DNA from: Solirubrobacterales bacterium
Lineage (GTDB): Bacteria; Actinomycetota; Thermoleophilia; Solirubrobacterales; 70-9
Length of the DNA: 64,000 nucleotides
Reading direction: 5' to 3'
Assembly (NCBI GenBank): GCA_025936755.1
Contig: JAICSS010000006.1
Coordinates: 1 to 64,000 of the forward strand
This document shows positions 1 through 64,000 of the stretch, one piece after another (the stretch's first letter is position 1; each line of letters starts with the position of its first letter). Position numbers and translations under genes: made by a program. The notes under the pieces were generated by a model, which did not search any database, was not told the DNA's origin, and worked only from the letters and a program-made list of their open reading frames with translations.

Positions 1-240
1 CCGAACCGTCTTCATGCAGACATTGTGAACGGGTGTGGGGTGGGGGTTGGGTGGGCGAGCACACCCAACCCAACAACCACCCCCCACACCGGCGGGAGGC
101 GGGCCGGGGGGGGGGCGGGCGGCCTCCCCCCCCCCCCCCCCCTGCGGCTCCTTCTCCTTTTTCTGACACTTTTTTGTCGGGGGTGTTTTTTGGTGGGGCG
201 AACAAAACCCCCAAACCCCCCCACCACACCCCCTTACGAA
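1..240. other. Low-complexity, probably unreliable contig end
   Basis: This stretch consists of runs of G or C up to about 18 bases long, T-rich runs and G/T- or C/A-only blocks. It bears no resemblance to the codon-structured DNA that starts at 245. Short open frames exist, but they encode only Pro/Gly/Arg-rich strings. The simplest reading is poor base calls at the end of a contig. A genuine simple-sequence tract is possible but less likely. No gene is supported here. Confidence 0.75.
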
Positions 241-244
241 GTGG

Positions 245-1219
245 CTAGCGGACCGGCGTCAGCGGTCCTTGGCCGCTGAGTACAGAGATCGCGTTGCGGG
301 CGGCCAGCTCGGCCATCGCGGTGCGGGTCTCGACCGTGGCCGAGCCGAGGTGCGGGACCAGCACGACGTTGTCGAGCTCCGGCAGCCGCCGCTCGACGTG
401 CGGCTCGCGCTCGTAGACGTCGAGGCCGGCGGCGGCGATCCGCCCCTCCTCCAGCGCCGCCGCCAGCGCCCCCTCGTCGACGACCGGGCCGCGGGCGGTG
501 TTGACGAGGACGGCGCTCGGCTTCATCGCCGCAAGCTCGGCCGCCCCGATCAGGTGATGCGTCTCCGGGGTCAGCGGGCAGTGGAGGCTGAGAACGTCGG
601 CCTCGGCCAGGAGCCGCTCCAGCGGCATCCGCTCCGCCTCCAGCCCGGCCTCGACCTCGGCCGGCGCCCGGTGGCGCGAGTGGTAGGCGATCCGCATGCC
701 GAAGGCGCGCGCCCGCTGCGCCACCCGCCTGCCGATCCCGCCGAGGCCGACGATCCCCAGCAGCTTCCCCTGCAGGCCGCCGCCGAGCATGAAGTGCATC
801 CCCCAGCTCCAGGCGCGGCCGGAGCGGACCAGCCGGTCCCCCTCGACGACCCGCCGCGTGGTCGCCAGGATCAGAGCCAGCGTCAGGTCGGCGGTCGCCT
901 CGTCGAGGACCCCGGGGGTGTTGGTGACGACGACCCCGCGCTCGGCCGCCGCCGCCACATCGACGTTGTCGTAGCCGACGGCGACGTTGGCGACGCAGCG
1001 CAGCTGCGGGCCCGCCGCATCCAGCAGCTCGGCGTCGACGCGGTCGCCGAGCAGGGTCAGGACCGCCTCGGCGCCGGCGACCAGGTCGAGCAGGTCCCGG
1101 CGCGGGATCGCCGCCTCGCGCTCGTCGCTGCGCACCTCGCCGGCCTCGCGCAGCAGCGCCACGGCGCTCTCGGGCAGGCGGTTGGTGAGGACGAAGAGCG
1201 GGCGCTGCGGCGCGGCCAT
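245..1219 (-). CDS. D-isomer-specific 2-hydroxyacid dehydrogenase (glyoxylate/hydroxypyruvate reductase-like)
   Basis: A 324-residue NAD(P)H-dependent oxidoreductase, the normal length for this family, which interconverts 2-oxoacids and D-2-hydroxyacids in the cytoplasm. The nucleotide-binding motif GLGGIGRRVA lies near residue 158. The substrate-binding VAVGYDNVD is near 79 and the catalytic-region NTARGPVVDEGAL near 240. The closing PHLGSAT near 289 carries the catalytic His. The ATG start has only a weak ribosome site and lies 9 nt after the stop of the phosphatase gene upstream, so the two may be cotranscribed. The exact substrate (glyoxylate, hydroxypyruvate or another) cannot be told from sequence. 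Confidence 0.9.
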   Translation of the reverse strand: MAAPQRPLFVLTNRLPESAVALLREAGEVRSDEREAAIPRRDLLDLVAGAEAVLTLLGDRVDAELLDAAGPQLRCVANVAVGYDNVDVAAAAERGVVVTNTPGVLDEATADLTLALILATTRRVVEGDRLVRSGRAWSWGMHFMLGGGLQGKLLGIVGLGGIGRRVAQRARAFGMRIAYHSRHRAPAEVEAGLEAERMPLERLLAEADVLSLHCPLTPETHHLIGAAELAAMKPSAVLVNTARGPVVDEGALAAALEEGRIAAAGLDVYEREPHVERRLPELDNVVLVPHLGSATVETRTAMAELAARNAISVLSGQGPLTPVR

Positions 1220-1228
1220 CGCCAGACG

Positions 1229-2272
1229 CTAACGCCCGGGTCGCGGCTTCAGCACCACCAGGCAGAGGTCGTCGCGGATCGGCCGGTCGGCCCAGGCGAG
1301 GATCGCCCGTTCGCTCTCGCCGGCGATCACCCGCGCGGCGAGCCCGGTGAGGGGAGCGATCACGCCCCTCAGCCCCTCGAGGCCGAACATCTGCTTGCCG
1401 CGCCGCACGTCGGTGGCGCCGTCGGTGTAGACGAGGAGGCCCTCGCTGCCGGCGATCGACGCCTCGGTGTTCTCCAGCTCCAGCCTCTGCTCGGCTCCGA
1501 GGAGGAAGGTCGACCCGTCGGCGGGGAGCTCGTCCAGCTGCGGCAGCCGCAGCGGCGGCGGGTGGCCGGCCCGCGCCCAGCAGACGCTCTCGTCCCCGGG
1601 CAGCAGCCGCACGCAGACGGCGCTGACCAGCTCGTGGCGGCGGCCGGGCCGGTCGGCGAGGGCGGCGTTGGCCATCGTCAGCAGCTCCGCCGGGTCGCTG
1701 GTGTTGGCGGCGAAGGCGGCGAAGCGGGCGCGGATGAAGGTGGCGAGCCGGGCCGCCTCCGGGCCGTGGCCGACGACGTCGCCGACGATCGCGACCGCCG
1801 AGCCGTCGGGCCCGTTGGTCAGCAGGTAGAAGTCGCCGGAGACGCCGAGTTCGGAGGGGACGAAGGCGGCCCCGGCCTCGACCCCGGCGAGGTCGGGGAT
1901 CTCGGTCGGGGTCAGCGCCGCCCGGATCGCCTCCAGTTCCTCCGCCGAGTGCTCGAGCGCCCGCAGCCGCTCGCTCACCCAGGAGGCGGTCGCGGCGACG
2001 GCGAAGAAGAACGCGGCGCGGATCGCCAGCGCCAGCCCGAAGTGCGGGACGTGGTGGAGGAGGTGCCCGATCGCGTAGAGGGCGACGCTCGCGAGGACGG
2101 CGAAGCAGGCGCCGCGGCGGCCGAACCACCAGGCGGCGAGCCCGATCGGCAGCGAGTAGAAGAAGGCGATCCCGGAGGAGGCGCTGGCGACCAGCAGCCA
2201 GGCGGCGAAGACGGCGAAGACCGCGAGGACGATCCAGGCGATGCGGGCGTTTCGCGAGAGGTCCCTCGGCAC
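1229..2272 (-). CDS. Membrane-anchored SpoIIE-type PP2C serine/threonine phosphatase
   Basis: A 347-residue protein with an N-terminal block of about four hydrophobic segments (residues 10-105), a short helical linker, and then a PP2C/SpoIIE domain. Metal-binding and catalytic signatures are visible: SGDFY near 147, VGDVVGHGPEA near 165, YTDGATD near 285 and DDLCLVVL near the C-terminus. Proteins of this type dephosphorylate anti-anti-sigma factors in partner-switching stress systems; no partner gene is nearby, so the target is unknown. The start is GTG with a poor ribosome site. The hydrophobic region replaces the GAF/PAS sensors often found, suggesting a membrane signal. Confidence 0.88.
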   Translation of the reverse strand: MPRDLSRNARIAWIVLAVFAVFAAWLLVASASSGIAFFYSLPIGLAAWWFGRRGACFAVLASVALYAIGHLLHHVPHFGLALAIRAAFFFAVAATASWVSERLRALEHSAEELEAIRAALTPTEIPDLAGVEAGAAFVPSELGVSGDFYLLTNGPDGSAVAIVGDVVGHGPEAARLATFIRARFAAFAANTSDPAELLTMANAALADRPGRRHELVSAVCVRLLPGDESVCWARAGHPPPLRLPQLDELPADGSTFLLGAEQRLELENTEASIAGSEGLLVYTDGATDVRRGKQMFGLEGLRGVIAPLTGLAARVIAGESERAILAWADRPIRDDLCLVVLKPRPGR

Positions 2273-2373
2273 TTGGGCGGACCCTACAACAGGCCCGCCC
2301 GCCGGCCGGTGACAAGCTCGGCGGGCGGGCGGGGTGCAGCTTTACGGTGGATCAGATGCGGCTCGGAAGGCTG

Positions 2374-2544
2374 CTAGTACCACTTCCCGCGGGCGAAGCC
2401 GCCGAATGCGATCAGCCCGATCAGGGCGACGATCAGCCCGATCCAGAAGCTCCAGACGATCATCAGCACGATCCCGATGATCACGAGGATGCCTCCCAAC
2501 GAGATCCCGCCGACGCCGGCTCCTCTATCTGCCCTGGTGTTCAT
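2374..2544 (-). CDS. Small two-helix membrane protein, 56 aa
   Basis: Reading on the minus strand from an ATG at 2544 gives 56 residues ending GGFARGKWY. After a short polar, Gly-containing start (about 15 residues) come two hydrophobic stretches, about residues 17-34 and 36-47, so it is probably an integral hairpin membrane protein. A strong ribosome site (GGAGGA) lies 4 nt ahead of the ATG, which supports translation despite the small size. No family is firmly recognised. It resembles the short hydrophobic hypotheticals common in soil actinobacteria. It lies downstream of the DUF4235 and YihY genes and could be part of an envelope operon. Confidence 0.65.
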   Translation of the reverse strand: MNTRADRGAGVGGISLGGILVIIGIVLMIVWSFWIGLIVALIGLIAFGGFARGKWY

Positions 2545-2619
2545 CTGTCCTCCGTTTCGACGTGTGCAGTGTCATCAGACGACTGGTCTGCACCAACAGC
2601 TACCCCGAGCGTCCCTTTC

Positions 2620-2895
2620 TCACTCCGGTTCGGGGGCCTCCTCGCCCGGCCACTTGCCGGTCAATTTCGCGAAGGAGGTGCGGGTGCCGTGGTCGACCAG
2701 GCCTTTGACGAGGCGGAAGATCGCCCCCTCGACCAGCAGCGCCGCGACCAGCTTCGGCCAGGAGAACTCGCGGTGCTCGGGCTTCGGCGGCTCCTCTTCG
2801 TCGATCAGCCCCCAGACCTGTTCGAAGACCTTCTTGCCGACGAGCCCGGCGATCAGGCCGAGCACGAGGCTGATCGGGGCGAAGACGACCTTCAT
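2620..2895 (-). CDS. DUF4235 family membrane protein, 91 aa
   Basis: A 91-residue protein with a first hydrophobic helix at residues 3-20 containing the family-like pattern GLIAGLVGKKVFEQVW. A charged Glu/Pro-rich linker follows, then a second helix (about 50-68), and the protein closes with the FAKLTGKWPG motif typical of DUF4235. Function is unknown; the family is widespread in actinobacteria and usually sits next to envelope or YihY genes, as here. It begins 26 nt after the YihY stop and probably shares its transcript. Confidence 0.8.
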   Translation of the reverse strand: MKVVFAPISLVLGLIAGLVGKKVFEQVWGLIDEEEPPKPEHREFSWPKLVAALLVEGAIFRLVKGLVDHGTRTSFAKLTGKWPGEEAPEPE

Positions 2896-2921
2896 TGCGT
2901 GGCTCCCATGGATCGCTCCTC

Positions 2922-3884
2922 TCAGGTGGTCTTCTGGTCCTTGGGCTCGTCCCGCGGCTCCAGCTGGATCTCCTTCTCGGCCCGCGGACGACCTTCGTCG
3001 ATCTCGGCGCTGCGCTCGCGCTCGGCGTTCATCTGGTGGCCGAAGAGGATCGCCAGGTTGGTGATCCAGAACCAGAGCAGCAGCACGACGAGGCCGGCGA
3101 GGGTGCCGTAAGTCTTGTCGTAGGAGCTGAAGTTGGAGACGTAGAAGGCGAAGATGGCCGAGGCGACGGCCCAGACGACGATCGCGACCAGCGCCCCCGG
3201 GGTCACCCACTTGAAGCCGCGCAGCTTCACGTTCGGCGTCGTGTAGTAGAGGACGTCGACCATGAGGATGAAGATCGCCGCCATCACCGGCCACTTGGCG
3301 ACGTTCCAGACGTCGACCGCGGTGCTGCTGAGGCCGATCGGGCCGGCGACCGCTTCGACCACCGGGCCGGTGAGGACGAGGCCGACGGCGAGCAGCGCCA
3401 TCATCACGATCATCGCCAGGGTGACCGCGATCTGCAGCGGCCGCAGCTTCCAGAACGGGCGGCCCTCGGGGGTCTCGTAGATGATGTTCGAGGCGCGGGT
3501 GAAGGCGCCGACGTAGCCGGAGGCCGACCACAGCGCCACCGCCAGGCCGACGACGAAGGCGAGGCCGGCCGCGCTCTGGTTTTCGACGATCGATTTGATC
3601 GGCCCTTCGAAGGTTTCGGCGCCGGATTCGGGGCCGATTTCGGTGATGATTTCGGTCAGCTTCGAGGTCGTCGTCTGCGGGTCGCCGAAGATCCCGATCA
3701 GCGAGACCATCGCGATCAGCGCCGGGAACAGCGAGAGCAGGCCGTAGTAGGTGAGCGCCGCCGCCCAGTCGCTGAGGTTGTCCTCCTGGAACTCGGTCAG
3801 CGTCCGCCTGAAGGTCGACGGGACGCCGGACTTCGAGGCCTCGCCCTCGGGCCTGTAATCGCGGCGGACGCCGTTTCCCTCCAT
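2922..3884 (-). CDS. YihY/BrkB-family inner membrane protein
   Basis: A 320-residue polytopic protein with about six hydrophobic segments. Signatures of the YihY family are present: LTYYGLLSLFPALIAM near residue 45, a WSASGYVGAFTRA segment near 150, and GTLAGLVVLLLWFWITNLAILFG near the C-terminus. The C-terminal 40 residues are highly charged and probably cytoplasmic. The family was once called ribonuclease BN by mistake; its real function is unsettled. It heads a likely operon with the DUF4235 gene. Confidence 0.9.
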   Translation of the reverse strand: MEGNGVRRDYRPEGEASKSGVPSTFRRTLTEFQEDNLSDWAAALTYYGLLSLFPALIAMVSLIGIFGDPQTTTSKLTEIITEIGPESGAETFEGPIKSIVENQSAAGLAFVVGLAVALWSASGYVGAFTRASNIIYETPEGRPFWKLRPLQIAVTLAMIVMMALLAVGLVLTGPVVEAVAGPIGLSSTAVDVWNVAKWPVMAAIFILMVDVLYYTTPNVKLRGFKWVTPGALVAIVVWAVASAIFAFYVSNFSSYDKTYGTLAGLVVLLLWFWITNLAILFGHQMNAERERSAEIDEGRPRAEKEIQLEPRDEPKDQKTT

Positions 3885-3924
3885 ACCGGCTACCTGCCCG
3901 TTCCCCCCGCCTCCTAATCCCGCG

Positions 3925-3972
3925 TCGTTTCCCGACTTTTGGGTGCCATAGGAACCAAAAGGGTGGAAACGA
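3925..3972. repeat. Palindromic repeat family A, copy 1
   Basis: A 48-bp element with outer arms TCGTTTCC/GGAAACGA (8 bp, perfect) and inner arms CTTTTGG/CCAAAAG around a CCATAGG-containing loop. The outer and inner stems are separated by 3-nt bulges on each side. It lies in the gap between the YihY start and the LigD stop. A second 48-bp copy with the same outer arms is at 50980-51027. It is not a rho-independent terminator in form, having no T-tract after the stem. Confidence 0.75.
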
Positions 3973-3975
3973 TCT

Positions 3976-6396
3976 TCAGATTGGCGGTAGCTGCTGCTCT
4001 TCGCTGAGGAGGGGGGCGAAGAGGTCGCCTTTGGCGGCGACGCGCTCCAGGACGGCGGCGTGGTCGAAGACGAGGGCCGCGCGGTCCTCGGCCGCCAGTG
4101 CCGCCTCGACCTCGTCCCACTCCAGCGGCGTCGAGACCGTCGGCCGCTCTTTCGCCCGCAGCGAGTAGACGCAGACGGTGGTCTTGTGGCGGTCGTTCTG
4201 GCTCCAGTCGATGAGGACGCGGCCGGGGCGTTTCGCTTTCGACATCTGCGAGACGACGCGGTCGGGGAACCTGCGCTCCAGGGTCTCGGCGACCGCCTTC
4301 GCGAAGGGCTTGGTCTCGGCGTAGGTGATGTCGCTGTTCAACGGGACGTAGAGCTGCATCCCCTTCGAGCCCGAGGTCTTCGGGTAGCACTCGAGACCCA
4401 GCTGCTCGAACATCCCCCGCAGCCAGACCGCGACCTGGGCGCAGTCGACGACGTCGGCGGGGGCGCCGGGGTCGAGGTCGAAGACCATCGAGGTCGGCCG
4501 CTCCATATCCGCGCAGCGGGAGAGCGAGGTGTGCATCTCGATGTCGGCGAGGTTGGCGAGCCAGACCAGCGTCGCCGTGTCTTCGACCACGCAGTAGTCG
4601 ATCTCGCCCTTGTGGCGATCGCTGTAGACGCTCGCCGTGCTCACCCAGTCCGGCCGGTGTTTCGGGCAGCACTTCTCGTAGAAGTGTTTCCCTTCGACCC
4701 CTTCGGGATAGCGCTTCAGGGTCAGCGGCCGGCCGCGCAGGTGCGGCAGCAGCACCTCGCCGATCCGCGCGTACCAGTCGATCAGCTCGCCCTTGGTGAA
4801 GCCGGTCTGCGGGTAGAGCACCTTGTCGAGGTTGGAGAGGTCGAGCTCGCGGTCTTCGACCGTGACCGCGGCTTTGCTGCGTGCCCGTTTCACCGCGGTC
4901 GCGGTCAGCCGCTCGCCCTGCGGGTCGGTCGCCTGCTCGAGCACGACCTCCTCGGCCGGCTTGTCCTCGCGCAGGCCTTTGAAGGCGCCGTGGCGGACCA
5001 TCCCCTCCTTCGTCATCTGTCGGAACTCGATCTCGGCGACCAGCTGGGGCTTGACGAAGATCGCGCCTTTCGGCGGTTTGGTGCCGGCGCCGAAGGGGCT
5101 GGTCTTGCGCTCCAGCGGGGCGAGCCGCGCCATCAAGGCGACCAGGTCCTGCTCTTTGAACCCGGTCCCGACTTTGCCGCCGTAGCGGAGGACCGGCTTG
5201 CCCCCGTCCTCCTCGAAGTAGCCGACCAGGAGCGCTCCCAGGTGGTTGCGGCGCCGGCCTTCTCCCGGCGTCCAGCCGCCGATCACCATCTCCTGCCGCG
5301 TCGTGTTTTTCACCTTCAGCCAGGTGCCGGTGCGCTTGCCCGGGCAGTAGACGGAGTCGAGCCGCTTCAGCATCACGCCCTCCAGCCCCTGCTCCTTGCT
5401 CGCCACCAAGAGCTCCTTGGCGCGGCCGACCGAGTAGCCGGGGGTCTGCCAGCTCTCGCCGGAGAGCCCGAGCCCTTCCAGCAGCTCGCGGCGGCGCGTG
5501 TACGGCTCGCCGGTCACGTCTTCGCCGTCTAGATAAAGGAGGTCGAAGACGACGTAGACGACGGGGTGGGTTTTCATCCGCCGTTTGACCACGTTCGGGT
5601 CGGTGTTGTGGATCCGCTGCTGCAGGCGCTCGAAGCTCGGCTTGCCGTTCTCGTCGAAGGCGACCAGCTCACCGTCGAGGACGGCGTCGTGAGACCCCAG
5701 GGCGCGGTGGATCCGCCGCACCTCGGGGTACTGGACGCTGACGTCGTTGAGGTTGCGGGTCTGCAGCGTCACCCGGCCCGGCCGGCAGTAGGCGAGCGCC
5801 CGCACCCCGTCCCACTTCACCTCGACCGCCCACCTGCCGTCCTCGCGCGGCAGGGTCGAGAGCCGCGCCAGCATCGGCACCACGTTCTCCGGGAACGGGT
5901 CGCGCTCGCGCACGGGCGGGTCGATCCGGTGGATCATCCAGTCCTTCTCGGCCTTGCCGGCGCGGAAGAGCGCATAGCGGCCCTGCAGGCGCCCGCCGTG
6001 GAACTCGACCATCACTTTCCCCGGCTCCCACTTCTCCAGCTCGTAGGTGCCGGCGTCCCAGATCTTCATCGTCCCGGCGCCGTAGGAGCCCTTCGGAATC
6101 TCCCCCTCCCAGTCCAGGTAGGAGAGCGGGTGGTCCTCGGTGTGGACGGCCTTGCGGTTCTCCTCGGGGGTCTCCGGGATGCCGTTCGGGATCGCCCAGG
6201 AGGCGGCGACCCCGTCGTGCTCGAGCCGCAGGTCCCAGTGCAGGCGGCGGGCGCTGTGTTCCTGGACGACGAAGCGCGGCGCGCCCTTCCTCCTGCGCCG
6301 CTGCTTCGGCGCCGGCTCGGAGGTCCTGCCGAAGTCCCGCTTGCGCTCGTACTCGGTCAGCTCGTCTTTTGCCTGCTCGGTCTTCGTCTTCGCCAT
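3976..6396 (-). CDS. ligD: Multifunctional ATP-dependent DNA ligase LigD (end joining)
   Basis: An 806-residue enzyme of bacterial non-homologous end joining with three domains. The 3'-phosphoesterase domain (about 30-165) carries HSARRLHWDLRLE. The ATP-dependent ligase domain (about 185-490) carries the adenylated lysine in EVKWDGVR. The primase-like polymerase domain (about 515-795) has the metal-binding DLDP motif near residue 650. The order PE-LIG-POL matches Pseudomonas LigD, not the POL-PE-LIG order of mycobacteria. Ku, its usual partner, is not in the window. The ATG start at 6396 lies only 11 nt from the start of the divergent peptidase gene, so promoters must overlap coding sequence. 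Confidence 0.95.
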   Translation of the reverse strand: MAKTKTEQAKDELTEYERKRDFGRTSEPAPKQRRRRKGAPRFVVQEHSARRLHWDLRLEHDGVAASWAIPNGIPETPEENRKAVHTEDHPLSYLDWEGEIPKGSYGAGTMKIWDAGTYELEKWEPGKVMVEFHGGRLQGRYALFRAGKAEKDWMIHRIDPPVRERDPFPENVVPMLARLSTLPREDGRWAVEVKWDGVRALAYCRPGRVTLQTRNLNDVSVQYPEVRRIHRALGSHDAVLDGELVAFDENGKPSFERLQQRIHNTDPNVVKRRMKTHPVVYVVFDLLYLDGEDVTGEPYTRRRELLEGLGLSGESWQTPGYSVGRAKELLVASKEQGLEGVMLKRLDSVYCPGKRTGTWLKVKNTTRQEMVIGGWTPGEGRRRNHLGALLVGYFEEDGGKPVLRYGGKVGTGFKEQDLVALMARLAPLERKTSPFGAGTKPPKGAIFVKPQLVAEIEFRQMTKEGMVRHGAFKGLREDKPAEEVVLEQATDPQGERLTATAVKRARSKAAVTVEDRELDLSNLDKVLYPQTGFTKGELIDWYARIGEVLLPHLRGRPLTLKRYPEGVEGKHFYEKCCPKHRPDWVSTASVYSDRHKGEIDYCVVEDTATLVWLANLADIEMHTSLSRCADMERPTSMVFDLDPGAPADVVDCAQVAVWLRGMFEQLGLECYPKTSGSKGMQLYVPLNSDITYAETKPFAKAVAETLERRFPDRVVSQMSKAKRPGRVLIDWSQNDRHKTTVCVYSLRAKERPTVSTPLEWDEVEAALAAEDRAALVFDHAAVLERVAAKGDLFAPLLSEEQQLPPI

Positions 6397-6407
6397 AGGA
6401 TCGGTGC

Positions 6408-7763
6408 TTGCGCTCTACTCGGCCCAGCCTCTCGATTCTCCTCCTGGTCTGCCTCGGCTGGGTCCTGGCGGGGAGCGCCTCGGCGGAGCAGCCGCGGGAA
6501 CCCTTCTTCCCCGGCGCCGGCAGCCGCACCTACGACGCCTCCTCCTATGACGTCCGTCTCGCCTACCGCGGCGACGGGAGCATCCGCGCCTCGACCGCGA
6601 TCAAGGCGCTGACGACGAGGCGGGTGACCGAGTTCTCCCTCGACTTCTTCGGCCCGCGGGTGAACGCGGTGAAGGTCAACGGCAGGGCGGCCCGATTCAG
6701 CCGCAGCCACGGCAAGCTGCGCGTCCGCCCCGCGCGGGCGGTTCCGAAGGGTGCGGTGCTGGCGGCGACCATCTCCTATGCGGGGACCCCGCCGGAAATC
6801 ACCGACCCCGACGGCTCGCGGGAGGGTTGGCACCAGACCTACGACGGGGCGCTGGCGGTCGGCGAGCCGCAGGGAACCGCGGCCTGGATCCCCTGCAACA
6901 ACGTCCCGACCGACAAGGCCGAGTTCAAGTTCACGGTCAGCGTGCCGGTGGGGCTGAAGGCGGTCGCCAACGGACGGCTGAGAAAGGTAGAGCGCCGGGG
7001 CGGGCGGACGACCTACCGCTGGACCGAACCGGCGCCGATGAGCACCTACCTGGCGGTCCTAGACATCGGCCGCGGCCGGCTCGTCAGGGGGGCGGCCGGG
7101 GGTGAGCCGTCCTGGACGCTGGTCGACCCGCTCCTGGCGCGGCGCTCGCAGCGGGTCCTCGCGCACCTGCCCGAGGTTGTCGGGTTCGAGGCCCGGCTCT
7201 TCGGCGGCTACCCGTTCGACTCCGCCGGCTCGATCGTCGACTTCGCTCCGGGGCTCGGCTACGCGCTGGAGAGCCAGAGCCGGCCGATTTACGCCTTCAC
7301 CCCCGACCTCACCACGCTGGTCCACGAGACCGCGCACCAGTGGTTCGGCGACGCGGTCGGGCTCGAGAGCTGGCCGCAGATCTGGCTCAACGAGGGCTTC
7401 GCGACCTGGACCGAGTGGTACTACGCCGAGCGCCACGGCGGCCGCAGCGCCCACGCCGTCCTCGAGCGCCTGCTCCGGGTGCCGGCGAGCGAGACGGGGT
7501 TCTGGAACCCGCCCTCGGGACGGCCGGCCAGCGCCCGGCAGCTCTTCGGCCCCAGCATCTACGTCCGCGGCGCGATGACCCTGCAGGCGCTGCGGGAGAA
7601 GATCGGGACGAAGGCGATGCTGCGACTGCTGCGCCGCTGGGCGGCCGAGCACCGCTACGGCAACGCCACCACCGAGGAGTTCGTCGCGCTCGCCGAAGAG
7701 GTCTCGGGGCGCGACCTCGGAGCATTCTTCCGCCGCTGGCTGTACCGGCGGGGGAAGCCGTGA
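6408..7763 (+). CDS. Secreted M1-family zinc metallopeptidase
   Basis: A 451-residue protein with a cleavable signal peptide (hydrophobic residues 8-24, ending ASA). The M1 catalytic signature HETAHQWFG near residue 307 is followed by NEGFATW, the third zinc ligand Glu lying 19 residues after the second His. The N-terminal beta domain and catalytic domain are present, but the long C-terminal ERAP/APN domain is missing, as in compact M1 enzymes. TTG at 6408 is chosen because an AGGA box lies 7 nt upstream and the signal peptide begins immediately. Substrate preference cannot be predicted. Confidence 0.88.
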   Translation: MRSTRPSLSILLLVCLGWVLAGSASAEQPREPFFPGAGSRTYDASSYDVRLAYRGDGSIRASTAIKALTTRRVTEFSLDFFGPRVNAVKVNGRAARFSRSHGKLRVRPARAVPKGAVLAATISYAGTPPEITDPDGSREGWHQTYDGALAVGEPQGTAAWIPCNNVPTDKAEFKFTVSVPVGLKAVANGRLRKVERRGGRTTYRWTEPAPMSTYLAVLDIGRGRLVRGAAGGEPSWTLVDPLLARRSQRVLAHLPEVVGFEARLFGGYPFDSAGSIVDFAPGLGYALESQSRPIYAFTPDLTTLVHETAHQWFGDAVGLESWPQIWLNEGFATWTEWYYAERHGGRSAHAVLERLLRVPASETGFWNPPSGRPASARQLFGPSIYVRGAMTLQALREKIGTKAMLRLLRRWAAEHRYGNATTEEFVALAEEVSGRDLGAFFRRWLYRRGKP

Positions 7764-8038
7764 GGCGAGCGGCCGCCCACTAGCTCGTCGAGACCGCCCA
7801 GACCTCGGGCCTGCCCCTGGTCGCCCCAGAGGAGCGCGACGCCGGGCGAGCGACATCCTCGGCACCGGTGAGCTATTCGCGGCCCCAGATGACCGACCGC
7901 AGACGGCCTCTGGGCCCACGGCATTTAATCTTCGGCGGTAGCACCGTCAGGAAGCAGCTGTTTGCATCGATTTCCACTGTCATCCAAGCCAGATCGCTGG
8001 AGGAAAGACTGCAAGCGGGTCGGCGCGCTGAATTATTG

Positions 8039-11000
8039 CTAGCACTTCGTTGCCAGACGCGGCTGGGCCAGCGAGGTCTTACCGTTGTGGCCAACCATCT
8101 TTACCAGCGCCGACTCTGACCGCGCACAAAGGTTGCGGCTATTCACTAGCAAGCCCTTTCTACCCCCGCTCATCTTCAGGGTGAATGCGCTTACAGGAGC
8201 GTCAGGAATACTGGAGAAAGTGGCTCGGATTCCTTGATTCTTCGAATCGATATGACCCACCAGCGTGATCTCAAACTGACCTCTCAGGTCAGCCACTAGA
8301 TCTGGAAGCCGATGACTGGAGGATCGCAGGTATACGGGGCCCTTCAATGGCTTGTCCAACAGGGGCGTAACTGCCCTCGCGTATCCATAGATGGAACCGC
8401 GGGGACATATATCGGCAGCGAATTGCACGCGCGTGCAGATCGTATTGATGTGCTCCTGCGCCAAGAACTCGGAGTGAGGCAGAGCAACCGAGACACGATC
8501 GATATTTGCATCCCCGCGGCGAGCCTTTAGGGTTGCTCTCAGGGCAGGGTACTGGGTCCTTTTGGTGCCACCCTTGAGGCGAAGCGAGAGGCGAGGCTTG
8601 AAACCAAGCCGCATGCACCTGCCGACTTGGAACGGACTGGCAAGCGAGGCAAACCCTCCACCGGCTCCGAACACGCTCGCGTTGACGGCCATGCGATCAC
8701 AGCTGGTCGGATTGAGGGTCGTGTGCGGGCGATCCACTCTCAATCGCACGTCCTGAATTCGCAGCAATACGCCATGGACGACGGTGGGGAAGGGATCAGA
8801 GATAACGCTGACCGCAGCGGTACGTGGGTCGATCCTGATTCCCGCCCTGACGACCACATTGCCGAAATCGAATGGGCCAATCACAGCCGGAACGACGATC
8901 GCGAGAGACAGGGGAGCCTCTTTATACGGACCCGCCAAATAGGCCTGTCCGGAAAAGAAGGCCGGGGAGGTCCCCGCCCCTACTCCGACGTCGACCGATC
9001 CCATCCGGCTCTCCGCAGGACAACTGGACTTAGCCAGCTCAGGACCCCCGGCACCTTCCGCTGCGGAGATAGCGGAGATAGCGGACTCGGAGCAGTAGGG
9101 GATGCCGGCAAGCTTCGCGGTTAGACCTGGCGGCAGCGTGGTATCCAAGCGGGCTAACTCCTGCTCTTCGTCCTTCCTGTTGAGGCGAAAGACGAAGGGT
9201 GAATAGGAACCCGCGACGGGATTGAGCGTGCCGGCGTTCATCGTCGGAGCGAAGGGGCGGCCCTGGAGACCGTTTGGGCAGGGGCCACCGTTTGCTCCTC
9301 TGGTGATCTGAAGATCATCGCTGACCCCCACAGCCTCCCCCGGTTCCGCCCATGAAGTTAGCGACCCATGCACCACTGGGCTGCCGCAGGTGGAGGGAGT
9401 GAGCAATGGTGCTCTATCCCCCCCGAGCAGCTGCACCGAGACATCTTCAAACGGCAGCTGAGGTAGTTCATCGAAGAGGACGGTGATCTGCCCGGTGACA
9501 TCGTCGAGGTCGAGACGACCGGCGATCTTCAGCAAGATCCCCCGTTCTTCGGTGTCGTGCAGAGCAAGGTAGACGGCCAGTGGCGCTCCAAAGGGATTTG
9601 ACCCCTGCTCGGCCATGTACAGCGACCCTTCCACCGGCCCGTCGAGGACTGGGGTCTGCACGGAGACGCTGCCAACGCGGGAGGCGGCGGGACACGCGAC
9701 GGGGTCTGCGTTACCAAGGCCGATCTCGGCTTCGGAGCAACCCTTGAGACCAGCGGCGAATGCAGGCGAGACGGTCATCCCCTCCGGCAGCTCCAAGCGC
9801 ACGCTCTTCACGGGTGGGGTTGCCTGCCCGCTGGGATCGAGGCTCTGAGGCACATGCAATCCCACAGTTAGCCCACTGGGCGTGTTCGCGGCTGAATCCG
9901 CTCCCCATACAGCGATCGAGGGATCGAAACCAGGCTGGTCACAGTCGGTCATCTGCCCCAACGGAACTTCGATCTCCGGCCCGAAGCTTCCGATGTTCTG
10001 CCAAGAGTCGTATTCACCGATCTTGATCGCATTCGGGCCATCGCACTGCGAGGGCAGCGAAAGGAAGGATTTCGGTGGGACGCCGGCAGAGCATTCGTTA
10101 GACACTCCACCATCGACGAACTCGGGGCAGCGCTCATAGTTGTGGCTGGAATCCGCAGGGACGCCCCAGAGCGTCATCTTCTGGAAGAACACCGGCAGCG
10201 TCTCATTGGCCCCCGTCACCCTGGTTCTAATCGCATAGCCTCGAGAGGGGTCAAGCGAGACCCGCACGTGGATCGGGTTGTTGGCAACCTGGAAAGCGAG
10301 GTCGCTCACGACGCCTTTCGGATGCTCCATGTTGAACACACCGGTGGAGAACTGAGTGAAGGTGGTATTGGCGAGAATCGATATGGGAGCCGTGGTCGCA
10401 TCGATTCTTCCCACCTGACTTGACGGGGGGCATGCGTTCGCCAGAAACTCCGCCGGCTTGCATTCGCCAACTGCAGCGGGGTAGCCGGTAAAACCTGGCG
10501 GGAAGTCGACCCGCAGGTCTCGCAGATTGCCGGAAGGCGCCTTGTTCTCTGGAACATCGGGGGACGGCGGTTCCTTGTCCACGGGTTCAGCAATCGAGTT
10601 GAAATCGAAGGCAAGCGTAAAGAGGTCAGGGTGAGACCCTGCCATCCGAACGGGCATCTGATCCTCTTCCTGGAGGAAGTCAGCTTCAACGCTGAGGGGG
10701 ACGATCCCGAAAGGCGCAGGAGAGCTACTGATCGTCGTCGGCTCGGTGGCGCTCACGGGGGTGGGGGCACCACCACCCGACAACGTTGCCTCCGTCGTCA
10801 CAATTCCGCTTGCGCTCGGAGCGACGGTGACTGACAGCACCAATCCCGCCGCGATCGCGTGGTGGGGGATTGGAGTGGTGGTAGTGCAGATGACCGCAGT
10901 GTCGCCTGGTGCGCCGGGACAGCTCCAATCGGCGTTGAACGAGTTGGTATTCGCCTGACGGACTTCCCGTCGGGTAAGACCGTCTGGCAGGGTGATCGTC

Positions 11001-11218
11001 AGCGTCACCGGGCCGCTGCTGTCACTGGAGCCGACGTTTTCGACGCTGAACCAGTACTCCGGAGCGCTCTCGCCGCCCGCACCCGGAGCGAAGTTCGTCT
11101 CGTTGTGGTGAATGCCAAGATCCCAAACTGGAGCTGCTGCGGCCGAGGCCGAGCCCACCAGGCAGCAGGATGCCATTGCGATGATTACGAGCAGATACAT
11201 CAGTCGACGGGGGTTCAT
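8039..11218 (-). CDS. Giant secreted repeat protein, 1059 aa, unknown function
   Basis: A secreted protein with a signal peptide (residues 1-27, ending ASA). A conserved-repeat (DUF11/CARDB-like) domain follows at about 35-150. Then come about four degenerate units of roughly 150-200 residues. Each unit opens with a Cys pair and a CP..S.VG or similar motif (ACPPSSQVG, ACPAASRVGSV, SCPAESRMGSV, ICPRGSIYGYA) and continues with a beta-rich G.vYl segment. Such proteins are familiar from Solirubrobacterales genomes but have no assigned function; a surface adhesin or structural role is inference. The gene overlaps its upstream neighbour by 4 nt (ATGA), so the two giant proteins are translationally coupled. 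GC is visibly lower than the flanks. Confidence 0.85.
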   Translation of the reverse strand: MNPRRLMYLLVIIAMASCCLVGSASAAAAPVWDLGIHHNETNFAPGAGGESAPEYWFSVENVGSSDSSGPVTLTITLPDGLTRREVRQANTNSFNADWSCPGAPGDTAVICTTTTPIPHHAIAAGLVLSVTVAPSASGIVTTEATLSGGGAPTPVSATEPTTISSSPAPFGIVPLSVEADFLQEEDQMPVRMAGSHPDLFTLAFDFNSIAEPVDKEPPSPDVPENKAPSGNLRDLRVDFPPGFTGYPAAVGECKPAEFLANACPPSSQVGRIDATTAPISILANTTFTQFSTGVFNMEHPKGVVSDLAFQVANNPIHVRVSLDPSRGYAIRTRVTGANETLPVFFQKMTLWGVPADSSHNYERCPEFVDGGVSNECSAGVPPKSFLSLPSQCDGPNAIKIGEYDSWQNIGSFGPEIEVPLGQMTDCDQPGFDPSIAVWGADSAANTPSGLTVGLHVPQSLDPSGQATPPVKSVRLELPEGMTVSPAFAAGLKGCSEAEIGLGNADPVACPAASRVGSVSVQTPVLDGPVEGSLYMAEQGSNPFGAPLAVYLALHDTEERGILLKIAGRLDLDDVTGQITVLFDELPQLPFEDVSVQLLGGDRAPLLTPSTCGSPVVHGSLTSWAEPGEAVGVSDDLQITRGANGGPCPNGLQGRPFAPTMNAGTLNPVAGSYSPFVFRLNRKDEEQELARLDTTLPPGLTAKLAGIPYCSESAISAISAAEGAGGPELAKSSCPAESRMGSVDVGVGAGTSPAFFSGQAYLAGPYKEAPLSLAIVVPAVIGPFDFGNVVVRAGIRIDPRTAAVSVISDPFPTVVHGVLLRIQDVRLRVDRPHTTLNPTSCDRMAVNASVFGAGGGFASLASPFQVGRCMRLGFKPRLSLRLKGGTKRTQYPALRATLKARRGDANIDRVSVALPHSEFLAQEHINTICTRVQFAADICPRGSIYGYARAVTPLLDKPLKGPVYLRSSSHRLPDLVADLRGQFEITLVGHIDSKNQGIRATFSSIPDAPVSAFTLKMSGGRKGLLVNSRNLCARSESALVKMVGHNGKTSLAQPRLATKC

Positions 11219-14200
11219 CGGCTCGTCCTCCAGCTAGCGGTGATCTGCGGTCGTCGTGATTTCGAGTGATGTCGTCTCTTGTGGCGGCGATGACACCGGG
11301 GCTTCCTATGGCTCCGCTTCTTTCGGCGGAAGCAGGGCTTCGGGTTGCCCGGTCCCGAGAAGCTGCTGGTGCCTGGAGAAGCATCGCTTGGTCTAGCGGG
11401 GGCAACAGGCGGCGCTTCCGGGCAGGCCTTGCCTGGACAGTTGCTCGGCACCGGAGCAGGAAACCCGCCACCGATCCGAGCGTCATAGAGACGCGTGAAG
11501 CCGTCCATCGCGTCGAAGGTCAGCTGCCCGGCAACCGTGAAGAAGACATCGTGGCCACTTGGGGTCATGCCGCTGATACCCGGGGCGCTGGCGGGGCCTG
11601 GCCACTGAGTCTCTCCATCCGTAACGAGGAACAATCGGCCGTCGCGCCACTCGTAGGCGTCGCTGCCAACGACCGCAGGCTGCCCTGGGCCAGCGGTGTT
11701 CTCGTCTCCAGGGACAAGTGGCGTCGAAGTGACAAACACGAAATCTCCGTCGCTGTCGAGAGGAGTCTCATTGGGACCAGCTTGGTCAAAGATGCTGAGG
11801 AGGCTTTGCGGAGCGGCCGCTATCGGTTGCTCTCCGTCCTGCGGGCACGAGACGCAGGTCAGGGACCGGCTCCGATCGTCGTAGCGGTAGTACTGCTGGG
11901 TTAAGCCATTGTCACTGCCATTCAACGGATTCAGAGACGCCGCAGCCGAGCGGAATACAAGTACCGACCCATCCGGATTGATCGCCTCTCCCTGCTGGGC
12001 GATGTCCCCGACGTTGATGTCACTTGCGGGAGCGATGTATCGAGTGCTCGCGCCGCTTACGTCCACTCGATAAAGACCTGGAGTCGCTGCGCCCGGCAGC
12101 AAGCGATGCGGTGATACAAAATACACGCGGGAGCCATCGTCTGCGACCGCAATCCTGCTGTTTGCGTTTCGTTCGGCGCTGGGCACATCTGCATCGACCG
12201 TATGGGACAGGCAGGTGAGGCAGGTGAGGCTGCCATCGCCAATGTCATAGCGGTAAACATCTCCTCCCCCACCTTCGCCGCAGGTAAGCAACGCGTTGTC
12301 ATCTGACGACAAGCGACTGCGAGTCCAGAAGAAGATTCCGTCGTTCGCGCCCTTGATGAACTCGGCGCGGCAGGTCGGTCCGGAGAGAGCGGGCCCAGAA
12401 ACCAGCGTGGTCGATTCATCGTTCAAATCCCGCAGATAGAGCTGAAAGCGATTGTCGCAGTCTTCTCCCTCGCTGGGAAATACGACCCAGGCGCCGTCGG
12501 GCGCAACCCAACCTGCCGAACGTATGGGGAAGGGTTCCGGCAGTGCCGGAATGGAGGGCTGAGGAGAGCTCACTCCGCAGGTCGGAACAACATCGCCGGG
12601 AAGGAGGCTCACCATCTTCGGTGATCCCGAGGTGACGTCGTAGAGATACGGATGAGTGCCGACCGGATGATCGGGATCGACCGATCCCTTCAACTGCATG
12701 ATCAGACGCGAACCGTCGGCGGAGGCCTCGTAGAAGTTGTCGTAGGAGCCAAGAGGCTCGTACAGTTTTTCGAATCCAGATCCCCAATTGATTCGAAAGG
12801 ACGTAACACCCGCTGAACCCGCGTAGAGCAGAATGACGTCAGAGAGATCGCTCGAAGCCAACGGAGCGAAAGAGATATTCCCCACCAATTCGTCGCGGGC
12901 CGGAACCGTCGTGACACTTCTCCACCCAGACGGAGTCCGTTCAGCCAGCGCTTGGGTGAAATTGGTTCCGGTCGACGTCTCGGAAGTTCCGCCGTTCACC
13001 TGATAGATGGCTCTTTCCCCATTGTCGGAGATAGCGGTGGCCCCGGCTACCGGGTTTCCGTTGCTGTCTTCCACGCTGACCTGCTCCCAGCCGCGGTCGC
13101 TGCCAGGGGGCCCAGGAAATGGCGCTGGCGCCGGCGGCGTATTGGTGGCCCGGGTGGCCACCGTCATGTCCTCGCCGACGCTTTGGCCAGTGATGTTGCC
13201 ATTGTCGGCAACCAGCCGGTAGTGATAGCTGGTGCCTGGCTCGAGGCCGGACACCAATTCGGAGACCAGCACGTATTGGCTGCCCGAGCCAGCCGGCAGT
13301 GAGGACGTCGACTGGCAGGGGTTGGCGTCGCATGGCCCAGCCGTCCCGTACTCGAAGTGATAGGTCGTCGCAGCTCCCATTGGGGCCACTCGGCCTTCCA
13401 GGCGTACAGTGGTCGCAGTTCGAAGAGGCGCGCCGGTGGTCTCGACGAGAGCACCGCTTGCGGTGGTAAAGGTGTTGTCGTCCCCAGTGGAACTTCCGCT
13501 TGAGTTCGTTGCCCGCAGGCGATAGTGGTATTCCGTCCCAGGTTGGAGACCGGAGATCGACGTGGAGACGGGAACGGCACCGTCTCCTTCGCCCGCACTG
13601 GTAGGACTCGCGGGTGCCACACTGCCGTAGGAGGTGGTGGACCCATATTCGAACTGCCAGGTCGTGGCATCTTCGTTGGGATCAACCGTTCCTTCCAGAG
13701 TCGCTTCGTTGTTCCCGATTGCAGAGGTGTTGCCGGTGGTCACGGCTGGCGCTTCACCAAAGACGAGTGGCCCGAACACTTCGATGTGGGGCGCCGACCT
13801 GTCCGCATAGACCTTGCCCGAGGATCCGTCGACGGCAATTCCCACGACGCTGCCGGAGCCGGAGATGGTCGAGACTAGGCTCGCCGACGAGGCTCCCGCA
13901 GCGTCGTACTCATTGATCCCAAAGCCACTTGCCACGTAGACATGGCCGGTGCCGGGATCGACCGAAACGGTCGTGTTGGAGCCGGAGGCGACCACATATG
14001 CTTCGTCGCCGGTCGTCGCATCGAATTTGACGACCGGACCTTCGTAGCTCGCGACGAACACGTAGCCGGCGGTGGGCCCGGCGCCGGCGGCGAGCGTGCA
14101 CGGTTCGGTGGCCGCGAAGCTGAGGACGTTGTCCGAGTTGAGCGGAACGCTGCCCGAGGGCGAGAACTTATGGATCAGGCCGCTGTATTCGGCAACGTAG

Positions 14201-14760
14201 ACCGCGCCGGCTGGATCTACGGTGACGCCACAAGCTTCGCCGAACGTGGTGGACCCCGCCGCCGTGAGCTGGCCGAGGTAGCTGCCGTCAGAGCCGAAGA
14301 TGTCGATCGCTCCATGCGAGGAGTCGGTGATATAGATGTTGCCGTCGGTCGCCCCACCGGAGTTGTCGACCGCGACCTGCACTTCCTTGGCGCCGGTGGT
14401 TTCCCCGAGGATCCCGCTCTGGGGGGTACCGTCCCCGGCGCCCTGACCGTCGATGACATTGGACCCGAGCGCGGAGAAGTTCGAGGGGGTGCCGTCCGCG
14501 TGCCAGCGGGTGAGCGTCTTATCGGTGCTGTCGATCACCAAGACGTCGCCGGTGGACTGATCGACTGCGAGGCCGGTGGCGTTGGTGAAGCTCGGTTCGT
14601 TGGCACTGCCGAAGTTTTCGAGGAAGGGGTGTTTGGGGGCAGCGTTGGCGACGGACACCAAAGCGAGGATGAACATGAAGGTTAGGAGCGTCAGCTTCCA
14701 GGGAGACCCGATGCCCTTCGATGCTTCCTCAGCCCTTAGATCACTAGCAACGTGCATCAT
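11215..14760 (-). CDS. Giant secreted beta-propeller / fibronectin III-like protein, 1181 aa
   Basis: After a signal peptide (hydrophobic LTLLTFMFILALVSVANA), the N-terminal third carries NHL/SMP-30-like repeats (TGLAVDQSTGDVLVIDS and similar). Two fibronectin-III-like units follow (EGTVDPNEDATTWQFEYG and EGRVAPMGAATTYHFEYG, each ending in PGT.YHYRL). The C-terminal half is a TolB/WD40-like propeller. The last 45 residues form a strongly basic Arg/Lys/His tail. The start is placed at the ATG ATG pair at 14757-14760 because AAAGGA lies 5 nt ahead; an ATG 28 codons further upstream adds only a polar extension. Its role at the cell surface is unknown. It is the first gene of a two-gene operon. 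Confidence 0.82.
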   Translation of the reverse strand: MMHVASDLRAEEASKGIGSPWKLTLLTFMFILALVSVANAAPKHPFLENFGSANEPSFTNATGLAVDQSTGDVLVIDSTDKTLTRWHADGTPSNFSALGSNVIDGQGAGDGTPQSGILGETTGAKEVQVAVDNSGGATDGNIYITDSSHGAIDIFGSDGSYLGQLTAAGSTTFGEACGVTVDPAGAVYVAEYSGLIHKFSPSGSVPLNSDNVLSFAATEPCTLAAGAGPTAGYVFVASYEGPVVKFDATTGDEAYVVASGSNTTVSVDPGTGHVYVASGFGINEYDAAGASSASLVSTISGSGSVVGIAVDGSSGKVYADRSAPHIEVFGPLVFGEAPAVTTGNTSAIGNNEATLEGTVDPNEDATTWQFEYGSTTSYGSVAPASPTSAGEGDGAVPVSTSISGLQPGTEYHYRLRATNSSGSSTGDDNTFTTASGALVETTGAPLRTATTVRLEGRVAPMGAATTYHFEYGTAGPCDANPCQSTSSLPAGSGSQYVLVSELVSGLEPGTSYHYRLVADNGNITGQSVGEDMTVATRATNTPPAPAPFPGPPGSDRGWEQVSVEDSNGNPVAGATAISDNGERAIYQVNGGTSETSTGTNFTQALAERTPSGWRSVTTVPARDELVGNISFAPLASSDLSDVILLYAGSAGVTSFRINWGSGFEKLYEPLGSYDNFYEASADGSRLIMQLKGSVDPDHPVGTHPYLYDVTSGSPKMVSLLPGDVVPTCGVSSPQPSIPALPEPFPIRSAGWVAPDGAWVVFPSEGEDCDNRFQLYLRDLNDESTTLVSGPALSGPTCRAEFIKGANDGIFFWTRSRLSSDDNALLTCGEGGGGDVYRYDIGDGSLTCLTCLSHTVDADVPSAERNANSRIAVADDGSRVYFVSPHRLLPGAATPGLYRVDVSGASTRYIAPASDINVGDIAQQGEAINPDGSVLVFRSAAASLNPLNGSDNGLTQQYYRYDDRSRSLTCVSCPQDGEQPIAAAPQSLLSIFDQAGPNETPLDSDGDFVFVTSTPLVPGDENTAGPGQPAVVGSDAYEWRDGRLFLVTDGETQWPGPASAPGISGMTPSGHDVFFTVAGQLTFDAMDGFTRLYDARIGGGFPAPVPSNCPGKACPEAPPVAPARPSDASPGTSSFSGPGNPKPCFRRKKRSHRKPRCHRRHKRRHHSKSRRPQITASWRTSR

Positions 14761-14975
14761 GCCATTCCTTTCTGCGGCGGTGCGAAGTCGTATCGACGAC
14801 TCGTACCGCTTGATGTCCCCTGCTTTCCCTGGTCCCTGAGACACGGCTGCACCGTGTGTGACTAATGCACCGTAGCGGACGAAGATCGCCTAGGCACGCG
14901 ATTTGCAGAACTTGTCACCCAGAGGTGCCAAAGGTGAGACGTCCTCCTTGTCACACGGGATTTGGTAATTGCTGC

Positions 14976-15005
14976 TTGACCGCTACGAAATTCTTGCTGT
15001 ATGGA
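14976..15005 (+). promoter_or_regulatory. Candidate promoter of the 215-aa secreted protein gene
   Basis: TTGACC at 14976-14981 and TATGGA at 15000-15005 are spaced by 18 bp and lie 58 nt ahead of the ATG at 15064. They resemble housekeeping -35 and -10 boxes in a locally AT-richer intergenic region between two divergent genes. This is pattern-based only. Confidence 0.3.
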
Positions 15006-15063
15006 TGTGAGTGTAATGCTCGGCTCGATGATCCGAGCGAACTAAGCAGGGAAAGGAACACAA

Positions 15064-15711
15064 ATGATTCGCAAGTTCAAGTTGTTCGGCGTTATGGCAG
15101 TGGCCGCTCTCGCGCTCACCGCTGTCGCCGCTTCCGCCGCCCAGGCGGCGCCGGAATTCCACGTCGAAAGCGCTCCGGCAACCATCACAGGAGAACAGAT
15201 CGGCACGCAGGTGTTCACGACCACAGCCGGTAAGGTGGAATGCAGCACTGCAACGTTCAAAGGGAGCACGGCTGTAACCGCAACGACCTCGCAGCTACTG
15301 GCTCCGACCTACAGCGGTTGCCGCGCGTTCGGATTCCTGAGCGCTAACGTGGCGACGAACGGGTGTGAATACAATTTCCATCTCACTGCTGGTGGGGTCA
15401 GCCCGTTCCCGGCGACGGTAGACATCGTCTGCCCGGCCGGTAAAGAAATCACAGTGACCACGAGCTTCAGCAGCTGTGTCATTCATGTTCCGGCACAGAC
15501 TGGCCTGGGCGGCATTACGATCACCAATACAGGCACCAAAACGACCCGCGATCTCGATGTCAAACTCGCGATCACCGGAATCAAATATTCCCAGACCGGT
15601 AGTTGCACCGGTGGGGAAGTCACGGATACGAATGGCACCCTGACCGGGGAAGCCACAGTGAAAGCCGATGTCGGCACCACCTCCACCCAGCAGGGCCTGT
15701 TCGTCCTCTAG
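15064..15711 (+). CDS. Small secreted protein, 215 aa, unknown function
   Basis: It begins MIRKFKLFGV and has a clear signal peptide ending at AAQAAPEF (cleavage near residue 28). The mature part is Thr/Ser/Gly-rich, beta-type and has about six cysteines in pairs, suggesting disulfides outside the cell. A good ribosome site (GGAAAGGA) lies 6 nt ahead of the ATG. Related short secreted proteins occur in many copies in Thermoleophilia genomes, but no function is established. It is followed by a strong hairpin terminator and lies in the same lower-GC segment as the two giant secreted proteins. Confidence 0.8.
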   Translation: MIRKFKLFGVMAVAALALTAVAASAAQAAPEFHVESAPATITGEQIGTQVFTTTAGKVECSTATFKGSTAVTATTSQLLAPTYSGCRAFGFLSANVATNGCEYNFHLTAGGVSPFPATVDIVCPAGKEITVTTSFSSCVIHVPAQTGLGGITITNTGTKTTRDLDVKLAITGIKYSQTGSCTGGEVTDTNGTLTGEATVKADVGTTSTQQGLFVL

Positions 15712-15740
15712 ACGAGAGCCCTGTTGAGAGGTGATTTCGG

Positions 15741-15768
15741 GCGGGATCACGCTGAAGCGTGATCCCGC
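15741..15768 (+). terminator. Hairpin terminator after the 215-aa gene
   Basis: A perfect 12-bp stem GCGGGATCACGC/GCGTGATCCCGC closes on a TGAA tetraloop and is followed by TTTCTC. It begins 29 nt after the stop codon at 15711. The stem is strong, the T-tract short. Confidence 0.8.
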
Positions 15769-15864
15769 TTTCTCATCGTTCATAACCACCACCGCTCCTT
15801 GCGCGGGATTGCACAGGTGTCAACCACATGTCGGTTCTCATGCCGCGGGTGAGAGACTGGGCCG

Positions 15865-16563
15865 GTGCGAGTGCTCGCGATCGTCCACCAGCGCGACGCC
15901 GGGCCGGGCGTCTTCGCCGAGGCGATCGCCGAGGCCGGCGGCGAGCTCGACGAGTGGACGCTGGCCGAGCGGGCCGAACCACCGGCCGACCCGCTCGGCT
16001 ATGACGCGGTCTTCGTCCTCGGCGGGGCGATGAACGTCGACGAGGGCGAGCGGCACGGCTGGATCGCCGAGGAGGAGGCGCTGCTGCGGGAGCTGCTCGC
16101 GCACGGGGTGCCGCTGCTCGGCCTCTGCCTCGGCGGGCAGTTGCTGGCCGCGGCGGCCGGGACGGAGCCGCGCCGCGCATCGCGCCCGGAGATCGGATGG
16201 CACCCGGTCGAGGTGACACCGGAGGGAGCAGACGACCCGCTCTTCGGACCCCTCGCCCCCGCCTTCGAGGCCTTCCAGTGGCACAGCTACGAGTCCTCCC
16301 TCCCGCCCGGTGCCCTCCCGCTCGCCCGCAGCGAGGTCTGCCTCCAGGCCGCCCGCCTCGGCGAGCGCGCCTGGGCCCTGCAGTTCCACCCCGAGGTCAG
16401 CCGCGCCGACGCGCTGCACTGGGTTGACGACTACGAGGCCGACCCCGACGCGGTCCGGATTGGAGTCGACCCGGCGGTGCTGGGCCCGGAGACCGAAGCG
16501 AAGATCGGGGCGTTCAACGAGCTCGGCCGCGAGCTCTGCCGCCGCTGGCTGGCGACGATCTAG
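15865..16563 (+). CDS. Class I glutamine amidotransferase-like protein
   Basis: A 232-residue stand-alone GATase domain. The nucleophile Cys is in GLCLGGQLLA near residue 91 and the His-Glu pair is in FHPEVS near 173, so the triad is intact. Family members release ammonia from glutamine or hydrolyse gamma-glutamyl amides. The GTG start at 15865 gives the usual N-terminal strand RVLAIVHQ. The gene ends in a 4-nt CTAG overlap with the convergent SDR gene of the gamma-glutamyl operon, so a link with that pathway is possible but not proved. Confidence 0.85.
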   Translation: MRVLAIVHQRDAGPGVFAEAIAEAGGELDEWTLAERAEPPADPLGYDAVFVLGGAMNVDEGERHGWIAEEEALLRELLAHGVPLLGLCLGGQLLAAAAGTEPRRASRPEIGWHPVEVTPEGADDPLFGPLAPAFEAFQWHSYESSLPPGALPLARSEVCLQAARLGERAWALQFHPEVSRADALHWVDDYEADPDAVRIGVDPAVLGPETEAKIGAFNELGRELCRRWLATI

Positions 16564-17315
16564 TCGACCTGGATCGGGGTCAGGTAGGCCGCCGAGAGGC
16601 CGCCGTCCACCAGGAAGGTGCTGGCGGTGACGAAGGTGGAGTCGTCGCTGGCGAGGAAGAGGGCGGCTTTGGCGATCTCCTCGGGCTCGCCGAAGCGGCC
16701 CATCGGGATGTGGACGAGGCGCTTGGCGGCGCGCTCGGGGTCCTTGGCGAAGAGCTCCTTCAGGAGGGGGGTGTTGACGGGCCCCGGGCAGAGGGCGTTG
16801 ACGCGGACGCCGCGGTCGGCGAACTCGACGCCGAGCTCCCGCGAGAGGGCGAGGACGCCGCCCTTGGAGGCGGTGTAGGAGATCTGCGATACGGCCGCGC
16901 CCATGGTGGCGACGAAGGAGGCGACGTTGACGACCGAGCCGCCGCCGGCCGCGAGCAGGTGCGGGATCCCGTGCTTGCAGCAGAGGAAGACGCTGCGCAG
17001 GTTGACGTCCTGGACCCGCTGCCAGGACTCGAGCGAGGTCTCCAGCACCGAGCCGTCGTCGGTCGGGTTGATGCCGGCGTTGTTCATCAGGACGTCGATG
17101 CGGCCGAACTGCTCGGCTGCCTCGGCCAGGGCGCTGCGCACCTGCTCCTCGTCGGCGACGTCGGCGGCGATCGTCAGCGCCCCGGTCGCCTGCTCCGCAT
17201 CGAGGTCGACGCCGACGACGGTCGCCCCCTCGGCGGCGAAGAGGCGCGCCGACTCGGCGCCGATCCCGCTCGCGGTCCCCGTGATCACGCAAACCTTGCC
17301 GGTGAGTCTCGCCAT
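16560..17315 (-). CDS. SDR-family oxidoreductase (glucose/alcohol dehydrogenase type)
   Basis: A 251-residue classical short-chain dehydrogenase. It has the cofactor motif TGTASGIG near residue 13, NNAG near 84, catalytic Ser in the VNVASF segment, the Tyr-Lys pair in YTASKGG near 147 and the PG motif LCPGPVNTP. Asp in GVDLDAEQ after the second strand suggests NAD preference. The ATG at 17315 lies 2 nt after the aldehyde dehydrogenase stop and has GGGAGG upstream. It is the last gene of the permease/GS/PuuD/ALDH operon; it may oxidise or reduce an amino-alcohol intermediate, which is inference. Confidence 0.88.
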   Translation of the reverse strand: MARLTGKVCVITGTASGIGAESARLFAAEGATVVGVDLDAEQATGALTIAADVADEEQVRSALAEAAEQFGRIDVLMNNAGINPTDDGSVLETSLESWQRVQDVNLRSVFLCCKHGIPHLLAAGGGSVVNVASFVATMGAAVSQISYTASKGGVLALSRELGVEFADRGVRVNALCPGPVNTPLLKELFAKDPERAAKRLVHIPMGRFGEPEEIAKAALFLASDDSTFVTASTFLVDGGLSAAYLTPIQVD

Positions 17316-17317
17316 CG

Positions 17318-18685
17318 TCAGCCTCCCTCGGTCGCGTAATAGACGTTCTTGACGTCGGTGTAGTGCTCGAGCGCGTCCGGTCCCAGCTCGCGGCCGACGC
17401 CGGACTGCTTGAAGCCGCCGAAGGGGGTGGAGACGCGGACCGAGGTGTTCGAGTTGATCGAGATCGCCCCGGTGTCGATCGCCCGCGCCACCCGCAGCGC
17501 CCGCGCCCCATCGCCGGTCCAGATCGAGCCCGAGAGGCCGTAGACGCTGTCGTTGGCGAGGCGGACCGCGTCCTCCTCGGAATCGAAGGGGATGACGCAG
17601 GCGACCGGGCCGAAGATCTCCTCGGCGGCGGCGCGGTCGTCGTTCGCGACCGGCGCCAGCACGGTCGGGGGGAACCAGTAGCCGGGGCCGTCGGGGGCGT
17701 CGCCGCGGATCGCGACGGGAGCGTCCTCGGGGACGTAGGAGGCGACGGCTTCGCGCTGGCCGGCGGAGATCAGCGGCCCCATCTGCGTCCCCTCCTCGAG
17801 CGGGTCGCCGACCGCGATCCCCTCGACCGCCGGCTGCAGCGCAGCGAGGAAGTCCTCGAGACAGGAGCGCTGGACGAGGATCCGCGAGCGCGCGCAGCAG
17901 TCCTGGCCGGCGTTGCCGAAGACCGCCGGCGGCGCCGCGGCCGCGGCCGCCTCGAGGTCGGCGTCGGCGAAGACGACGTTGGCCGACTTGCCGCCCAGCT
18001 CCAGCGTCACCCGCTTGATCGTCCGCGCCGCCCCGGCGGCGATCCCGCGGCCGACCTCGGTCGAGCCGGTGAAGGCGATCTTGGCGACGTCGGGGTGCTC
18101 GACAAGCCGTTGACCGCAGACGCTGCCCGGTCCGGCGACGACGTTGAGGACGCCCTCCGGCAGCCCGGCGTCGAGGGCGAGCACCTCCAGCTCCAGCGCG
18201 CTCAGCGGCGTCAGCTCGGCGGGCTTCAGGACGACGCAGTTGCCGGCCGCGAGCGCCGGCGCCACCTTCCAGGAGGCGATCGTCAGCGGGAAGTTCCAGG
18301 GGACGATCAGGCCGACAACCCCGAGCGGCTCGCGGAAGGTCATGTCGACGCCGCCGGCGACCGGGATCGTCTGTCCCAGCAGCCGCTCCGGCGCGCCGGC
18401 GTAATAGCGGAAGGTTTCGACCACCATCCCCATCTCCCCCCGCGCGTCGCCGATCGGCTTGCCGGCGTTCCGCGCCTCCAGCCGCGCCAGGTCCTCGTGC
18501 CGCGCCTCGATCGCGTCGGCGAGGTCGCGCAGCAGCCTCGCCCGCTCCGCCGGCGCCACCGCCCGCCAGGCCGGGAAGGCCGCCTTCGCCCGCGCCACCG
18601 CCGCGTCGACCTCCTCCGCCCCGGCCCGCGGCACCTCCGCCATCACCCGCTCCGTCGCCGGCTCGACCACCTCGATCGCGCTCAC
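17318..18685 (-). CDS. Aldehyde dehydrogenase (PuuC / aminobutyraldehyde dehydrogenase-like)
   Basis: A 455-residue NAD(P)-dependent aldehyde dehydrogenase. The cofactor segment VPWNFPLT lies near 130, the general-base Glu is in TLELGGKSANVV near 232, and the catalytic Cys is in GQDCCARSR near 269. The oligomerisation region near the C-terminus contains SVYGLSGSIWT. It starts at GTG and overlaps the upstream PuuD-like stop by 4 nt (GTGA). In this operon it probably oxidises a gamma-glutamylated or free amino-aldehyde, as PuuC does in the putrescine pathway. Confidence 0.92.
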   Translation of the reverse strand: MSAIEVVEPATERVMAEVPRAGAEEVDAAVARAKAAFPAWRAVAPAERARLLRDLADAIEARHEDLARLEARNAGKPIGDARGEMGMVVETFRYYAGAPERLLGQTIPVAGGVDMTFREPLGVVGLIVPWNFPLTIASWKVAPALAAGNCVVLKPAELTPLSALELEVLALDAGLPEGVLNVVAGPGSVCGQRLVEHPDVAKIAFTGSTEVGRGIAAGAARTIKRVTLELGGKSANVVFADADLEAAAAAAPPAVFGNAGQDCCARSRILVQRSCLEDFLAALQPAVEGIAVGDPLEEGTQMGPLISAGQREAVASYVPEDAPVAIRGDAPDGPGYWFPPTVLAPVANDDRAAAEEIFGPVACVIPFDSEEDAVRLANDSVYGLSGSIWTGDGARALRVARAIDTGAISINSNTSVRVSTPFGGFKQSGVGRELGPDALEHYTDVKNVYYATEGG

Positions 18686-19431
18686 GCAGGCTCCCCCTGT
18701 GGCGCTTTCCTCTCGCTATGCGAGAGCTTTGCGACACGCCCCGCCTCGACCAGCGCCGCGATCAGCTGCGAGTCCTCGTCTTCCTCGGGGTGCCAGATGA
18801 CGCCGAGGGCGAAGCGCCTGCCGGGGAGCTCGATCGCCTCGGGCAGGTCGTCCTCGGCCGACCAGCCGGTCACCCGCAGCCCCTCGCCGAGCCGGTCGAC
18901 GCCCTGGTGATGGTGAGACCAGACGACGAAGCCCTCGACGCCCGCCGCGGTGCAGGCAAGCGACTCCGGCTCGAGCCGGATGTGGTGCTTGCTGAAGGTG
19001 CCGGCGACCGTCCGGTGCGCCTCGTTGCCCAGCGTCTCCGGCAGGTGCTGGACCAGGGTCCCGCCCAGCGCCACGTTCAGCAGCTGCATGCCGCGGCAGA
19101 TACCCAGCAGCGGCAGGTCGCGCTCCAGCGCCCGCCGCGCCAGCGCCAGCTCGAAGGCGTCGCGGTCGGGCCAGGTGCCGCGCGTCTCCGGGTGCGGCTC
19201 GGCCCCGTAGCTCCCCGGGTCGATGTCGGCGCCGCCGGCGAGCATCAGCGCGTCGACCCGGTCGAGCAGCAGGTCGGGGTCCTCGACCGCGGCCTCGTCG
19301 GGCGGCAGCACGATCGCGATCCCGCCCGCGCGCTGCACGGCGCTGACATAGGCGCGCGGCGCCAGCGTCACCTCGTAGCCGTCCCACACCCCCCACGACA
19401 CCCGCTCGACCGCCGCGCAGATCCCGACCAC
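18682..19431 (-). CDS. Gamma-glutamyl-gamma-aminobutyrate hydrolase family protein (PuuD-like)
   Basis: A class I GATase-like hydrolase that splits gamma-glutamyl amides. Nucleophile Cys is in GICRGMQLLN, with His and Glu in IWHPEEDED near the C-terminus. The frame is open to an ATG at 19500, which overlaps the upstream stop by ATGA (272 aa). But codons 8-22 of that version are encoded by palindromic repeat B1, whose other copies are intergenic, and homologues normally begin close to the strand VVGI. The GTG at 19431 (249 aa) is therefore preferred. Second enzyme of the likely GS, PuuD, ALDH route. Confidence 0.88.
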   Translation of the reverse strand: MVGICAAVERVSWGVWDGYEVTLAPRAYVSAVQRAGGIAIVLPPDEAAVEDPDLLLDRVDALMLAGGADIDPGSYGAEPHPETRGTWPDRDAFELALARRALERDLPLLGICRGMQLLNVALGGTLVQHLPETLGNEAHRTVAGTFSKHHIRLEPESLACTAAGVEGFVVWSHHHQGVDRLGEGLRVTGWSAEDDLPEAIELPGRRFALGVIWHPEEDEDSQLIAALVEAGRVAKLSHSERKAPQGEPA

Positions 19432-19434
19432 CGC

Positions 19435-19479
19435 TCGTCTGTTCCTTTTCGTTGCTATGTCCCGACAAGGAACAGACGA
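19435..19479. repeat. Palindromic repeat family B, copy 1
   Basis: Arms TCGTCTGTTCCTT and AAGGAACAGACGA pair perfectly over 13 bp around a 19-nt loop containing GTTGCTAT. It lies between the GS stop and the PuuD-like gene. Compared with copy 2 at 52018, one T-A pair is replaced by C-G with pairing kept. A separate GGGGGTCCCCC palindrome lies next to it at about 19481-19492. Confidence 0.78.
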
Positions 19480-19496
19480 ATGGGGGTCCCCCCCGC

Positions 19497-20825
19497 TCAT
19501 AGCCGCTCGAAGCCCCGGTAGCGCTCCCAGTCGGTGACGGCCGCCTCGAAGGCCTCGATCTCGACCCCGGCGCGGTTCAGGTAGTGGTCGACGACCTCGC
19601 CGCCGAAGGCCTCCCGCGCCACCTCGCTCGCGCCGAAGGCGTCCCGCGCCGCGTAGATGTTCGACGGCACCCGCGGCTTCTCGGACTCGTACGCGTTTCC
19701 CTCGAAGACCTCCTCCAGCGGCAGCTCGGCGTCGATCCCGTGCAGGCCGGCGGCGATCATCGCGCTCAGGGCCAGGTAGGGGTTGACGTCGGCGCCCGGC
19801 AGCCGGTTCTCCACCCGCAGGCCCTCGCCGTGGCCGACCACCCGCAGCGAGCAGGTGCGGTTGTCCCGGCCCCAGGCGATCGCGGTCGGGGCGAAGGATC
19901 CCTTGGCGAAGCGCTTGTAGCTGTTGACGTGCGGCGCGTACATCAGCGTCAGCTCCTCCATGCACGCCAGCTGCCCCGCGACGAAGCGCTCGAACAGCTG
20001 CCGGTCGGCGGCGAAGGCGTTCCCTCCGTCCTCGCCCGCCAGCGAGCAGTGGATGTGGCACGAGTTGCCCTCGCGCTCGTTGAACTTGGCCATGAAGGTG
20101 ATCGCGTGCCCCTCCTGGGCCGCGATCTCCTTCGCCCCGTTCTTGTAGATCGCGTGGTTGTCGGCGCTCCGCAGCGCCCCGTCGTAGCGGAAGTTGATCT
20201 CGTGCTGGCCGAGGTTGCACTCGCCCTTGGAGTTCTCGACCTCCATCCCCGCCCCGGCCATCTCGTTGCGGATCCGCCGGATCAGCGGCTCCACCCGCGA
20301 GGTCCCCAGCAGCGAGTAGTCGATGTTGTAGAGGTTGGCCGGCTCGAGCTGGTGGAACCCCTTGCGCCAGGCCTCCTCGTAGGTGTCGCGGAAGACGATG
20401 AACTCGAGCTCGGTCGCCGCCCTGGCGGAGAAGCCGCGCTCCTGCAGCCGCCGCAGCTGCCGGCGCAGGATCTGCCGCGGCGAGGCGGCGACTTCGCGCC
20501 CGTCCCCCCACCGCACGTCGGCCATCACCATCGCCGTCCCCGGCAGCCACGGCACCATCCGCAGCGTGTCGGTGTCCGGGACCATCTCGAAGTCGCCGTA
20601 GCCGGTGTCCCAGGAGGACATCGCGTAGCCGCCGACCGTTTCCATCTCGACGTCGACCGCGAGCAGGTAGTTGCAGCCCTCCGCCCCGTGCTCGAGCACG
20701 TCGGCGAGGAAGTGGCTCGCGGTCAGCCGCTTGCCCTGCAGCCGCCCCTCCATGTCGGCGATCGCGAGCAGCACGGTGTCGACCGTGCCGTCCGCGACCG
20801 CCTTCCTCAGCTCCTCGACGGTCAT
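19497..20825 (-). CDS. Glutamine synthetase family protein (gamma-glutamylamine synthetase-like)
   Basis: A 442-residue type I-fold glutamine synthetase homologue. It has the N-terminal beta-grasp domain, a metal/substrate segment HEINFRYDGAL and the ATP-binding HIHCSL motif near residue 253. It lacks the Tyr-adenylation region of nitrogen-assimilating GlnA, and its surroundings (permease, PuuD-like hydrolase, aldehyde dehydrogenase) fit a PuuA-type enzyme that joins glutamate to an amine such as putrescine or ethanolamine. It starts at ATG 20825 with the permease gene 36 nt upstream. The actual amine substrate is not determined by sequence. Confidence 0.9.
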   Translation of the reverse strand: MTVEELRKAVADGTVDTVLLAIADMEGRLQGKRLTASHFLADVLEHGAEGCNYLLAVDVEMETVGGYAMSSWDTGYGDFEMVPDTDTLRMVPWLPGTAMVMADVRWGDGREVAASPRQILRRQLRRLQERGFSARAATELEFIVFRDTYEEAWRKGFHQLEPANLYNIDYSLLGTSRVEPLIRRIRNEMAGAGMEVENSKGECNLGQHEINFRYDGALRSADNHAIYKNGAKEIAAQEGHAITFMAKFNEREGNSCHIHCSLAGEDGGNAFAADRQLFERFVAGQLACMEELTLMYAPHVNSYKRFAKGSFAPTAIAWGRDNRTCSLRVVGHGEGLRVENRLPGADVNPYLALSAMIAAGLHGIDAELPLEEVFEGNAYESEKPRVPSNIYAARDAFGASEVAREAFGGEVVDHYLNRAGVEIEAFEAAVTDWERYRGFERL

Positions 20826-20861
20826 GTCGGAAACGTTACGCCAGCCTCGTGGGCGGCCGGC

Positions 20862-22481
20862 TCAGGGACGTGACGGACCGACCTCGGGTTCGGCCCCGAT
20901 CGCTTCCTCGATTTCGATCTCGCGCACCTGCCCGGTGAAGTGTCTGCGGGCGCTGGCGAGCCAGCCGATGCCCGCGAGCGTGATCACCACCCCGACCGTC
21001 AACGGCGCGTAGTTGAACGCCTCCCAGCTGAATTCGCCGCCCCACGGGACCGCGGCGGGGGTGAACGGGAGGCAGAAGATGATCGTGATCAGGCCGACCC
21101 AGAAGGTGGCGAAGATGTTCATCCACCGGTACTTGCGGCCGTTGTTCCAGGGCCCGGGCTCGAACGAATCGCCTTTGCGCCAGCGCAGGAAGACGGGGAT
21201 CACGTAGGCGATGTAGAGCCCGATGACGGCGATCGAGACGACCGCGAAGAAGGCGAAGGGAACCGCTTCGCCGTTCGCTTTGCCCTTCAGGCCGGGGAGC
21301 GTGATCAGCAGGGCGAAGACGGCCATGGTCAGCACCGCGTAGATCGGCACCCGCTCGGCGTTGACCCGCGAGATCCAGCCCGAGACTCGGTGGCCGAAGC
21401 CTTTGTCGCGCGAGAACGCGTAACACATGCGCGAGGCGCTGGTCAGGCAGGCGGCGCCGCAGAAGAGCTGTCCCACCACCGAGATGATGAGGACGAACTT
21501 GCCCCAGCCGCTCCCCAGGGCTTCGACCAGCAGCGACGGCGCGAATCCTTCCGCTTCGTTGGCGCCGCCGACGTTGGTCACCGCGAAGGTGATGGCGAGC
21601 AGGACGACCCAGCCGATCACCGCCGAGTAGAAGATCGAGCGCCAGACGCCCTTCGCCGCCGATTCCGAGGCACCGTGGGTCTCCTCGGAGATGTGCGCCG
21701 AGGCGTCGAAGCCGGTGATCGTGTACTGGGTCAGCAGGAAGCCGAGCGGCAGCACGTAGAACCAGTACATGCCGTCGCTGAAGCCGCTGTTGTTGATCCG
21801 GTGGCCGAAGACGAAGCTGAAGCTCTGGTGGCCGTCGGGGACGAGGATGAGGACGATCACGATCGCGGCGACGCCGATCACGTGCCACCAGACCGAGACG
21901 CTGTTGACCAGCGAGAGCAGGTGCGTTCGGCGCACGTTGACGATCGTGTGGACGGTGAGGATCAGCGCGAAGAGAAGGAAGACCTCGCCGAGGATGTGGG
22001 CTTCGTCGCCGAAGTTGACCCCGAGCAGGTTCACTTCGTAGAGACCGAGGACGACGTTGAGGAAGGTGGCGCAGGCGTAGTCGACGGAGGCGAGGACGGC
22101 GACCAGGCCGATCAGGTTGAACCAGCCGGTGAACCAGGCCCAGATCGGTCCGCCGAGGCGCCCGGACCACCAGTAGATCCCGCCCGCGGTCGGGTAGGCG
22201 GAGACCAGCTCCGACATGCAGAAGCCGATGATCAGGATCGGGATCGAGATCAGCGGCCAGCCGATCGAGATCGCGATCGGCCCGCCGTTGTTCCACGCCT
22301 GGCCGTAGGTGGTGAAGCAGCCGGCGAGGATGGAGATGATCGTGAACGAGATCGCGAAGTTGGAGAACCCGCTCCAGGCGCGATTCAGGGTCTGTTTGTA
22401 ACCGAGCTCCGCCAGTCGCTGTTCGTCGCGGCTGGGGGACGAAACGCTGCTCTCCATCAACCCTCTCCCTTCCGTAGCCAC
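20862..22481 (-). CDS. APC-family amino acid/amine permease
   Basis: A 539-residue polytopic transporter with about 12 predicted membrane helices. The APC signature region lies near residue 90 (SAYPTAGGIYWW) and a consensus GFDASAHISEETHGA segment near 255, both typical of the GABA/choline/polyamine permease subgroup. N- and C-termini are charged and cytoplasmic. As the first gene of the minus-strand operon it probably imports the amine processed by the downstream enzymes. Confidence 0.92.
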   Translation of the reverse strand: MATEGRGLMESSVSSPSRDEQRLAELGYKQTLNRAWSGFSNFAISFTIISILAGCFTTYGQAWNNGGPIAISIGWPLISIPILIIGFCMSELVSAYPTAGGIYWWSGRLGGPIWAWFTGWFNLIGLVAVLASVDYACATFLNVVLGLYEVNLLGVNFGDEAHILGEVFLLFALILTVHTIVNVRRTHLLSLVNSVSVWWHVIGVAAIVIVLILVPDGHQSFSFVFGHRINNSGFSDGMYWFYVLPLGFLLTQYTITGFDASAHISEETHGASESAAKGVWRSIFYSAVIGWVVLLAITFAVTNVGGANEAEGFAPSLLVEALGSGWGKFVLIISVVGQLFCGAACLTSASRMCYAFSRDKGFGHRVSGWISRVNAERVPIYAVLTMAVFALLITLPGLKGKANGEAVPFAFFAVVSIAVIGLYIAYVIPVFLRWRKGDSFEPGPWNNGRKYRWMNIFATFWVGLITIIFCLPFTPAAVPWGGEFSWEAFNYAPLTVGVVITLAGIGWLASARRHFTGQVREIEIEEAIGAEPEVGPSRP

Positions 22482-22613
22482 CCGAGCTGTCGGATTAAAA
22501 GGTGTGTCGAACCGACCTATAAAAGTCGACGCGAGCCTAGATCCTGCCCTTGACCCGTGTCAATGGGCCGGTGGAGAATCTCTACCCGCCGCCGCGACTT
22601 CTCCTACCCTTCG

Positions 22614-23531
22614 ATGGCCTCCCTCGCAGACACCCTTGGACCGATCTCGGCGCGGCTGGGCGAGTTCGAAGGCGACCCGGTCCCGCTCGAGGGCGGGATC
22701 ACCAACCGCAACTACCGGGTGCGGTTCGCCGGCGAGGACGTGGTCGTGCGGCTGCCCGGCAAGGACACCGCGCTGCTGGAGATCGACCGCGGCACCGAGA
22801 AGGCGGCGGGCGAGCTGGCGGCGCGGGCAGGGATCGGACCGGCGGTGGTGGCGATGCTCGACGACCCGCCCTGCCTGGTGACCGAGTTCGTCGCCGGCGA
22901 GCCGATGGCGGCGGCCGAGCTGCGCGAGCCGGCGGCGCTGATCGAGGTGGCGGCGGCGCTGCGGGCCCTGCACGGCTGCGCGGAGCGGCTGCCGGCCGAG
23001 TTCTCGAGCTTCCGCATCATCGAGACCTACGCAGCGCGGATGGCCGACCGCGGCGCCGAGGTCCCCGGCTCCTACGAGTGGGCGCTGGCGGCGGCGCACC
23101 GGATCGAAGCGGTGCTGGTCGGGCCCGAGCACGATCCCGTTCCCTGCCACGACGACCTCCTCGCCGCCAACTTCATCCGCTCGCCGCGGGGGCTGCGGAT
23201 CGTCGACTGGGAGTACGCGGGGACGGGGGACCGCTACTTCGACCTCGGCAACTTCGCCGTCAACAACGAGCTCGACGAGGGCCAGGAGGCGGAGCTGCTG
23301 GCCGCCTACTTCGAGTCGCCGGCGAGCGACCGGCGGCTCGCCTCGCTGCGGCTGATGCGCTTCATGTCCGACTTCCGCGAGGCGATGTGGGGGGCGGTAC
23401 AGAGCACGATCTCCGACCTCGAGTTCGACTTCGGCGACTACTGCGCGAAGCACTTCGAACGGATGCGGGAGGCCGCCGGCGAGGGAAGGCTGGAGGCGCT
23501 GCTGAAGGAGGCGGGCGATGCCTCGAGCTGA
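22614..23531 (+). CDS. Phosphotransferase family protein (choline/ethanolamine kinase-like)
   Basis: A 305-residue kinase of the aminoglycoside phosphotransferase/choline kinase fold. An N-terminal GGITNRNYRV nucleotide loop is followed by the catalytic CHDDLLAANF and the metal-binding IVDWEYAGTGDRYFDL motif. The ATG at 22614 gives a natural N-terminus; the open frame continues 19 codons upstream into a non-conserved Arg-rich stretch, and neither start has a strong ribosome site. It overlaps the following oxidoreductase gene by 14 nt. With that neighbour it suggests metabolism of choline-derived or other small amino-alcohols; resistance to an antibiotic is not indicated. Confidence 0.85.
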   Translation: MASLADTLGPISARLGEFEGDPVPLEGGITNRNYRVRFAGEDVVVRLPGKDTALLEIDRGTEKAAGELAARAGIGPAVVAMLDDPPCLVTEFVAGEPMAAAELREPAALIEVAAALRALHGCAERLPAEFSSFRIIETYAARMADRGAEVPGSYEWALAAAHRIEAVLVGPEHDPVPCHDDLLAANFIRSPRGLRIVDWEYAGTGDRYFDLGNFAVNNELDEGQEAELLAAYFESPASDRRLASLRLMRFMSDFREAMWGAVQSTISDLEFDFGDYCAKHFERMREAAGEGRLEALLKEAGDASS

Positions 23532-26041
23532 ACTTCCGGACCGCGCCCGCTGCGTCATCGTCGGCGGCGGCGTCGGCGGCGCCTCGCTCGCCTACCACCT
23601 GGCGAAGCTCGGCTGGGAGGACGTCGTCCTGCTCGAGCGCTCGCAGCTGACCTCGGGCTCGACCTTCCACTCGGCGGGGCTGGTCGGACAGCTGCGCGGC
23701 TCGGTCTCGCTGACGAAGATGATGATGCACTCGGTCGAGCTCTACCGGCGGCTCGGCGAGGAGTCGGAGTTCGACCCCGGCTGGGTCGAGTGCGGCGGCA
23801 TCCGCCTCGCCTCCAGCGCGGAGCGGATGGAGGAGCTGCGCCGCCAGGCCGGCTGGGCGAAGACCTTCGGCCTGCCGCTGGAGCTGATCTCCGCCGAGGA
23901 GGCGCAGGAGATGTTCCCGCTGATGTCGACCGACGGCGTGCTCGGCGGCGCCTGGCTGCCGACCGACGGCTACGTCGATCCGGCGCAGCTGACCTACGCG
24001 CTCGCCGACGGCGCCCGCCAGGGCGGCTGCCGCATCTTCACCGACACCCGGGTGACCGGGATCGAGGTCGGCGGCGGCCGCGTCTGGGGAGTGCAGACCG
24101 ACAGGGGCGAGGTCGAGGCCGAAGTCGTCGTCGACGCCGGCGGCATGTACGCGGCCGAGATCGCCCGCCTGGCCGGCGTCCGCGTCCCGGTGATCCCGAT
24201 GTCCCACCAGTACCTAGTCACCCAGCCGCTGGAGGCGGTCCGCGAGGCGCGCCAGTCCGCCCGGGTGCGGTCGAGCTTTGGCGTGGATAACACGCCTAAC
24301 CTCAACCACACCCGGGGGCATTTGCCCACTTTGCGGGATCCCGACCTGCTCGTCTACTACCGCGAGGACGGGGACGGGCTGGTGATGGGCGGCTACGAGC
24401 GGCGCAGCGAGCCGGCGTTCCTGCCGCAGGGGACGGGACGGGTGGAGGCGATTCCAGCCGACTTCAACGGCCGCCTCCTGGAAGAGGACTGGGAGCGGTT
24501 CGAGGAGATCACCGAGAACTCGAAGCGGCGGGTGCCGGCGATGGAAGACATCACGGTGACGAAACTGATCAACGGGCCCGAGGCGTTCACGCCCGACAAC
24601 GAGTTCTGCCTCGGCCGCCGGCTTCTTCGTCTGCGCCGGCTTCTGCGCCCACGGGCTGGCGGGCGCGGGCGGGATCGGCAAGGTCATGGCCGAGTGGATC
24701 GTCGACGGCGAACCGAGCCTCGACCTCTGGCACATGGACATCCGCCGCTTCGGCGCCCAGTACCGGTCTCCCGCCTACACCCACGCGCGGATCGAGGAGA
24801 CCTACGAGACCTACTACGACATCCGCTACCCCAACCACGAGCGGCAGGCGGGGCGGCCGCTGCGGACGTCGCCGGCCAACGCCTGGCACCGCGAGCACGG
24901 AGCCGCCTTCGGCGAGAAGTCCGGCTGGGAGCGGGTCAACTGGTACGAAGCGAATTCGGCCGCCGGGGACGAGGCGCTGCGGCCGCGCGGCTGGGCGGGC
25001 CGCCACTGGTCGCCGGCGATCGGGGCCGAGCACCGCGCCGCCCGCGAGGCCGTCGCGCTCTTCGACGAGAGCTCCTTCGCGAAGCTGGAGATCGAGGGCG
25101 AGGGAGCGGAGTCGTTCCTCGAAATCCTCTGCGACAACCGGATCGCCCGCGACGTCGGCCGGATCGCCTACACGCAGATGCTGAACGGGCGCGGCGGCAT
25201 CGAGTGCGACTTCACCGTCGCGCGCCTGGCCGAGGACCGCTTCCAGGTCGTCACCGGCACCGCCTTCGGCAACCACGACCGCGAGTGGATGCGCCGCCAC
25301 CTCCCCGACGGCGACGAGGTGCGGATCCACGACGTCAGCTCCCAGTGGGCCTGCTTCGGGATCTGGGGACCGCGGGCGCGCGAGGCGCTGCAGCCGCTGA
25401 CTCCGCAGGACCTCGGCAGCGAGGCCTTCCCGTACATGTCGCTGCGGGAGACGACGGTCGGCAACGTGCCGGCGCGGCTGCTGCGGGTGACCTACGTCGG
25501 GGAGCTCGGCTGGGAGATCTACTGCCCGGCCGAGTACGGGCTCGGGCTCTGGCGGGAGCTGTGGGAGGCGGGCCAGCCCCACGGCCTCCTCGCCGGCGGC
25601 TACCGGGCGATCGACAGCCTCCGCCTGGAGAAGGGCTACCGGGTCTGGGGCGCCGACATCACCCCGGACGAGACTCCCTACGAGGGCGGCGTCGGCTTCT
25701 GCGTCAAGCTCGACAAGCCCGCGGGTTTCGTCGGCGAAGAGGCGCTGCTGGAGGCCAAGGAGCGCGGCCCGCGCAAGCGCCTCTGCTGCCTCACCCTCGC
25801 CGACCCCCGCTCGATCGCGCTCGGCAACGAGCCGGTGCGGGTCGGTGGCGAGATCGTCGGGCGGGTGACGAGCGGCGGCTACGGCTACACCGTCGAGCGC
25901 TCGATCGCCTACGCCTACCTGCCGCCGGAGCGGGCCGAGCCGGGGACCGCGGTCGAGGTCGAGATCTTCGGCCGCTGGGTCGGGGGCGAGGTCGCGGCCG
26001 AGCCGTTGTTCGACCCCGACGGCGAGCGCGTCCGCGCCTAG
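23518..26041 (+). pseudogene. Frameshifted FAD-dependent sarcosine/dimethylglycine dehydrogenase-like gene
   Basis: The locus encodes one long protein: an N-terminal FAD-binding DAO domain (dinucleotide motif VIVGGGVGGASLAYHLAKLG) followed by a GcvT/aminomethyltransferase domain. This is the layout of dimethylglycine and sarcosine dehydrogenases. The frame is broken near 24611-24616. Up to EFCLG it is in the frame of 23518; from SAAGFFVCAGFCAHG onward it continues in the frame of 24686. The frame change fits an 8-nt deletion between short CGG-ending repeats, which would restore CLGESAAG. It may be a true mutation or an assembly error. The first-frame ORF runs on to 26769 out of frame, and that part is not real. 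Confidence 0.85.
24686..26041 (+). CDS. Downstream open frame of the broken gene: GcvT-type folate-binding domain
   Basis: This 451-residue open frame is the 3' piece of the frameshifted gene at 23518. It includes the end of the FAD domain (MAEWIVDGEPSLDLW) and the whole aminomethyltransferase-like domain. In that domain LRVTYVGELGWEIY and EKGYRVWGADITPDETPYEGG are the usual GcvT signatures for tetrahydrofolate and substrate binding. Translated alone it would lack the flavin domain and could not act as a dehydrogenase. Its stop overlaps the stop of the convergent GntR gene by 4 nt. Confidence 0.75.
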   Translation: MAEWIVDGEPSLDLWHMDIRRFGAQYRSPAYTHARIEETYETYYDIRYPNHERQAGRPLRTSPANAWHREHGAAFGEKSGWERVNWYEANSAAGDEALRPRGWAGRHWSPAIGAEHRAAREAVALFDESSFAKLEIEGEGAESFLEILCDNRIARDVGRIAYTQMLNGRGGIECDFTVARLAEDRFQVVTGTAFGNHDREWMRRHLPDGDEVRIHDVSSQWACFGIWGPRAREALQPLTPQDLGSEAFPYMSLRETTVGNVPARLLRVTYVGELGWEIYCPAEYGLGLWRELWEAGQPHGLLAGGYRAIDSLRLEKGYRVWGADITPDETPYEGGVGFCVKLDKPAGFVGEEALLEAKERGPRKRLCCLTLADPRSIALGNEPVRVGGEIVGRVTSGGYGYTVERSIAYAYLPPERAEPGTAVEVEIFGRWVGGEVAAEPLFDPDGERVRA

Positions 26042-26763
26042 ACCGCGACCGGCGCCGGCAGCAGGCCGGCGAGGATGTGCTCGGTCCCCTGGGTGTGCTC
26101 GCGCATCAGCTTCGCCGCCCTGGCGCCGTCGCCCTTGCGCAGCGCTTTCAGCAGCCGCGCGTGCTGTTCGTTGGAGATCGTCAGGACCTCGGGCGGGTGG
26201 GCGATCAGCGCGATCAGGTCGCTCATCTGCGCCTGCACGTCGGTCATCGCGCTCAACAGCCGCGGCGAGTGCGCGGCCTCGGCGATGCCGATGTGGAAGC
26301 GGATGTCGATCCGCCGGTACTCCTCGAAGTCCTCCAGCTCGCCGGCCATCTTCTTCACCCACTCCTCGAGCCGGTCGAACTGCGCCTCCTCCCCGCGCTC
26401 CGCCGCCAGCACCGCGGCGCCGGACTCGATCGCCACCCGGTAGTCGAGCACCGCCCAGGCCCCTTGGTCGAGCGGCTCCCCGCCCGCTTCGGCGAGCGGC
26501 GGCCGCTCGGCGACGAAGGTGCCGCCGCTCCGCCCTCGCAGCGAGACCAGGTGCCCGCTCTGCACCAGCGCCGTCAGCGCCTGCCGCAACGTCGAGCGCG
26601 AGATCCGCAGCCGCTGCGCCAGCTCCCGCTCCGGCGGCAGCTTGGCCCCGGGGGCCAGCAGGCCGAGCCGGATCGCGCTCCCCAGGCGCTCGACCGTCTC
26701 CTCGAAAGTGCTCGCCGGCTGCACCGGCATGAACACAGCTTCAAGCGCCGCGTCCCGCTCCAT
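26038..26763 (-). CDS. GntR-family transcriptional regulator, FadR/FCD subfamily
   Basis: A 241-residue repressor-type protein with an N-terminal winged helix (LPPERELAQRLRISRSTLRQ, residues 40-60) and an all-helical FCD ligand domain. Metal/ligand residues are seen in RRIDIRFHIGIAEAAHSPRL near 150-170 and in the HARLLKALRKGD region. It is convergent with, and overlaps by 4 nt, the sarcosine/dimethylglycine dehydrogenase-like gene, so it is a natural candidate to control amine or N-methyl compound catabolism here. The operator was not identified. Confidence 0.9.
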   Translation of the reverse strand: MERDAALEAVFMPVQPASTFEETVERLGSAIRLGLLAPGAKLPPERELAQRLRISRSTLRQALTALVQSGHLVSLRGRSGGTFVAERPPLAEAGGEPLDQGAWAVLDYRVAIESGAAVLAAERGEEAQFDRLEEWVKKMAGELEDFEEYRRIDIRFHIGIAEAAHSPRLLSAMTDVQAQMSDLIALIAHPPEVLTISNEQHARLLKALRKGDGARAAKLMREHTQGTEHILAGLLPAPVAV

Positions 26764-26871
26764 ATGTGAACCGTACCGCCGGCTAGGAATCCATGTGGCG
26801 GTTGAACGCCTCGCGCGCGAGCTCGCTGAGGGATTTGCCTTCCCAGTCGCCCTTGCCCAGGCGGCTCATTC

Positions 26872-28461
26872 CTAGACGCGGGTCTTGACCCCCGCCCGCG
26901 CCTTGTTGTTCTCCAGGTTGGGGTCGGCGGCGCCGGAGCGAACTCGAGCCCGGACACGGAGCTTGCCGGGGTGGGCGGGACGCACCACGACCCGCAACCT
27001 CTTCCCCTTGCCGGCGGCGATGTCACCGAGGCGGCAGGTGAGCTTCCGCTTGCCGTTCTTTGCCTTCGCCAGCTTGCAGCGGCGCTTGCCGTTCACCTTC
27101 GGGCCCACGGCCCTGGTCGCGACTGCCGGGACGGTGCCCTTGACGATCGCGCCAGGAGCGGCGTCCGGTCCGGCGTTGCGGACGGTGAAGACGAACGCCA
27201 GCTTGCCGCCGGCCAGCGGCCGCTTCGGCTTCGGCTTGGCCTTCAGGCGCAGGTCGGCGCTGGCCGCCGCGGGCGGCTGTGCCTGCTGCACCAGCTCGAA
27301 GGCGCCGATGTCGCAGGCCGAGCCCTGGGGCCGGCTCACCCCGCGCTGGTCGGCCGCCGGGCAGCCGTCGCCGGCGCCGGCGTCGAGCGCCGGGCTCCCC
27401 GCCGCCAGCGCCAGCGTGTCGGTTTCGCCGCCGTTGTCCTGCAGTCCGCCGAGCTGGGGGTCGACGCCCTGCTTGCTGCCGGCGTCGGCGAACATGCAGC
27501 TGCCGTCGCCGCCGAGGTTGTGGTCGCTGGTCGGCATCGCGACGATCGCGCAGTCGCTCTCCCCCGCCGGCCCGCTGTTGCCGGCGACGATCGTGTTGCG
27601 GACCAGCAGCGTCGCCGAGTTCGTTCCCGGCGTCGGGTTGTAGACGCTGAGGCCGCCGGCGACGCCACCGACCCCGACGCTGTTGCCGGCAATCGTCGAG
27701 TTGACGATCGTCCCTTCGCTCGGTTCGGTGCTCGTCGGGTCGATCGCGAGCAGGACTCCCCCGCCCTGTACCGCGCCCGTCCCGGTCGTCTCGACCCCGT
27801 TTCCGACCACGGTCGAGTTGGTCATCGCGAATTTGCCGAGGACGTAGACGCCGCCGCCGAGCGCCTCGGTCGCGCCGCCGGTCACGTGGTTGCCGGAGAT
27901 GGTCGAGTCGACGACGGTCACCGCCGAGCGTTCTTCCGACTCCGGCGGCGCCGAGACCCCCGCCCCGTTCTGGCTGGCGGCGTTGCCGGTCACGTCGAGG
28001 CCGCGCAGGATCGCTTCGCTGGCCTGGAAGGCGAGGATGCCGCCGCCGTCCCCCGCCGGGAATTCGCCGTCGAGCACGTTGGTCAGCCCGCCGGTCACCG
28101 TCATCCCTTCCAGCACCGCCGTGTCGGCGCTGAGTTTGAAGACGCGGGAGGTCTGGTGGGCGTCGATCTTCGTCTTCCGCGCGCCTTCGCCGCGCACCGT
28201 CACCGTCCCCGCTCCGGCGACGACCAGTTCGCCGGCGGAGATCGGGTATTCGCCGGCCGGGACGAGCACCAGGTCTTCGGGGTCGGCCGAGGCGCTCGCC
28301 GCCGCGATCGCGTCCCGCAGCGAGCAGGCCGGTTCGGTCGTGCAGCCGCCCGCCACGGTCGTGTCGGCGGTCGTGTTCACATCGAAGGTGGCCCCCGCCG
28401 CCGCGGCCGGAGCGAGCAAAGCGAGCGCCGCGAGGGCGCAGGCGACTGGTATCGACTTCAT
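26872..28461 (-). CDS. Secreted right-handed beta-helix protein with CSLREA-type N-terminus and DUF11-like C-terminus
   Basis: A 529-residue protein. The ATG at 28461 is preferred because AGGA lies 5 nt upstream and a signal peptide follows at once (MKSIPVACALAALALLAP). After cleavage comes a CSLREA-like segment (TEPACSLRDAIAAA), then parallel beta-helix repeats to about residue 390 (many N-S-T-V/I and G-N-x-V/A turns). A DUF11-like domain rich in Lys/Arg closes the chain. Such proteins are exposed or shed; some bind or cut polysaccharides, but no catalytic residues can be named. The open frame extends 27 codons further upstream without signal-peptide character. Confidence 0.83.
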   Translation of the reverse strand: MKSIPVACALAALALLAPAAAAGATFDVNTTADTTVAGGCTTEPACSLRDAIAAASASADPEDLVLVPAGEYPISAGELVVAGAGTVTVRGEGARKTKIDAHQTSRVFKLSADTAVLEGMTVTGGLTNVLDGEFPAGDGGGILAFQASEAILRGLDVTGNAASQNGAGVSAPPESEERSAVTVVDSTISGNHVTGGATEALGGGVYVLGKFAMTNSTVVGNGVETTGTGAVQGGGVLLAIDPTSTEPSEGTIVNSTIAGNSVGVGGVAGGLSVYNPTPGTNSATLLVRNTIVAGNSGPAGESDCAIVAMPTSDHNLGGDGSCMFADAGSKQGVDPQLGGLQDNGGETDTLALAAGSPALDAGAGDGCPAADQRGVSRPQGSACDIGAFELVQQAQPPAAASADLRLKAKPKPKRPLAGGKLAFVFTVRNAGPDAAPGAIVKGTVPAVATRAVGPKVNGKRRCKLAKAKNGKRKLTCRLGDIAAGKGKRLRVVVRPAHPGKLRVRARVRSGAADPNLENNKARAGVKTRV

Positions 28462-28617
28462 CTGGATCCTGCCTCGCAATCGGTTTCCGGTACGAGCCGC
28501 CCGGTACCCGTGGCCCGCAGACCGAAACCGCGGACTCCCCAAAGAGCGCTCGCAGGACCGCGCAGTAGCGATTAGAACGACCGGCTAAGGATTCCTGACC
28601 GGCGCTAGGGTGGTCCG

Positions 28618-28878
28618 ATGCCCACCTTCGCCGTCCGCTTCAAGGGCTTGATGACCGGGCAGGAGCGCGAGCGGCTCGCCGCGGCCGGGATCCGGCTCGA
28701 GGGCAGCCGCTCCTCGATGGTCGCCGGCAACGCCGAGACCGGGACCGTCCGCACCGGACGCCCGATCTACACCGTCGCCGTCGAGGCCGCCTCCGAGGAC
28801 GAGGCCCTTGCCAAGGTCCGCGAGGCGATCGAACCCGACACCTCCAACTTCTCCGGCTGGGAAACGGGGGCTCTGTAG
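28618..28878 (+). CDS. Hypothetical 86-aa protein, tandem copy 1
   Basis: It begins MPTFAVRFKGLMTG and has an alternating beta/alpha pattern with a C-terminal SEDEALAKVREAIEP helix, suggesting a small soluble globular domain. No family is recognised. An almost identical gene lies at 29091-29351 (4 residue differences in 86), so this is a recent tandem duplication. The ribosome site is a weak GG-rich stretch. Retention of two intact frames argues that the protein is made. Confidence 0.7.
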   Translation: MPTFAVRFKGLMTGQERERLAAAGIRLEGSRSSMVAGNAETGTVRTGRPIYTVAVEAASEDEALAKVREAIEPDTSNFSGWETGAL

Positions 28879-28882
28879 CCGC

Positions 28883-29056
28883 TCAGTTCTCGCGCCGCAA
28901 GCGTCCCGCCTCGGCTACCCGGGACATGAAGCGGGAGAGCTCGAAGACCTGTTCCACTCTCTGTGCCGGAGTCAGCTCGCGATAGTCGCGGCGCAGCGCG
29001 GCGCGCTCGGCCCTCCCGTCGGGGCTCCAGTTGCCGATTCGCTCACCTTTCTTCAC
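28883..29056 (-). CDS. Small basic helical protein, 57 aa, between the duplicated genes
   Basis: Read from a GTG at 29056 with GGAGG about 11 nt upstream. The product is rich in Arg and Glu and contains LTPAQRVEQVFELSRFMSRV, a pattern like short helical antitoxin-type or nucleotidyltransferase-associated proteins. No toxin partner is recognised on either side. It is antisense to neither 86-aa gene but sits exactly between them. Its function is unknown; existence rests on the ribosome site and protein-like composition. Confidence 0.5.
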   Translation of the reverse strand: MKKGERIGNWSPDGRAERAALRRDYRELTPAQRVEQVFELSRFMSRVAEAGRLRREN

Positions 29057-29090
29057 GGTCAGATCGTACCTCCAGCAGTAGCCTGATCCG

Positions 29091-29351
29091 ATGCCCACCT
29101 TCGCCGTCCGCTTCAAGGGATTGATGACCGGGCAGGAGCGCGAGCGGCTCGCCGCGGCGGGGATCCGGCTCGAGGGCAGCCGCTCTTCGATGGTCGCCGG
29201 CAACTCGGAGACCGGGACCGTCCGCACCGGGCGCCCGATCTACACCGTCGCCGTCGAGGCCGGCTCCGAGGACGAGGCCCTTGCCAAGGTCCGCGAGGCG
29301 ATCGAACCCGACACCTCCAACTTCTCCGGCTGGGAAGCGGGGGGCCTGTAA
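29091..29351 (+). CDS. Hypothetical 86-aa protein, tandem copy 2
   Basis: A near-identical copy of the gene at 28618, differing at four positions (two Ala/Gly-type changes, one Ala/Ser, one Thr/Ala). The similarity covers the coding region and a few upstream bases (CCGATG) and ends near the stop, so the duplicated unit is essentially one gene. Function is unknown. It is followed directly by a hairpin at 29351-29377. Confidence 0.7.
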   Translation: MPTFAVRFKGLMTGQERERLAAAGIRLEGSRSSMVAGNSETGTVRTGRPIYTVAVEAGSEDEALAKVREAIEPDTSNFSGWEAGGL

Positions 29352-29377
29352 TGCAAAGGTACTAGAGGCCTTTGCAT
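29351..29377. terminator. Hairpin between the 86-aa gene and the mce operon end
   Basis: ATGCAAAGG and CCTTTGCAT pair perfectly over 9 bp around a 9-nt loop, in the convergent gap between the + strand 86-aa gene and the minus-strand mce operon. It could stop transcription from both sides, though T-tracts are poor. Confidence 0.45.
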
Positions 29378-29446
29378 ACCAGGACCAACGGTCACAGTTG
29401 ATCGAGCGGCTGCGAGCGCGCGCTACGGAGATCCGGCTGACAAGCA

Positions 29447-31039
29447 CTACGGGTTGGTTTGTTCGAACGTGTGCTGGTACTGCGTGGCGGGGCCGCTGCC
29501 GTAAATCGGATTGAAGGGGGCCTGCTGCTTGCAGGGCGGGGCGGCTATTTCGGAGGTGCTGGTCTTTTCGGCGAAGGCGTACCGTTGGATCCGTTCAAAG
29601 AGGAGTTTGGCGTTTTCGTCCTGGGTTCTGGTCACCTCGCCAGTTTCTGCGTTCCGGCTCTCATGCGTATGTTCTTTGAAGGCAGGGTCTTCCCAGGCGT
29701 TCGGATCCAAGGTGGCGACGATGCCGGTGGTGCATTGGCGGGTATCGAAGCTAGGCAGCCCTGAAACCAGGTCTTCTGCCCACCGGGGAGGGCTGTACGC
29801 GCTATTGCGATTGATGGCGAGGCGGCTCGGATAGGTGGCCACAGTTTCCGGAGTCATGCCGCCGACTACACGTAAGGCGTGGGGTGGGTTCTCCGCTTCT
29901 TCGCCCGCTTTAGTGATTTTGCCATTGACGGCTGCGGCAACGTTGCCGAAAAACGAGGCCAGATCGACCCGATACAGCTTCAGGCCCACGAGGATGGGGT
30001 TGAGGTTGCGGATGAAGGGGTCGAGCGCCCTTAGGAGCGGCGGGAATTCGTCGCGGAAGATCGTGCGCAGCGCCGAGAAGCCGGACGGAGCGCGCTTGAT
30101 CACCGGGCCGAGACCTTCGAAGAAGGCTTTGGATTCCGGAGCGAGCTTCGAAAGCGCGATCAGCGTCGGCGAGAGTTCTTCGGCCGCCGGCACCAGCTGC
30201 CGCATCAGGGGATCGGCGTTGAGCGAGAAGTCTTTGAGGCGGGCGAAGGTCGTTCTCGACTCGTCGAGGAAGGTAGGGAAGGCGCGGAAGAGGGCTTCGA
30301 TGTCCCGGTCTCTGCGAGCCGCGGTCTGGAAGACGGCGTCGGAGCTCTGAATCAGATCGGCGAGCTGGCCTTCCCGCCCGCGAAGAGCCTGGAAGGTGGT
30401 GGCGCCGTTGCGGAAGAGCTGCCCCACCGCCAGGCGCTGGCTGTCGAGGACGCGGAAGAGCTTGTCGAATTCGGTGAAGGTCGGCTCGAGGCCTCCCAGC
30501 GCATAGGACAAGTTTTGGCCCTGGCCGTCGATGGCGACCGCGGCTTCCTGCATCCATTCCTGGAAGGCGGCGCGAGTCTGGGCGTTGAAGGTGCGGAAGA
30601 TCTCATCGAGCTGTACCGATTCCGCCACGTTCGCCTCCGGGAGGGTGCCGCCGTCCTTGAGTTCGGGCCCTTCGCGGGAGCCTGGCGTCAGTTCGATGTA
30701 GGTCTCACCGAGGAGCGTCTTGGTGCGGAGGATCGCGCGGGTCGACTCCGGCAGGGGCGCGTAGCGATCGTCGATCGCCGCGGTCGCGAGCGCCTGCTTG
30801 CCATTCGGCGCCAGTTCGATCTTCTGGACTTTGCCGACGTTGACGCCGGAGATGCGCACATCGGACTGTTCGGCAAGCTGCGTCGCCTCGTTGAAGGGGA
30901 CCTTGATCTCGTAGGTCTTGGCTCGGAAGGGGGTCGGCCCCCCGAAGGTGACCCAGAGGAAGAGCAGGATGCCGAAGCAGGAGAGCGCGAAGCCGGTGAT
31001 CACCAACAGCTGAGTGGTACTTGGGGCGCGCTTGCTCAT
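29447..31039 (-). CDS. MCE-family substrate-binding protein, sixth gene of the operon
   Basis: A 530-residue protein: short cytoplasmic end, one membrane helix (about 11-31), then the MCE/MlaD domain (YEIKVPFNEATQLAEQSDVRI through ETYIELTPGS). A long alpha-helical stretch and a C-terminal domain with paired cysteines follow. In mycobacteria six Mce proteins assemble into a periplasmic tube for lipid or sterol uptake. The ATG start overlaps the preceding mce stop by 4 nt. It is the last gene of the cluster and has the longest tail. The substrate is unknown. Confidence 0.9.
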   Translation of the reverse strand: MSKRAPSTTQLLVITGFALSCFGILLFLWVTFGGPTPFRAKTYEIKVPFNEATQLAEQSDVRISGVNVGKVQKIELAPNGKQALATAAIDDRYAPLPESTRAILRTKTLLGETYIELTPGSREGPELKDGGTLPEANVAESVQLDEIFRTFNAQTRAAFQEWMQEAAVAIDGQGQNLSYALGGLEPTFTEFDKLFRVLDSQRLAVGQLFRNGATTFQALRGREGQLADLIQSSDAVFQTAARRDRDIEALFRAFPTFLDESRTTFARLKDFSLNADPLMRQLVPAAEELSPTLIALSKLAPESKAFFEGLGPVIKRAPSGFSALRTIFRDEFPPLLRALDPFIRNLNPILVGLKLYRVDLASFFGNVAAAVNGKITKAGEEAENPPHALRVVGGMTPETVATYPSRLAINRNSAYSPPRWAEDLVSGLPSFDTRQCTTGIVATLDPNAWEDPAFKEHTHESRNAETGEVTRTQDENAKLLFERIQRYAFAEKTSTSEIAAPPCKQQAPFNPIYGSGPATQYQHTFEQTNP

Positions 31040-32466
31040 TTTCCCGCTTCCTTGCTTTCACAGGTCCCGTCGGGGTTTTCAACTGGGAAAGACACCGGAA
31101 TTTCTTCACCGCGCGGCAATCCAATGAGTTCGATCAGCGTTTGCAGATAAGGCTTGTTCTTAAGAGTCAATTCGGCCGCAAGACCCGGCGCCAAAGCAGC
31201 ACCGGTGCATGAGATCAACGTCAGGCTTCGCAGCAGCGGACCGTGGGCGTCTTCGAGGTTGAACCCCGCGTTGAAGTTGTGGTTGAGCCAGGGCAGGTAG
31301 AAGAGGTAGCTCTGGCGCGACCCCTTCGGCTTGTAGGCGAGCTCGTTGAGGAAGGAGTTGAATCCGCCCAGGGAGTTGCCGAAGCTCCGGACCGTCTTCT
31401 CAAAGGGCTGGGCCGCTTCCGCACTGTGTTTGAGAACCGGGCGGATTTCGCGACTGAAGGGTCGGATCTGGTCGCGGATCGGGGGAGTCGTTTCCTTGAA
31501 GAGGCGCTCGGTGGCTCTGAACGCCGGCGTCAGCGCCTGAGCCTGCGGGATCAACTTGATCAAGGCCGGGTAGGCCGCCTGGGAGAAGCGGTTGGAGCTG
31601 GCGAGCCCGGCGCGGGCGGCCGCAAGCGAGGAGGGGAACTCTTCGAAGGCAGCCTGGACCGACTGCTGCTGGTTGGCGAAGTTGCCGAGGGCGTCCTTGG
31701 AAGAGGCGACGAAGCGTTCGAGCGCGGCGTCGTGACGGGCGAGTTCGTTCGTCAACAGGCCGAAGTTGTGGATGACGTGCGAGAGGGCGACGTGGCGGGC
31801 GGCAACGGCCTTGTTCAGTTTCGCCGTGTAGTGGACGAAGGGCTGGAAGCGGCGGAGGGCATTCGAGAGCTGCTTGCCGCGGCCGCCGATGCCCTGGGCC
31901 CCGCCGGCGACGAGCAGCTGGATGTACTGGCGGGTATCGGCGTCGAGGGTGGCGAGGAAGGCGTCGAGGTTGGTGTTCGGTTCGGTCTGGGTCAGGGTGA
32001 AGTTGTCGCCGTCTTCGGCGTGCCCCTTGGCGGTGCCGGGTTCGATCTCGACGATCATGTCGTTGAGGTTCGTTTTCGGACGCAGGAGGAAGCTGGCGTC
32101 GGGGTGGATCAATTCCATGTACTTCGGCTCGATGTCCATGCCGACGACCGCGTGGCCCTTTTCGAGATCAACGGCGGTGACCTTGCCGATCTGGATGCCG
32201 GCGATGTCGACGGCCTGGCCCTGGCCGGGGGTCACGGCCTGCGCCGTGGAGAACTCGGCGGTGATGTGTTCGAATTCTTCGCCGACCAACGGCAGCCAGG
32301 CGGGCAGGGAGGCTTTCTGCTGGGTGAAGATCCCGAGCATCATCACGATGCCAGCGATGGCGAGGACGATGATCGCGATCGTGTCCTTGCGGTGGCCGCG
32401 GGCCTGCCGCCCCAGCCAGGCGCGGAAGTGGGTCCAGCGGTTGACTCTAGGTTCCGGGGCGCTCAT
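31036..32466 (-). CDS. MCE-family substrate-binding protein, fifth gene of the operon
   Basis: A 476-residue protein with a charged N-terminus (about 27 residues), a membrane helix (about 29-46) and an MCE domain containing GQGQAVDIAGIQIGKV near residue 80. Unlike mycobacterial MceE it shows no lipobox Cys, so it is a membrane-anchored rather than lipid-anchored subunit. The helical middle is followed by a WLNHNFNAGFNLEDAHG segment not obvious in the others. ATGA overlaps on both sides tie it into the same transcript. Confidence 0.9.
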   Translation of the reverse strand: MSAPEPRVNRWTHFRAWLGRQARGHRKDTIAIIVLAIAGIVMMLGIFTQQKASLPAWLPLVGEEFEHITAEFSTAQAVTPGQGQAVDIAGIQIGKVTAVDLEKGHAVVGMDIEPKYMELIHPDASFLLRPKTNLNDMIVEIEPGTAKGHAEDGDNFTLTQTEPNTNLDAFLATLDADTRQYIQLLVAGGAQGIGGRGKQLSNALRRFQPFVHYTAKLNKAVAARHVALSHVIHNFGLLTNELARHDAALERFVASSKDALGNFANQQQSVQAAFEEFPSSLAAARAGLASSNRFSQAAYPALIKLIPQAQALTPAFRATERLFKETTPPIRDQIRPFSREIRPVLKHSAEAAQPFEKTVRSFGNSLGGFNSFLNELAYKPKGSRQSYLFYLPWLNHNFNAGFNLEDAHGPLLRSLTLISCTGAALAPGLAAELTLKNKPYLQTLIELIGLPRGEEIPVSFPVENPDGTCESKEAGK

Positions 32467-33986
32467 GGATTCACCCCCGCGACCGACGGCGACGGCGGGC
32501 CCGGCTGGCCCAGCGGGCCGTTGACGTCGGGAACCGGGTTGGTGTAGCAGCGCACTTCGGGCTTCAGCGGCGGAGCCGTGGCGATCTGGGGCTGGGTGCC
32601 CAGCGGATCTTCAATCGTGTGCGCGTAGTTGATTTTGTCGCTGAGAGTGGCTTTATTCGCGTTGGGATTCGGTTCCCCAACCAGGACGGGCCCGCCACCG
32701 ATTTGAGCCCGTGCGTAGGGACCGTTGCCGTCGAAGTTCTGCGCCATGCCCGCGAAGTTGACGAGGTTGTAGAGGAACTCGCGGTAGTTCGGGCCGCCGG
32801 TGCTGAAGCGATCGTTGATCACCTCGTTACCGGTCGGAACCATGACCTTCGAGGTGCAGAGGCCGAGCTGGTTGAGCTGGGGCAGGGTGGTCTTCTTGCT
32901 CGCCTGCGCGGCGCCGGCGAGGGCGGGGGTGGATTCACTCAGCAACTTGACGGCGCCGCCCGCCTCCCTGCCGGAGAGGAGCGGGCGGACCTGGGCGAGG
33001 AAGGGTTTGGAGGCGCTGATCAGGCCGGGGAGCTCGGCGACAGCCGGCCGGAACTCGATCGCATAGGTCCGCAGCGGCGGCAGGGTGCGGTTGAGGCTGA
33101 CGAGGGAGGCGTGGGTGATGCGAAGGGTCGGGGCGAGGAGGTGGATCGTGGCGGAGAGGTTGGTCGCCTGGTTGGCGAGGGCGCCGGTGAAGACGTCGAA
33201 GTTGACGATCAGGCCCTGCAGGTCGCGCTGCTGATTGGCGAAGGCGCCGAAGGCACGGCCGGCGCTGGAGACGAGGCGGGAGAGGTCCTTCTGCTGGGTG
33301 CCGAGGAGGGCGTTGGTGACCTGGGCGCCGTAGCGGCCGGCGTCGCCGCCGTACTTGAAGGCGCCGTTGAGGGCTTCGGCGCCCGACTTCCCTTTGACCT
33401 CGGGCAGCTGGGTCTGGTCTTCTTCGGCGGTCGGTTCGTGGGTGAGGGCGGTGCCGTAGCTCTCGAGCAGGCGGCTGAGGTCGGCCCGCACCGGCGACTG
33501 CAGCGCGGTGAGGATTTCGTCGAGCTGGACCGCGGTGGAGGTGCGGCTGACGGGGATCGTGCCGCCGCTGTCCATCTCCGGCGCGCTGGGGCTGCCCGGG
33601 TCGAGTTCGACGAAGAAGTTGCCCTCGAGGAAGATCCGCGGCCGGATCGCGGCGAAGGCGTCGTCGTGGATCGGCCGGCCGGCCGAGTCGACGGTGAAGG
33701 TGACCTTGGTGTTGTCGCCGTCGCGCTCGGTCTTGATCACTTTGCCGACGTCGACGCCGGCGATCCGCACGGGCGAGTTGAGGGCGACGTTGGCGGAGTT
33801 GGAGAAGGTCGCGTTGACTTCGTAGCCGTGGCTGGTGAAGGGCACGTGCTTGGTGAAGGCCAGGTACGGGCCGATCGTGAAGATGAGGATGAAGATGATG
33901 GCGATGGTGGCGTTGCTGGGACGCCATTTGATGCGGCCGCTGCCGGCGGCGGCTGCACGTCGGTCGCGCTCGGGGAGGCGGCTCAC
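32463..33986 (-). CDS. MCE-family substrate-binding protein, fourth gene of the operon
   Basis: A 507-residue protein starting at GTG 33986, which overlaps the previous stop as GTGA and has a GGTGG box close upstream; a longer start at 34019 would overlap the previous gene by 37 nt and is less likely. An Arg-rich cytoplasmic segment, one membrane helix (about 26-44) and an MCE domain with NSPVRIAGVDVGKVI follow. A C-terminal FDGNGPYARAQIGGG motif recurs in modified form in the other subunits. It is part of the presumed lipid-uptake tube. Confidence 0.9.
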   Translation of the reverse strand: MSRLPERDRRAAAAGSGRIKWRPSNATIAIIFILIFTIGPYLAFTKHVPFTSHGYEVNATFSNSANVALNSPVRIAGVDVGKVIKTERDGDNTKVTFTVDSAGRPIHDDAFAAIRPRIFLEGNFFVELDPGSPSAPEMDSGGTIPVSRTSTAVQLDEILTALQSPVRADLSRLLESYGTALTHEPTAEEDQTQLPEVKGKSGAEALNGAFKYGGDAGRYGAQVTNALLGTQQKDLSRLVSSAGRAFGAFANQQRDLQGLIVNFDVFTGALANQATNLSATIHLLAPTLRITHASLVSLNRTLPPLRTYAIEFRPAVAELPGLISASKPFLAQVRPLLSGREAGGAVKLLSESTPALAGAAQASKKTTLPQLNQLGLCTSKVMVPTGNEVINDRFSTGGPNYREFLYNLVNFAGMAQNFDGNGPYARAQIGGGPVLVGEPNPNANKATLSDKINYAHTIEDPLGTQPQIATAPPLKPEVRCYTNPVPDVNGPLGQPGPPSPSVAGVNP

Positions 33987-35398
33987 TTTTCCACCTGCCC
34001 CCGCGTGGTCGTTCCCCAAAGTTCGGGAGCATGGCCGATGATCGTCTCGCCCTTTACGTATTTCTCGTTGCCGGCTTCACACACCTTGCCTTGGCCGGGC
34101 GCCGCGGTTTGAGGGTTGGGGTTGTAATGAAGGTGGTTTTCGACATCGCCTTCTTGATCAGCAGGAGCGCTGGCGAAGGTGCTCTCGCTGTTCGGTCCTT
34201 CCGGCGGCCCGTAGGAGATGAATTCGAGCCAATGCCCATTGCTGTTTCCTTCGCCCGTCGCATCGGCGAGGTTCTTGAAGGTGAGGCTCCAGTAGTTACA
34301 AACGCTCTGGCTTGGCGTCAGGTAGGACAAGGCCGGCTTGAGGAGCAAATTGGTGTCGGTGAGCAGTTCAAGGCCGTTGAAAACGCCGGGCGCTTCTTGG
34401 AAGTCGACAAGCGCTTCGGCCGTCGGCTGCAGCTGGTTGTTCAGCACCGGCGAGGCGTTCAGTGCCGGGATCCCCGCGTGAAGCGATTCGGCGATCACGG
34501 GCGAGGTCTCGGCGAGCGCTTTCACTCCCGGGCGTAGGGCGGTGAAGAAGCGGCCCGTATCGCGGAGGAAGGGGCGAAGGGCCGGCAGGTCGGCGTTGAC
34601 CTCGTCCAGGGTCGGCGGGCTCTTTTCGATCGTTTCCTGGATGTAGGGGCGGGAGACGCGGGCGAAGGCGGCGAAGGTGCGGTCGAGGGCGACGAACATC
34701 TGGGCCTGGGTCTCGGCGACCGGGGCGACAGTGGCGGAGAGGGCCTCGAGCGCCCGCCAGAAGCCGGCGAAGTTGGAGCTGGGTTCGACGATCTTGCGGA
34801 GGATCGGCTGGCCGTTGACGGCGGCGCTGCGGAGGGCGCCGATCGCTTCGTTCAGCTGCGGGCCGCGGCCGGCGAGGGCGTTGCCGAAGCCGGCCAGGTT
34901 CTGGCGGATCGCGTCGCGGGTGGGTTTGTCGAACATGTCGAAGAACTGGTCGATGTCGACCGGTTCGGGCTTGGCGGCGGTGACGGGGATCGTTTCGCCG
35001 GCCTTGAAGCCCTTCGAGGAGTCGCCCGGGGTGACCTGGAGGAACTTGAGGCCGAGGGCGGACTTGGGACGGACGGTGAGCGTCGAATCGACCGGCAGCG
35101 GTTCGGCCTTCTTGTCGAGGCTGAGGGTGAGTTCCGCCGCGACGTTGCCGTTTTCGAGCTGGACCGGGACCACCTTCTTGACGATGCCGACGCGAACGCC
35201 GCCGATCCGCACCTCGTTGCCTTTGACGAGGGCGTCGGCGTTGGGGACGCGGGCCTTGAGGTTGTAGGTGGAGACGAAGGGGAGGCCGTTGTTGGCGTTG
35301 TAGGCGAGGAAGACGGCGACGATGACGACCAGGACCGTGACCGCGCCGACGAGGATCGGGCTGCTGGCGATGCCGCTGAGTCCGCTGCGATTCCTCAT
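33983..35398 (-). CDS. MCE-family substrate-binding protein, third gene of the operon
   Basis: A 471-residue protein with an N-terminal membrane helix (about 13-34), then an MCE domain (YNLKARVPNADALVKGNEVR, IGGVRVGIVKKV, LGLKFLQVTPG). A long helical region and a Cys-containing C-terminal part (SVCNYW) follow. The ATG start at 35398 overlaps the upstream stop by 4 nt. Composition and length are close to the second subunit, consistent with ancient duplication within the operon. Confidence 0.9.
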   Translation of the reverse strand: MRNRSGLSGIASSPILVGAVTVLVVIVAVFLAYNANNGLPFVSTYNLKARVPNADALVKGNEVRIGGVRVGIVKKVVPVQLENGNVAAELTLSLDKKAEPLPVDSTLTVRPKSALGLKFLQVTPGDSSKGFKAGETIPVTAAKPEPVDIDQFFDMFDKPTRDAIRQNLAGFGNALAGRGPQLNEAIGALRSAAVNGQPILRKIVEPSSNFAGFWRALEALSATVAPVAETQAQMFVALDRTFAAFARVSRPYIQETIEKSPPTLDEVNADLPALRPFLRDTGRFFTALRPGVKALAETSPVIAESLHAGIPALNASPVLNNQLQPTAEALVDFQEAPGVFNGLELLTDTNLLLKPALSYLTPSQSVCNYWSLTFKNLADATGEGNSNGHWLEFISYGPPEGPNSESTFASAPADQEGDVENHLHYNPNPQTAAPGQGKVCEAGNEKYVKGETIIGHAPELWGTTTRGQVEK

Positions 35399-36903
35399 GG
35401 GCCCAGGAGGTAGTCGAGAAGGGGTTCGGTCCCTTCGGTTTTCGAGGACTGGGCAACGCCGGCTTCGCCGGTGGGGGATTCTTCGGCGCTGTTGCCTTGC
35501 GCCACTCCGATTGCGGGTCCTGACCCGGCAGTGCTGCCGCCGTTGGTTTCCTCCAAGCCCTTCTCGAGAAGACGGAGCAGAGCGGCTGGGTCAGTGCTGG
35601 CGGATGCATTGGCTTGCGGACCGTTGAAGTTCGCCACGCAGCCTGAGTAACCGGCGGGGGCCACGATGTATTCGAGACAGGTGGAAAGGGTGACCCGCGC
35701 CCGACCGAAGTGGCCGTACTGGTCGAAGCCATTGGTGGTCGCGGCCGTGTTGTAGATCAGCCGGACGAGCCCGTCCCAGCCGCCGGTCTGCTTGATGTTC
35801 ACCAACAGCTTCGCCAGGTCGGCAGTCGGCTTCACCCCCGCCTTCGCAAGGTCCCGCGCCTTCTTTATCACCGGGTCGGCTTCGGCGAATATCGGCCCGG
35901 AGGCTTCGCCCGCATTCCCCAGGCTCTTGAGCGCCACCGTCAGCGCTTCGGAGAACGGGGTCAGGGTCTTGGTCGCGTCGGTCAGCGACGGGGCCGCCTT
36001 GCCGAAGTCTTCGAAGACCGGGGTGCCGGCGTCGGAGAAGGTCTGCAGGCTGCGCATCGTCTTGCGGAATTCGACGAGGAAGGTCGGGAACTTCTGCAGC
36101 GCCTCTTCCAGTTCCGGTCCGTTTTCGGCGCTCGCTTCCGCCGCCGCGCCGGAGTTGGAGAAGAAGCCGGCGACGGCCTGGCGCTCGCGCGAGAGCGGGC
36201 CGAGGATTTCCTCGGAGTCGCTGGCCAGCTGCGCCAGCTGCTTGCGCTGGGCGGAGAGGATGCCGAAGAGCCGGTCGACGTCGCGGAGGACGGGGTTGGC
36301 GCGCTTGACCAGGACCTCGAGGTCTTCGCCGCGGCCGGCGAGGGTGGCGCCGAGTTCGTTGAAGATCAGGCGGAAGCGCTGCGCGTAGGGGAGCGACTGG
36401 ATGTCGTTGATCAGGTCCGGATCGACGCTGGTGCCGTTGTTGCCGAGCGGCAGCAGGTACTCGCCTGCGCCCGTTTCCCCGTCGGGGATCTGCTTCAGCG
36501 GCGGCGGCGGTTCGCTGCCCGGCGCCCGCGGCAGCGTCGTCCGGCAGTCGACGAACTTCTCGCCGATCAGCGACTGCGGCCGGATCAGGCAGGTGGCGTC
36601 CCGGCGGAAGTCCTGGAAGCCGGGGTCGGTGATCTTCATCACGATCACCGCTTTGCCGGGGTGTTCGACCTTTTCGCCGTTCTTGTAGGCGACAGGGTCG
36701 CCGGGCATGGTCACGTTGACGGATTCGATTTCGCCGACGTTGGCGCCGGCGACCCGGACCTGCTCGCCCTTGACCATGAAGCCGCCGTTGTCGAAGATGG
36801 CCCGCACCCGGTAGCCGCTGGAGGAGCCGCCGCTGGAGGCGAGCAGCACCACCGCGACGACGACGGCGACCAGGCCAAGTGCGAGTAGGAGTCGTTTGCT
36901 CAT
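35395..36903 (-). CDS. MCE-family substrate-binding protein, second gene of the operon
   Basis: A 502-residue protein starting at the ATG at 36903 (ATGA overlap with the first mce gene); ten extra upstream codons are open but not needed. A single membrane helix lies at residues 4-22, and the MCE domain contains VKGEQVRVAGANVGEIESV. It is long in the loop between the central strands (FRRDATCLIRPQS ... FVDCRTTLP), with two cysteines there. The C-terminal third is Gly/Ser/Thr/Glu-rich and probably disordered. It contributes to the same multi-subunit transporter. Confidence 0.9.
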   Translation of the reverse strand: MSKRLLLALGLVAVVVAVVLLASSGGSSSGYRVRAIFDNGGFMVKGEQVRVAGANVGEIESVNVTMPGDPVAYKNGEKVEHPGKAVIVMKITDPGFQDFRRDATCLIRPQSLIGEKFVDCRTTLPRAPGSEPPPPLKQIPDGETGAGEYLLPLGNNGTSVDPDLINDIQSLPYAQRFRLIFNELGATLAGRGEDLEVLVKRANPVLRDVDRLFGILSAQRKQLAQLASDSEEILGPLSRERQAVAGFFSNSGAAAEASAENGPELEEALQKFPTFLVEFRKTMRSLQTFSDAGTPVFEDFGKAAPSLTDATKTLTPFSEALTVALKSLGNAGEASGPIFAEADPVIKKARDLAKAGVKPTADLAKLLVNIKQTGGWDGLVRLIYNTAATTNGFDQYGHFGRARVTLSTCLEYIVAPAGYSGCVANFNGPQANASASTDPAALLRLLEKGLEETNGGSTAGSGPAIGVAQGNSAEESPTGEAGVAQSSKTEGTEPLLDYLLGP

Positions 36904-38375
36904 GGGCCGGGGGGCACGTCGGAGGGGTCGCATTCGGAGGAGTCGACGCTGCCGCCGCCGACCCAGGGGTTGGAGCCGTCGGCGGCCGGCTGGGTCGCGC
37001 CGCCGGGACAGCGGCGGTTGACTTCGGTCGAGCCGAAGGGAGCGAACTGTTCGGATTTGGTGATCGGTTCCAGTTCGGAGCTGCCGGCGTTGTAGCGGAA
37101 GAGGTTCTGGCCGGCGGTCACGGCGCGCACGTAGTGGCCGTTCCCGTCGTAGTAGCCCGCCACCTGTCCCAGCTTGCTGAAGGCGTTGAAGAGGTCCGGC
37201 GTGTAGGCGCGGATGAAGTTGAGGTTCGGCTGGAAGTCGGCGATCGCCTGCTCGGAGTGCGGGAAGGCGCTCGAGGTGAGGTTCTGGACCTTGGGCAGGA
37301 CCGCGAGCAGGTCGGCGGCGTCGTTCGCCTTGCCGGGCCGGTGGACGATCAGTTTCAGGTTGCGGGTGAACGGCACCAGCTTCTGGAAGACCGGGCGCAG
37401 TTCGGCGAGGAAGGGCGCCAGTTCCCTGGTCGCCGGCTTGGCGGTGTTGACCAGCGGTTCGAGGTCGTCGAGGGCGGCCCGCAGGTTGACGAAGGTCGTG
37501 TTCGACTGCCGCAGCACCGGCGGCAGTCGGTGCAGGGTGGCGTCGAAGGCGGCGGTTTCCTGGGCGATCGCGTTGAAGGCGGTGCTGGCGTTGCCGATCG
37601 CGCTCGAGAGCTCTTCGCCGCGCCCGGCCACCGCGGTCGTCAGCCGCGAGGAGCTGACGACGAAGCGGGAGAGCAGGCGCTGGTCGGCGTTCAGTTCGTG
37701 GGCGAAGGCGCCGGCGCGGTTGAGGGCGCTGCCGAAGTATTTGTAGGCCTGGTTCGCGTTCTTGCCCTGGCCGGAGTAGATCGCGGCGTTGCCGCGGATG
37801 AAGTCGCTGAGGCCCTGCCGCACCCGCGGCGGGAAGGTGTTGAAGAGCTGGTCGATGTCGATCGGCGTCGTCGTCGAGGCGAGGCCGAGTTCGGCGCCGT
37901 CTTCGAGCGCCGGGCTGCTGTTCGGCCCGGGGCTGATCGAGACGTAGTGGTTGGCGACGCCGGAGAGGGAGGTGGCGCGGATCGTCGCGGTGGTGCCTTC
38001 GTGCAGCTCCTGGTCGACCGAGACCTTGACTTCGGCGAGGTTGTCGTCGGTGAGGCCGATGCTTTCGACCGTCCCCACCGGGGAGCCGCCGATCAGCACC
38101 TGGTTGTCGGGGACGAGCTGGCCGGCGTTCTGGAAGACCAAGGTGTACTTGTGGCCACCGCCGCCGCCGAGGAAAACCACCGCGAGGACGATCACCGCGA
38201 CGGCCAGGGCGGCGATCACCGCGATGCGCGCTGGGCTAGCTCCCCGGCTCGCTGCCGGGCCCCTCTCCTCGCCTGATGGTTTGGCAGCCACGGATCGTCG
38301 CTTGCTTTCAGGTTCCCCGGCCCCTCCGACCCGGTAGAACGGCTGGAAGATCGTATCCGAGGGGTCACCCGGCAA
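36900..38375 (-). CDS. MCE-family substrate-binding protein, first gene of the operon
   Basis: A 491-residue protein with about 48 cytoplasmic residues, a membrane helix (about 51-69) and an MCE domain (YTLVFQNAGQLVPDNQVLIGG near 76-96). It opens the six-gene cluster. TTG at 38375 is the only start that gives the complete N-terminus, with AGGGG close upstream, and is therefore uncertain. No yrbE/mlaE permease or mceG ATPase precedes it: a divergent secreted-protein gene begins 109 nt away. A C-terminal YYDGNGHYVRAV motif resembles the conserved motif of the fourth subunit. Confidence 0.88.
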   Translation of the reverse strand: MPGDPSDTIFQPFYRVGGAGEPESKRRSVAAKPSGEERGPAASRGASPARIAVIAALAVAVIVLAVVFLGGGGGHKYTLVFQNAGQLVPDNQVLIGGSPVGTVESIGLTDDNLAEVKVSVDQELHEGTTATIRATSLSGVANHYVSISPGPNSSPALEDGAELGLASTTTPIDIDQLFNTFPPRVRQGLSDFIRGNAAIYSGQGKNANQAYKYFGSALNRAGAFAHELNADQRLLSRFVVSSSRLTTAVAGRGEELSSAIGNASTAFNAIAQETAAFDATLHRLPPVLRQSNTTFVNLRAALDDLEPLVNTAKPATRELAPFLAELRPVFQKLVPFTRNLKLIVHRPGKANDAADLLAVLPKVQNLTSSAFPHSEQAIADFQPNLNFIRAYTPDLFNAFSKLGQVAGYYDGNGHYVRAVTAGQNLFRYNAGSSELEPITKSEQFAPFGSTEVNRRCPGGATQPAADGSNPWVGGGSVDSSECDPSDVPPGP

Positions 38376-38484
38376 GTCCCCTGCAAGTGAGGACTTAACT
38401 GGAAATCAACGCGCTACTCTGGGCCTTGGGAGCGGTTGTGAGAGATGGGAGAGGCGCCGCTAAATCCGACCCTAGGAGCAAGCA

Positions 38485-39261
38485 ATGCGCAGACGTCCAT
38501 TTCCGATCGCCGTCGTCGCCGTTCTGGCGGCCGCGATCGCAGCAACGGCCGCGTGGGCCGGACCCACCGTGAGCGGCCCCGACGGCAACACCCAGTCGAT
38601 CGACGCGAAGATAAGACCGAAAAAGCTTTCCAAAAAGAAGTTCACCCCGGGCAGCCTCGAAGTGACGACGCTGACGACCTCGACGACTGACCCGAGCGGC
38701 GTTCCGGTCCCCGCGGTCCACGCCACCATCGACTTCGACCGCAACGCCCGGCTCTACACCAAGGGCCTCGCGACCTGCAGCGCCGCGAAGCTGCAGAACC
38801 AGTCGACCGAAGTCGCGGAACGGGTCTGCGCGAAGGCGAAAATCGGCACCGGGCACGCGACCGCCTACCTCCGGGCGGGCAAGGTCTACGAAGTGCCGCA
38901 GACCGTCACCGCCTTCAACGGCGTCCCCAAAGGCGGCAAGCCGGTGGTCATCCTCCACACCTACGGGACGACGCCGCTGCAGGTCAGCCTGGTCCTCGAA
39001 GGCACCGTCACCAACTACGACAAGGAAGGGTACGGGCCGCGCCTGGACCTCAACATCCCGCTGATCGCCGCCGGCAACGGCGCGCTGAAGGAATTCAACG
39101 TCAAGATCGACAAAAAATGGCGCTACAAGGGCGTCCGGCGCAGCTTCATCTCGGCCAAGTGCCCGAACAAGAAGAAGCTGAAGGCGCGCGGCAAATTCGA
39201 CTACCGCGACGGCGAATCGCTCACCGCCTACACGACGCAGAGCTGCAAGCAGGCGAAGTAG
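38485..39261 (+). CDS. Secreted protein of a four-member paralogous family, dispersed copy
   Basis: A 258-residue protein with a signal peptide (cleavage near AAWAGPTV). The mature domain has four conserved Cys. It shares with the three genes at 45816-48103 the pattern GL.xC....L.......A...C..A..G.G.A and a C-terminal C......L.A.G.F.Y.DG segment. It looks like an extracellular beta-rich protein; no function is known. ATG at 38485 follows a GGAG box, and a strong hairpin ends the gene. It is divergent from the mce operon. Confidence 0.8.
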   Translation: MRRRPFPIAVVAVLAAAIAATAAWAGPTVSGPDGNTQSIDAKIRPKKLSKKKFTPGSLEVTTLTTSTTDPSGVPVPAVHATIDFDRNARLYTKGLATCSAAKLQNQSTEVAERVCAKAKIGTGHATAYLRAGKVYEVPQTVTAFNGVPKGGKPVVILHTYGTTPLQVSLVLEGTVTNYDKEGYGPRLDLNIPLIAAGNGALKEFNVKIDKKWRYKGVRRSFISAKCPNKKKLKARGKFDYRDGESLTAYTTQSCKQAK

Positions 39262-39279
39262 CGCCGCCGGGAACCAGCG

Positions 39280-39308
39280 GAGTGGGACCGTGGCAGGCGG
39301 TCCCACTC
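39280..39308. terminator. Bidirectional hairpin terminator
   Basis: GAGTGGGACCG and CGGTCCCACTC form a perfect 11-bp stem with a 7-nt loop between two convergent genes, the secreted protein ending at 39261 and the XRE gene ending at 39322. Confidence 0.75.
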
Positions 39309-39321
39309 ACGACCTCGGTTG

Positions 39322-39516
39322 CTATTCGAGCAACTGACCGGGCCTGAGCTCCACCGCCCTGGCAAGCCGTTCCACCGTCGAGACGCGCGGATCCCGTTTC
39401 CCCGCCTCGATCCGGCTGACCTCGGTCGCGTGCACCCCGCTCCGGTCCGCAACCTGCTCCTGACTGAGCTCTAGCTTGAGGCGAGCCGCGCGCAAGTTTG
39501 GCCCCAGCTTGCCCAC
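39322..39516 (-). CDS. XRE-family helix-turn-helix regulator, 64 aa
   Basis: A compact Cro/cI-type domain: LRAARLKLELSQEQVADRSG is helix 1-2, followed by VHATEVSRIEAGKRDPRVST for the recognition helix and next turn. The protein is almost only the DNA-binding domain. It follows an AT-richer region of about 800 bp without strong genes (39517-40306), which may hold its targets. Targets are otherwise unknown. Confidence 0.82.
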   Translation of the reverse strand: MGKLGPNLRAARLKLELSQEQVADRSGVHATEVSRIEAGKRDPRVSTVERLARAVELRPGQLLE

Positions 39517-40306
39517 GGCGGGGATCGTTAAGCCTGGGGACTGGGATGGCCATAGTAAAGTCCACAGACACGGGTTTTTTTATGCGCCCCTCTTGATCAA
39601 TCTGAATCAAGGGGCGCACCGCACGCCCAATCCCTTTAGCCGTGCTTGTAAAGCATCACGCTTGAGTAGACGCGTCCAGCCTTGATGACGGTCATCGCTT
39701 GTTCTTTTCAAAGAGATGTATTCAGATTGTCTTGCGCCCTTCGCGAACGTCACCCCGTGTCCATCTCGGGTCTTATTAGCCGTGCTTAGTAATTGGCAAC
39801 TGGAACTGCAGCCGCGCTAGATATTTCATTTGCGCCACCCCTTTCCGTCGCCAGTCGCCCTGAGCGCCCCCTCTACATTTCGCTGTGAGCGAAGGTTGAC
39901 CTCGACTCCCGAGAGCTCGAGAGACCATAGGAGAGGCCACAACTATGGGTCCGGCCCGAAAACGAGGCCGATCCCGCTGCCCGTTGACACCGGAATCGGC
40001 CCCGGTGCCTGAAGCAACTGGCTTCAGAGCGACTACAACAAATTACGCGCCCTTCTTGATCGAGTGCGCACAAGCAGAGGCGGTCTTCACGATCTTCATC
40101 GGCCCTCACCCCCTTCCGTGGGTCTGTCCCGACGTCCCATCGCCGGGATCGGAAGAGCCGATGCTAAGGATTTCTTACGGTTTTCACGCTGGCGTGAACA
40201 GCGTGCGTTCCGTGAATGACATTCCCTTCTAGCGCGGCAAAATGATCTTTATGCTCGGAAGGCCATTGATTGATCCGGCTCCAACCAGCAACCCAGAGGA
40301 GGATTC
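39517..40306. other. 790-bp intergenic region with hairpin and repeated 12-mers
   Basis: No convincing gene is seen; the short open frames in it lack ribosome sites and protein-like composition. Base composition is less GC-rich than around it. It holds a hairpin at 39583-39618 (TGCGCCCC/GGGGCGCA with inner TTGAT/ATCAA), next to a T-run at 39575-39581. A 12-mer TTAGCCGTGCTT occurs twice (39636 and 39776). A palindrome lies at 40183-40198. Confidence 0.5.
40183..40198. promoter_or_regulatory. Candidate operator palindrome upstream of the winged-helix gene
   Basis: TTCACGC-TG-GCGTGAA is a perfect 7+7 palindrome 109 bp ahead of the ATG of the winged-helix regulator at 40307. Its size fits a dimeric wHTH operator; autoregulation is inference. 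Confidence 0.4.
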
Positions 40307-40942
40307 ATGGTCAAGACGATTGCCAGGCGAGCGAGAAAGGGGATTGAGGAGGTCGTCCAGTACGCCCTCGGCCACCGAATCCGGGTCCATGTCTTGATAG
40401 TTCTGAACGAGGGGACCTACACCGCAGGGGAGATAGGGGAGATCATCGGCGTCCCTCTCAACACCCTCCACAACCATCTCCGGCGTATGCTCGAAGACGG
40501 CTCGATCGAAATTGCCCGTGAAGAGAAAAAGGGCAACATGGTCCAATATTGGTATAGGGCAGTTGAAACCCAGACTTACAGCGTCGAGGAATTCGAACAA
40601 CTGCCCCACCTGTATCGGCAAAACATCGTCGGTGCCATTGTTCAATCGGGGACTGCCGAGGTCATGGCGGGTCTCTATGCCGGCAAACTCGCTGATCCGC
40701 GGGCCTGCGTGTATTGGGATTGGTACAACCTAGACAAGGAGGGTCGCTCAGATGCGGATGCCCTCACCGAGCGCTACCTCGAACAACTCCGGGAGATCGA
40801 GGTTGACTCAACCAACCGCGCAGCGGTTTCCGGCGAGGAAACGGCTTCCATGCTCCTGGACATCATGTTCTTTGAGCGGCCGCGAAAGGGAGCAACGCGT
40901 TCGCGACCGTTGGTCACGGAATGGAAAATGAAATCTAGTTAG
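40307..40942 (+). CDS. Winged-helix (ArsR-like) transcriptional regulator, 211 aa
   Basis: The N-terminal domain shows a helix-turn-helix (TAGEIGEIIGVPLNTLHNHLRRML, about residues 40-62) and a wing (SIEIAREEKKGNMVQYWYRA). The C-terminal 120 residues carry Glu/Tyr-rich helices of unknown ligand function. A very good ribosome site (GAGGAGG) precedes the ATG. It is followed by a second, smaller winged-helix gene on the same strand, and the two could act together. Confidence 0.78.
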   Translation: MVKTIARRARKGIEEVVQYALGHRIRVHVLIVLNEGTYTAGEIGEIIGVPLNTLHNHLRRMLEDGSIEIAREEKKGNMVQYWYRAVETQTYSVEEFEQLPHLYRQNIVGAIVQSGTAEVMAGLYAGKLADPRACVYWDWYNLDKEGRSDADALTERYLEQLREIEVDSTNRAAVSGEETASMLLDIMFFERPRKGATRSRPLVTEWKMKSS

Positions 40943-41042
40943 CGCTTGACCTGGGTTGCGCAAGCGCAGGAAGCTTCGGACCACTCGACTTCTGCACACC
41001 ACTGTGCGGTTCACCTGCAATGGTCCTACTTTGCCCATCCCT

Positions 41043-41339
41043 ATGACTTACGACAACGGTCACTTCAACTGGGGCTCCTTGGTCCCCTACCTCATCCACC
41101 CGGTCAAGGTGGCAATCATCGAGGCGATGGAGTGGGTGGAGGTGCCGGTGTCGCCGCGGGAGCTCGATCGGATCTTCGATGAGCAGTTCGGAGTGTCGCT
41201 GGTCTCCTACCATATGCGTACGCTTGTCGATGTAGGTGTGGTGGAAAAGGTGCGGCAGCAGGCGGTGCGGGGGGCGCTGCAGACCTTCTACTCGCTGTCG
41301 GCGAAAGAGCCGGCGAGCCCTTCCCTCGCCTGCGAGTGA
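41043..41339 (+). CDS. Small winged-helix regulator, 98 aa
   Basis: From the ATG at 41043 the product begins with a Tyr/Asn/Trp-rich head and continues into a wHTH domain with PVSPRELDRIFDEQFG and VSLVSYHMRTLVDVGVVEKV as recognition helix and wing. The open frame is longer upstream (TTG at 40956) but the added residues are Arg/Thr-rich and not domain-like. Its last codon overlaps the next gene's GTG as GTGA, so the two are cotranscribed. Confidence 0.7.
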   Translation: MTYDNGHFNWGSLVPYLIHPVKVAIIEAMEWVEVPVSPRELDRIFDEQFGVSLVSYHMRTLVDVGVVEKVRQQAVRGALQTFYSLSAKEPASPSLACE

Positions 41340-41710
41340 GCGTGAAGCTCACCGCCAGCGAGCGCGACGCGCTCTTCGCGCAGCTGCACGCGCGGCTGAG
41401 TGGGATCGACGAGGTCTGGACCGCAGCGGCGGAGCGGGACCGGGAGAGCGGCGAAGCGGTGGCGCGGCAGTTCTCCGACGACCTGCGCCTGATCCTCGAC
41501 GACCTCGGCTGGGACGAGCACGGCGAGGCGGTCGAGTTGAGCAGCCCGCCCGAGGTGCTGCGCCGCGTGTTCACCCGCGTGCGGACGGCGGCGGAGGAGC
41601 GGCGCCGGGAGGAAGTGGAAGAGCGGGAGGAGATCCGGCGGCGCGAAGAACGGACCGAGCAGCTGCTCGAGGCGTGCCGGCGTGTGCTGGGGGAGCTCGA
41701 GCGGGGTTAG
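41336..41710 (+). CDS. Hypothetical helical protein with C-terminal coiled coil, 124 aa
   Basis: Starts at GTG 41336 in a GTGA overlap with the preceding winged-helix gene. The first 80 residues form acidic helices (SDDLRLILDDLGWDEHG). Residues about 83-120 are an almost pure Arg/Glu coiled coil. No family is recognised. It may partner the wHTH protein by coupling; convergent with the repeat protein on the other strand, stops overlapping by 4 nt. Confidence 0.65.
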   Translation: MSVKLTASERDALFAQLHARLSGIDEVWTAAAERDRESGEAVARQFSDDLRLILDDLGWDEHGEAVELSSPPEVLRRVFTRVRTAAEERRREEVEEREEIRRREERTEQLLEACRRVLGELERG

Positions 41711-42234
41711 AAGACCCTGACGCCGATCAGGGCGACGACGATGGCGCCGGCTGAACCGAGAAGCGAACCGATCAGGGTCCGCTGAAGGCTTTGGAAAGCC
41801 CCCTCGAGCGCTAGGAAGCGGGCGTTCATTTCAGTCCGAAGGCTTTCTCCAAGCTGGTTCATTTCGCCGCGCAGGCCGTTCCCCAACTCGGTCATTTCGC
41901 CGCGCAGGCCGTTGCCCGACCGGTTCATTTCGCCCCGCAGGCCGTTGCCCAACTGGTTCATTTCGTCGCGCAGACCGTTGCCCAACTGGTTCATTTCGCC
42001 GCGCAGGCCGTTGCCCAACTCGGTCATTTCGTCGCGCAGACCGTTCCCCAACTCGGTCATTTCGCCGCGCAGGCCGTCGATGCTTTCGTCGACGCGGGCA
42101 AAACCTGCCCGCATGTCTGCTTCCACCTTGTCGAAGCGGGCGGCCACGGAGCCGAAGCCTGCGTCGATCTCGATGCTGGGTTTGTCCGGCCGCTGAGGGG
42201 CTGATTTCTCGTTCTCCACCATCGTGGTCGTCAT
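41707..42234 (-). CDS. Coiled-coil protein with 11-residue tandem repeats and C-terminal membrane helix
   Basis: ATG at 42234 is preferred (AAAGG about 10 nt upstream); 175 residues. After a polar head the chain consists of about eight 11-residue units GNGLR[G/D]EM[N/T][Q/E]L, a hendecad pattern expected to give a long right-handed coiled coil. It ends in a hydrophobic helix (LLGSAGAIVVALIGV) that probably anchors it. The function is unknown; the layout is reminiscent of DUF1640/coiled-coil tail-anchored proteins. Confidence 0.7.
   Translation of the reverse strand: MTTTMVENEKSAPQRPDKPSIEIDAGFGSVAARFDKVEADMRAGFARVDESIDGLRGEMTELGNGLRDEMTELGNGLRGEMNQLGNGLRDEMNQLGNGLRGEMNRSGNGLRGEMTELGNGLRGEMNQLGESLRTEMNARFLALEGAFQSLQRTLIGSLLGSAGAIVVALIGVRVF
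41857..42080. repeat. 33-bp tandem repeat array inside the coiled-coil gene
   Basis: Seven units with a period of exactly 33 bp (CAT of the Met codon at 41860, 41893, 41926, 41959, 41992, 42025 and 42058) encode the 11-residue repeats. The units are close to identical in DNA, showing recent expansion or homogenisation. Confidence 0.85.
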
Positions 42235-42425
42235 CGTAGCGCAACCTTTCGTCTGCAACAGAATTGATGCACGATGGACTAAGGGGCGAGAGGAGGGAAG
42301 TCTCCCCCCTCAGCAATGGCCGAAACGTGGAATTTGGGAGCAGCTGCTCGTGGCGTGGACGAACAGCTATCCCACGTCTGCAGTCGGAGCTAGAGCACTG
42401 ACTGCGAGACCTGGCTCGCATCGGG

Positions 42426-45400
42426 CTAAACGCTGAGTTTCGGGATAACCCGCTGCAGGGACTTCGGGAGCCACCAGACGCGGTCGCCGAGGAGGAGCAT
42501 CAGGGCGGGCAAGAGGACGATGCGGACGATGGTGGCGTCGAGGATGACGGCGACGGTGAGGCCGATGCCGAGCTGGCTGACGGTGGCGATGGAGGCGCCG
42601 GCGAAGGCGATGAAGACGGCCATCATGATCAGCGCCGCGCCGGTGATGACGCCGGCGGTGCGGCCGAGGCCGAAGTCGACCGCGGCCGCGTTGTCGCCGT
42701 GGGCGTCGTAGTGCTCGCGCATGCGGCTGAGGAGGAAGACGGCGTAGTCGATCGAGAGGCCGAAGACGAGGCCGAAGATCATCGTCGCCCCGACCGCGTC
42801 GACGTAGCTGTGGCCGCCGAGGGGCCAGTTGTCGGGGATGTGGAAGAGGAGGGTGAGGACGCCGAAGGCGACGGCGACGGTGGCGAGGTTGAGGCCGACG
42901 GCGATCGCCGCCAGCGGGATCGCCCGGAGGATGACCATCAGCACCAGGAAGGTCGCGATCGTGATCGCCAGCACCACCCAGGGGATGCGTTCGCGGGTGA
43001 CGCGGCTGTAGTCGTTCAGCTGCGCGGCGCCGCCGGCGACGCCGGTCGTCAGGTCCGCTTTGTCGGCCAGTTCGGCGGCGTCCTCGGTGAGCTGCTTGTT
43101 GAGCCGGATCGAGCCCGGCGAGTTGAGGCTGTGGTTGGAGATGACCAGGACCGAGGCGGCCTGGCCGCCGCCGTCGAGGTCGATCGTTTCGTCGATCGCC
43201 TGGCGGGTGGTCGGCGGCGTGCCGTCGAGCGCGGAGAGGACGAAGTAGCCGGAGTTGAAGATCCCGGGCGAGGATTCGGCGATGCGCCCCGCCTGGTCGC
43301 GGATCTGCTTGCGCCCGCTCGACACCCGCACGCTCGCTTCTTCCAGGCCGCTTTCCAGCGGCGCGCTTTCGTCGACCCCGTGGGATAGCGCCACCTGCAG
43401 CGCTTCGGCGCCGCTGCCGAGCTGGTCGAGGCCGCCGACCAGCTGCAGGGCGCCGCCGCTGAGGGCAGTGATGCCGTCGCCGAGGCGTTTGGATTCGCGG
43501 GCGAGGCGGGCCGAGCCGGCGGCGAGGCGGCTGCTGCCGGCGTGCAGTTCGCGGAGGCCGTCTTCGAGTTTTTCCGTGCCTTTGAGGAGGCCCTTGAGGT
43601 AGTTCCTGAAGGTGATCGCCCAGGCTTCGATCTGCTTCGCTTCAGTGAAGTCGTCGAGCAGCCGTTCGTTCAGCGCGGTCAGTTCCGCCGGCAGGCCGGC
43701 GTAGGGCTCGACTTCAGGGGTCGAGGGCAGCGGGTCGTAGGGCGCGCCGGTGACGGGATCGACCCCGCTCACCGCGGCGGTGGCCTTCCGCACCGCTTCC
43801 AGGGTCGCCTGGTAATGAGGATCGGTTTTGCCGACCGTCATTTCTCCCAGCCGCGCCAGGGCCGCCTTCAGTTCGGCTTCCGCGGTCTGGGCCGGAGCGA
43901 TCAGCTGCGGCAGCTTTTCGTTGCCGTCGCTGTTCAGCGACTTGCGGAGAGCGTGAGCCCGGTTCTGGATGTTGGGACGGATGCCGGGGATCAGCGTGTC
44001 CCGCACCAGCAGCTTGATTCGAAGCGGGCCGTTGAGCGATTTCCGCAGGCCTTCCGAGAGCAGCTTCGAGCCCTTGGCGAACTTGTCGAGCGCGTCGATC
44101 GCTTCGCCGCTGCCGTCGAGTGCCCGGGTCAGGCCGCTGGCGATCTGCTGGGCGCCCTCGCCGGCGCGGTCGGAGCCGAGCGCGAGCAGGCCGGCGCCGT
44201 CGCTGGCTTCGGAGATCCCTTCGCGCAGCCGCCCCACCCCGCCGGCGGCGACGGTGAGGCTGCGGCCGAGCCGGCCGAGCTGTTTGACCTGGGAGATGTT
44301 GCCTTCGGTGGTGAGGAAGGAGTTGCCGAGATTCCGCAGCGGTTCCACCCGCTTCACCGCCGGGCCCGGCCCAATCACCGTCCGCACCCCGGGGATCGCC
44401 GCCACCTTGCGCTGGAAGCTTTCGATCGCGGCGAGGTTCTTGGCGTCGGTGATCGGCCCCGAGTTGGAAACGGCGACGACCTGGAAGGGGGCTTCGTAGC
44501 CGGGGCCGAAGGAGGCGCCGATCAGTTCCGCGTCTTCGCGGGCGGGCGAGTCCTTGGGGAGCTGCTCGGTGCTCGGCGGCCCCGTCTTCAGCCCCACCGC
44601 CGGGGTCGCCAGCAGGAGGAGGAGGCCGCCAATCAGCACCGCCGCCAGCGCCGGCTTGCGCAGCGCCGCGCCGACCAGGACCATCAGCCGCGAGCGGCCG
44701 CCGGCCGGGGCGGTGGCGCCGAGCCGCCAGCGGTCGACGTTGGGGCCGACCAGGGTGAGGATCGCCGGCCCGGCCACCGTCGCGACCGTGACGCTGAGGA
44801 TGACGACCATGCAGACGGTCCCGGCCAGCGAGGCGAGCAGCGACCCGGGGAGGATGAAGAGGGAGACGATCATCGAGAGCAGCAGGGTGCTGCCGGCGAA
44901 CATCACCGTGCGGCCGGCGTGGTGGCGGGTCAGCCGCGCCGCCTCGACCGGCTCGTGGCCCTCGGCGAGCTCCTCGCGGAAGCGGGAGACCATCAGCAGC
45001 GCGTAGTCCACCCCGAGCGCCAGGCCCATCATCGAGCAGACCGTCACCGCGAAGGCGTCGATCTCGAACCAGCCGGTGAAGAAGTAGAGGATCCCGCGCG
45101 AGGCGACGACGGTGACCGCGCCGAAGCAGAGAGGGATCGCGGCGGCGATCGGCGATCGGAAGACGAGCAGGAGGATGATCAGCAGGAAGGGGAAGGCGAT
45201 CAGCTCGCCCCGGTGGCTGGCGCTGAGGTTTTCTTCCTGCAGCGCCCGGGAGAGGCTGGCGTAGCCGGTCTGGGTGGCATCGACCGGGGCGTGGATCTTC
45301 TCCTCGAGCACGTGGTTGAGGTGCGGCACGGTCTCGTTGACGGCGGTGCGGGTGTCGACGTGGAAGTCGGCGAGGATCAGCGCCTTTTCGGGGTTCGGCC

Positions 45401-45773
45401 GCAGGCGCTTGACCGCGCCGGTGTCCCAGGGCGAGAGGGTCGTCACCCGCGGGTCTTCCCGCATGGCTTCGATCAGCCCCGGCCCCTGGCGGTCGATCGC
45501 CGCGGCGGGGCCGCGGAGGAGGATCGCGAAGGGGGCGGTCTCGCCGAAGTGCTCGCGCAGGAGTTCGTTGCTGCGGAACGATTCGGTGCCGGCGACGTCG
45601 ATCGTGGTCGGGTCGAGGCGGCCGGTCGTGCCGGTGCCGATCACCGCCAGCGTGGCCAGCAGGACGGCGGCGACCGCCAGCACCGCGCGCGGGTGGCGCA
45701 GCAAAAATGGCTGGTCTCGATACGGCCCTTTCCGCGAGGGCCGTCTGGGTTCCCTGCCGATCCTCCTTCCCAC
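42426..45773 (-). CDS. MMPL-family (RND-type) transporter
   Basis: A 1115-residue membrane protein with two homologous halves of about six helices each and large external loops. The motif VDYALLMVSRFREEL near residue 258 and its counterpart SIDYAVFLLSRMREHY near 1015 mark the proton-translocation region of MMPL proteins. The external middle part (about 480-860) is long and helical, a feature of lipid exporters. Members export glycolipids, siderophores or peptides; the substrate here is unknown. It is divergent by 42 bp from a secreted-protein gene. Confidence 0.9.
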   Translation of the reverse strand: MGRRIGREPRRPSRKGPYRDQPFLLRHPRAVLAVAAVLLATLAVIGTGTTGRLDPTTIDVAGTESFRSNELLREHFGETAPFAILLRGPAAAIDRQGPGLIEAMREDPRVTTLSPWDTGAVKRLRPNPEKALILADFHVDTRTAVNETVPHLNHVLEEKIHAPVDATQTGYASLSRALQEENLSASHRGELIAFPFLLIILLLVFRSPIAAAIPLCFGAVTVVASRGILYFFTGWFEIDAFAVTVCSMMGLALGVDYALLMVSRFREELAEGHEPVEAARLTRHHAGRTVMFAGSTLLLSMIVSLFILPGSLLASLAGTVCMVVILSVTVATVAGPAILTLVGPNVDRWRLGATAPAGGRSRLMVLVGAALRKPALAAVLIGGLLLLLATPAVGLKTGPPSTEQLPKDSPAREDAELIGASFGPGYEAPFQVVAVSNSGPITDAKNLAAIESFQRKVAAIPGVRTVIGPGPAVKRVEPLRNLGNSFLTTEGNISQVKQLGRLGRSLTVAAGGVGRLREGISEASDGAGLLALGSDRAGEGAQQIASGLTRALDGSGEAIDALDKFAKGSKLLSEGLRKSLNGPLRIKLLVRDTLIPGIRPNIQNRAHALRKSLNSDGNEKLPQLIAPAQTAEAELKAALARLGEMTVGKTDPHYQATLEAVRKATAAVSGVDPVTGAPYDPLPSTPEVEPYAGLPAELTALNERLLDDFTEAKQIEAWAITFRNYLKGLLKGTEKLEDGLRELHAGSSRLAAGSARLARESKRLGDGITALSGGALQLVGGLDQLGSGAEALQVALSHGVDESAPLESGLEEASVRVSSGRKQIRDQAGRIAESSPGIFNSGYFVLSALDGTPPTTRQAIDETIDLDGGGQAASVLVISNHSLNSPGSIRLNKQLTEDAAELADKADLTTGVAGGAAQLNDYSRVTRERIPWVVLAITIATFLVLMVILRAIPLAAIAVGLNLATVAVAFGVLTLLFHIPDNWPLGGHSYVDAVGATMIFGLVFGLSIDYAVFLLSRMREHYDAHGDNAAAVDFGLGRTAGVITGAALIMMAVFIAFAGASIATVSQLGIGLTVAVILDATIVRIVLLPALMLLLGDRVWWLPKSLQRVIPKLSV

Positions 45774-45815
45774 GGGTGGTAGTTTGGCGGTAGAGGCCTA
45801 CGGGAGGGAGATTTC

Positions 45816-46580
45816 GTGCGGAAGACTCTGTTAAGAGCACATGTACTTGGGCTGGCGCTGCTGTTCGTTTTGGCGGGCTCGGCGCTGGCGATCAAGCTGA
45901 CCGCGGGGAACATCGTGGTCACGACCGACGGCGGCTTCACGCCGACGACGCTGCCGAAGAAGGGGTTTGCGCCGATCAAGCTGCACGGGTTCGGCAAAAT
46001 CGGGACCGCCGACGGGACGCCCCCGCCGGTCCTGGAAACCGTGACGATCTGGTTCGACAAGCACGGCGAAGTCCAGACGAAGGGCCTGCCGGTCTGCACG
46101 CCCCAAAAGCTGGCGGCCACGACGACCAAGCAGGCGCGGAAGCTCTGCCCCGGCGCGATCGTCGGCAAAGGCTTCGGCAAGGCCGTCGTCATCTTCCCCG
46201 AACAGGGACCGATCCCGGCCTCCTCGCCGCTGACGATCTTCAACGCGCGGCCGATCCACGGCAACCCCGCCGTGCTCATCCACGCCCACCTGACGGTGCC
46301 CGGGCCGACCACCTTCGTCGTCCCGGTCGAGATCCAGCGGGTCCACGACGGCCGCTACGGCTTCAAGACCGTGGGGAAAATCCCCAAGATCGCCGGCGGC
46401 TACGGCATCCCCCTCTACGCCCGCCTGACGATCGGGCGCGAATGGAAGTACAAGGGGAAGACCCTGAGCTACGCCAACGCCGGCTGCCCGGACGGGCGCC
46501 TGCAGGCGAAAGGACAGTTCCAGTTCAAAGACGGCACCTTTCTCCAGGGCTCCGTGTTCAAAACGTGCAAGGGGCGCTGA
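45816..46580 (+). CDS. Secreted paralogous protein, tandem copy 1
   Basis: A 254-residue protein starting at GTG with a signal peptide (AGSALAIKLT cleavage region). It shares FTPTTLPKKGFAPIKL, GLPVC and the final D.RLQAKGQFQFKDGT block with the next two genes and more distantly with the one at 38485. Four Cys are conserved. The product is probably an extracellular beta-sandwich of unknown role. First of a three-gene run with no gaps. Confidence 0.8.
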   Translation: MRKTLLRAHVLGLALLFVLAGSALAIKLTAGNIVVTTDGGFTPTTLPKKGFAPIKLHGFGKIGTADGTPPPVLETVTIWFDKHGEVQTKGLPVCTPQKLAATTTKQARKLCPGAIVGKGFGKAVVIFPEQGPIPASSPLTIFNARPIHGNPAVLIHAHLTVPGPTTFVVPVEIQRVHDGRYGFKTVGKIPKIAGGYGIPLYARLTIGREWKYKGKTLSYANAGCPDGRLQAKGQFQFKDGTFLQGSVFKTCKGR

Positions 46581-47348
46581 TTGAGGAGATCGATTCGGAG
46601 AGCCGTCGTGCTGGCGGGGCTGCTGGTCCTGGGCCTCGCCGCGAACGCCTCCGGGATCGACAGCTGCATCGGCCCCCTCTGCGTCAGCTCGACGGCGACG
46701 ATGCAGCCGCGGGCGCTGCCGAAGCGCGGCGGCGCCCCGATCACCCTCAGCAGCATCACCCGGGTCAGGACCAAGGACGGCTCGACGCCGCCGACGCTGA
46801 AGGAGATCAGCTTCCTGATCGACAAGCACGGGCGGGTCAACAGCAAGGCGTTCCCGACCTGCCCGGTGAGCAAGCTCGAAGGGGCGACGCCGGCGCAGGC
46901 GCGCAAGCGCTGCGCCGCGGCGCTTGTCGGCAAGGGGACCGGGAAGGCGCTGGTGACGATGCCGGGCCGCGAACCGTTCACGATCGCCTCGCCGGTCTCC
47001 TTCTTCAACGCGGCGCCGACCGAAGGCAAGCCGACGCTGATCGCCCACGCTTACGAGACCGTGCCCTCGCCGCAGGCGCTGCTGGTGCCGATCGTCGTCC
47101 AGCGGGTCGGGAAGGGGCGCTACGGGTACCGGCTCGAGGTGAAGATGCCGGAGATCGCCGGCGGCTTCGGCGCCCCGACGCTGGCCGAAGCGCACGTCGG
47201 CGCCACCCGTGAGCGCGGCGGCAGGAAGGTCGGCTTCATCGAAGCCTACTGCTCCGGCGGCCGGCTCCAGGTCGAAGGCGACCTCAGCTTCACCAACGGC
47301 GACTTCTTCCCGGCGACCCTAACCTCGCCATGCCACTTCCCACGCTGA
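46581..47348 (+). CDS. Secreted paralogous protein, tandem copy 2
   Basis: A 255-residue protein whose TTG start lies immediately after the TGA of copy 1. The signal peptide (RRAVVLAGLLVLGLAANASG) and the conserved domain with ALPKRGGAPITL and IDKHG follow; Cys positions match the family. It lacks the C-terminal KG.F.F.DGT residues in exact form, having VEGDLSFTNGDF instead. Overlaps copy 3 by 19 nt. Confidence 0.78.
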   Translation: MRRSIRRAVVLAGLLVLGLAANASGIDSCIGPLCVSSTATMQPRALPKRGGAPITLSSITRVRTKDGSTPPTLKEISFLIDKHGRVNSKAFPTCPVSKLEGATPAQARKRCAAALVGKGTGKALVTMPGREPFTIASPVSFFNAAPTEGKPTLIAHAYETVPSPQALLVPIVVQRVGKGRYGYRLEVKMPEIAGGFGAPTLAEAHVGATRERGGRKVGFIEAYCSGGRLQVEGDLSFTNGDFFPATLTSPCHFPR

Positions 47349-48103
47349 GACGGAAAGGGCGGGCGGCGGCCCTGCTCGCGGCGGCGGTGGCCGCGCTCGG
47401 CGCCAGCGGCGCCAGCGGCGCTCTGGTCGAAGTCGGCGGCGTCGTCCTCCGCGCCGACGGCGGTTTCACGCCGCAGACGCTGCCCCGCCACAGCTTCGCC
47501 CCGATCGACTTCCACGGGCGGGTCGACGTCTCCGGCCGCGGCGGCGGCCAGCCGCCGCAGCTGCGGCAGGCGCTGATCGACTTCGACCGCGACGCCCGCC
47601 TCAGCGTCGCCGGCCTGCCGAGCTGCGCGCCGGAAGCGATCGACGAAGCGACCACCGAGGAAGCGCGGGCGATCTGCCGCGGCGCGATCGTCGGCACCGG
47701 CCACGTCGAAGCGCTGGTCTCGTTCGAGAGCGGACCGGTGCAGGCCAGCTCGCCGCTGACGATCTTCAACGGCCCGCGCCTGAACGGGCTGTCGACCGCC
47801 GTCCTCCACGCCCACATCACCGTGCCCGTCACCCAGACCTACGAGATCGTCGTCCCGATCGAACGGCGCCGCGGCAACTTCCGCTACCGCGCCCGGATCG
47901 ACCTTCCCTCGCTCGCCGGCGGCCTCGGCGCGATCACCCACATCGACGTCCAGATCGGCCGCCGCTACCGGTCCGGCGGCAAGGCCCGCAGCTACGTCTC
48001 CGCCCGCTGCAGCGACAACATCCTCCAGACCCACGGCCGCTTCACCTTCGAAGACGGCACGATCGTCGACGGCTCCGTCGAAAATTACTGCCGCGCCAGG
48101 TAG
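47330..48103 (+). CDS. Secreted paralogous protein, tandem copy 3
   Basis: A 257-residue protein with a long Ala-rich signal peptide. The domain carries GGFTPQTLPRHSFAPIDFHG, GLPSC and the final NILQTHGRFTFEDGTIVDGS with all conserved Cys. It overlaps copy 2 by 19 nt, so translation is coupled. A weak hairpin (GCTGCT/AGCAGC, 48106-48128) follows before the tRNA gene. Confidence 0.8.
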   Translation: MPLPTLRRKGRAAALLAAAVAALGASGASGALVEVGGVVLRADGGFTPQTLPRHSFAPIDFHGRVDVSGRGGGQPPQLRQALIDFDRDARLSVAGLPSCAPEAIDEATTEEARAICRGAIVGTGHVEALVSFESGPVQASSPLTIFNGPRLNGLSTAVLHAHITVPVTQTYEIVVPIERRRGNFRYRARIDLPSLAGGLGAITHIDVQIGRRYRSGGKARSYVSARCSDNILQTHGRFTFEDGTIVDGSVENYCRAR

Positions 48104-48137
48104 CCGCTGCTGCCGTCCCCCGAGCAGCCGACCTTCC

Positions 48138-48143
48138 TATACT
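48138..48143 (+). promoter_or_regulatory. Candidate -10 box of the tRNA-Lys gene
   Basis: TATACT lies 12 bp upstream of the tRNA 5' end in an otherwise GC-rich gap, a good position for a -10 element. No clear -35 box was found. Confidence 0.4.
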
Positions 48144-48154
48144 TGCCCGTCCCC

Positions 48155-48227
48155 GGGCCGTTAGCTCAGTTGGTAGAGCAGGAGACTCTTAATCTCAAGG
48201 TCGTAGGTTCGATCCCTACACGGCCCA
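48155..48227 (+). tRNA. tRNA-Lys (anticodon CTT)
   Basis: A 73-nt cloverleaf: acceptor GGGCCGT/ACGGCCC, D arm GCTC/GAGC, anticodon loop CTCTTAA giving CTT, T arm GTAGG/CCTAC with TTCGATC, discriminator A. CCA is not encoded. The anticodon stem has one outer G-A mismatch. It reads AAG lysine codons. Gene and structure are clear from the sequence. Confidence 0.97.
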
Positions 48228-48254
48228 TCGAAGCGGGGCGGAATCGCCCGCCCG

Positions 48255-49073
48255 CTATCCGCCCAGCCCGCCGCCGGTCAAGCCGCCGCTGAGGGGGTTT
48301 TCCAGCGTTTCGGAGGGTTTGCCGGCGTTGGCTTTTTCGGCCTTTTCGGCAGCCTTGGCGTTTTTGACGAAGGCGTGGGCGGATTTCTCGGCTTCGTCGA
48401 GGAATTTTTCGATCCCTTCGCGTTCGGAGGCGCTGTTGGCCTGCTTCATCGCTTTCGCGCGGATCTTGTCGGCTGCCTTGAAATCCCCCGTGAGGTAGGT
48501 GTAGCGGGCGAGGGTGGCGAGCGAGTTCAGGTTCGGCCGGCCTTCGGCGGCGATCTTCTGGGCTTCGGTAGCAGCCTGGATGCGGGTTTCGGCCTCCGGG
48601 TAGCTGGTCGAGAGTTCGGCGAGCTGGAATATCATCGGCGCCACCACCTGGGCGAGGCCGGGGCTCGGTTCCTTGGTCGCTTCGAGGTATTCGGTCCAGG
48701 CCTGGTCGGCTTTCTGGTAGGACTCGGCGGCTTCGGTCGAGATAGCCCTCGTCCCGTTCGGTTCTTCCGTCACCCCGGTATTGCCGGCGTTGATGTTGGC
48801 GCGGGTCAGCGAAAGCAGCAGGTCCGGGTTTTCGGGGTCTTTCTTCAGTTTGACCTCGAGCCGTTCCGCCTGTTCTTCGTAGATCTGGGCGGCATTGGTC
48901 GAGCCGTTGTTGTTGTTGCCGAAGATTTCGCCGATGTTGACGGGGCCGACGGTGAGGAAGAGGCTGGCGCCCATCAGGACCGCGAGGACGCCGTAGACGA
49001 CCTTGACCATGCCGCGGCGGCGACCGCTTCGCAGGTCGAACAGCATCTTGTGGTCTTGCTTGCCTGAAGCCAC
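48255..49073 (-). CDS. Membrane-anchored TPR-like protein, 272 aa
   Basis: Starts at GTG 49073 with GGGAGAG close upstream. Residues 1-22 are basic, followed by one membrane helix (about 23-44) and helical repeats with TPR-like Ala/Leu spacing (ALATLARYTYLTGDFKAADKIR and related) and a Lys/Ala-rich end. Binding partners are unknown. It is 13 nt downstream of tatC and may be cotranscribed with the Tat genes, so a scaffold role in the envelope is possible. Confidence 0.75.
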   Translation of the reverse strand: MASGKQDHKMLFDLRSGRRRGMVKVVYGVLAVLMGASLFLTVGPVNIGEIFGNNNNGSTNAAQIYEEQAERLEVKLKKDPENPDLLLSLTRANINAGNTGVTEEPNGTRAISTEAAESYQKADQAWTEYLEATKEPSPGLAQVVAPMIFQLAELSTSYPEAETRIQAATEAQKIAAEGRPNLNSLATLARYTYLTGDFKAADKIRAKAMKQANSASEREGIEKFLDEAEKSAHAFVKNAKAAEKAEKANAGKPSETLENPLSGGLTGGGLGG

Positions 49074-49086
49074 TTCGTCTCTCCCT

Positions 49087-49857
49087 CTACTCCTGCGGAG
49101 AGGGCTGCGCCACGCCTCCGCTGTGTCCAGGACGTCCCAGGACCCGAGCGAGGAGGATACTCAGCTCATACAGAACAAGCAGCGGAACCATCTCAATGAG
49201 CATCGTCACCGGGTCGACTCCGGGTAGCGCGGCGGCGACGATCGAGATCACGAGATAGGCGTAGCGGCGGTTCTGAGTGAGCTGCTCGACCCGCACGATC
49301 CCCAGCCTGGTCACGGCGATGATCGCCAGCGGCAGCTGGAAGATCAGCCCGCAGGCGATCTCCGTCATCGAGAAGAAGCTGTAGTAGTCGCGCGCGCGCA
49401 ATTGGATGTTGAACTGGCCGGAGTTGAAGTCGAGGAGGAAGTTGAGCGCGGCCGGCATCACCACGAAGTAGGCGAAGGCGATCCCGGCGAGGAAGAGGAC
49501 CGGGAAGAGCAGGAGGATCGGCAGGATCAGCCGCCGCTCGGCCTCGCTGAAGGCAGGGAGGACGTAGGCGTAGAGCTGCCAGAGGACGATCGGCAGCGAG
49601 AGGACGATGGCGCCGTAGGCGGCGACGGTGAGGGTGGTCGTGAAGGGCTCGGTGACGCCGAAGGTGATCAGCTGGTCGCGACCGTCGGGGAGGGGCCCCT
49701 GGGCGACTTCGAGCAGCAGGTGGTTCTGCCAGAAGCAGAGCGCCAGGGCGACGCCGAGGACGCCGAGGCAGACGATCAGGCGGGAACGCAGCTCGTCGAG
49801 GTGCTCGACGAGGGTGAGGCGATCCTCGTGGGAGACCGCCCTGACGCGGCGGGCCAT
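49087..49857 (-). CDS. tatC: Twin-arginine translocase subunit TatC
   Basis: A 256-residue protein with six membrane helices. It begins MARRVRAVSHEDRLTLVEHLDELRSRL, the conserved TatC start, and has the FGVTEPF and PI.LWQLYAYVLPAFSEAERRL-type motif near residue 85. It recognises twin-arginine signal peptides. The neighbouring Rieske protein carries such a signal, so this set supports the respiratory complex. It follows tatA by 9 nt. Confidence 0.95.
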   Translation of the reverse strand: MARRVRAVSHEDRLTLVEHLDELRSRLIVCLGVLGVALALCFWQNHLLLEVAQGPLPDGRDQLITFGVTEPFTTTLTVAAYGAIVLSLPIVLWQLYAYVLPAFSEAERRLILPILLLFPVLFLAGIAFAYFVVMPAALNFLLDFNSGQFNIQLRARDYYSFFSMTEIACGLIFQLPLAIIAVTRLGIVRVEQLTQNRRYAYLVISIVAAALPGVDPVTMLIEMVPLLVLYELSILLARVLGRPGHSGGVAQPSPQE

Positions 49858-49866
49858 GGCGCCGCC

Positions 49867-50112
49867 TCAGCTGGTCTTGTTGCGGACGATTTCCGCGTCG
49901 GCGGGGTCGCCGTGGACCTTGGCCGACTCGGTCTCGAGGCTCGGCTTGTCGTCGTCCTCGTCGTGGTCGTGCTCGCCGCTGATCGAGCCTTTGAACTCGC
50001 GGATGCCGCGGCCGAGGCTGCGGCCGAGCTCGGGGAGCCGTTTCGGCCCGAAGACGAGGAGGGCGATGACGAGGACGATCACGATCTCTGGAAGTCCGAC
50101 GTTTCCTGGCAT
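49867..50112 (-). CDS. tatA: Twin-arginine translocase subunit TatA
   Basis: An 81-residue protein from ATG 50112: one membrane helix (IVIVLVIALLVFG), the FGPKRLPELGRSLGRGIREF amphipathic helix and an acidic, disordered tail. GGAGGAG directly precedes the ATG; an ATG three codons earlier is also possible. TatA forms the translocation pore with TatC. No tatB is nearby, as in many actinobacteria. Confidence 0.92.
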   Translation of the reverse strand: MPGNVGLPEIVIVLVIALLVFGPKRLPELGRSLGRGIREFKGSISGEHDHDEDDDKPSLETESAKVHGDPADAEIVRNKTS

Positions 50113-50194
50113 CTCCTCCATGGTAACGGGGCGGGGCAGCGCCCGGATCAGTTCGGACCGGGTTTTAGGTTCGGGCACGGGGTATAGGCCACGG

Positions 50195-50968
50195 GTGACC
50201 GGCCCCGCCCGCAACCTGGACAGGACCGTCGCCCTGGTGACGGGCGCCTCGAGCGGCATCGGCGCGGCGGCGGCGCGGTCGCTGGCCGAGCGCGGGGCGG
50301 CGGTGGCGCTGGTGGCGCGGCGGGCGGAGCGGCTCGAGCAGCTGGCCGCCGAGATCGCCGACGCCGGCGGCACGGCGCTGCCGGTCGAAGCCGACGTCAG
50401 CGAGCAGGAGCAGGCGCGTTCGGCCGTCGAGCGCGCGGTCGAGGAGCTGGGCCGGCTCGACGTCCTCGTCAACAACGCCGGGGTGATGCTGCTGGGACCG
50501 GTGGTCGAGGCGCCGCTGGAGGAATGGGAGCGAATGGTCCAGGTCAACCTGCTCGGCCTCCTCTACACCGCCCACGCAGCGCTGCCCCACCTGCTGGCGG
50601 CAGCCGAGGAGGAGCCGCGGCGGGTGGCCGACATGGTCAACGTCTCCTCGGTGGCGGGCCGGCAGGCGCGCAAGGGCAGCGGCGTCTACAACGCGACCAA
50701 GCACGGGGTCGGCGCCTTCAGCGAGTCCCTGCGCCAGGAGGTGACCGGGCGCCACCTGCGGGTCTCCCTGGTCGAGCCGGGCGCGGTCGACACCGAGCTG
50801 CAGAGCCACAACCGGCCCGAGATCGAGAAGGAGATCCGCGGCCGCTTCGAGGAGATGGACATCCTCCAGTCCGAGGACATCGCCGACGCGATCGCCTACG
50901 TCGTCACCCGCCCCCGCCACGTCGCCGTCAACGAGATCCTCGTGCGGCCGACCCAGCAGGAGCAGTAG
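50195..50968 (+). CDS. SDR-family NAD(P)-dependent oxidoreductase
   Basis: A 257-residue classical SDR with cofactor motif TGASSGIG, ADVS, NNAGVM, catalytic Ser in VNVSSVAG and YNATKHG. Arg in ARRAERL after strand two suggests NADP. The C-terminal VEPGAVDTELQ region is of the short-chain clan seen in stress-linked proteins. It starts at GTG 50195. It is divergent from tatA and converges on the polyprenyl synthase gene, with repeat A2 between them. Substrate unknown. Confidence 0.88.
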   Translation: MTGPARNLDRTVALVTGASSGIGAAAARSLAERGAAVALVARRAERLEQLAAEIADAGGTALPVEADVSEQEQARSAVERAVEELGRLDVLVNNAGVMLLGPVVEAPLEEWERMVQVNLLGLLYTAHAALPHLLAAAEEEPRRVADMVNVSSVAGRQARKGSGVYNATKHGVGAFSESLRQEVTGRHLRVSLVEPGAVDTELQSHNRPEIEKEIRGRFEEMDILQSEDIADAIAYVVTRPRHVAVNEILVRPTQQEQ

Positions 50969-50979
50969 CTCAATCTCGA

Positions 50980-51027
50980 TCGTTTCCCGACTTTTGGTTC
51001 CCATAGGAACGCAAATGCTGGAAACGA
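50980..51027. repeat. Palindromic repeat family A, copy 2
   Basis: A 48-bp copy of the element at 3925, with identical outer arms TCGTTTCC/GGAAACGA and an inner GTTCC-ATAG-GAAC stem. It occupies a 66-bp convergent gap 11 nt after the SDR stop. Confidence 0.75.
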
Positions 51028-51034
51028 GTAGCTG

Positions 51035-52000
51035 TCAGCTGTAGCGCTGGACGACGCCGTCGGCGACCAGGGCGAGGAGGTGGCGCTGCTCGGCGTCGAA
51101 CTCCGCCTTCTCCAGCGCCGCTTTGGCGTTCGCGACCATCTCGATCGCCCGGGCGCGGACGCGCTCCAGGGCGCCGGTGGCGGCGATGCGGTCGCAGAGC
51201 GCCTCGGCGCCGGCGGCGTCGAGGGCGTGGAGGTCGACCTCGCGAATGCTCGGGTCGCTCTTCGCCGCCTCGATCAGCGGCAGGGTGACGGTGCCGTCGA
51301 GGAGGTCGGTGCCGCGGGCCTTGCCGGTCCGCTCCGGCGGGCCGCTGACGTCGAGGACGTCGTCGAGGAGCTGGAAGGCGAGGCCGATGCCGGCGCCGAA
51401 CTCGCGCAGCCGCTCCTGCTCGCGGCCGAGCAGGCAGGCGCACTCGAAGAGGCGCGCGGTCTTCAGCCGGCAGCGATAGAGGTAGCGCTCCTCGTCGATG
51501 CCGAGGTCGAAGGCGTCGCGGCGCTGGGCGAGCTCGCCGCGGGCGAGGGCGACGGAGGCGTCGGCGAGGAGCGCGACGGACCGGGCGTCGCCGGCGTCGG
51601 CGAGGAGGGCGAAGGCACGGGAGAAGAGGAGGTCGCCGGCGGCGACGGCACGGTCGCGGCCGGAGGTGGCGGCGACGGTGGGCAGGCCACGGCGCAGCGG
51701 TGCGTCGTCGAGGACGTCGTCGTGGACGAGCGTCGCCATGTGGACCAGCTCGGTCGCGGCGGCGGCGCGGACCGCCTCCCCGTCGCGCTCCGGTCCCGCG
51801 CAGAGGAGGACCAGCATCGGCCGCAGCCGCTTGCCGCCAGCGTCGAGGGTGGCGGCGGCATCGGCGCCGAGCAGCTCGCCGTGATCGGCGATCGCCCCGC
51901 GCAACAACTGCTCGACCTCGCCCAGCCGCGCCGGCAGCCAGCGGCTGGAGGCGTCGAGGACCGCCGTCACCGGGGGCGGGACGGAGGAGGGTCGGGTCAT
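51035..52000 (-). CDS. Polyprenyl diphosphate synthase (menaquinone side chain)
   Basis: A 321-residue E-type isoprenyl diphosphate synthase. The first Asp-rich motif is DDVLDD in LVHDDVLDDAPLRRG near residue 93 and the second is DDVLD in QLLDDVLDVSGPPE near 214. Length and position next to menG make it the probable source of the menaquinone tail. It is separated from the methyltransferase gene by repeat B2. Chain length cannot be given. Confidence 0.92.
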   Translation of the reverse strand: MTRPSSVPPPVTAVLDASSRWLPARLGEVEQLLRGAIADHGELLGADAAATLDAGGKRLRPMLVLLCAGPERDGEAVRAAAATELVHMATLVHDDVLDDAPLRRGLPTVAATSGRDRAVAAGDLLFSRAFALLADAGDARSVALLADASVALARGELAQRRDAFDLGIDEERYLYRCRLKTARLFECACLLGREQERLREFGAGIGLAFQLLDDVLDVSGPPERTGKARGTDLLDGTVTLPLIEAAKSDPSIREVDLHALDAAGAEALCDRIAATGALERVRARAIEMVANAKAALEKAEFDAEQRHLLALVADGVVQRYS

Positions 52001-52017
52001 CGCTCGACCGCCTGTCG

Positions 52018-52066
52018 CTTCGCCTGTTCCTTTTTGGTGTCTGCGACCAAAAAGGAACAGGCGAAG
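52018..52066. repeat. Palindromic repeat family B, copy 2
   Basis: The arms CTTCGCCTGTTCCTTTTTGG(T) and their exact complement form a 21-bp perfect stem with a 7-nt loop (GTCTGCG). It lies between the menG stop and the polyprenyl synthase start, in the direction of transcription of both. The strongest copy of the family. Confidence 0.85.
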
Positions 52067-52076
52067 GTTGGGACCG

Positions 52077-52826
52077 TCACGCCCGGATGCCGCTGTGGAT
52101 CGCGATGATCCCGCCGGCCAGCACCGTGTAGCGGATCCCCTCGAAGCCGGCGGCGTCCATCTTCTCGGCGAGGCCGCGCGGGCTGGGGAAGCTGCGGACC
52201 GACTCGGGCAGGTAGGAGTAGGCCTCGGGGTTGCTGGAGAAGGCGCCGAGCAGCGGCACGATGCGGTCGAACCAGAGCGAGTAGAAGAGCGAGAGCGGCG
52301 GCCGGGTCGGCTGGGTGATCTCGAGGATGACGGCGCGGCCGCCCGGTTTCAGCACCCGGGCCATCTCGCGCAGGCCGCGGTCGAGGTCGGCGAGGTTGCG
52401 GACGCCGAAGCCGACCGTGACGGCGTCGAAGCGCTCGCCGTCGTAGGGGAGCTCGAGCGCGTCGGCCCACTCGAAGCGGACGCCCTCGGCGCTGCGCCTG
52501 GCGGCCTTCTCCCGCGCCAGGTCGAGCATCGGCTCGGAGAAGTCGCAGCCGACGACGTGGCCGTCGGGGCTGACGCGGCGCGACAGCTCCAGCGCCATGT
52601 CACCGGTCCCGCAGCAGACGTCGAGCGCCGAGTCGCCGGGCCCCAGGCCCGTCCGCGCCGCCGCGCGCTCGCGCCAGCGGTGGTGCAGGCCGGCGGTCAT
52701 CAGCGAGTTGAGCGCGTCGTAGCGGCCGGCGACGCGGTCGAACATGCGGTTGACCTGGCCGGCGAAGTCCGGCGATTGGCGGTTGTCGTTGATGGTGTCC
52801 ATGGGATTCGGGCCGCCGCGGCCCAT
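52077..52826 (-). CDS. menG: Demethylmenaquinone methyltransferase
   Basis: A 249-residue SAM-dependent methyltransferase of the UbiE/MenG family. It shows NRMFDRVAGRYDALNSLMT near residue 32, DVCCGTGDMALEL (SAM motif I) near 75 and the FGVRNLADLDRGLREM region. It methylates demethylmenaquinone. ATG 52826 is used since it has GGTGGGGG nearby; the ATG 8 codons later at 52802 (MDTINDN) is equally acceptable. It sits between the bc reductase genes and the prenyl synthase. Confidence 0.9.
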   Translation of the reverse strand: MGRGGPNPMDTINDNRQSPDFAGQVNRMFDRVAGRYDALNSLMTAGLHHRWRERAAARTGLGPGDSALDVCCGTGDMALELSRRVSPDGHVVGCDFSEPMLDLAREKAARRSAEGVRFEWADALELPYDGERFDAVTVGFGVRNLADLDRGLREMARVLKPGGRAVILEITQPTRPPLSLFYSLWFDRIVPLLGAFSSNPEAYSYLPESVRSFPSPRGLAEKMDAAGFEGIRYTVLAGGIIAIHSGIRA

Positions 52827-52840
52827 CCCCCACCGCCTGT

Positions 52841-53542
52841 CTAATCCAGCGAGGAGAGGAAGTCCGCGAGCTGTTCGATCTTCTTCGGCGGCAGTTCGCG
52901 GAACGAGGGCATGATGCCAGGGCCGATTTCGACCGAGCGGATGATCGCAGCCCGCGGGATCCGGGAGGCGATGTGCGTCAGTTCCGGGCCCGGGCCGTTG
53001 TTGCCGTTCTCGCCGAGTTTGTGGCAGGCGAGGCAGCCGGAGCCGGCGACGACCTCCTTGCCCGGCTCGTACCGTTTCGCGACCTGCATGTCGATCTCGG
53101 TCGGGGAGCCGCCGGTGGCGCCGAGGTAGGTGAGATAGCCCATCGCGATGATCGTGATGATCCCCGCCGTCGTCGCGATCGGGCGCCGCTCCGGGCGCCG
53201 CTCCGGGCCGCGGTCGTAGAACGGCAGCAGGAGCAGCAGGACCATGCAGATGGTCGGGATCCCGATCGTCGCGATCGGGACCAGTTCCGGCGGCTTGATC
53301 ACGCGCAGGAGCTCGAAGAGGAAGAAGAAGTACCACTCGGGGCGCGGGACGTAGGTGGTCGTGGTCGGGTCCGCCTTCGGGCCCTGCTCGGCGCCGAGGA
53401 TGATCGACATCGCGATGATCACGGCGACGACGATCAGCGCCATCGCCGAGTCCTTCATCACCGCGTAGGGGAAGAACGGCTTCCCCTTCTTCTTCAGAAG
53501 CTCGTATTCCTCGAGGTAGGCCTGCTTGTCTTGAGGTTTCAT
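52841..53542 (-). CDS. qcrC: Cytochrome b C-terminal domain fused to cytochrome c (menaquinol reductase subunit)
   Basis: A 233-residue protein: a subunit-IV-like region with PRPEWYFFFLFELLRVIKPPELVPI followed by three membrane helices (about 28-140), then a soluble cytochrome c domain with the heme site GCLACHK near residue 172 and a Met ligand region. This is the Bacillus-type QcrC layout. It starts at 53542 overlapping the cytochrome b stop by ATGA. It completes the quinol-oxidising core and passes electrons to cytochrome c acceptors. Confidence 0.88.
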   Translation of the reverse strand: MKPQDKQAYLEEYELLKKKGKPFFPYAVMKDSAMALIVVAVIIAMSIILGAEQGPKADPTTTTYVPRPEWYFFFLFELLRVIKPPELVPIATIGIPTICMVLLLLLPFYDRGPERRPERRPIATTAGIITIIAMGYLTYLGATGGSPTEIDMQVAKRYEPGKEVVAGSGCLACHKLGENGNNGPGPELTHIASRIPRAAIIRSVEIGPGIMPSFRELPPKKIEQLADFLSSLD

Positions 53543-54495
53543 ACGGCCCCGTTCCCCTCGCCGCTGACGGGCGATCCGTTGACGCGGTTGCCGTCGACGC
53601 GGCCGTTTCCGTTGACACCGGCGTCCAGCTCGGAGACTGGGGAGGCGACTTTCGGCCGCTCCGCTTTGACCCACGGGGGAGCCGTGGTGCCGAGCTTGAC
53701 CACGAGGTACATGTGGGCGCCGATCAGGGCGATGATCGCCCCGGGCACCAGCAGCATGTGGATCGCATAGAAGCGCGAGAGCGTGGTAGCGCCGAGCTCG
53801 GGGCCGGCGCGGAGGAAATCGCTGAGGTACGGGCCCACCACCGGGCCGGTCCCGTTGATGTTGATGCCGACGATCGAGGCCCAGAAGGAGCGCTGGTCGA
53901 AGGGCAGCAGATAGCCGGTGAAGGCCATCGTCATCGTCAGGATCAGGAGGACGACGCCGATCACCCAGTTCAGCTCCCGCGGGTACTTGTAGGCGCCGAA
54001 GAAGAAGGTCCTGCCCATGTGGAGGAAGATCAGGATCACCATCACGCTCGATCCCCACTTGTGCATCCCGTGCACGAGCTGCCCGAGCGGGACCTCGTTG
54101 TTGATGTGGGAGATCGAGGAGTAGGCCTGGGTCGCCGAGGGCGTGTAGAACATCGCCAGGAAGACGCCGGTGGTGGCCTGGACGATGAAGGCGAAGAGCG
54201 TCGCCGAGCCGAGCGTGTAGAACCAGTTGGTCCCTTTCGGGACCTTGCGGAACAGCATCCCGGTGAGGAAGCCGCTGACGGCGAGCCGCTGGTCGACCCA
54301 GCCGAGGGCGTCGATCGGGGCGTCTTTGCCGCGGTCGAGCAGCTTGTCGCCGGCGGTCTTGCGCTCCGGCGGCGAGGTCTTCAGGTCGGACGGAGCCTGG
54401 CCCTGGGGCGTGCCGGCGCTGCCCGGCTTGGCCGGTTTGCGCAGGGGCGGCGGGACGACGGCGTCCGGGATCTTCGGTTTCGGGAAGCTCGGCAT
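53539..54495 (-). CDS. qcrB: Cytochrome b N-terminal domain subunit (menaquinol:cytochrome c reductase)
   Basis: A 318-residue protein with a long Pro/Lys-rich cytoplasmic head (about 80 residues), then four membrane helices with the heme-ligand His pairs in the LVHGMHKWGSS and YAIHMLLVPG segments. This is the b6-like half of cytochrome b; the other half is the next gene. It begins one base into the Rieske stop (TGATG), so translation is coupled. The long head is unusual for the family. Confidence 0.9.
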   Translation of the reverse strand: MPSFPKPKIPDAVVPPPLRKPAKPGSAGTPQGQAPSDLKTSPPERKTAGDKLLDRGKDAPIDALGWVDQRLAVSGFLTGMLFRKVPKGTNWFYTLGSATLFAFIVQATTGVFLAMFYTPSATQAYSSISHINNEVPLGQLVHGMHKWGSSVMVILIFLHMGRTFFFGAYKYPRELNWVIGVVLLILTMTMAFTGYLLPFDQRSFWASIVGININGTGPVVGPYLSDFLRAGPELGATTLSRFYAIHMLLVPGAIIALIGAHMYLVVKLGTTAPPWVKAERPKVASPVSELDAGVNGNGRVDGNRVNGSPVSGEGNGAV

Positions 54496-55169
54496 CAGGG
54501 CGGTGGGAAGGTAGAGGGTCGCGGCGGGTAGAGGTATTCCCAGATCCCGCCGGTGAACTCGCCGGGGTCGCGGGCGCGGACCGGCTCCATCTGCGAGGTG
54601 ACGCTGTAGCGCGGGCCGAGTTCGACCTGGCCCTTGCTGACGCGGGTCTGGAAGTGGTCGAGCGGGCGCACCGGCGGGCCGCCGATCCGCTTGCCCTGGA
54701 AGTCGTAGACGCCGCCGTGGCAGGGGCAGATGAAGTTGCCGGCGGCCTCGACGAAGCGGACCGGGCAGCCGAGGTGGGCGCAGCGGTTGGAGACGGCGAC
54801 GAACTTGCCGGCTTCCTCGCCCAGGTCTTCGGAGCTGCGGCGCACGTAGGCGGTGGTCTTGCCGGCGTCCCCGATCCCCTCGGTTTCGGTGAAGACGACC
54901 TGGCGGTAGGTGTCTTCGACGAAGTCGGAGACCGGCCCGACCGCCTCCCAGCGCTCCTTGCCGCGGTGGAAGATCGGGGCGACCGCGAAGCCGACGGCGG
55001 GGAGCACGATCCCGGCCGCGGCGATGCCGCCGAGCGCCTGCGAGGCGACCGTGAAGACGTGGCGGCGCGTCATCGACTCCCCCTCGAAATAGCCGGGGGG
55101 GTCGGGCTTCGCCCGCTCCCTGATGGGCGCCTCCTCGGCCCCGTTTACCTTGTTCGCGTCGTCTGCCAC
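54495..55169 (-). CDS. qcrA: Rieske iron-sulfur protein with Tat signal
   Basis: A 224-residue protein. The cluster-binding boxes CAHLGC (near residue 129) and CPCHGG (near 151) give two Cys and two His ligands. The N-terminal region has a twin-arginine motif TRRHVFTVASQ followed by a hydrophobic segment, so it is exported by the Tat system encoded 5 kb away. The first gene of the reductase operon, with a CRP-type palindrome 43-58 bp upstream of the ATG. Confidence 0.92.
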   Translation of the reverse strand: MADDANKVNGAEEAPIRERAKPDPPGYFEGESMTRRHVFTVASQALGGIAAAGIVLPAVGFAVAPIFHRGKERWEAVGPVSDFVEDTYRQVVFTETEGIGDAGKTTAYVRRSSEDLGEEAGKFVAVSNRCAHLGCPVRFVEAAGNFICPCHGGVYDFQGKRIGGPPVRPLDHFQTRVSKGQVELGPRYSVTSQMEPVRARDPGEFTGGIWEYLYPPRPSTFPPP

Positions 55170-55211
55170 AGGTCGGTTCGCGTAGAGGGACGAAGTCTAT
55201 TGCTTAGAAGG

Positions 55212-55227
55212 TGTGACCTGCATCACA
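55212..55227. promoter_or_regulatory. CRP/GlxR-type operator upstream of the reductase operon
   Basis: TGTGACCTGCATCACA matches the TGTGA-N6-TCACA consensus of CRP-family activators exactly and lies 43 bp upstream of the Rieske start codon. In corynebacteria GlxR binds such sites ahead of respiratory genes. A CRP homologue is not in the window. Confidence 0.6.
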
Positions 55228-55290
55228 GATGACCAATATCTGGAGAAGCCGTCGTGCGTGGGGGCCTGCGGGAGCCCGGCGTCGGCAGCC

Positions 55291-55722
55291 CTATGCGGGG
55301 GCGAGAGAGATGCTCTCGGCTGCCTCGCGCCAGAGGAGAGGGATGCCCTCCACGTCTCCCTCCGCCTGGCGGCGGGCGCATTCGCTGATCAGGTCGGAGA
55401 GGATGGCGACGGCGCGGGTGTCGCCGAGGGCGGCGAGGCGGTCGAGGCCGAGGGCGTAGAGGTAGTCGCCGGCGAGGAGGGCGAGGTCGGGGTCGTGGCC
55501 GGCGAGGAGGCGGGGCTGCTCGTAGTGGAGGAGGTAGCCCTCGCGGACGGCCTCGACGACGAGGGCGTACTCGGCGGGCGCGGCGGCGGCGCCGGGACCG
55601 GAGGCGGCGAGCTCGCCGAGGGTGGGCGGCTCGGCCGGATCGACGACGTAGGGGGAGATCGGCGTGTCCTCGGCGCGCAGCTGGCCGGCGAGGGCCTGAA
55701 GGGCTTGGCTGGGATCAGGCAT
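55291..55722 (-). CDS. Short protein resembling part of polyprenyl synthase, 143 aa
   Basis: A 143-residue helical protein. Its segment LLAGDYLYALGLDRLAALGDTRAVAILSD lines up by eye with AGDLLFSRAFALLADAGDARSVALLAD of the synthase at 51035. It lacks the Asp-rich motifs DDxxD, so it cannot be a catalytic prenyl synthase alone. A regulatory or heterodimer-partner role, as in small subunits of heptaprenyl synthases, is possible. It lies 41 nt after hemL. Confidence 0.65.
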   Translation of the reverse strand: MPDPSQALQALAGQLRAEDTPISPYVVDPAEPPTLGELAASGPGAAAAPAEYALVVEAVREGYLLHYEQPRLLAGHDPDLALLAGDYLYALGLDRLAALGDTRAVAILSDLISECARRQAEGDVEGIPLLWREAAESISLAPA

Positions 55723-55763
55723 GGCGACTTATTCCCTGACGGGGGGGAGGAAAGCGACACGCC

Positions 55764-57023
55764 TCATCGCAGGACCTCATCGAGAGCGTCTGCGGCGGCC
55801 TCGAGGGTCTGGTCGATCGTCGCCTCGTCGTGGGCGAGGGAGACGAACCAGGCCTCGAACTGGGCCGGCGGCGGGTAGACGCCGCGGTCGAGGAGGGCGC
55901 GGCAGAAGGCGGCGTGCGCCTCGACGTCGCAGGCGGTTGCGGTGGCGAAGTCGACGACGGGGACGGGGCTGAAGAAGAGGGTGGCGAGGCCGGGCGCGGC
56001 GGCGACCTGCAGGGGGCGGCCCTGGGCCAGCGCTTCGAAGCCGGCGGCGAGGCGGTCGGTCAGGGCGCCGAGGCGCTCGTAGGCGGCGGCGTCGAGCTGC
56101 TCCAGGGTCGCCAGGCCGGCGGCGACCGCGAGCGGGTTTCCGGACAGCGTCCCGGCCTGGTAGACGTCGCCGGCGGGGGCGATCCGCTCCATGTGGGTTC
56201 GCGGGCCGCCGTAGGCCGCAGCCGGCAGGCCGCCCCCGATCACCTTGCCCATCACGGTCAGGTCCGGTTCGACGCCGAGCAGTTCCTGCGCCCCCCCGCG
56301 GGCGACGCGGAAGCCGGTGATCACCTCGTCGAAGACCAGCAGCGCGCCCGCCTCGCGGGTCGCCTCGCGGAGGAACTCGAGGAAGCCGGCGGCGGGCGGG
56401 ACGACGCCCATGTTGGCGGCGATCGGCTCGGCCAGGAGCGCCGCGACCTCGTGCTCGCGCAGCGCCCGCGCCACCGCCTCGCGATCGTTCCACGGGACGA
56501 CCACGGTCGCCGCCGCCTGAGCCGCGGTGACGCCGGGGCTGCCCGGCACCCCGAGGGTCGCCAGGCCGGAGCCGGCGTCGGCGAGGAGGCCGTCGGAGTG
56601 GCCGTGGTAGGCGCCGGCGAACTTGACGACGACCTCGCGGCCGGTCACCGCCCGCGCCAGCCGCGCCGCGCTCATCGCCGCCTCGGTCCCGGAGCTGGTC
56701 ATCCGCAGCATCTCGACCGAGGGCATCCGCGCCGTCACCTCCTCGGCGAGCCGCACCTCCGCCGGCGTCGCCGCGCCGAAGCTCGTCCCGCGCTTGGCGG
56801 CTTCGACCACCGCGGCGAGGACCGCGGGCTCGGCGTGGCCGAGGATCATCGGCCCCCAGGAGCCGATCCAGTCGACGTAGCGGTTGCCCTCGACGTCGTA
56901 GAGCCAGCAGCCTTCGGCGCGTTCGACGAAGACCGGGTCGCGGCCGATCTGCCGCATCGCCCGGACCGGCGAGTTCACCCCGCCGGGCAGGACCTGCTGC
57001 GCCCGGGCGAACAGATCGGTCAT
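55764..57023 (-). CDS. hemL: Glutamate-1-semialdehyde 2,1-aminomutase
   Basis: A 419-residue PLP enzyme of tetrapyrrole synthesis (5-aminolevulinate from glutamate-1-semialdehyde, C5 pathway). The PLP aspartate is in FDEVITGFRVARGG near residue 236 and the lysine in TVMGKVIGGGLPAAAYGG near 262. Full length. It follows the siroheme-decarboxylase-like gene, with repeat B3 in the 52-bp gap, and precedes the short 143-aa gene. Confidence 0.95.
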   Translation of the reverse strand: MTDLFARAQQVLPGGVNSPVRAMRQIGRDPVFVERAEGCWLYDVEGNRYVDWIGSWGPMILGHAEPAVLAAVVEAAKRGTSFGAATPAEVRLAEEVTARMPSVEMLRMTSSGTEAAMSAARLARAVTGREVVVKFAGAYHGHSDGLLADAGSGLATLGVPGSPGVTAAQAAATVVVPWNDREAVARALREHEVAALLAEPIAANMGVVPPAAGFLEFLREATREAGALLVFDEVITGFRVARGGAQELLGVEPDLTVMGKVIGGGLPAAAYGGPRTHMERIAPAGDVYQAGTLSGNPLAVAAGLATLEQLDAAAYERLGALTDRLAAGFEALAQGRPLQVAAAPGLATLFFSPVPVVDFATATACDVEAHAAFCRALLDRGVYPPPAQFEAWFVSLAHDEATIDQTLEAAADALDEVLR

Positions 57024-57027
57024 CGGC

Positions 57028-57072
57028 TCGCCTGTTCCTTTCTGTTGCTATCCGCCGAGAAGGAACAACCGA
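57028..57072. repeat. Palindromic repeat family B, copy 3 (decayed)
   Basis: It shares CGCCTGTTCCTTT, GTTGCTAT and AAGGAACA with copies 1 and 2, but its outer arms (TCGCCTG against CAACCGA) no longer pair fully; the core stem GTTCCTT/AAGGAAC remains. It lies between the decarboxylase-like gene and hemL. Confidence 0.65.
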
Positions 57073-57075
57073 AGG

Positions 57076-58161
57076 TCAAGAATGCTCGGCTTCCCAGCGG
57101 GCGTAGTCCTCGGTGAAGTAGTGGAGGCGGATCTTCTTGTACTCGGTCGAGGAGTAGAGGGTGGCGCGGTCCTCCGGGCCCATCCCGCACTCCGCGGCGA
57201 TCGCGTCGAGGACGGCGTCGCACTCCTCCTTCGAGCGGCCGTGGGCCATCGTGAAGACGCTGTAGGGCCAGTCCTCGTAGGTCGGCCGCTGGTAGCAGTG
57301 GGAGATGCCGCGGAAGGAGGCCATCCGGCCGCCGACCTCCATGATCTCGTCCTCGGGGACCTTCCAGACCCCCATCCCGTTGGCCGAGAAGCCGGCGCGG
57401 CGGTGGAAGAGGATCGCGGCGACGCGGCGGAGGATCTTGCGGTCGACCAGCCCCCGCAGGCGGTCGAGCAGCTCCTCGGTCGAGATCCCCAGCTCCTGTG
57501 CGGCGGCGTCGTAGGGGCGGGCGACCGCGGCCATCGGCCCCTGCAGGGCGCGGATCAGGGCGACGTCGTCGTCGTCGTAGGGCTGCGGTTCCAGCTCCCG
57601 CGGCGGCGCCGCTTCGACCGGCGCCGAGAGCGCCTCGGTCCCCTTCTCCATCTCCAGGTTCATGTTGATCTTGAAGAGGGTGAGGGTCGGCAGTTCCCGC
57701 ATCGACTCCGCGCCGGTCTCCTCCATCAGCGCTTCCAGCGTCCCCTTCAGGCCGAGCTCCGAGTCCGGCGGCGTGGCGATCGTGAACCACATGTTGAAGT
57801 CGTGGGTGCGCAGGTAGTTGTGGGATACGCCGGGGTGGGCGTTGACGATCCGCGCCGCCCGCTGCGGGTTCTCGCCGTCGACCTTCGCCGCCACCAGCAT
57901 CGACTCGTAGCCGAGGGCGCGGGTGTCGAAGATCGGGGTGATCTCGCGGATGATGCGGCCGTCGAGCAGGCGCTGGGTGCGGCCGAGGACGTCGTCGAGC
58001 TCGAGGTCCGCCTGCGACGCGAGGAGCGCGAACGGCTCGGGGTCGAGCGGGAAGCTCGACTGCAGGAGGTTCATCAGCCGCTTGTCGGTCTCGTCGAGCG
58101 GGATCGCGGCGCCGTCCTTGCGGCTGCGCGCCTTCGACTGCGGGAGCTTCACCGAAGCCAC
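57076..58161 (-). CDS. Fused two-domain siroheme decarboxylase / Lrp-AsnC-like protein (AhbA-AhbB type)
   Basis: A 361-residue protein made of two related halves, each a wHTH plus a RAM-like fold. The first carries HPGVSHNYLRTHDFNMWFT, the second GISHCYQRPTYEDWPYSVFTMAHG, which match the heme-binding/decarboxylase halves of AhbA/AhbB and NirDLGH proteins. It is placed between hemB and hemL, overlapping hemB by 13 nt. It may decarboxylate siroheme in an alternative heme route or act as a heme-sensing regulator; sequence alone cannot separate these. Confidence 0.82.
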   Translation of the reverse strand: MASVKLPQSKARSRKDGAAIPLDETDKRLMNLLQSSFPLDPEPFALLASQADLELDDVLGRTQRLLDGRIIREITPIFDTRALGYESMLVAAKVDGENPQRAARIVNAHPGVSHNYLRTHDFNMWFTIATPPDSELGLKGTLEALMEETGAESMRELPTLTLFKINMNLEMEKGTEALSAPVEAAPPRELEPQPYDDDDVALIRALQGPMAAVARPYDAAAQELGISTEELLDRLRGLVDRKILRRVAAILFHRRAGFSANGMGVWKVPEDEIMEVGGRMASFRGISHCYQRPTYEDWPYSVFTMAHGRSKEECDAVLDAIAAECGMGPEDRATLYSSTEYKKIRLHYFTEDYARWEAEHS

Positions 58162-59126
58162 GGGGCGGCCTCCTTCGCGTAGTAGGTGACGATCGCGTCG
58201 GCGCCGGCGCGGCGGACCGAGGTCAGCGCCTCGACCACGGCGGCGCGCTCGTCGATCCAGCCGTTGGCGGCGGCCGCCTTCAGCATCGAGTACTCGCCGG
58301 AGACGTGGTAGGCGGCGACGGGGGCGCCGGTCGCCTCTTTGACCCGGCGGACGACGTCGAGGTAGGGGAGCGCGGGCTTGACCATCAGCATGTCGGCGCC
58401 CTCCTCCAGGTCCAGCTCGGCCTCGCGCACCGCTTCGGCGGCGTTGGCCGGGTCCATCTGGTAGCCGCGGCGGTCTCCGGACTCCGGCGTCGAGGAGGCG
58501 GCGTCGCGGAACGGCCCGTAGAAGGCCGAGGCGTACTTCGCCGAGTAGGCGACGATCGGGACGTCGGGGTGGCCCTCCTCGTCGAGCTGGTGGCGGATCG
58601 AGCCGACCCGCCCGTCCATCATGTCGCTGGGGGCGACCGCGTCGGCGCCGGCCTCGGCGTGGGAGATCGCGGTTTTGGCCAGCAGCTCGACGGTGAGGTC
58701 GTTCTCGACCTCGCGGCTGCCCTCGCGGATGACCCCGCAGTGGCCGTGCGAGGTGTACTCGCAGAGGCAGACGTCGGTGATCACGACCAGGTCGGGATGC
58801 GCCTCCTTCAGCGCCCGCACCGCCATCTGCACGATCCCCTCGTCGTCGTAGGCGCCGGTGCCGAAGTCGTCCTTGGCCGCGGGGATGCCGAAGAGCATCA
58901 GGGCGCCGATCCCGGCCGCGGCGATCTCCGCCGCCTCCTCGACCAGGTTGTTGATCGAGAAGCGCTCGATCCCCGGCATCGAGGGGACCTCCTCGCGGAC
59001 GCCCTCGCCGGCCACCACGAAGGCGGGCTGGATCAGGTGCGCGGGGGACAGCTCGGTCTCGCGGACCAGGGCGCGCAGGGTGTCGGTGCGCCGCAGGCGG
59101 CGCAGACGGGTGCTTGGGAACGGCAT
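58149..59126 (-). CDS. hemB: Porphobilinogen synthase (delta-aminolevulinate dehydratase)
   Basis: A 325-residue enzyme joining two 5-aminolevulinate molecules. The Schiff-base lysines are in VAYSAKYASAFYGPFRDA near 196 and MVKPALPYLDV near 250. The metal-site loop reads DVCLCEYTSHGHCG, with the three Cys expected for zinc. ATG start; the first gene of the tetrapyrrole operon hemB, decarboxylase-like, hemL. Confidence 0.95.
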   Translation of the reverse strand: MPFPSTRLRRLRRTDTLRALVRETELSPAHLIQPAFVVAGEGVREEVPSMPGIERFSINNLVEEAAEIAAAGIGALMLFGIPAAKDDFGTGAYDDEGIVQMAVRALKEAHPDLVVITDVCLCEYTSHGHCGVIREGSREVENDLTVELLAKTAISHAEAGADAVAPSDMMDGRVGSIRHQLDEEGHPDVPIVAYSAKYASAFYGPFRDAASSTPESGDRRGYQMDPANAAEAVREAELDLEEGADMLMVKPALPYLDVVRRVKEATGAPVAAYHVSGEYSMLKAAAANGWIDERAAVVEALTSVRRAGADAIVTYYAKEAAPWLR

Positions 59127-59172
59127 GAATTACGAGTCTAGGGGAGGGACGAGGTTGTTCCGACGTTGGGGA

Positions 59173-59246
59173 GGGACCGGGGGTGCCTCTACCGGACCCG
59201 CTCGCTTCGCTCGCTCCAAGTGTCCGTACGAGACACCCCCGGTCCC
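59173..59246. repeat. Palindromic repeat family C, copy 1
   Basis: GGGACCGGGGGTG/CACCCCCGGTCCC outer stem (13 bp, perfect) encloses a 48-bp core CTCTACCGGACCCGCTCGCT...GTCCGTACGAGA. It lies in the divergent gap between hemB and the ABC transporter genes. The core recurs, inverted, at 63645-63704. Confidence 0.8.
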
Positions 59247-59266
59247 TTTAACGAGCGGAGTAGGTT

Positions 59267-59980
59267 GTGCCACCCGTGGAGGCCAAAGACGTTGTCAAGC
59301 GGTTCGGGAGCAGGGAGGCTCTTCGCGGCGTCTCCTTAAAAGCAGCTGCCGGGGAACTTGTCGCGGTGATTGGTCCCAACGGGGCTGGGAAGACGACTTT
59401 GCTTTCCATCCTCGCTGGCATCGCCAAGCCGGATGAGGGACAGGTGAACAGCGACGGAGGCGCGGTTGGCTGGATTCCCCAGCAGGCCGCTCTATATAGA
59501 CGGCTGACGGTGGAGGAGAACCTGCTGCTGTTCGCGCGGCTGGAGGGGCACCCGAACCCGCGTGCTTCGGTGGAGGAGATGTTGGGGCTGACGGGGTTGG
59601 CCGAGCGGCGGGGGGAGATCGTGGCGCGGCTGTCTGGGGGGAACCAGCAGCGGATCAACATCGCGATCGGGCTGCTCTCGCGGCCGGCGGTGCTGCTGCT
59701 GGACGAGCCGAGCGTGGGGCTGGATCCGCGGCAACGGGCGCGGCTTTGGGAGTTCGTCTCCGGCCTCGCCGGGCGGGGGACGACGGTGATCTTCTCCACC
59801 CACGACATCCAGGAGGCCGAGCGCTACGGCGGCCGGGTGCTGGTGCTGGCCGACGGCGAGTCCCTCTTCGACGGCTCCGCCGGGGAGCTGCGCGAGGCGG
59901 TGCGGCGCGAGGCGCCGGAGGACGCCGACCGCGACTTCGAGACCGCCTTCGTCGCCTACCTGCGCCACCGGGGGCACTGA
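59267..59980 (+). CDS. ABC transporter ATP-binding protein
   Basis: A 237-residue ATPase. Walker A is GPNGAGKT near residue 39, the signature LSGGNQQRINIA near 125, Walker B LLLDEPSVG near 146 and the switch His in STHD near 178. It starts at GTG 59267. Of the ABC-2/drug-exporter class. It pairs with the permease that starts one base before its own stop ends. Confidence 0.92.
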   Translation: MPPVEAKDVVKRFGSREALRGVSLKAAAGELVAVIGPNGAGKTTLLSILAGIAKPDEGQVNSDGGAVGWIPQQAALYRRLTVEENLLLFARLEGHPNPRASVEEMLGLTGLAERRGEIVARLSGGNQQRINIAIGLLSRPAVLLLDEPSVGLDPRQRARLWEFVSGLAGRGTTVIFSTHDIQEAERYGGRVLVLADGESLFDGSAGELREAVRREAPEDADRDFETAFVAYLRHRGH

Positions 59981-61338
59981 TGCGGGGGGTGCGCTGGCTG
60001 CTGCTGAAGGACCTGCAGATCCTGCGGCGCTCGCCGCTGCAGGCGGTGCTGCTGGTCGCCTACCCGATCCTGATCGCGGTCCTGGTCGGGTTCGCGATCT
60101 CGCGCGGGCCGGAGGACCCGCGGGTCGCCTTCCTCAACGAAGTGCCCCAGAACACGCGGATCGACGTCGGCGGCCAGGAGCTGCCGAAGGCGAACGTCCG
60201 CGAGCAGATCTGCGAACGGGTCGAGTGCGTCTTCGTCCACAGCCGCGAAGAAGCGCGGGCGAAGGTCGAGTCCGGGGACGTGCTGGCGGCGCTGATCCTC
60301 CCCGCCGACCTGGTCGACAAGATCAACTCGCTCTCGACGCTGACCCCGGGGGTGCCGGAAGTCGAGGTCCTCGTCAACGAGGAAAACGCGGTCAAGGCCG
60401 AACTGGTCGACGACCGGATCACCAGCCTGCTGGCGCAGGCGAACCTGCGGATCGCGCGCCGGATCGGCTCCGAAGGCAGCCGCTACCTGGGGCTGATCGT
60501 CGACGGCGGCCAGTTCCACGTGCTCGGGGAAACGATCCCGATCCTCGGCCTGCGGGCGAGCGCGCGGATCCTGCAGGCGGTGCTGCCGGCGCTGCCGAGA
60601 TCGCTGCGGCCGGCGCTTGAAGAAGTGAACGAATTCGCCAGCCAGGCGCGCGACAACCTCGACGTCGCCAAACCGCTGATCGACCGGCTGGCGCAGCCGA
60701 TCGAGGTCGACAAGGTCGTGGTCGGCGGCGCCAGCCCGCCGCTGGAAATCTTCGCGATCGCCGTCGCCGCGACGCTCACCCTCGCCTTCGTCGTCGTCCT
60801 CCTGGTGGCGGGGTCGCTGGCGCTGGAGCGGGAGGAGAACGCCTTCCCGCGGCTGACCCGCGGGCTGGTCTCGGGCGGCGGCCTGCTCGCCGAGAAGGTC
60901 CTGCTGGGGATCGCGGTCGGCCTGGCGGTGACCCTGCTGATGCTGTTCGGGATGAGGATCTTCGTGCCGCTGGAACTGGGGCGGGTGTGGCTCTGGCTGC
61001 TCGCGATCCTCTTCGCCGGGGCGGCGCTGGCGGCGGCCGGGGCGGCGCTCGGGGCGGCGGCCCGCGAGGTCCGCGCGGTCTCCCTGCTCGCCTTCATGGT
61101 GACGCTGCCGATCGCCTTCCTCTCGCTGGTCCCCTCCGGTGCGGTCAGCCCGGCCGTCTTCGACGCGATCCGCTACCTGACCGCGCTCTTCCCCTTCAAG
61201 CCGGGGCTGGAAGCGATCACCGCCGCGCTCGACGCGGCCGGGCCCGGCCTCGGCGGCCCGCTGCTCCACCTGACGATCCTCGCCGTCGCCTACGCGGCGA
61301 TCGCGCGGCTGGCGCTGCGCCGGTTCGCCACGGTCTGA
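59980..61338 (+). CDS. ABC-2 type permease with large external domain
   Basis: A 452-residue membrane protein. One N-terminal helix (about 22-40) is followed by an extracytoplasmic domain of about 200 residues, then five or six membrane helices, as in YhgE/ABC-2 exporters. ATG at 59980 overlaps the ATPase stop (TGATG). The cargo is unknown; placement beside heme genes is suggestive only. Confidence 0.88.
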   Translation: MRGVRWLLLKDLQILRRSPLQAVLLVAYPILIAVLVGFAISRGPEDPRVAFLNEVPQNTRIDVGGQELPKANVREQICERVECVFVHSREEARAKVESGDVLAALILPADLVDKINSLSTLTPGVPEVEVLVNEENAVKAELVDDRITSLLAQANLRIARRIGSEGSRYLGLIVDGGQFHVLGETIPILGLRASARILQAVLPALPRSLRPALEEVNEFASQARDNLDVAKPLIDRLAQPIEVDKVVVGGASPPLEIFAIAVAATLTLAFVVVLLVAGSLALEREENAFPRLTRGLVSGGGLLAEKVLLGIAVGLAVTLLMLFGMRIFVPLELGRVWLWLLAILFAGAALAAAGAALGAAAREVRAVSLLAFMVTLPIAFLSLVPSGAVSPAVFDAIRYLTALFPFKPGLEAITAALDAAGPGLGGPLLHLTILAVAYAAIARLALRRFATV

Positions 61339-61369
61339 TCCCGCCGGCCTCGAATAGGGTCGGGTCGAC

Positions 61370-62140
61370 ATGAAGGTCCTCTTCATCGGCGACGTGGTCG
61401 GCAGCCCGGGGCGGCAGGGCCTGCGCGAGGCGCTGCCGGTGCTGCGCGAGCGGCACGCGCCCGACCTCGTGATCGTCAACGGCGAGAACTCGGCCGGCGG
61501 GATGGGGATCACCGAACGGACCGCCAACGACATCTTCGGCGCCGGCGCCGACGTGATCACCAGCGGCAACCACGTCTACCGCCACCGCGAGGCCTACGAG
61601 TGGCTCGACAGCGAGGAGCGGGTGGTGCGGCCGGCCAACTACCCGGGGGCGAACCCCGGCCGCGGCCACACGGTGGTCGAGGCCGGCGGGATGCGGGTGC
61701 GGGTGATCAACCTCAGCGGCGGCGTCGGCCTCCGCGTCGCCCGCTCCCCCTTCGACACCGTCGACTCGATCCTCAGCCACCACGAGCAGGACGCGGCGAT
61801 CGTCGACTTCCACGCCGAAGTCTCGAGCGAGAAGGTGGCGATGGGGTGGCACCTCGACGGGCGGGTGGCGGCCGTCTTCGGGACCCACACGCACGTGCCG
61901 ACGGCGGATGGACGGGTCCTCCCGGGCGGGACGGCTCACGTCTCCGACGTGGGGATGACGGGGTCGCGGACCAGCGTCCTGGGGGTGAAGCCGGAGCAGG
62001 CGCTGCGGTCGCTGATCACGCAGATGCCGACCCGGTTCGAGACGGCTGAGGAGGACGTCTGGGTGATGGGGGCTCTCGTCGACGTGAACGATCGGGGTCT
62101 GGCCGACTCCTTCGAGCAGGTGATGCTGCCAGCGCGATGA
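61370..62140 (+). CDS. YmdB-family metallophosphoesterase
   Basis: A 256-residue phosphodiesterase of the TIGR00282/YmdB family. Metal ligands are in FIGDVVGSPGR, VNGENSAGGMGI, SGNHVYRH and FGTHTHVPTADGR, with GTAHVSDVGMTG near the C-terminus. In Bacillus YmdB acts on 2',3'-cyclic nucleotides and affects motility and biofilm; the role here is unknown. Its 3' end overlaps the convergent membrane-protein gene by 125 bp. Confidence 0.9.
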   Translation: MKVLFIGDVVGSPGRQGLREALPVLRERHAPDLVIVNGENSAGGMGITERTANDIFGAGADVITSGNHVYRHREAYEWLDSEERVVRPANYPGANPGRGHTVVEAGGMRVRVINLSGGVGLRVARSPFDTVDSILSHHEQDAAIVDFHAEVSSEKVAMGWHLDGRVAAVFGTHTHVPTADGRVLPGGTAHVSDVGMTGSRTSVLGVKPEQALRSLITQMPTRFETAEEDVWVMGALVDVNDRGLADSFEQVMLPAR

Positions 62141-63743
62141 GCAGCAGCGGGTAGAACCAGACGATGTAGAGGTAGAACCAGTGGTGGAGGGTCAGCTGGA
62201 GCAGGATCAGCAGCGCGGCCGAGAGGGCGGCGAGCTGGGGCAGGGACTTGCGTCTCGGGACGAAGGCGAAGGCCAGGGAGGCGAGGCCGGTGAGGGCGAG
62301 GAGGGCGACCCGGACCGGTTCGAGGGAGGTCTGTCCCCAGATGCTGAAGGGCGAGTCGCGGCCGGCCTGGGCGGCGATGGTGCGGTCGTAGAAGGTCTTC
62401 AGGCCGGGGTCGAGGGCGGGCCAGAGAAGAGCCGCGACGGTGATCAGGAGGAAGCCGGCGGCGAAGAGGAGCGCGGGCCGCAGGCGGCGCTGGTAGGTCA
62501 GGTACATCGGCGCCAGGGGGGCGGCTACGAACTTGGCCCAGGTCGCGGCGGCCAGCGTCGCGCCGCGGGCGAGGGGACGGGCGGCGAGCAGCAGGGTCGC
62601 GAGCAGGAGCGCGGCGACCAGGGAGTCGTTGGAGTTCGACTCCAGGGCGTAGGCGGTGTAGGGGTAGGCGGCCCAGCCGAAGGCGAGGGTGGCGGCGAGG
62701 CGCTGGCCCTCGGGGCCGGGGCGGATGCGGATCCCGAGCAGGATCAGGAAGGCGAAGGCGGCGACGTCGAAGAGGATCGCGGCGGCATGGGCGGCTGGGA
62801 GGTCGTCCCATTCGCCCGACCAGGGCCAGATCCGCTCGAAGGGGAGGTAGGCGAGGTAGTCGACGGGGCCGTAGGTGTCGCCGCTGGAGACGTCGTCGGG
62901 GAAGTTGCCGTAGATCGGTTCCCCGTGGGCGATCCGGTCGGCGCCGACGACGCCGGCGTAGCCGACGTCGATGGCGCCGGAGTCGGCGACGTCGAGGCCG
63001 ACGCGGAACCCCATCAGGAAGAGGGCGGCGATCACCATCCAGGCGACCGGCCAGACCGGCCGCAGTCCCTCCCCCCTCCCCCGCAGCCCGATCCAGAGCG
63101 AGCGGCCCAGCAGGTAGAGGAGGACCGGGTAGACGAGGGGAACCGAGACGCCGATCTCGGCCCGGTTGAAGAAGTAGTGGGAGACGCCGAAGCCGAGCAG
63201 GACCAGGAGGTCGAGGTTGGCGACGCGCCGGAGCCGCCGCCAGTCGACCAGGCCGAGCAGGAAGACGAGGCACAGCGGCAGGAAGACGTAGGGCGCGTTC
63301 AGCTTGTGGCCGAAGGCGCCGGAGTAGCCGCGGGCCATCTTCCAGGCGACCTGGTACCCGGTCCAGGACTCGGTCACCTCGCCGCTGTGGGCGTCGACGA
63401 GGACGAGGACCCGCTCCTCGCCGCCGTCGAAGTAGGCGACTTCCCAGTGCCCGTCTTCCAGCGAGGCGGTCGGCCCGAGGGGGCCGTGCTCGCGTTCCTG
63501 TTCGACGACCTTCGGGTCCTGGCCGGCGGCGGCGATCGCTTCGGCGCGGGTGAGCTTCTCGGCGGCGCTCGCCGCGGCCGGGAAACCAACTGAGACCAAA
63601 AGCGCAACAAGGAGGGACGCAACGGCCACTACGAGGAGGGCCGTGGGTGTTCTCGTACGGACACTTGAAGCGAGCGAAGCGAGCGGGTCCGGTAGAGAAC
63701 ACCCTCGCCCCTCCCCCGCGGCGGCCAGCCCCCCGTCCCTCAT
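62016..63743 (-). CDS. Polytopic membrane protein, GT-C (GT87-like) glycosyltransferase candidate
   Basis: A signal-like hydrophobic segment, a small PepSY-like domain (KLTRAEAIAAAGQDP, HWEVAYFDGGEERV) and then about ten membrane helices with an external GEPIYGNFPDD loop, as in polyprenol-sugar-dependent mannosyltransferases. ATG 63743 overlaps the upstream stop (ATGA; 575 aa), but repeat C2 lies within the first 33 codons of that version; GTG 63629 (537 aa) would start just before the hydrophobic segment. The 40-residue C-terminal tail is Arg/Pro-rich and runs antisense into ymdB. Substrate unknown. Confidence 0.72.
   Translation of the reverse strand: MRDGGLAAAGEGRGCSLPDPLASLASSVRTRTPTALLVVAVASLLVALLVSVGFPAAASAAEKLTRAEAIAAAGQDPKVVEQEREHGPLGPTASLEDGHWEVAYFDGGEERVLVLVDAHSGEVTESWTGYQVAWKMARGYSGAFGHKLNAPYVFLPLCLVFLLGLVDWRRLRRVANLDLLVLLGFGVSHYFFNRAEIGVSVPLVYPVLLYLLGRSLWIGLRGRGEGLRPVWPVAWMVIAALFLMGFRVGLDVADSGAIDVGYAGVVGADRIAHGEPIYGNFPDDVSSGDTYGPVDYLAYLPFERIWPWSGEWDDLPAAHAAAILFDVAAFAFLILLGIRIRPGPEGQRLAATLAFGWAAYPYTAYALESNSNDSLVAALLLATLLLAARPLARGATLAAATWAKFVAAPLAPMYLTYQRRLRPALLFAAGFLLITVAALLWPALDPGLKTFYDRTIAAQAGRDSPFSIWGQTSLEPVRVALLALTGLASLAFAFVPRRKSLPQLAALSAALLILLQLTLHHWFYLYIVWFYPLLLIALAASPARRSRPDPDRSRRREPPSPRRPPQPSRTGSASA
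63645..63704. repeat. Palindromic repeat family C, copy 2 (inverted)
   Basis: A 60-bp element with perfect 10-bp outer arms GGGTGTTCTC/GAGAACACCC. Read on the minus strand, its core equals that of copy 1 over about 46 bp with a single difference. It lies near the 5' end of the membrane-protein gene. Confidence 0.8.
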
Positions 63744-64000
63744 CCGTCGCGCACCCCGAAGTGCTCGCGGATGACGGGGGCGACGTCGCGCAGGGCCCAC
63801 TGCTCGCGCGCGGCGGCCGACTCCGGGCCGCAGCCGACGAAGAGCAGCGGCCCCAGCGAATCGCCGGCATGCAGGGCGCCGTGGCTGCCGCCGCCGGCGT
63901 GGCTGACCCCGCCCCAGTCCACCGCCTCGAAGCCGGGCTCGAGCGAGACGACGAAGTCGCCGGCGTGCGGGGCGGTCAGGGCCGACCAGACCCGGGCCAG
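63740..64000 (-). CDS. Alkaline phosphatase/phosphodiesterase superfamily protein, 3' end only
   Basis: The open frame enters from the right edge and ends at 63740; 86 residues are visible. The sequence HAGGGSHGALHAGDSLGPLLF and QWALRDVAPVIREHFGV match the C-terminal part of nucleotide pyrophosphatase/AlkP-type phosphodiesterases, where HG and the ending VAP..REHFG are typical. The gene probably continues upstream beyond the window and is cotranscribed with the membrane protein (4-nt ATGA overlap). Confidence 0.7.
   Translation of the reverse strand: MARVWSALTAPHAGDFVVSLEPGFEAVDWGGVSHAGGGSHGALHAGDSLGPLLFVGCGPESAAAREQWALRDVAPVIREHFGVRDG

What the first reader, a model, noticed from the sequence alone, without database searches (positions are those of the whole stretch)
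55212..55227. Perfect CRP-type palindrome before the Rieske/cytochrome b operon
TGTGACCTGCATCACA fits the TGTGA-N6-TCACA consensus and lies 43 bp ahead of qcrA. CRP/GlxR control of respiratory genes is known in other actinobacteria; in this lineage it would link electron transport to cAMP or a related signal.
Basis: partly seen in the sequence, partly recalled or inferred. Interest (0 to 1): 0.65.

Follow-up and report, generated by a model that had tools for sequence, protein, structure and literature searches.

The report
CRP palindrome bearing a transposon scar
The perfect CRP-type palindrome before the cytochrome bc genes is real, but its flank is the decayed end of a transposon: in this bacterial order, one group of IS1595-family transposons inserts precisely into CRP-type control sites and rebuilds the site at both of its ends.

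Summary
TGTGACCTGCATCACA is at 55212-55227, 42 bp upstream of qcrA (chance about 2e-5 in that 121-bp gap). The genome has one CRP-type regulator with a CRP-like recognition helix and three class III cyclases; exact sites number 129 in 50 family genomes against 4 for a reversed control. So a CRP-type site is credible. It is, however, not conserved before qcrA: of the family genomes only the sister genome G033 has it. There it occurs twice, bracketing a 3,249-bp IS1595-family element with an 8-bp target duplication. The window itself keeps a degenerate copy of that element's terminal repeat beside the palindrome (best match of 128,000 positions). A survey found 16 related elements in three families, all inserted inside TGTGA-N6-TCACA (11 perfect), against 0 of 21 relatives with other terminal repeats. 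Orthologous empty sites (WS/DGAT, MarR gene, tlyA) show that the palindromes were there before the element. In one subclade the rebuilt palindrome lies 27.5-28.5 bp upstream of a -10 box inside the terminal repeat: apparently a promoter completed by the host's CRP site. Direct CRP control of qcrA, and any role of CRP in targeting, remain untested.

The parts
55212..55227 (-). CRP-type palindrome; on the minus strand TGTGATGCAGGTCACA
55216..55223 (-). 8-bp core ATGCAGGT, equivalent to the target duplication ACGCAGGT of the sister genome's element
55228..55249 (-). degenerate IS1595-type terminal repeat GCTTCTCCAGATATTGGTCATC (16/22 to the G033 terminal repeat), scar of an older insertion
   Evidence: best of 128,000 positions, next best 14/22; blast match E 3e-10 (includes the shared promoter flank)
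55194..55199 (-). inferred -10 box TAGACT (block CAATAGACT conserved before qcrA, also where it is non-coding)
54495..55169 (-). qcrA, Rieske iron-sulfur protein
53539..54495 (-). cytochrome b N-terminal subunit (b6 type)
52841..53542 (-). cytochrome b C-terminal domain fused to cytochrome c
   Evidence: start by comparison with L014
55291..55722 (-). ORF upstream of the palindrome, no family; its ortholog in G033 runs into the terminal-repeat remnant

Best explanation
The palindrome is a CRP-type site that has served as the landing site of a CRP-site-targeting IS1595 transposon. Shown from sequence: a clade of IS1595 elements inserts between TGTG and CACA of TGTGA-N6-TCACA, duplicates the 8 central bases, and has ends (CACA/CACG...) that rebuild the missing half, so that each junction is again a near-complete palindrome. 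An element of this type most likely once sat upstream of qcrA in the common ancestor of this genome and G033; in the window only its degenerate right end beside the palindrome is left, while G033 carries a later, intact element in the same palindrome. Inferred: the host factor for these palindromes is the single conserved CRP-type protein, and the one before qcrA still binds it. Inferred for one subclade: the rebuilt site takes the place of a -35 box in the leaderless transposase promoter.
For: Identical palindrome pair around a 3,249-bp element in G033, 24/24 terminal-repeat match, 8-bp duplication. 16 of 16 elements with CAC-type ends lie in TGTG|N8|CAC (11 perfect TGTGA-N6-TCACA, 4 with one and 1 with two mismatches); 21 relatives with other ends show 4-10 mismatches; four further, contig-truncated members show the palindrome at the visible end. 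All 16 fall in one clade of 21 transposases (93/99). Empty orthologous sites carry the palindrome: WS/DGAT gene (G037, G041 empty, G038 occupied), MarR gene (G034 empty, G046 occupied), tlyA (G022 empty, G021 occupied). Inner halves CACG against outer CACA in G046 and G021 show that the halves have different origins. Window terminal-repeat remnant. CRP helix TSRESVSR in 29 of 30 family orthologs. Palindrome differs at 1/16 positions between G000 and G033, flanks at 20/65 (Fisher p 0.04). TATAMT at 27.5-28.5 bp from the centre and 6-8 nt before a start codon (the transposase's in 10 of the 11) in the subclade, where several GG-end relatives keep TTGAC-type -35 boxes.
Against: No binding, expression or transposition data. 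The site before qcrA is missing in all other genus members examined, so its regulatory role may be recent or nil. The left flank in the window is degenerate (6 of 22 changed), and the left end of the older element was not found. Some recurrent palindromes of the family lie between convergent genes, so not every copy is a promoter site. No site was found before the crp gene itself. One element inside the clade (G051) has a GG-type end and another target. The assembly is split, so regulator and site lie on different contigs. Palindrome conservation has only p about 0.04 and rests on two genomes.
Confidence: 0.82

Rival explanations
1. Ordinary CRP/GlxR-type operator that controls the qcr operon by cAMP; the transposon link is incidental.
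For: Perfect consensus, intergenic position next to a promoter, CRP-type protein and cyclases present; GlxR binds before ctaE-qcrCAB in Corynebacterium (PMC7026483); no change in the 10 consensus positions against G033.
Against: Absent before qcrA in all other genus members examined; flank is a terminal-repeat remnant; spacing to the -10 box is not that of a classical activator site.
Confidence: 0.45
2. Only a transposon scar: the palindrome was left by the element and has no regulatory role today.
For: Terminal-repeat remnant and intact element in the sister genome; no conservation elsewhere.
Against: Palindrome less changed than its flanks; the elements target pre-existing sites at other loci.
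Confidence: 0.35
3. Rex (NADH/NAD) operator, which shares the TGTGA-N6-TCACA core.
For: A Rex-type protein is encoded and would suit respiratory genes.
Against: The Rex consensus TTGTGAA-N4-TTCACAA (from general knowledge) needs A and T next to the core halves and T/A outside; the site has CTGTGAT....GTCACAC.
Confidence: 0.04
4. Chance palindrome.
For: Near-matches (one mismatch) are no more frequent in the genome than shuffles predict.
Against: About 2e-5 for this gap; shared with G033 at the same place; same motif at 16 element insertions.
Confidence: 0.02

Closest known systems
IS1595 family (ISXO2-like DDE transposases; Zn_ribbon_IS1595 + DDE_Tnp_IS1595)
   Same: Transposase domains (PF12762, PF12760, NF033547), 8-bp target duplication, terminal repeats alignable to those of GG-end relatives; passenger genes.
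   Different: Ends begin CACA/CACG instead of GG; target is the CRP-type palindrome, whereas A/T-rich 8-bp duplications are reported for ISApl4 (PMC12561309); palindrome rebuilt at both ends.
Insertion sequences that target repetitive extragenic palindromes (REP), e.g. IS1397, ISPpu9 (PMC1525189, PMC8450116)
   Same: Insertion into short intergenic palindromes, which spares genes.
   Different: Other transposase families in the named examples (general knowledge); target here is a regulator-binding palindrome, and the element ends imitate half of it.
CRP/GlxR operators of actinobacteria
   Same: TGTGA-N6-TCACA, CRP-type protein, promoter-near position; cytochrome bc genes are a known GlxR target in Corynebacterium (PMC7026483).
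   Different: Lineage-specific before qcrA and joined to a terminal-repeat remnant; binding not shown.

Membership tests
CRP-type operator | TGTGA-N6-TCACA palindrome | tested here: met
   exact match
CRP-type operator | cognate CRP-type regulator with CRP-like recognition helix in the genome | tested here: met
   (TSRESVSR; nearest solved relatives include mycobacterial CRP)
CRP-type operator | conservation upstream of the same gene in relatives | tested here: not met
   only G033 (same genome as L014) shares it before qcrA
CRP-type operator | binding of cAMP-CRP and effect on transcription | not testable with these tools
   needs gel shift, ChIP, reporter
IS1595 family (element in G033 and relatives) | DDE_Tnp_IS1595 and zinc-ribbon domains | tested here: met
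IS1595 family (element in G033 and relatives) | 8-bp target site duplication and terminal inverted repeats | tested here: met
IS1595 family (element in G033 and relatives) | terminal GG (stated for the related Merlin elements in PMC8101967; seen in several relatives here; not shown to be obligatory for IS1595) | tested here: not met
   ends CACA/CACG in this clade; GG in several relatives
Rex operator | TTGTGAA-N4-TTCACAA | tested here: not met
   CTGTGAT-GCAG-GTCACAC on the minus strand; consensus from general knowledge

The most novel reading that the evidence does not exclude
These IS1595 elements are guided to their targets by host CRP itself (or by a transposase that copies CRP's DNA specificity) and, in one subclade, have lost their own -35 box so that the host's rebuilt CRP site drives the leaderless transposase gene; transposition would thereby be tied to cAMP signalling.
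Probability: 0.35. Interest if true: 0.92.

Novelty: new variant of a known kind. Interest (0 to 1): 0.8.

Why it matters
A transposon group that lands in a global regulator's binding sites, mends the site on both sides and uses it as part of its own promoter would be an unusual way to be harmless to the host and switched by it. It also changes how CRP-type palindromes in these genomes should be read: some are transposon junctions or scars, and an apparent gain of a regulatory site before a respiratory operon may trace back to a transposon. I found no earlier report in the open-access papers searched; ISfinder and subscription papers were not available.

Tried and rejected
Rex operator (half-site context does not fit). 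A conserved qcrA operator across the order (not found). Reading the 11 near-matches in the own genome as a regulon by number alone (shuffles predict as many). A 16-bp target duplication instead of 8 bp: rejected because inner and outer palindrome halves differ in G046 and G021. Palindromes as nothing but old transposon scars: rejected because genomes without this transposase (genus g2, G022) carry them at orthologous genes. Plasmid search for close relatives of the transposase: only below 40% identity.

Full report
Observation. The 16-mer TGTGACCTGCATCACA is at 55212-55227, the only match in the window even with one mismatch, and one of two exact matches in the 2.41-Mb genome. On the minus strand, in the direction of qcrA, it reads TGTGATGCAGGTCACA; 42 bp separate it from the qcrA GTG. 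A dinucleotide model expects 0.39 exact matches per genome, about 2e-5 in the 121-bp gap. Over 50 genomes of the family, 129 exact matches stand against 4 for the reversed pattern. Named relatives place the organism in the Solirubrobacterales.

Regulator. The genome encodes one CRP-type protein (cyclic-nucleotide domain plus Crp-type helix-turn-helix), a thioredoxin-reductase-like protein with a cyclic-nucleotide domain, three class III cyclase matches and a Rex-type protein. The recognition helix TSRESVSR is found in 29 of 30 orthologs read from the family (the thirtieth is truncated), and solved relatives include E. coli and mycobacterial CRP. That Arg-Glu-x3-Arg of this helix reads TGTGA is general knowledge of CRP. 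The site is therefore a plausible CRP site; binding is inferred.

Footprint. Across relatives a block CAATAGACT is conserved about 25-35 bp before qcrA. In several relatives it lies at the end of the upstream gene, but in the window's genus it is non-coding and still conserved, so TAGACT is the likely -10 box. The palindrome itself is found only in the window and in G033 (identical to L014, VAYN01000008.1); the other genomes of the genus and its nearest neighbour genus with usable sequence lack it. Its centre lies 20.5 bp upstream of TAGACT, i.e. about -32.5 from the inferred start, over the -35 region.

What lies in the sister genome. In G033 the palindrome TGTGACGCAGGTCACA occurs twice, 3,257 bp apart, around an insertion between the upstream ORF and qcrA. 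The insertion encodes an IS1595-family transposase (PF12762, PF12760, NF033547), an antitoxin-like SocA/Panacea protein and an XRE-type protein. A finder that asked only for inverted repeats and an 8-bp duplication, not for a palindrome, returned a 3,249-bp element with ends CACACATGGTCATTCTCTGTAGAAGC, duplication ACGCAGGT, and flanks TGTG and CACA.

Survey. Relatives of the transposase were sought in the family, the order and the phylum and their ends determined in the same way. Sixteen elements have ends starting CACA or CACG (one GACA on one side), and all sixteen lie in TGTG or CGTG, 8 bp, CACA or CACT; 11 targets are perfect TGTGA-N6-TCACA, 4 have one mismatch and 1 has two. Twenty-one relatives with other ends, often GG, have 4-10 mismatches. 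Four more members of the clade, cut by contig ends, show the palindrome at the end that can be seen. In the tree all sixteen lie in one clade of 21 (93/99), in which only G051 has another end and target. They come from three families of the order. Some flanks are not independent, because elements also sit side by side sharing a palindrome (G032, G021 contig 56, probably G153).

The palindromes were there first. At the WS/DGAT gene, G037 and G041 have an uninterrupted palindrome with alignable flanks on both sides, and G038 has the element exactly inside it. The same holds for a MarR-type gene (G034 empty, G046 occupied) and tlyA (G022 empty, G021 occupied); tlyA was hit again in another family (G150), and MMPL genes in G207 and G208. 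In G046 and G021 the inner halves are CACG and the outer halves CACA, so the outer halves come from the target and the inner ones from the element.

The window itself. Next to the palindrome, at 55228-55249 on the minus strand, GCTTCTCCAGATATTGGTCATC matches the G033 terminal repeat at 16 of 22 positions, the best of all 128,000 positions of the window (next 14; with the adjoining TGTG 20 of 26, next 16). The outer flank of the left palindrome in G033 also resembles a terminal repeat (TTTCTACAGAGAA). The simplest history is an older insertion in the common ancestor, of which only the right end is left in both, followed by a second element in G033. Between G000 and G033 the palindrome differs at 1 of 16 positions (0 of 10 consensus positions) and the flanks at 20 of 65 (Fisher p 0.04), which hints at constraint but rests on two genomes.

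A composite promoter. In one subclade (11 elements, three of them contig-truncated) the palindrome is followed at 27.5-28.5 bp from its centre by TATAAT or TATACT inside the terminal repeat, and 6-8 nt later by a start codon, that of the transposase in ten of them and of another short ORF in G021 contig 56. The palindrome would be centred near -40, close to the class II position of CRP (-41.5, general knowledge). Several GG-end relatives keep a TTGAC-type -35 box. I infer that these elements use the rebuilt host site in place of their own -35 box. Expression was not measured.

Literature. IS1595 elements are described with 8-bp duplications, and GG ends are described for the related Merlin elements (PMC8101967); A/T-rich duplications are reported for ISApl4 (PMC12561309). 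Insertion sequences that target REP palindromes are known (PMC1525189). GlxR binds before the bc1-aa3 genes of Corynebacterium (PMC7026483). Searches for insertion into CRP sites gave nothing relevant.

Verdict. The palindrome is real and probably a CRP-type site; its role for qcrA is open. The more important result is the transposon group that targets such sites and has marked this one.

Noticed in passing
window 57076-58161 (-): Siroheme decarboxylase subunits AhbA and AhbB fused in one ORF (both above NCBIfam cut-offs), between hemL and hemB.
   Followed up: no
window 52841-54495 (-): Split cytochrome b (b6-like N part; C part fused to cytochrome c) rather than the actinobacterial QcrB/QcrC arrangement.
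   Followed up: no
L262:1759-2574, L265:249-1112 and similar ORFs in L303, L306, L307, L308, L312, L313: A recurrent passenger protein of roughly 270-290 aa in CRP-site-targeting elements; the two copies scanned have no Pfam match. Other passengers: HNH, PIN, XRE, SocA/Panacea.
   Followed up: partly
L204, L207, L214, L222, L136 at about 1501: A conserved TGTGACGG-N2-ATCACA palindrome between convergent genes in genus g2, with long conserved flanks; not obviously a promoter site.
   Followed up: no
L264:2721, L269:3013, L271:1496: Palindromes with terminal repeats on both sides: elements side by side sharing one site.
   Followed up: partly
L314 (G051): Transposase inside the CRP-site clade but with a GGCGCTT end and duplication TGTGATAT: possible ancestral or reverted target choice.
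   Followed up: no
L094: Rex-type gene directly next to a tsaD-like gene in the own genome (contig C40).
   Followed up: no
L002 (G000 contig C37): Thioredoxin-reductase-like protein with an N-terminal cyclic-nucleotide-binding domain.
   Followed up: no
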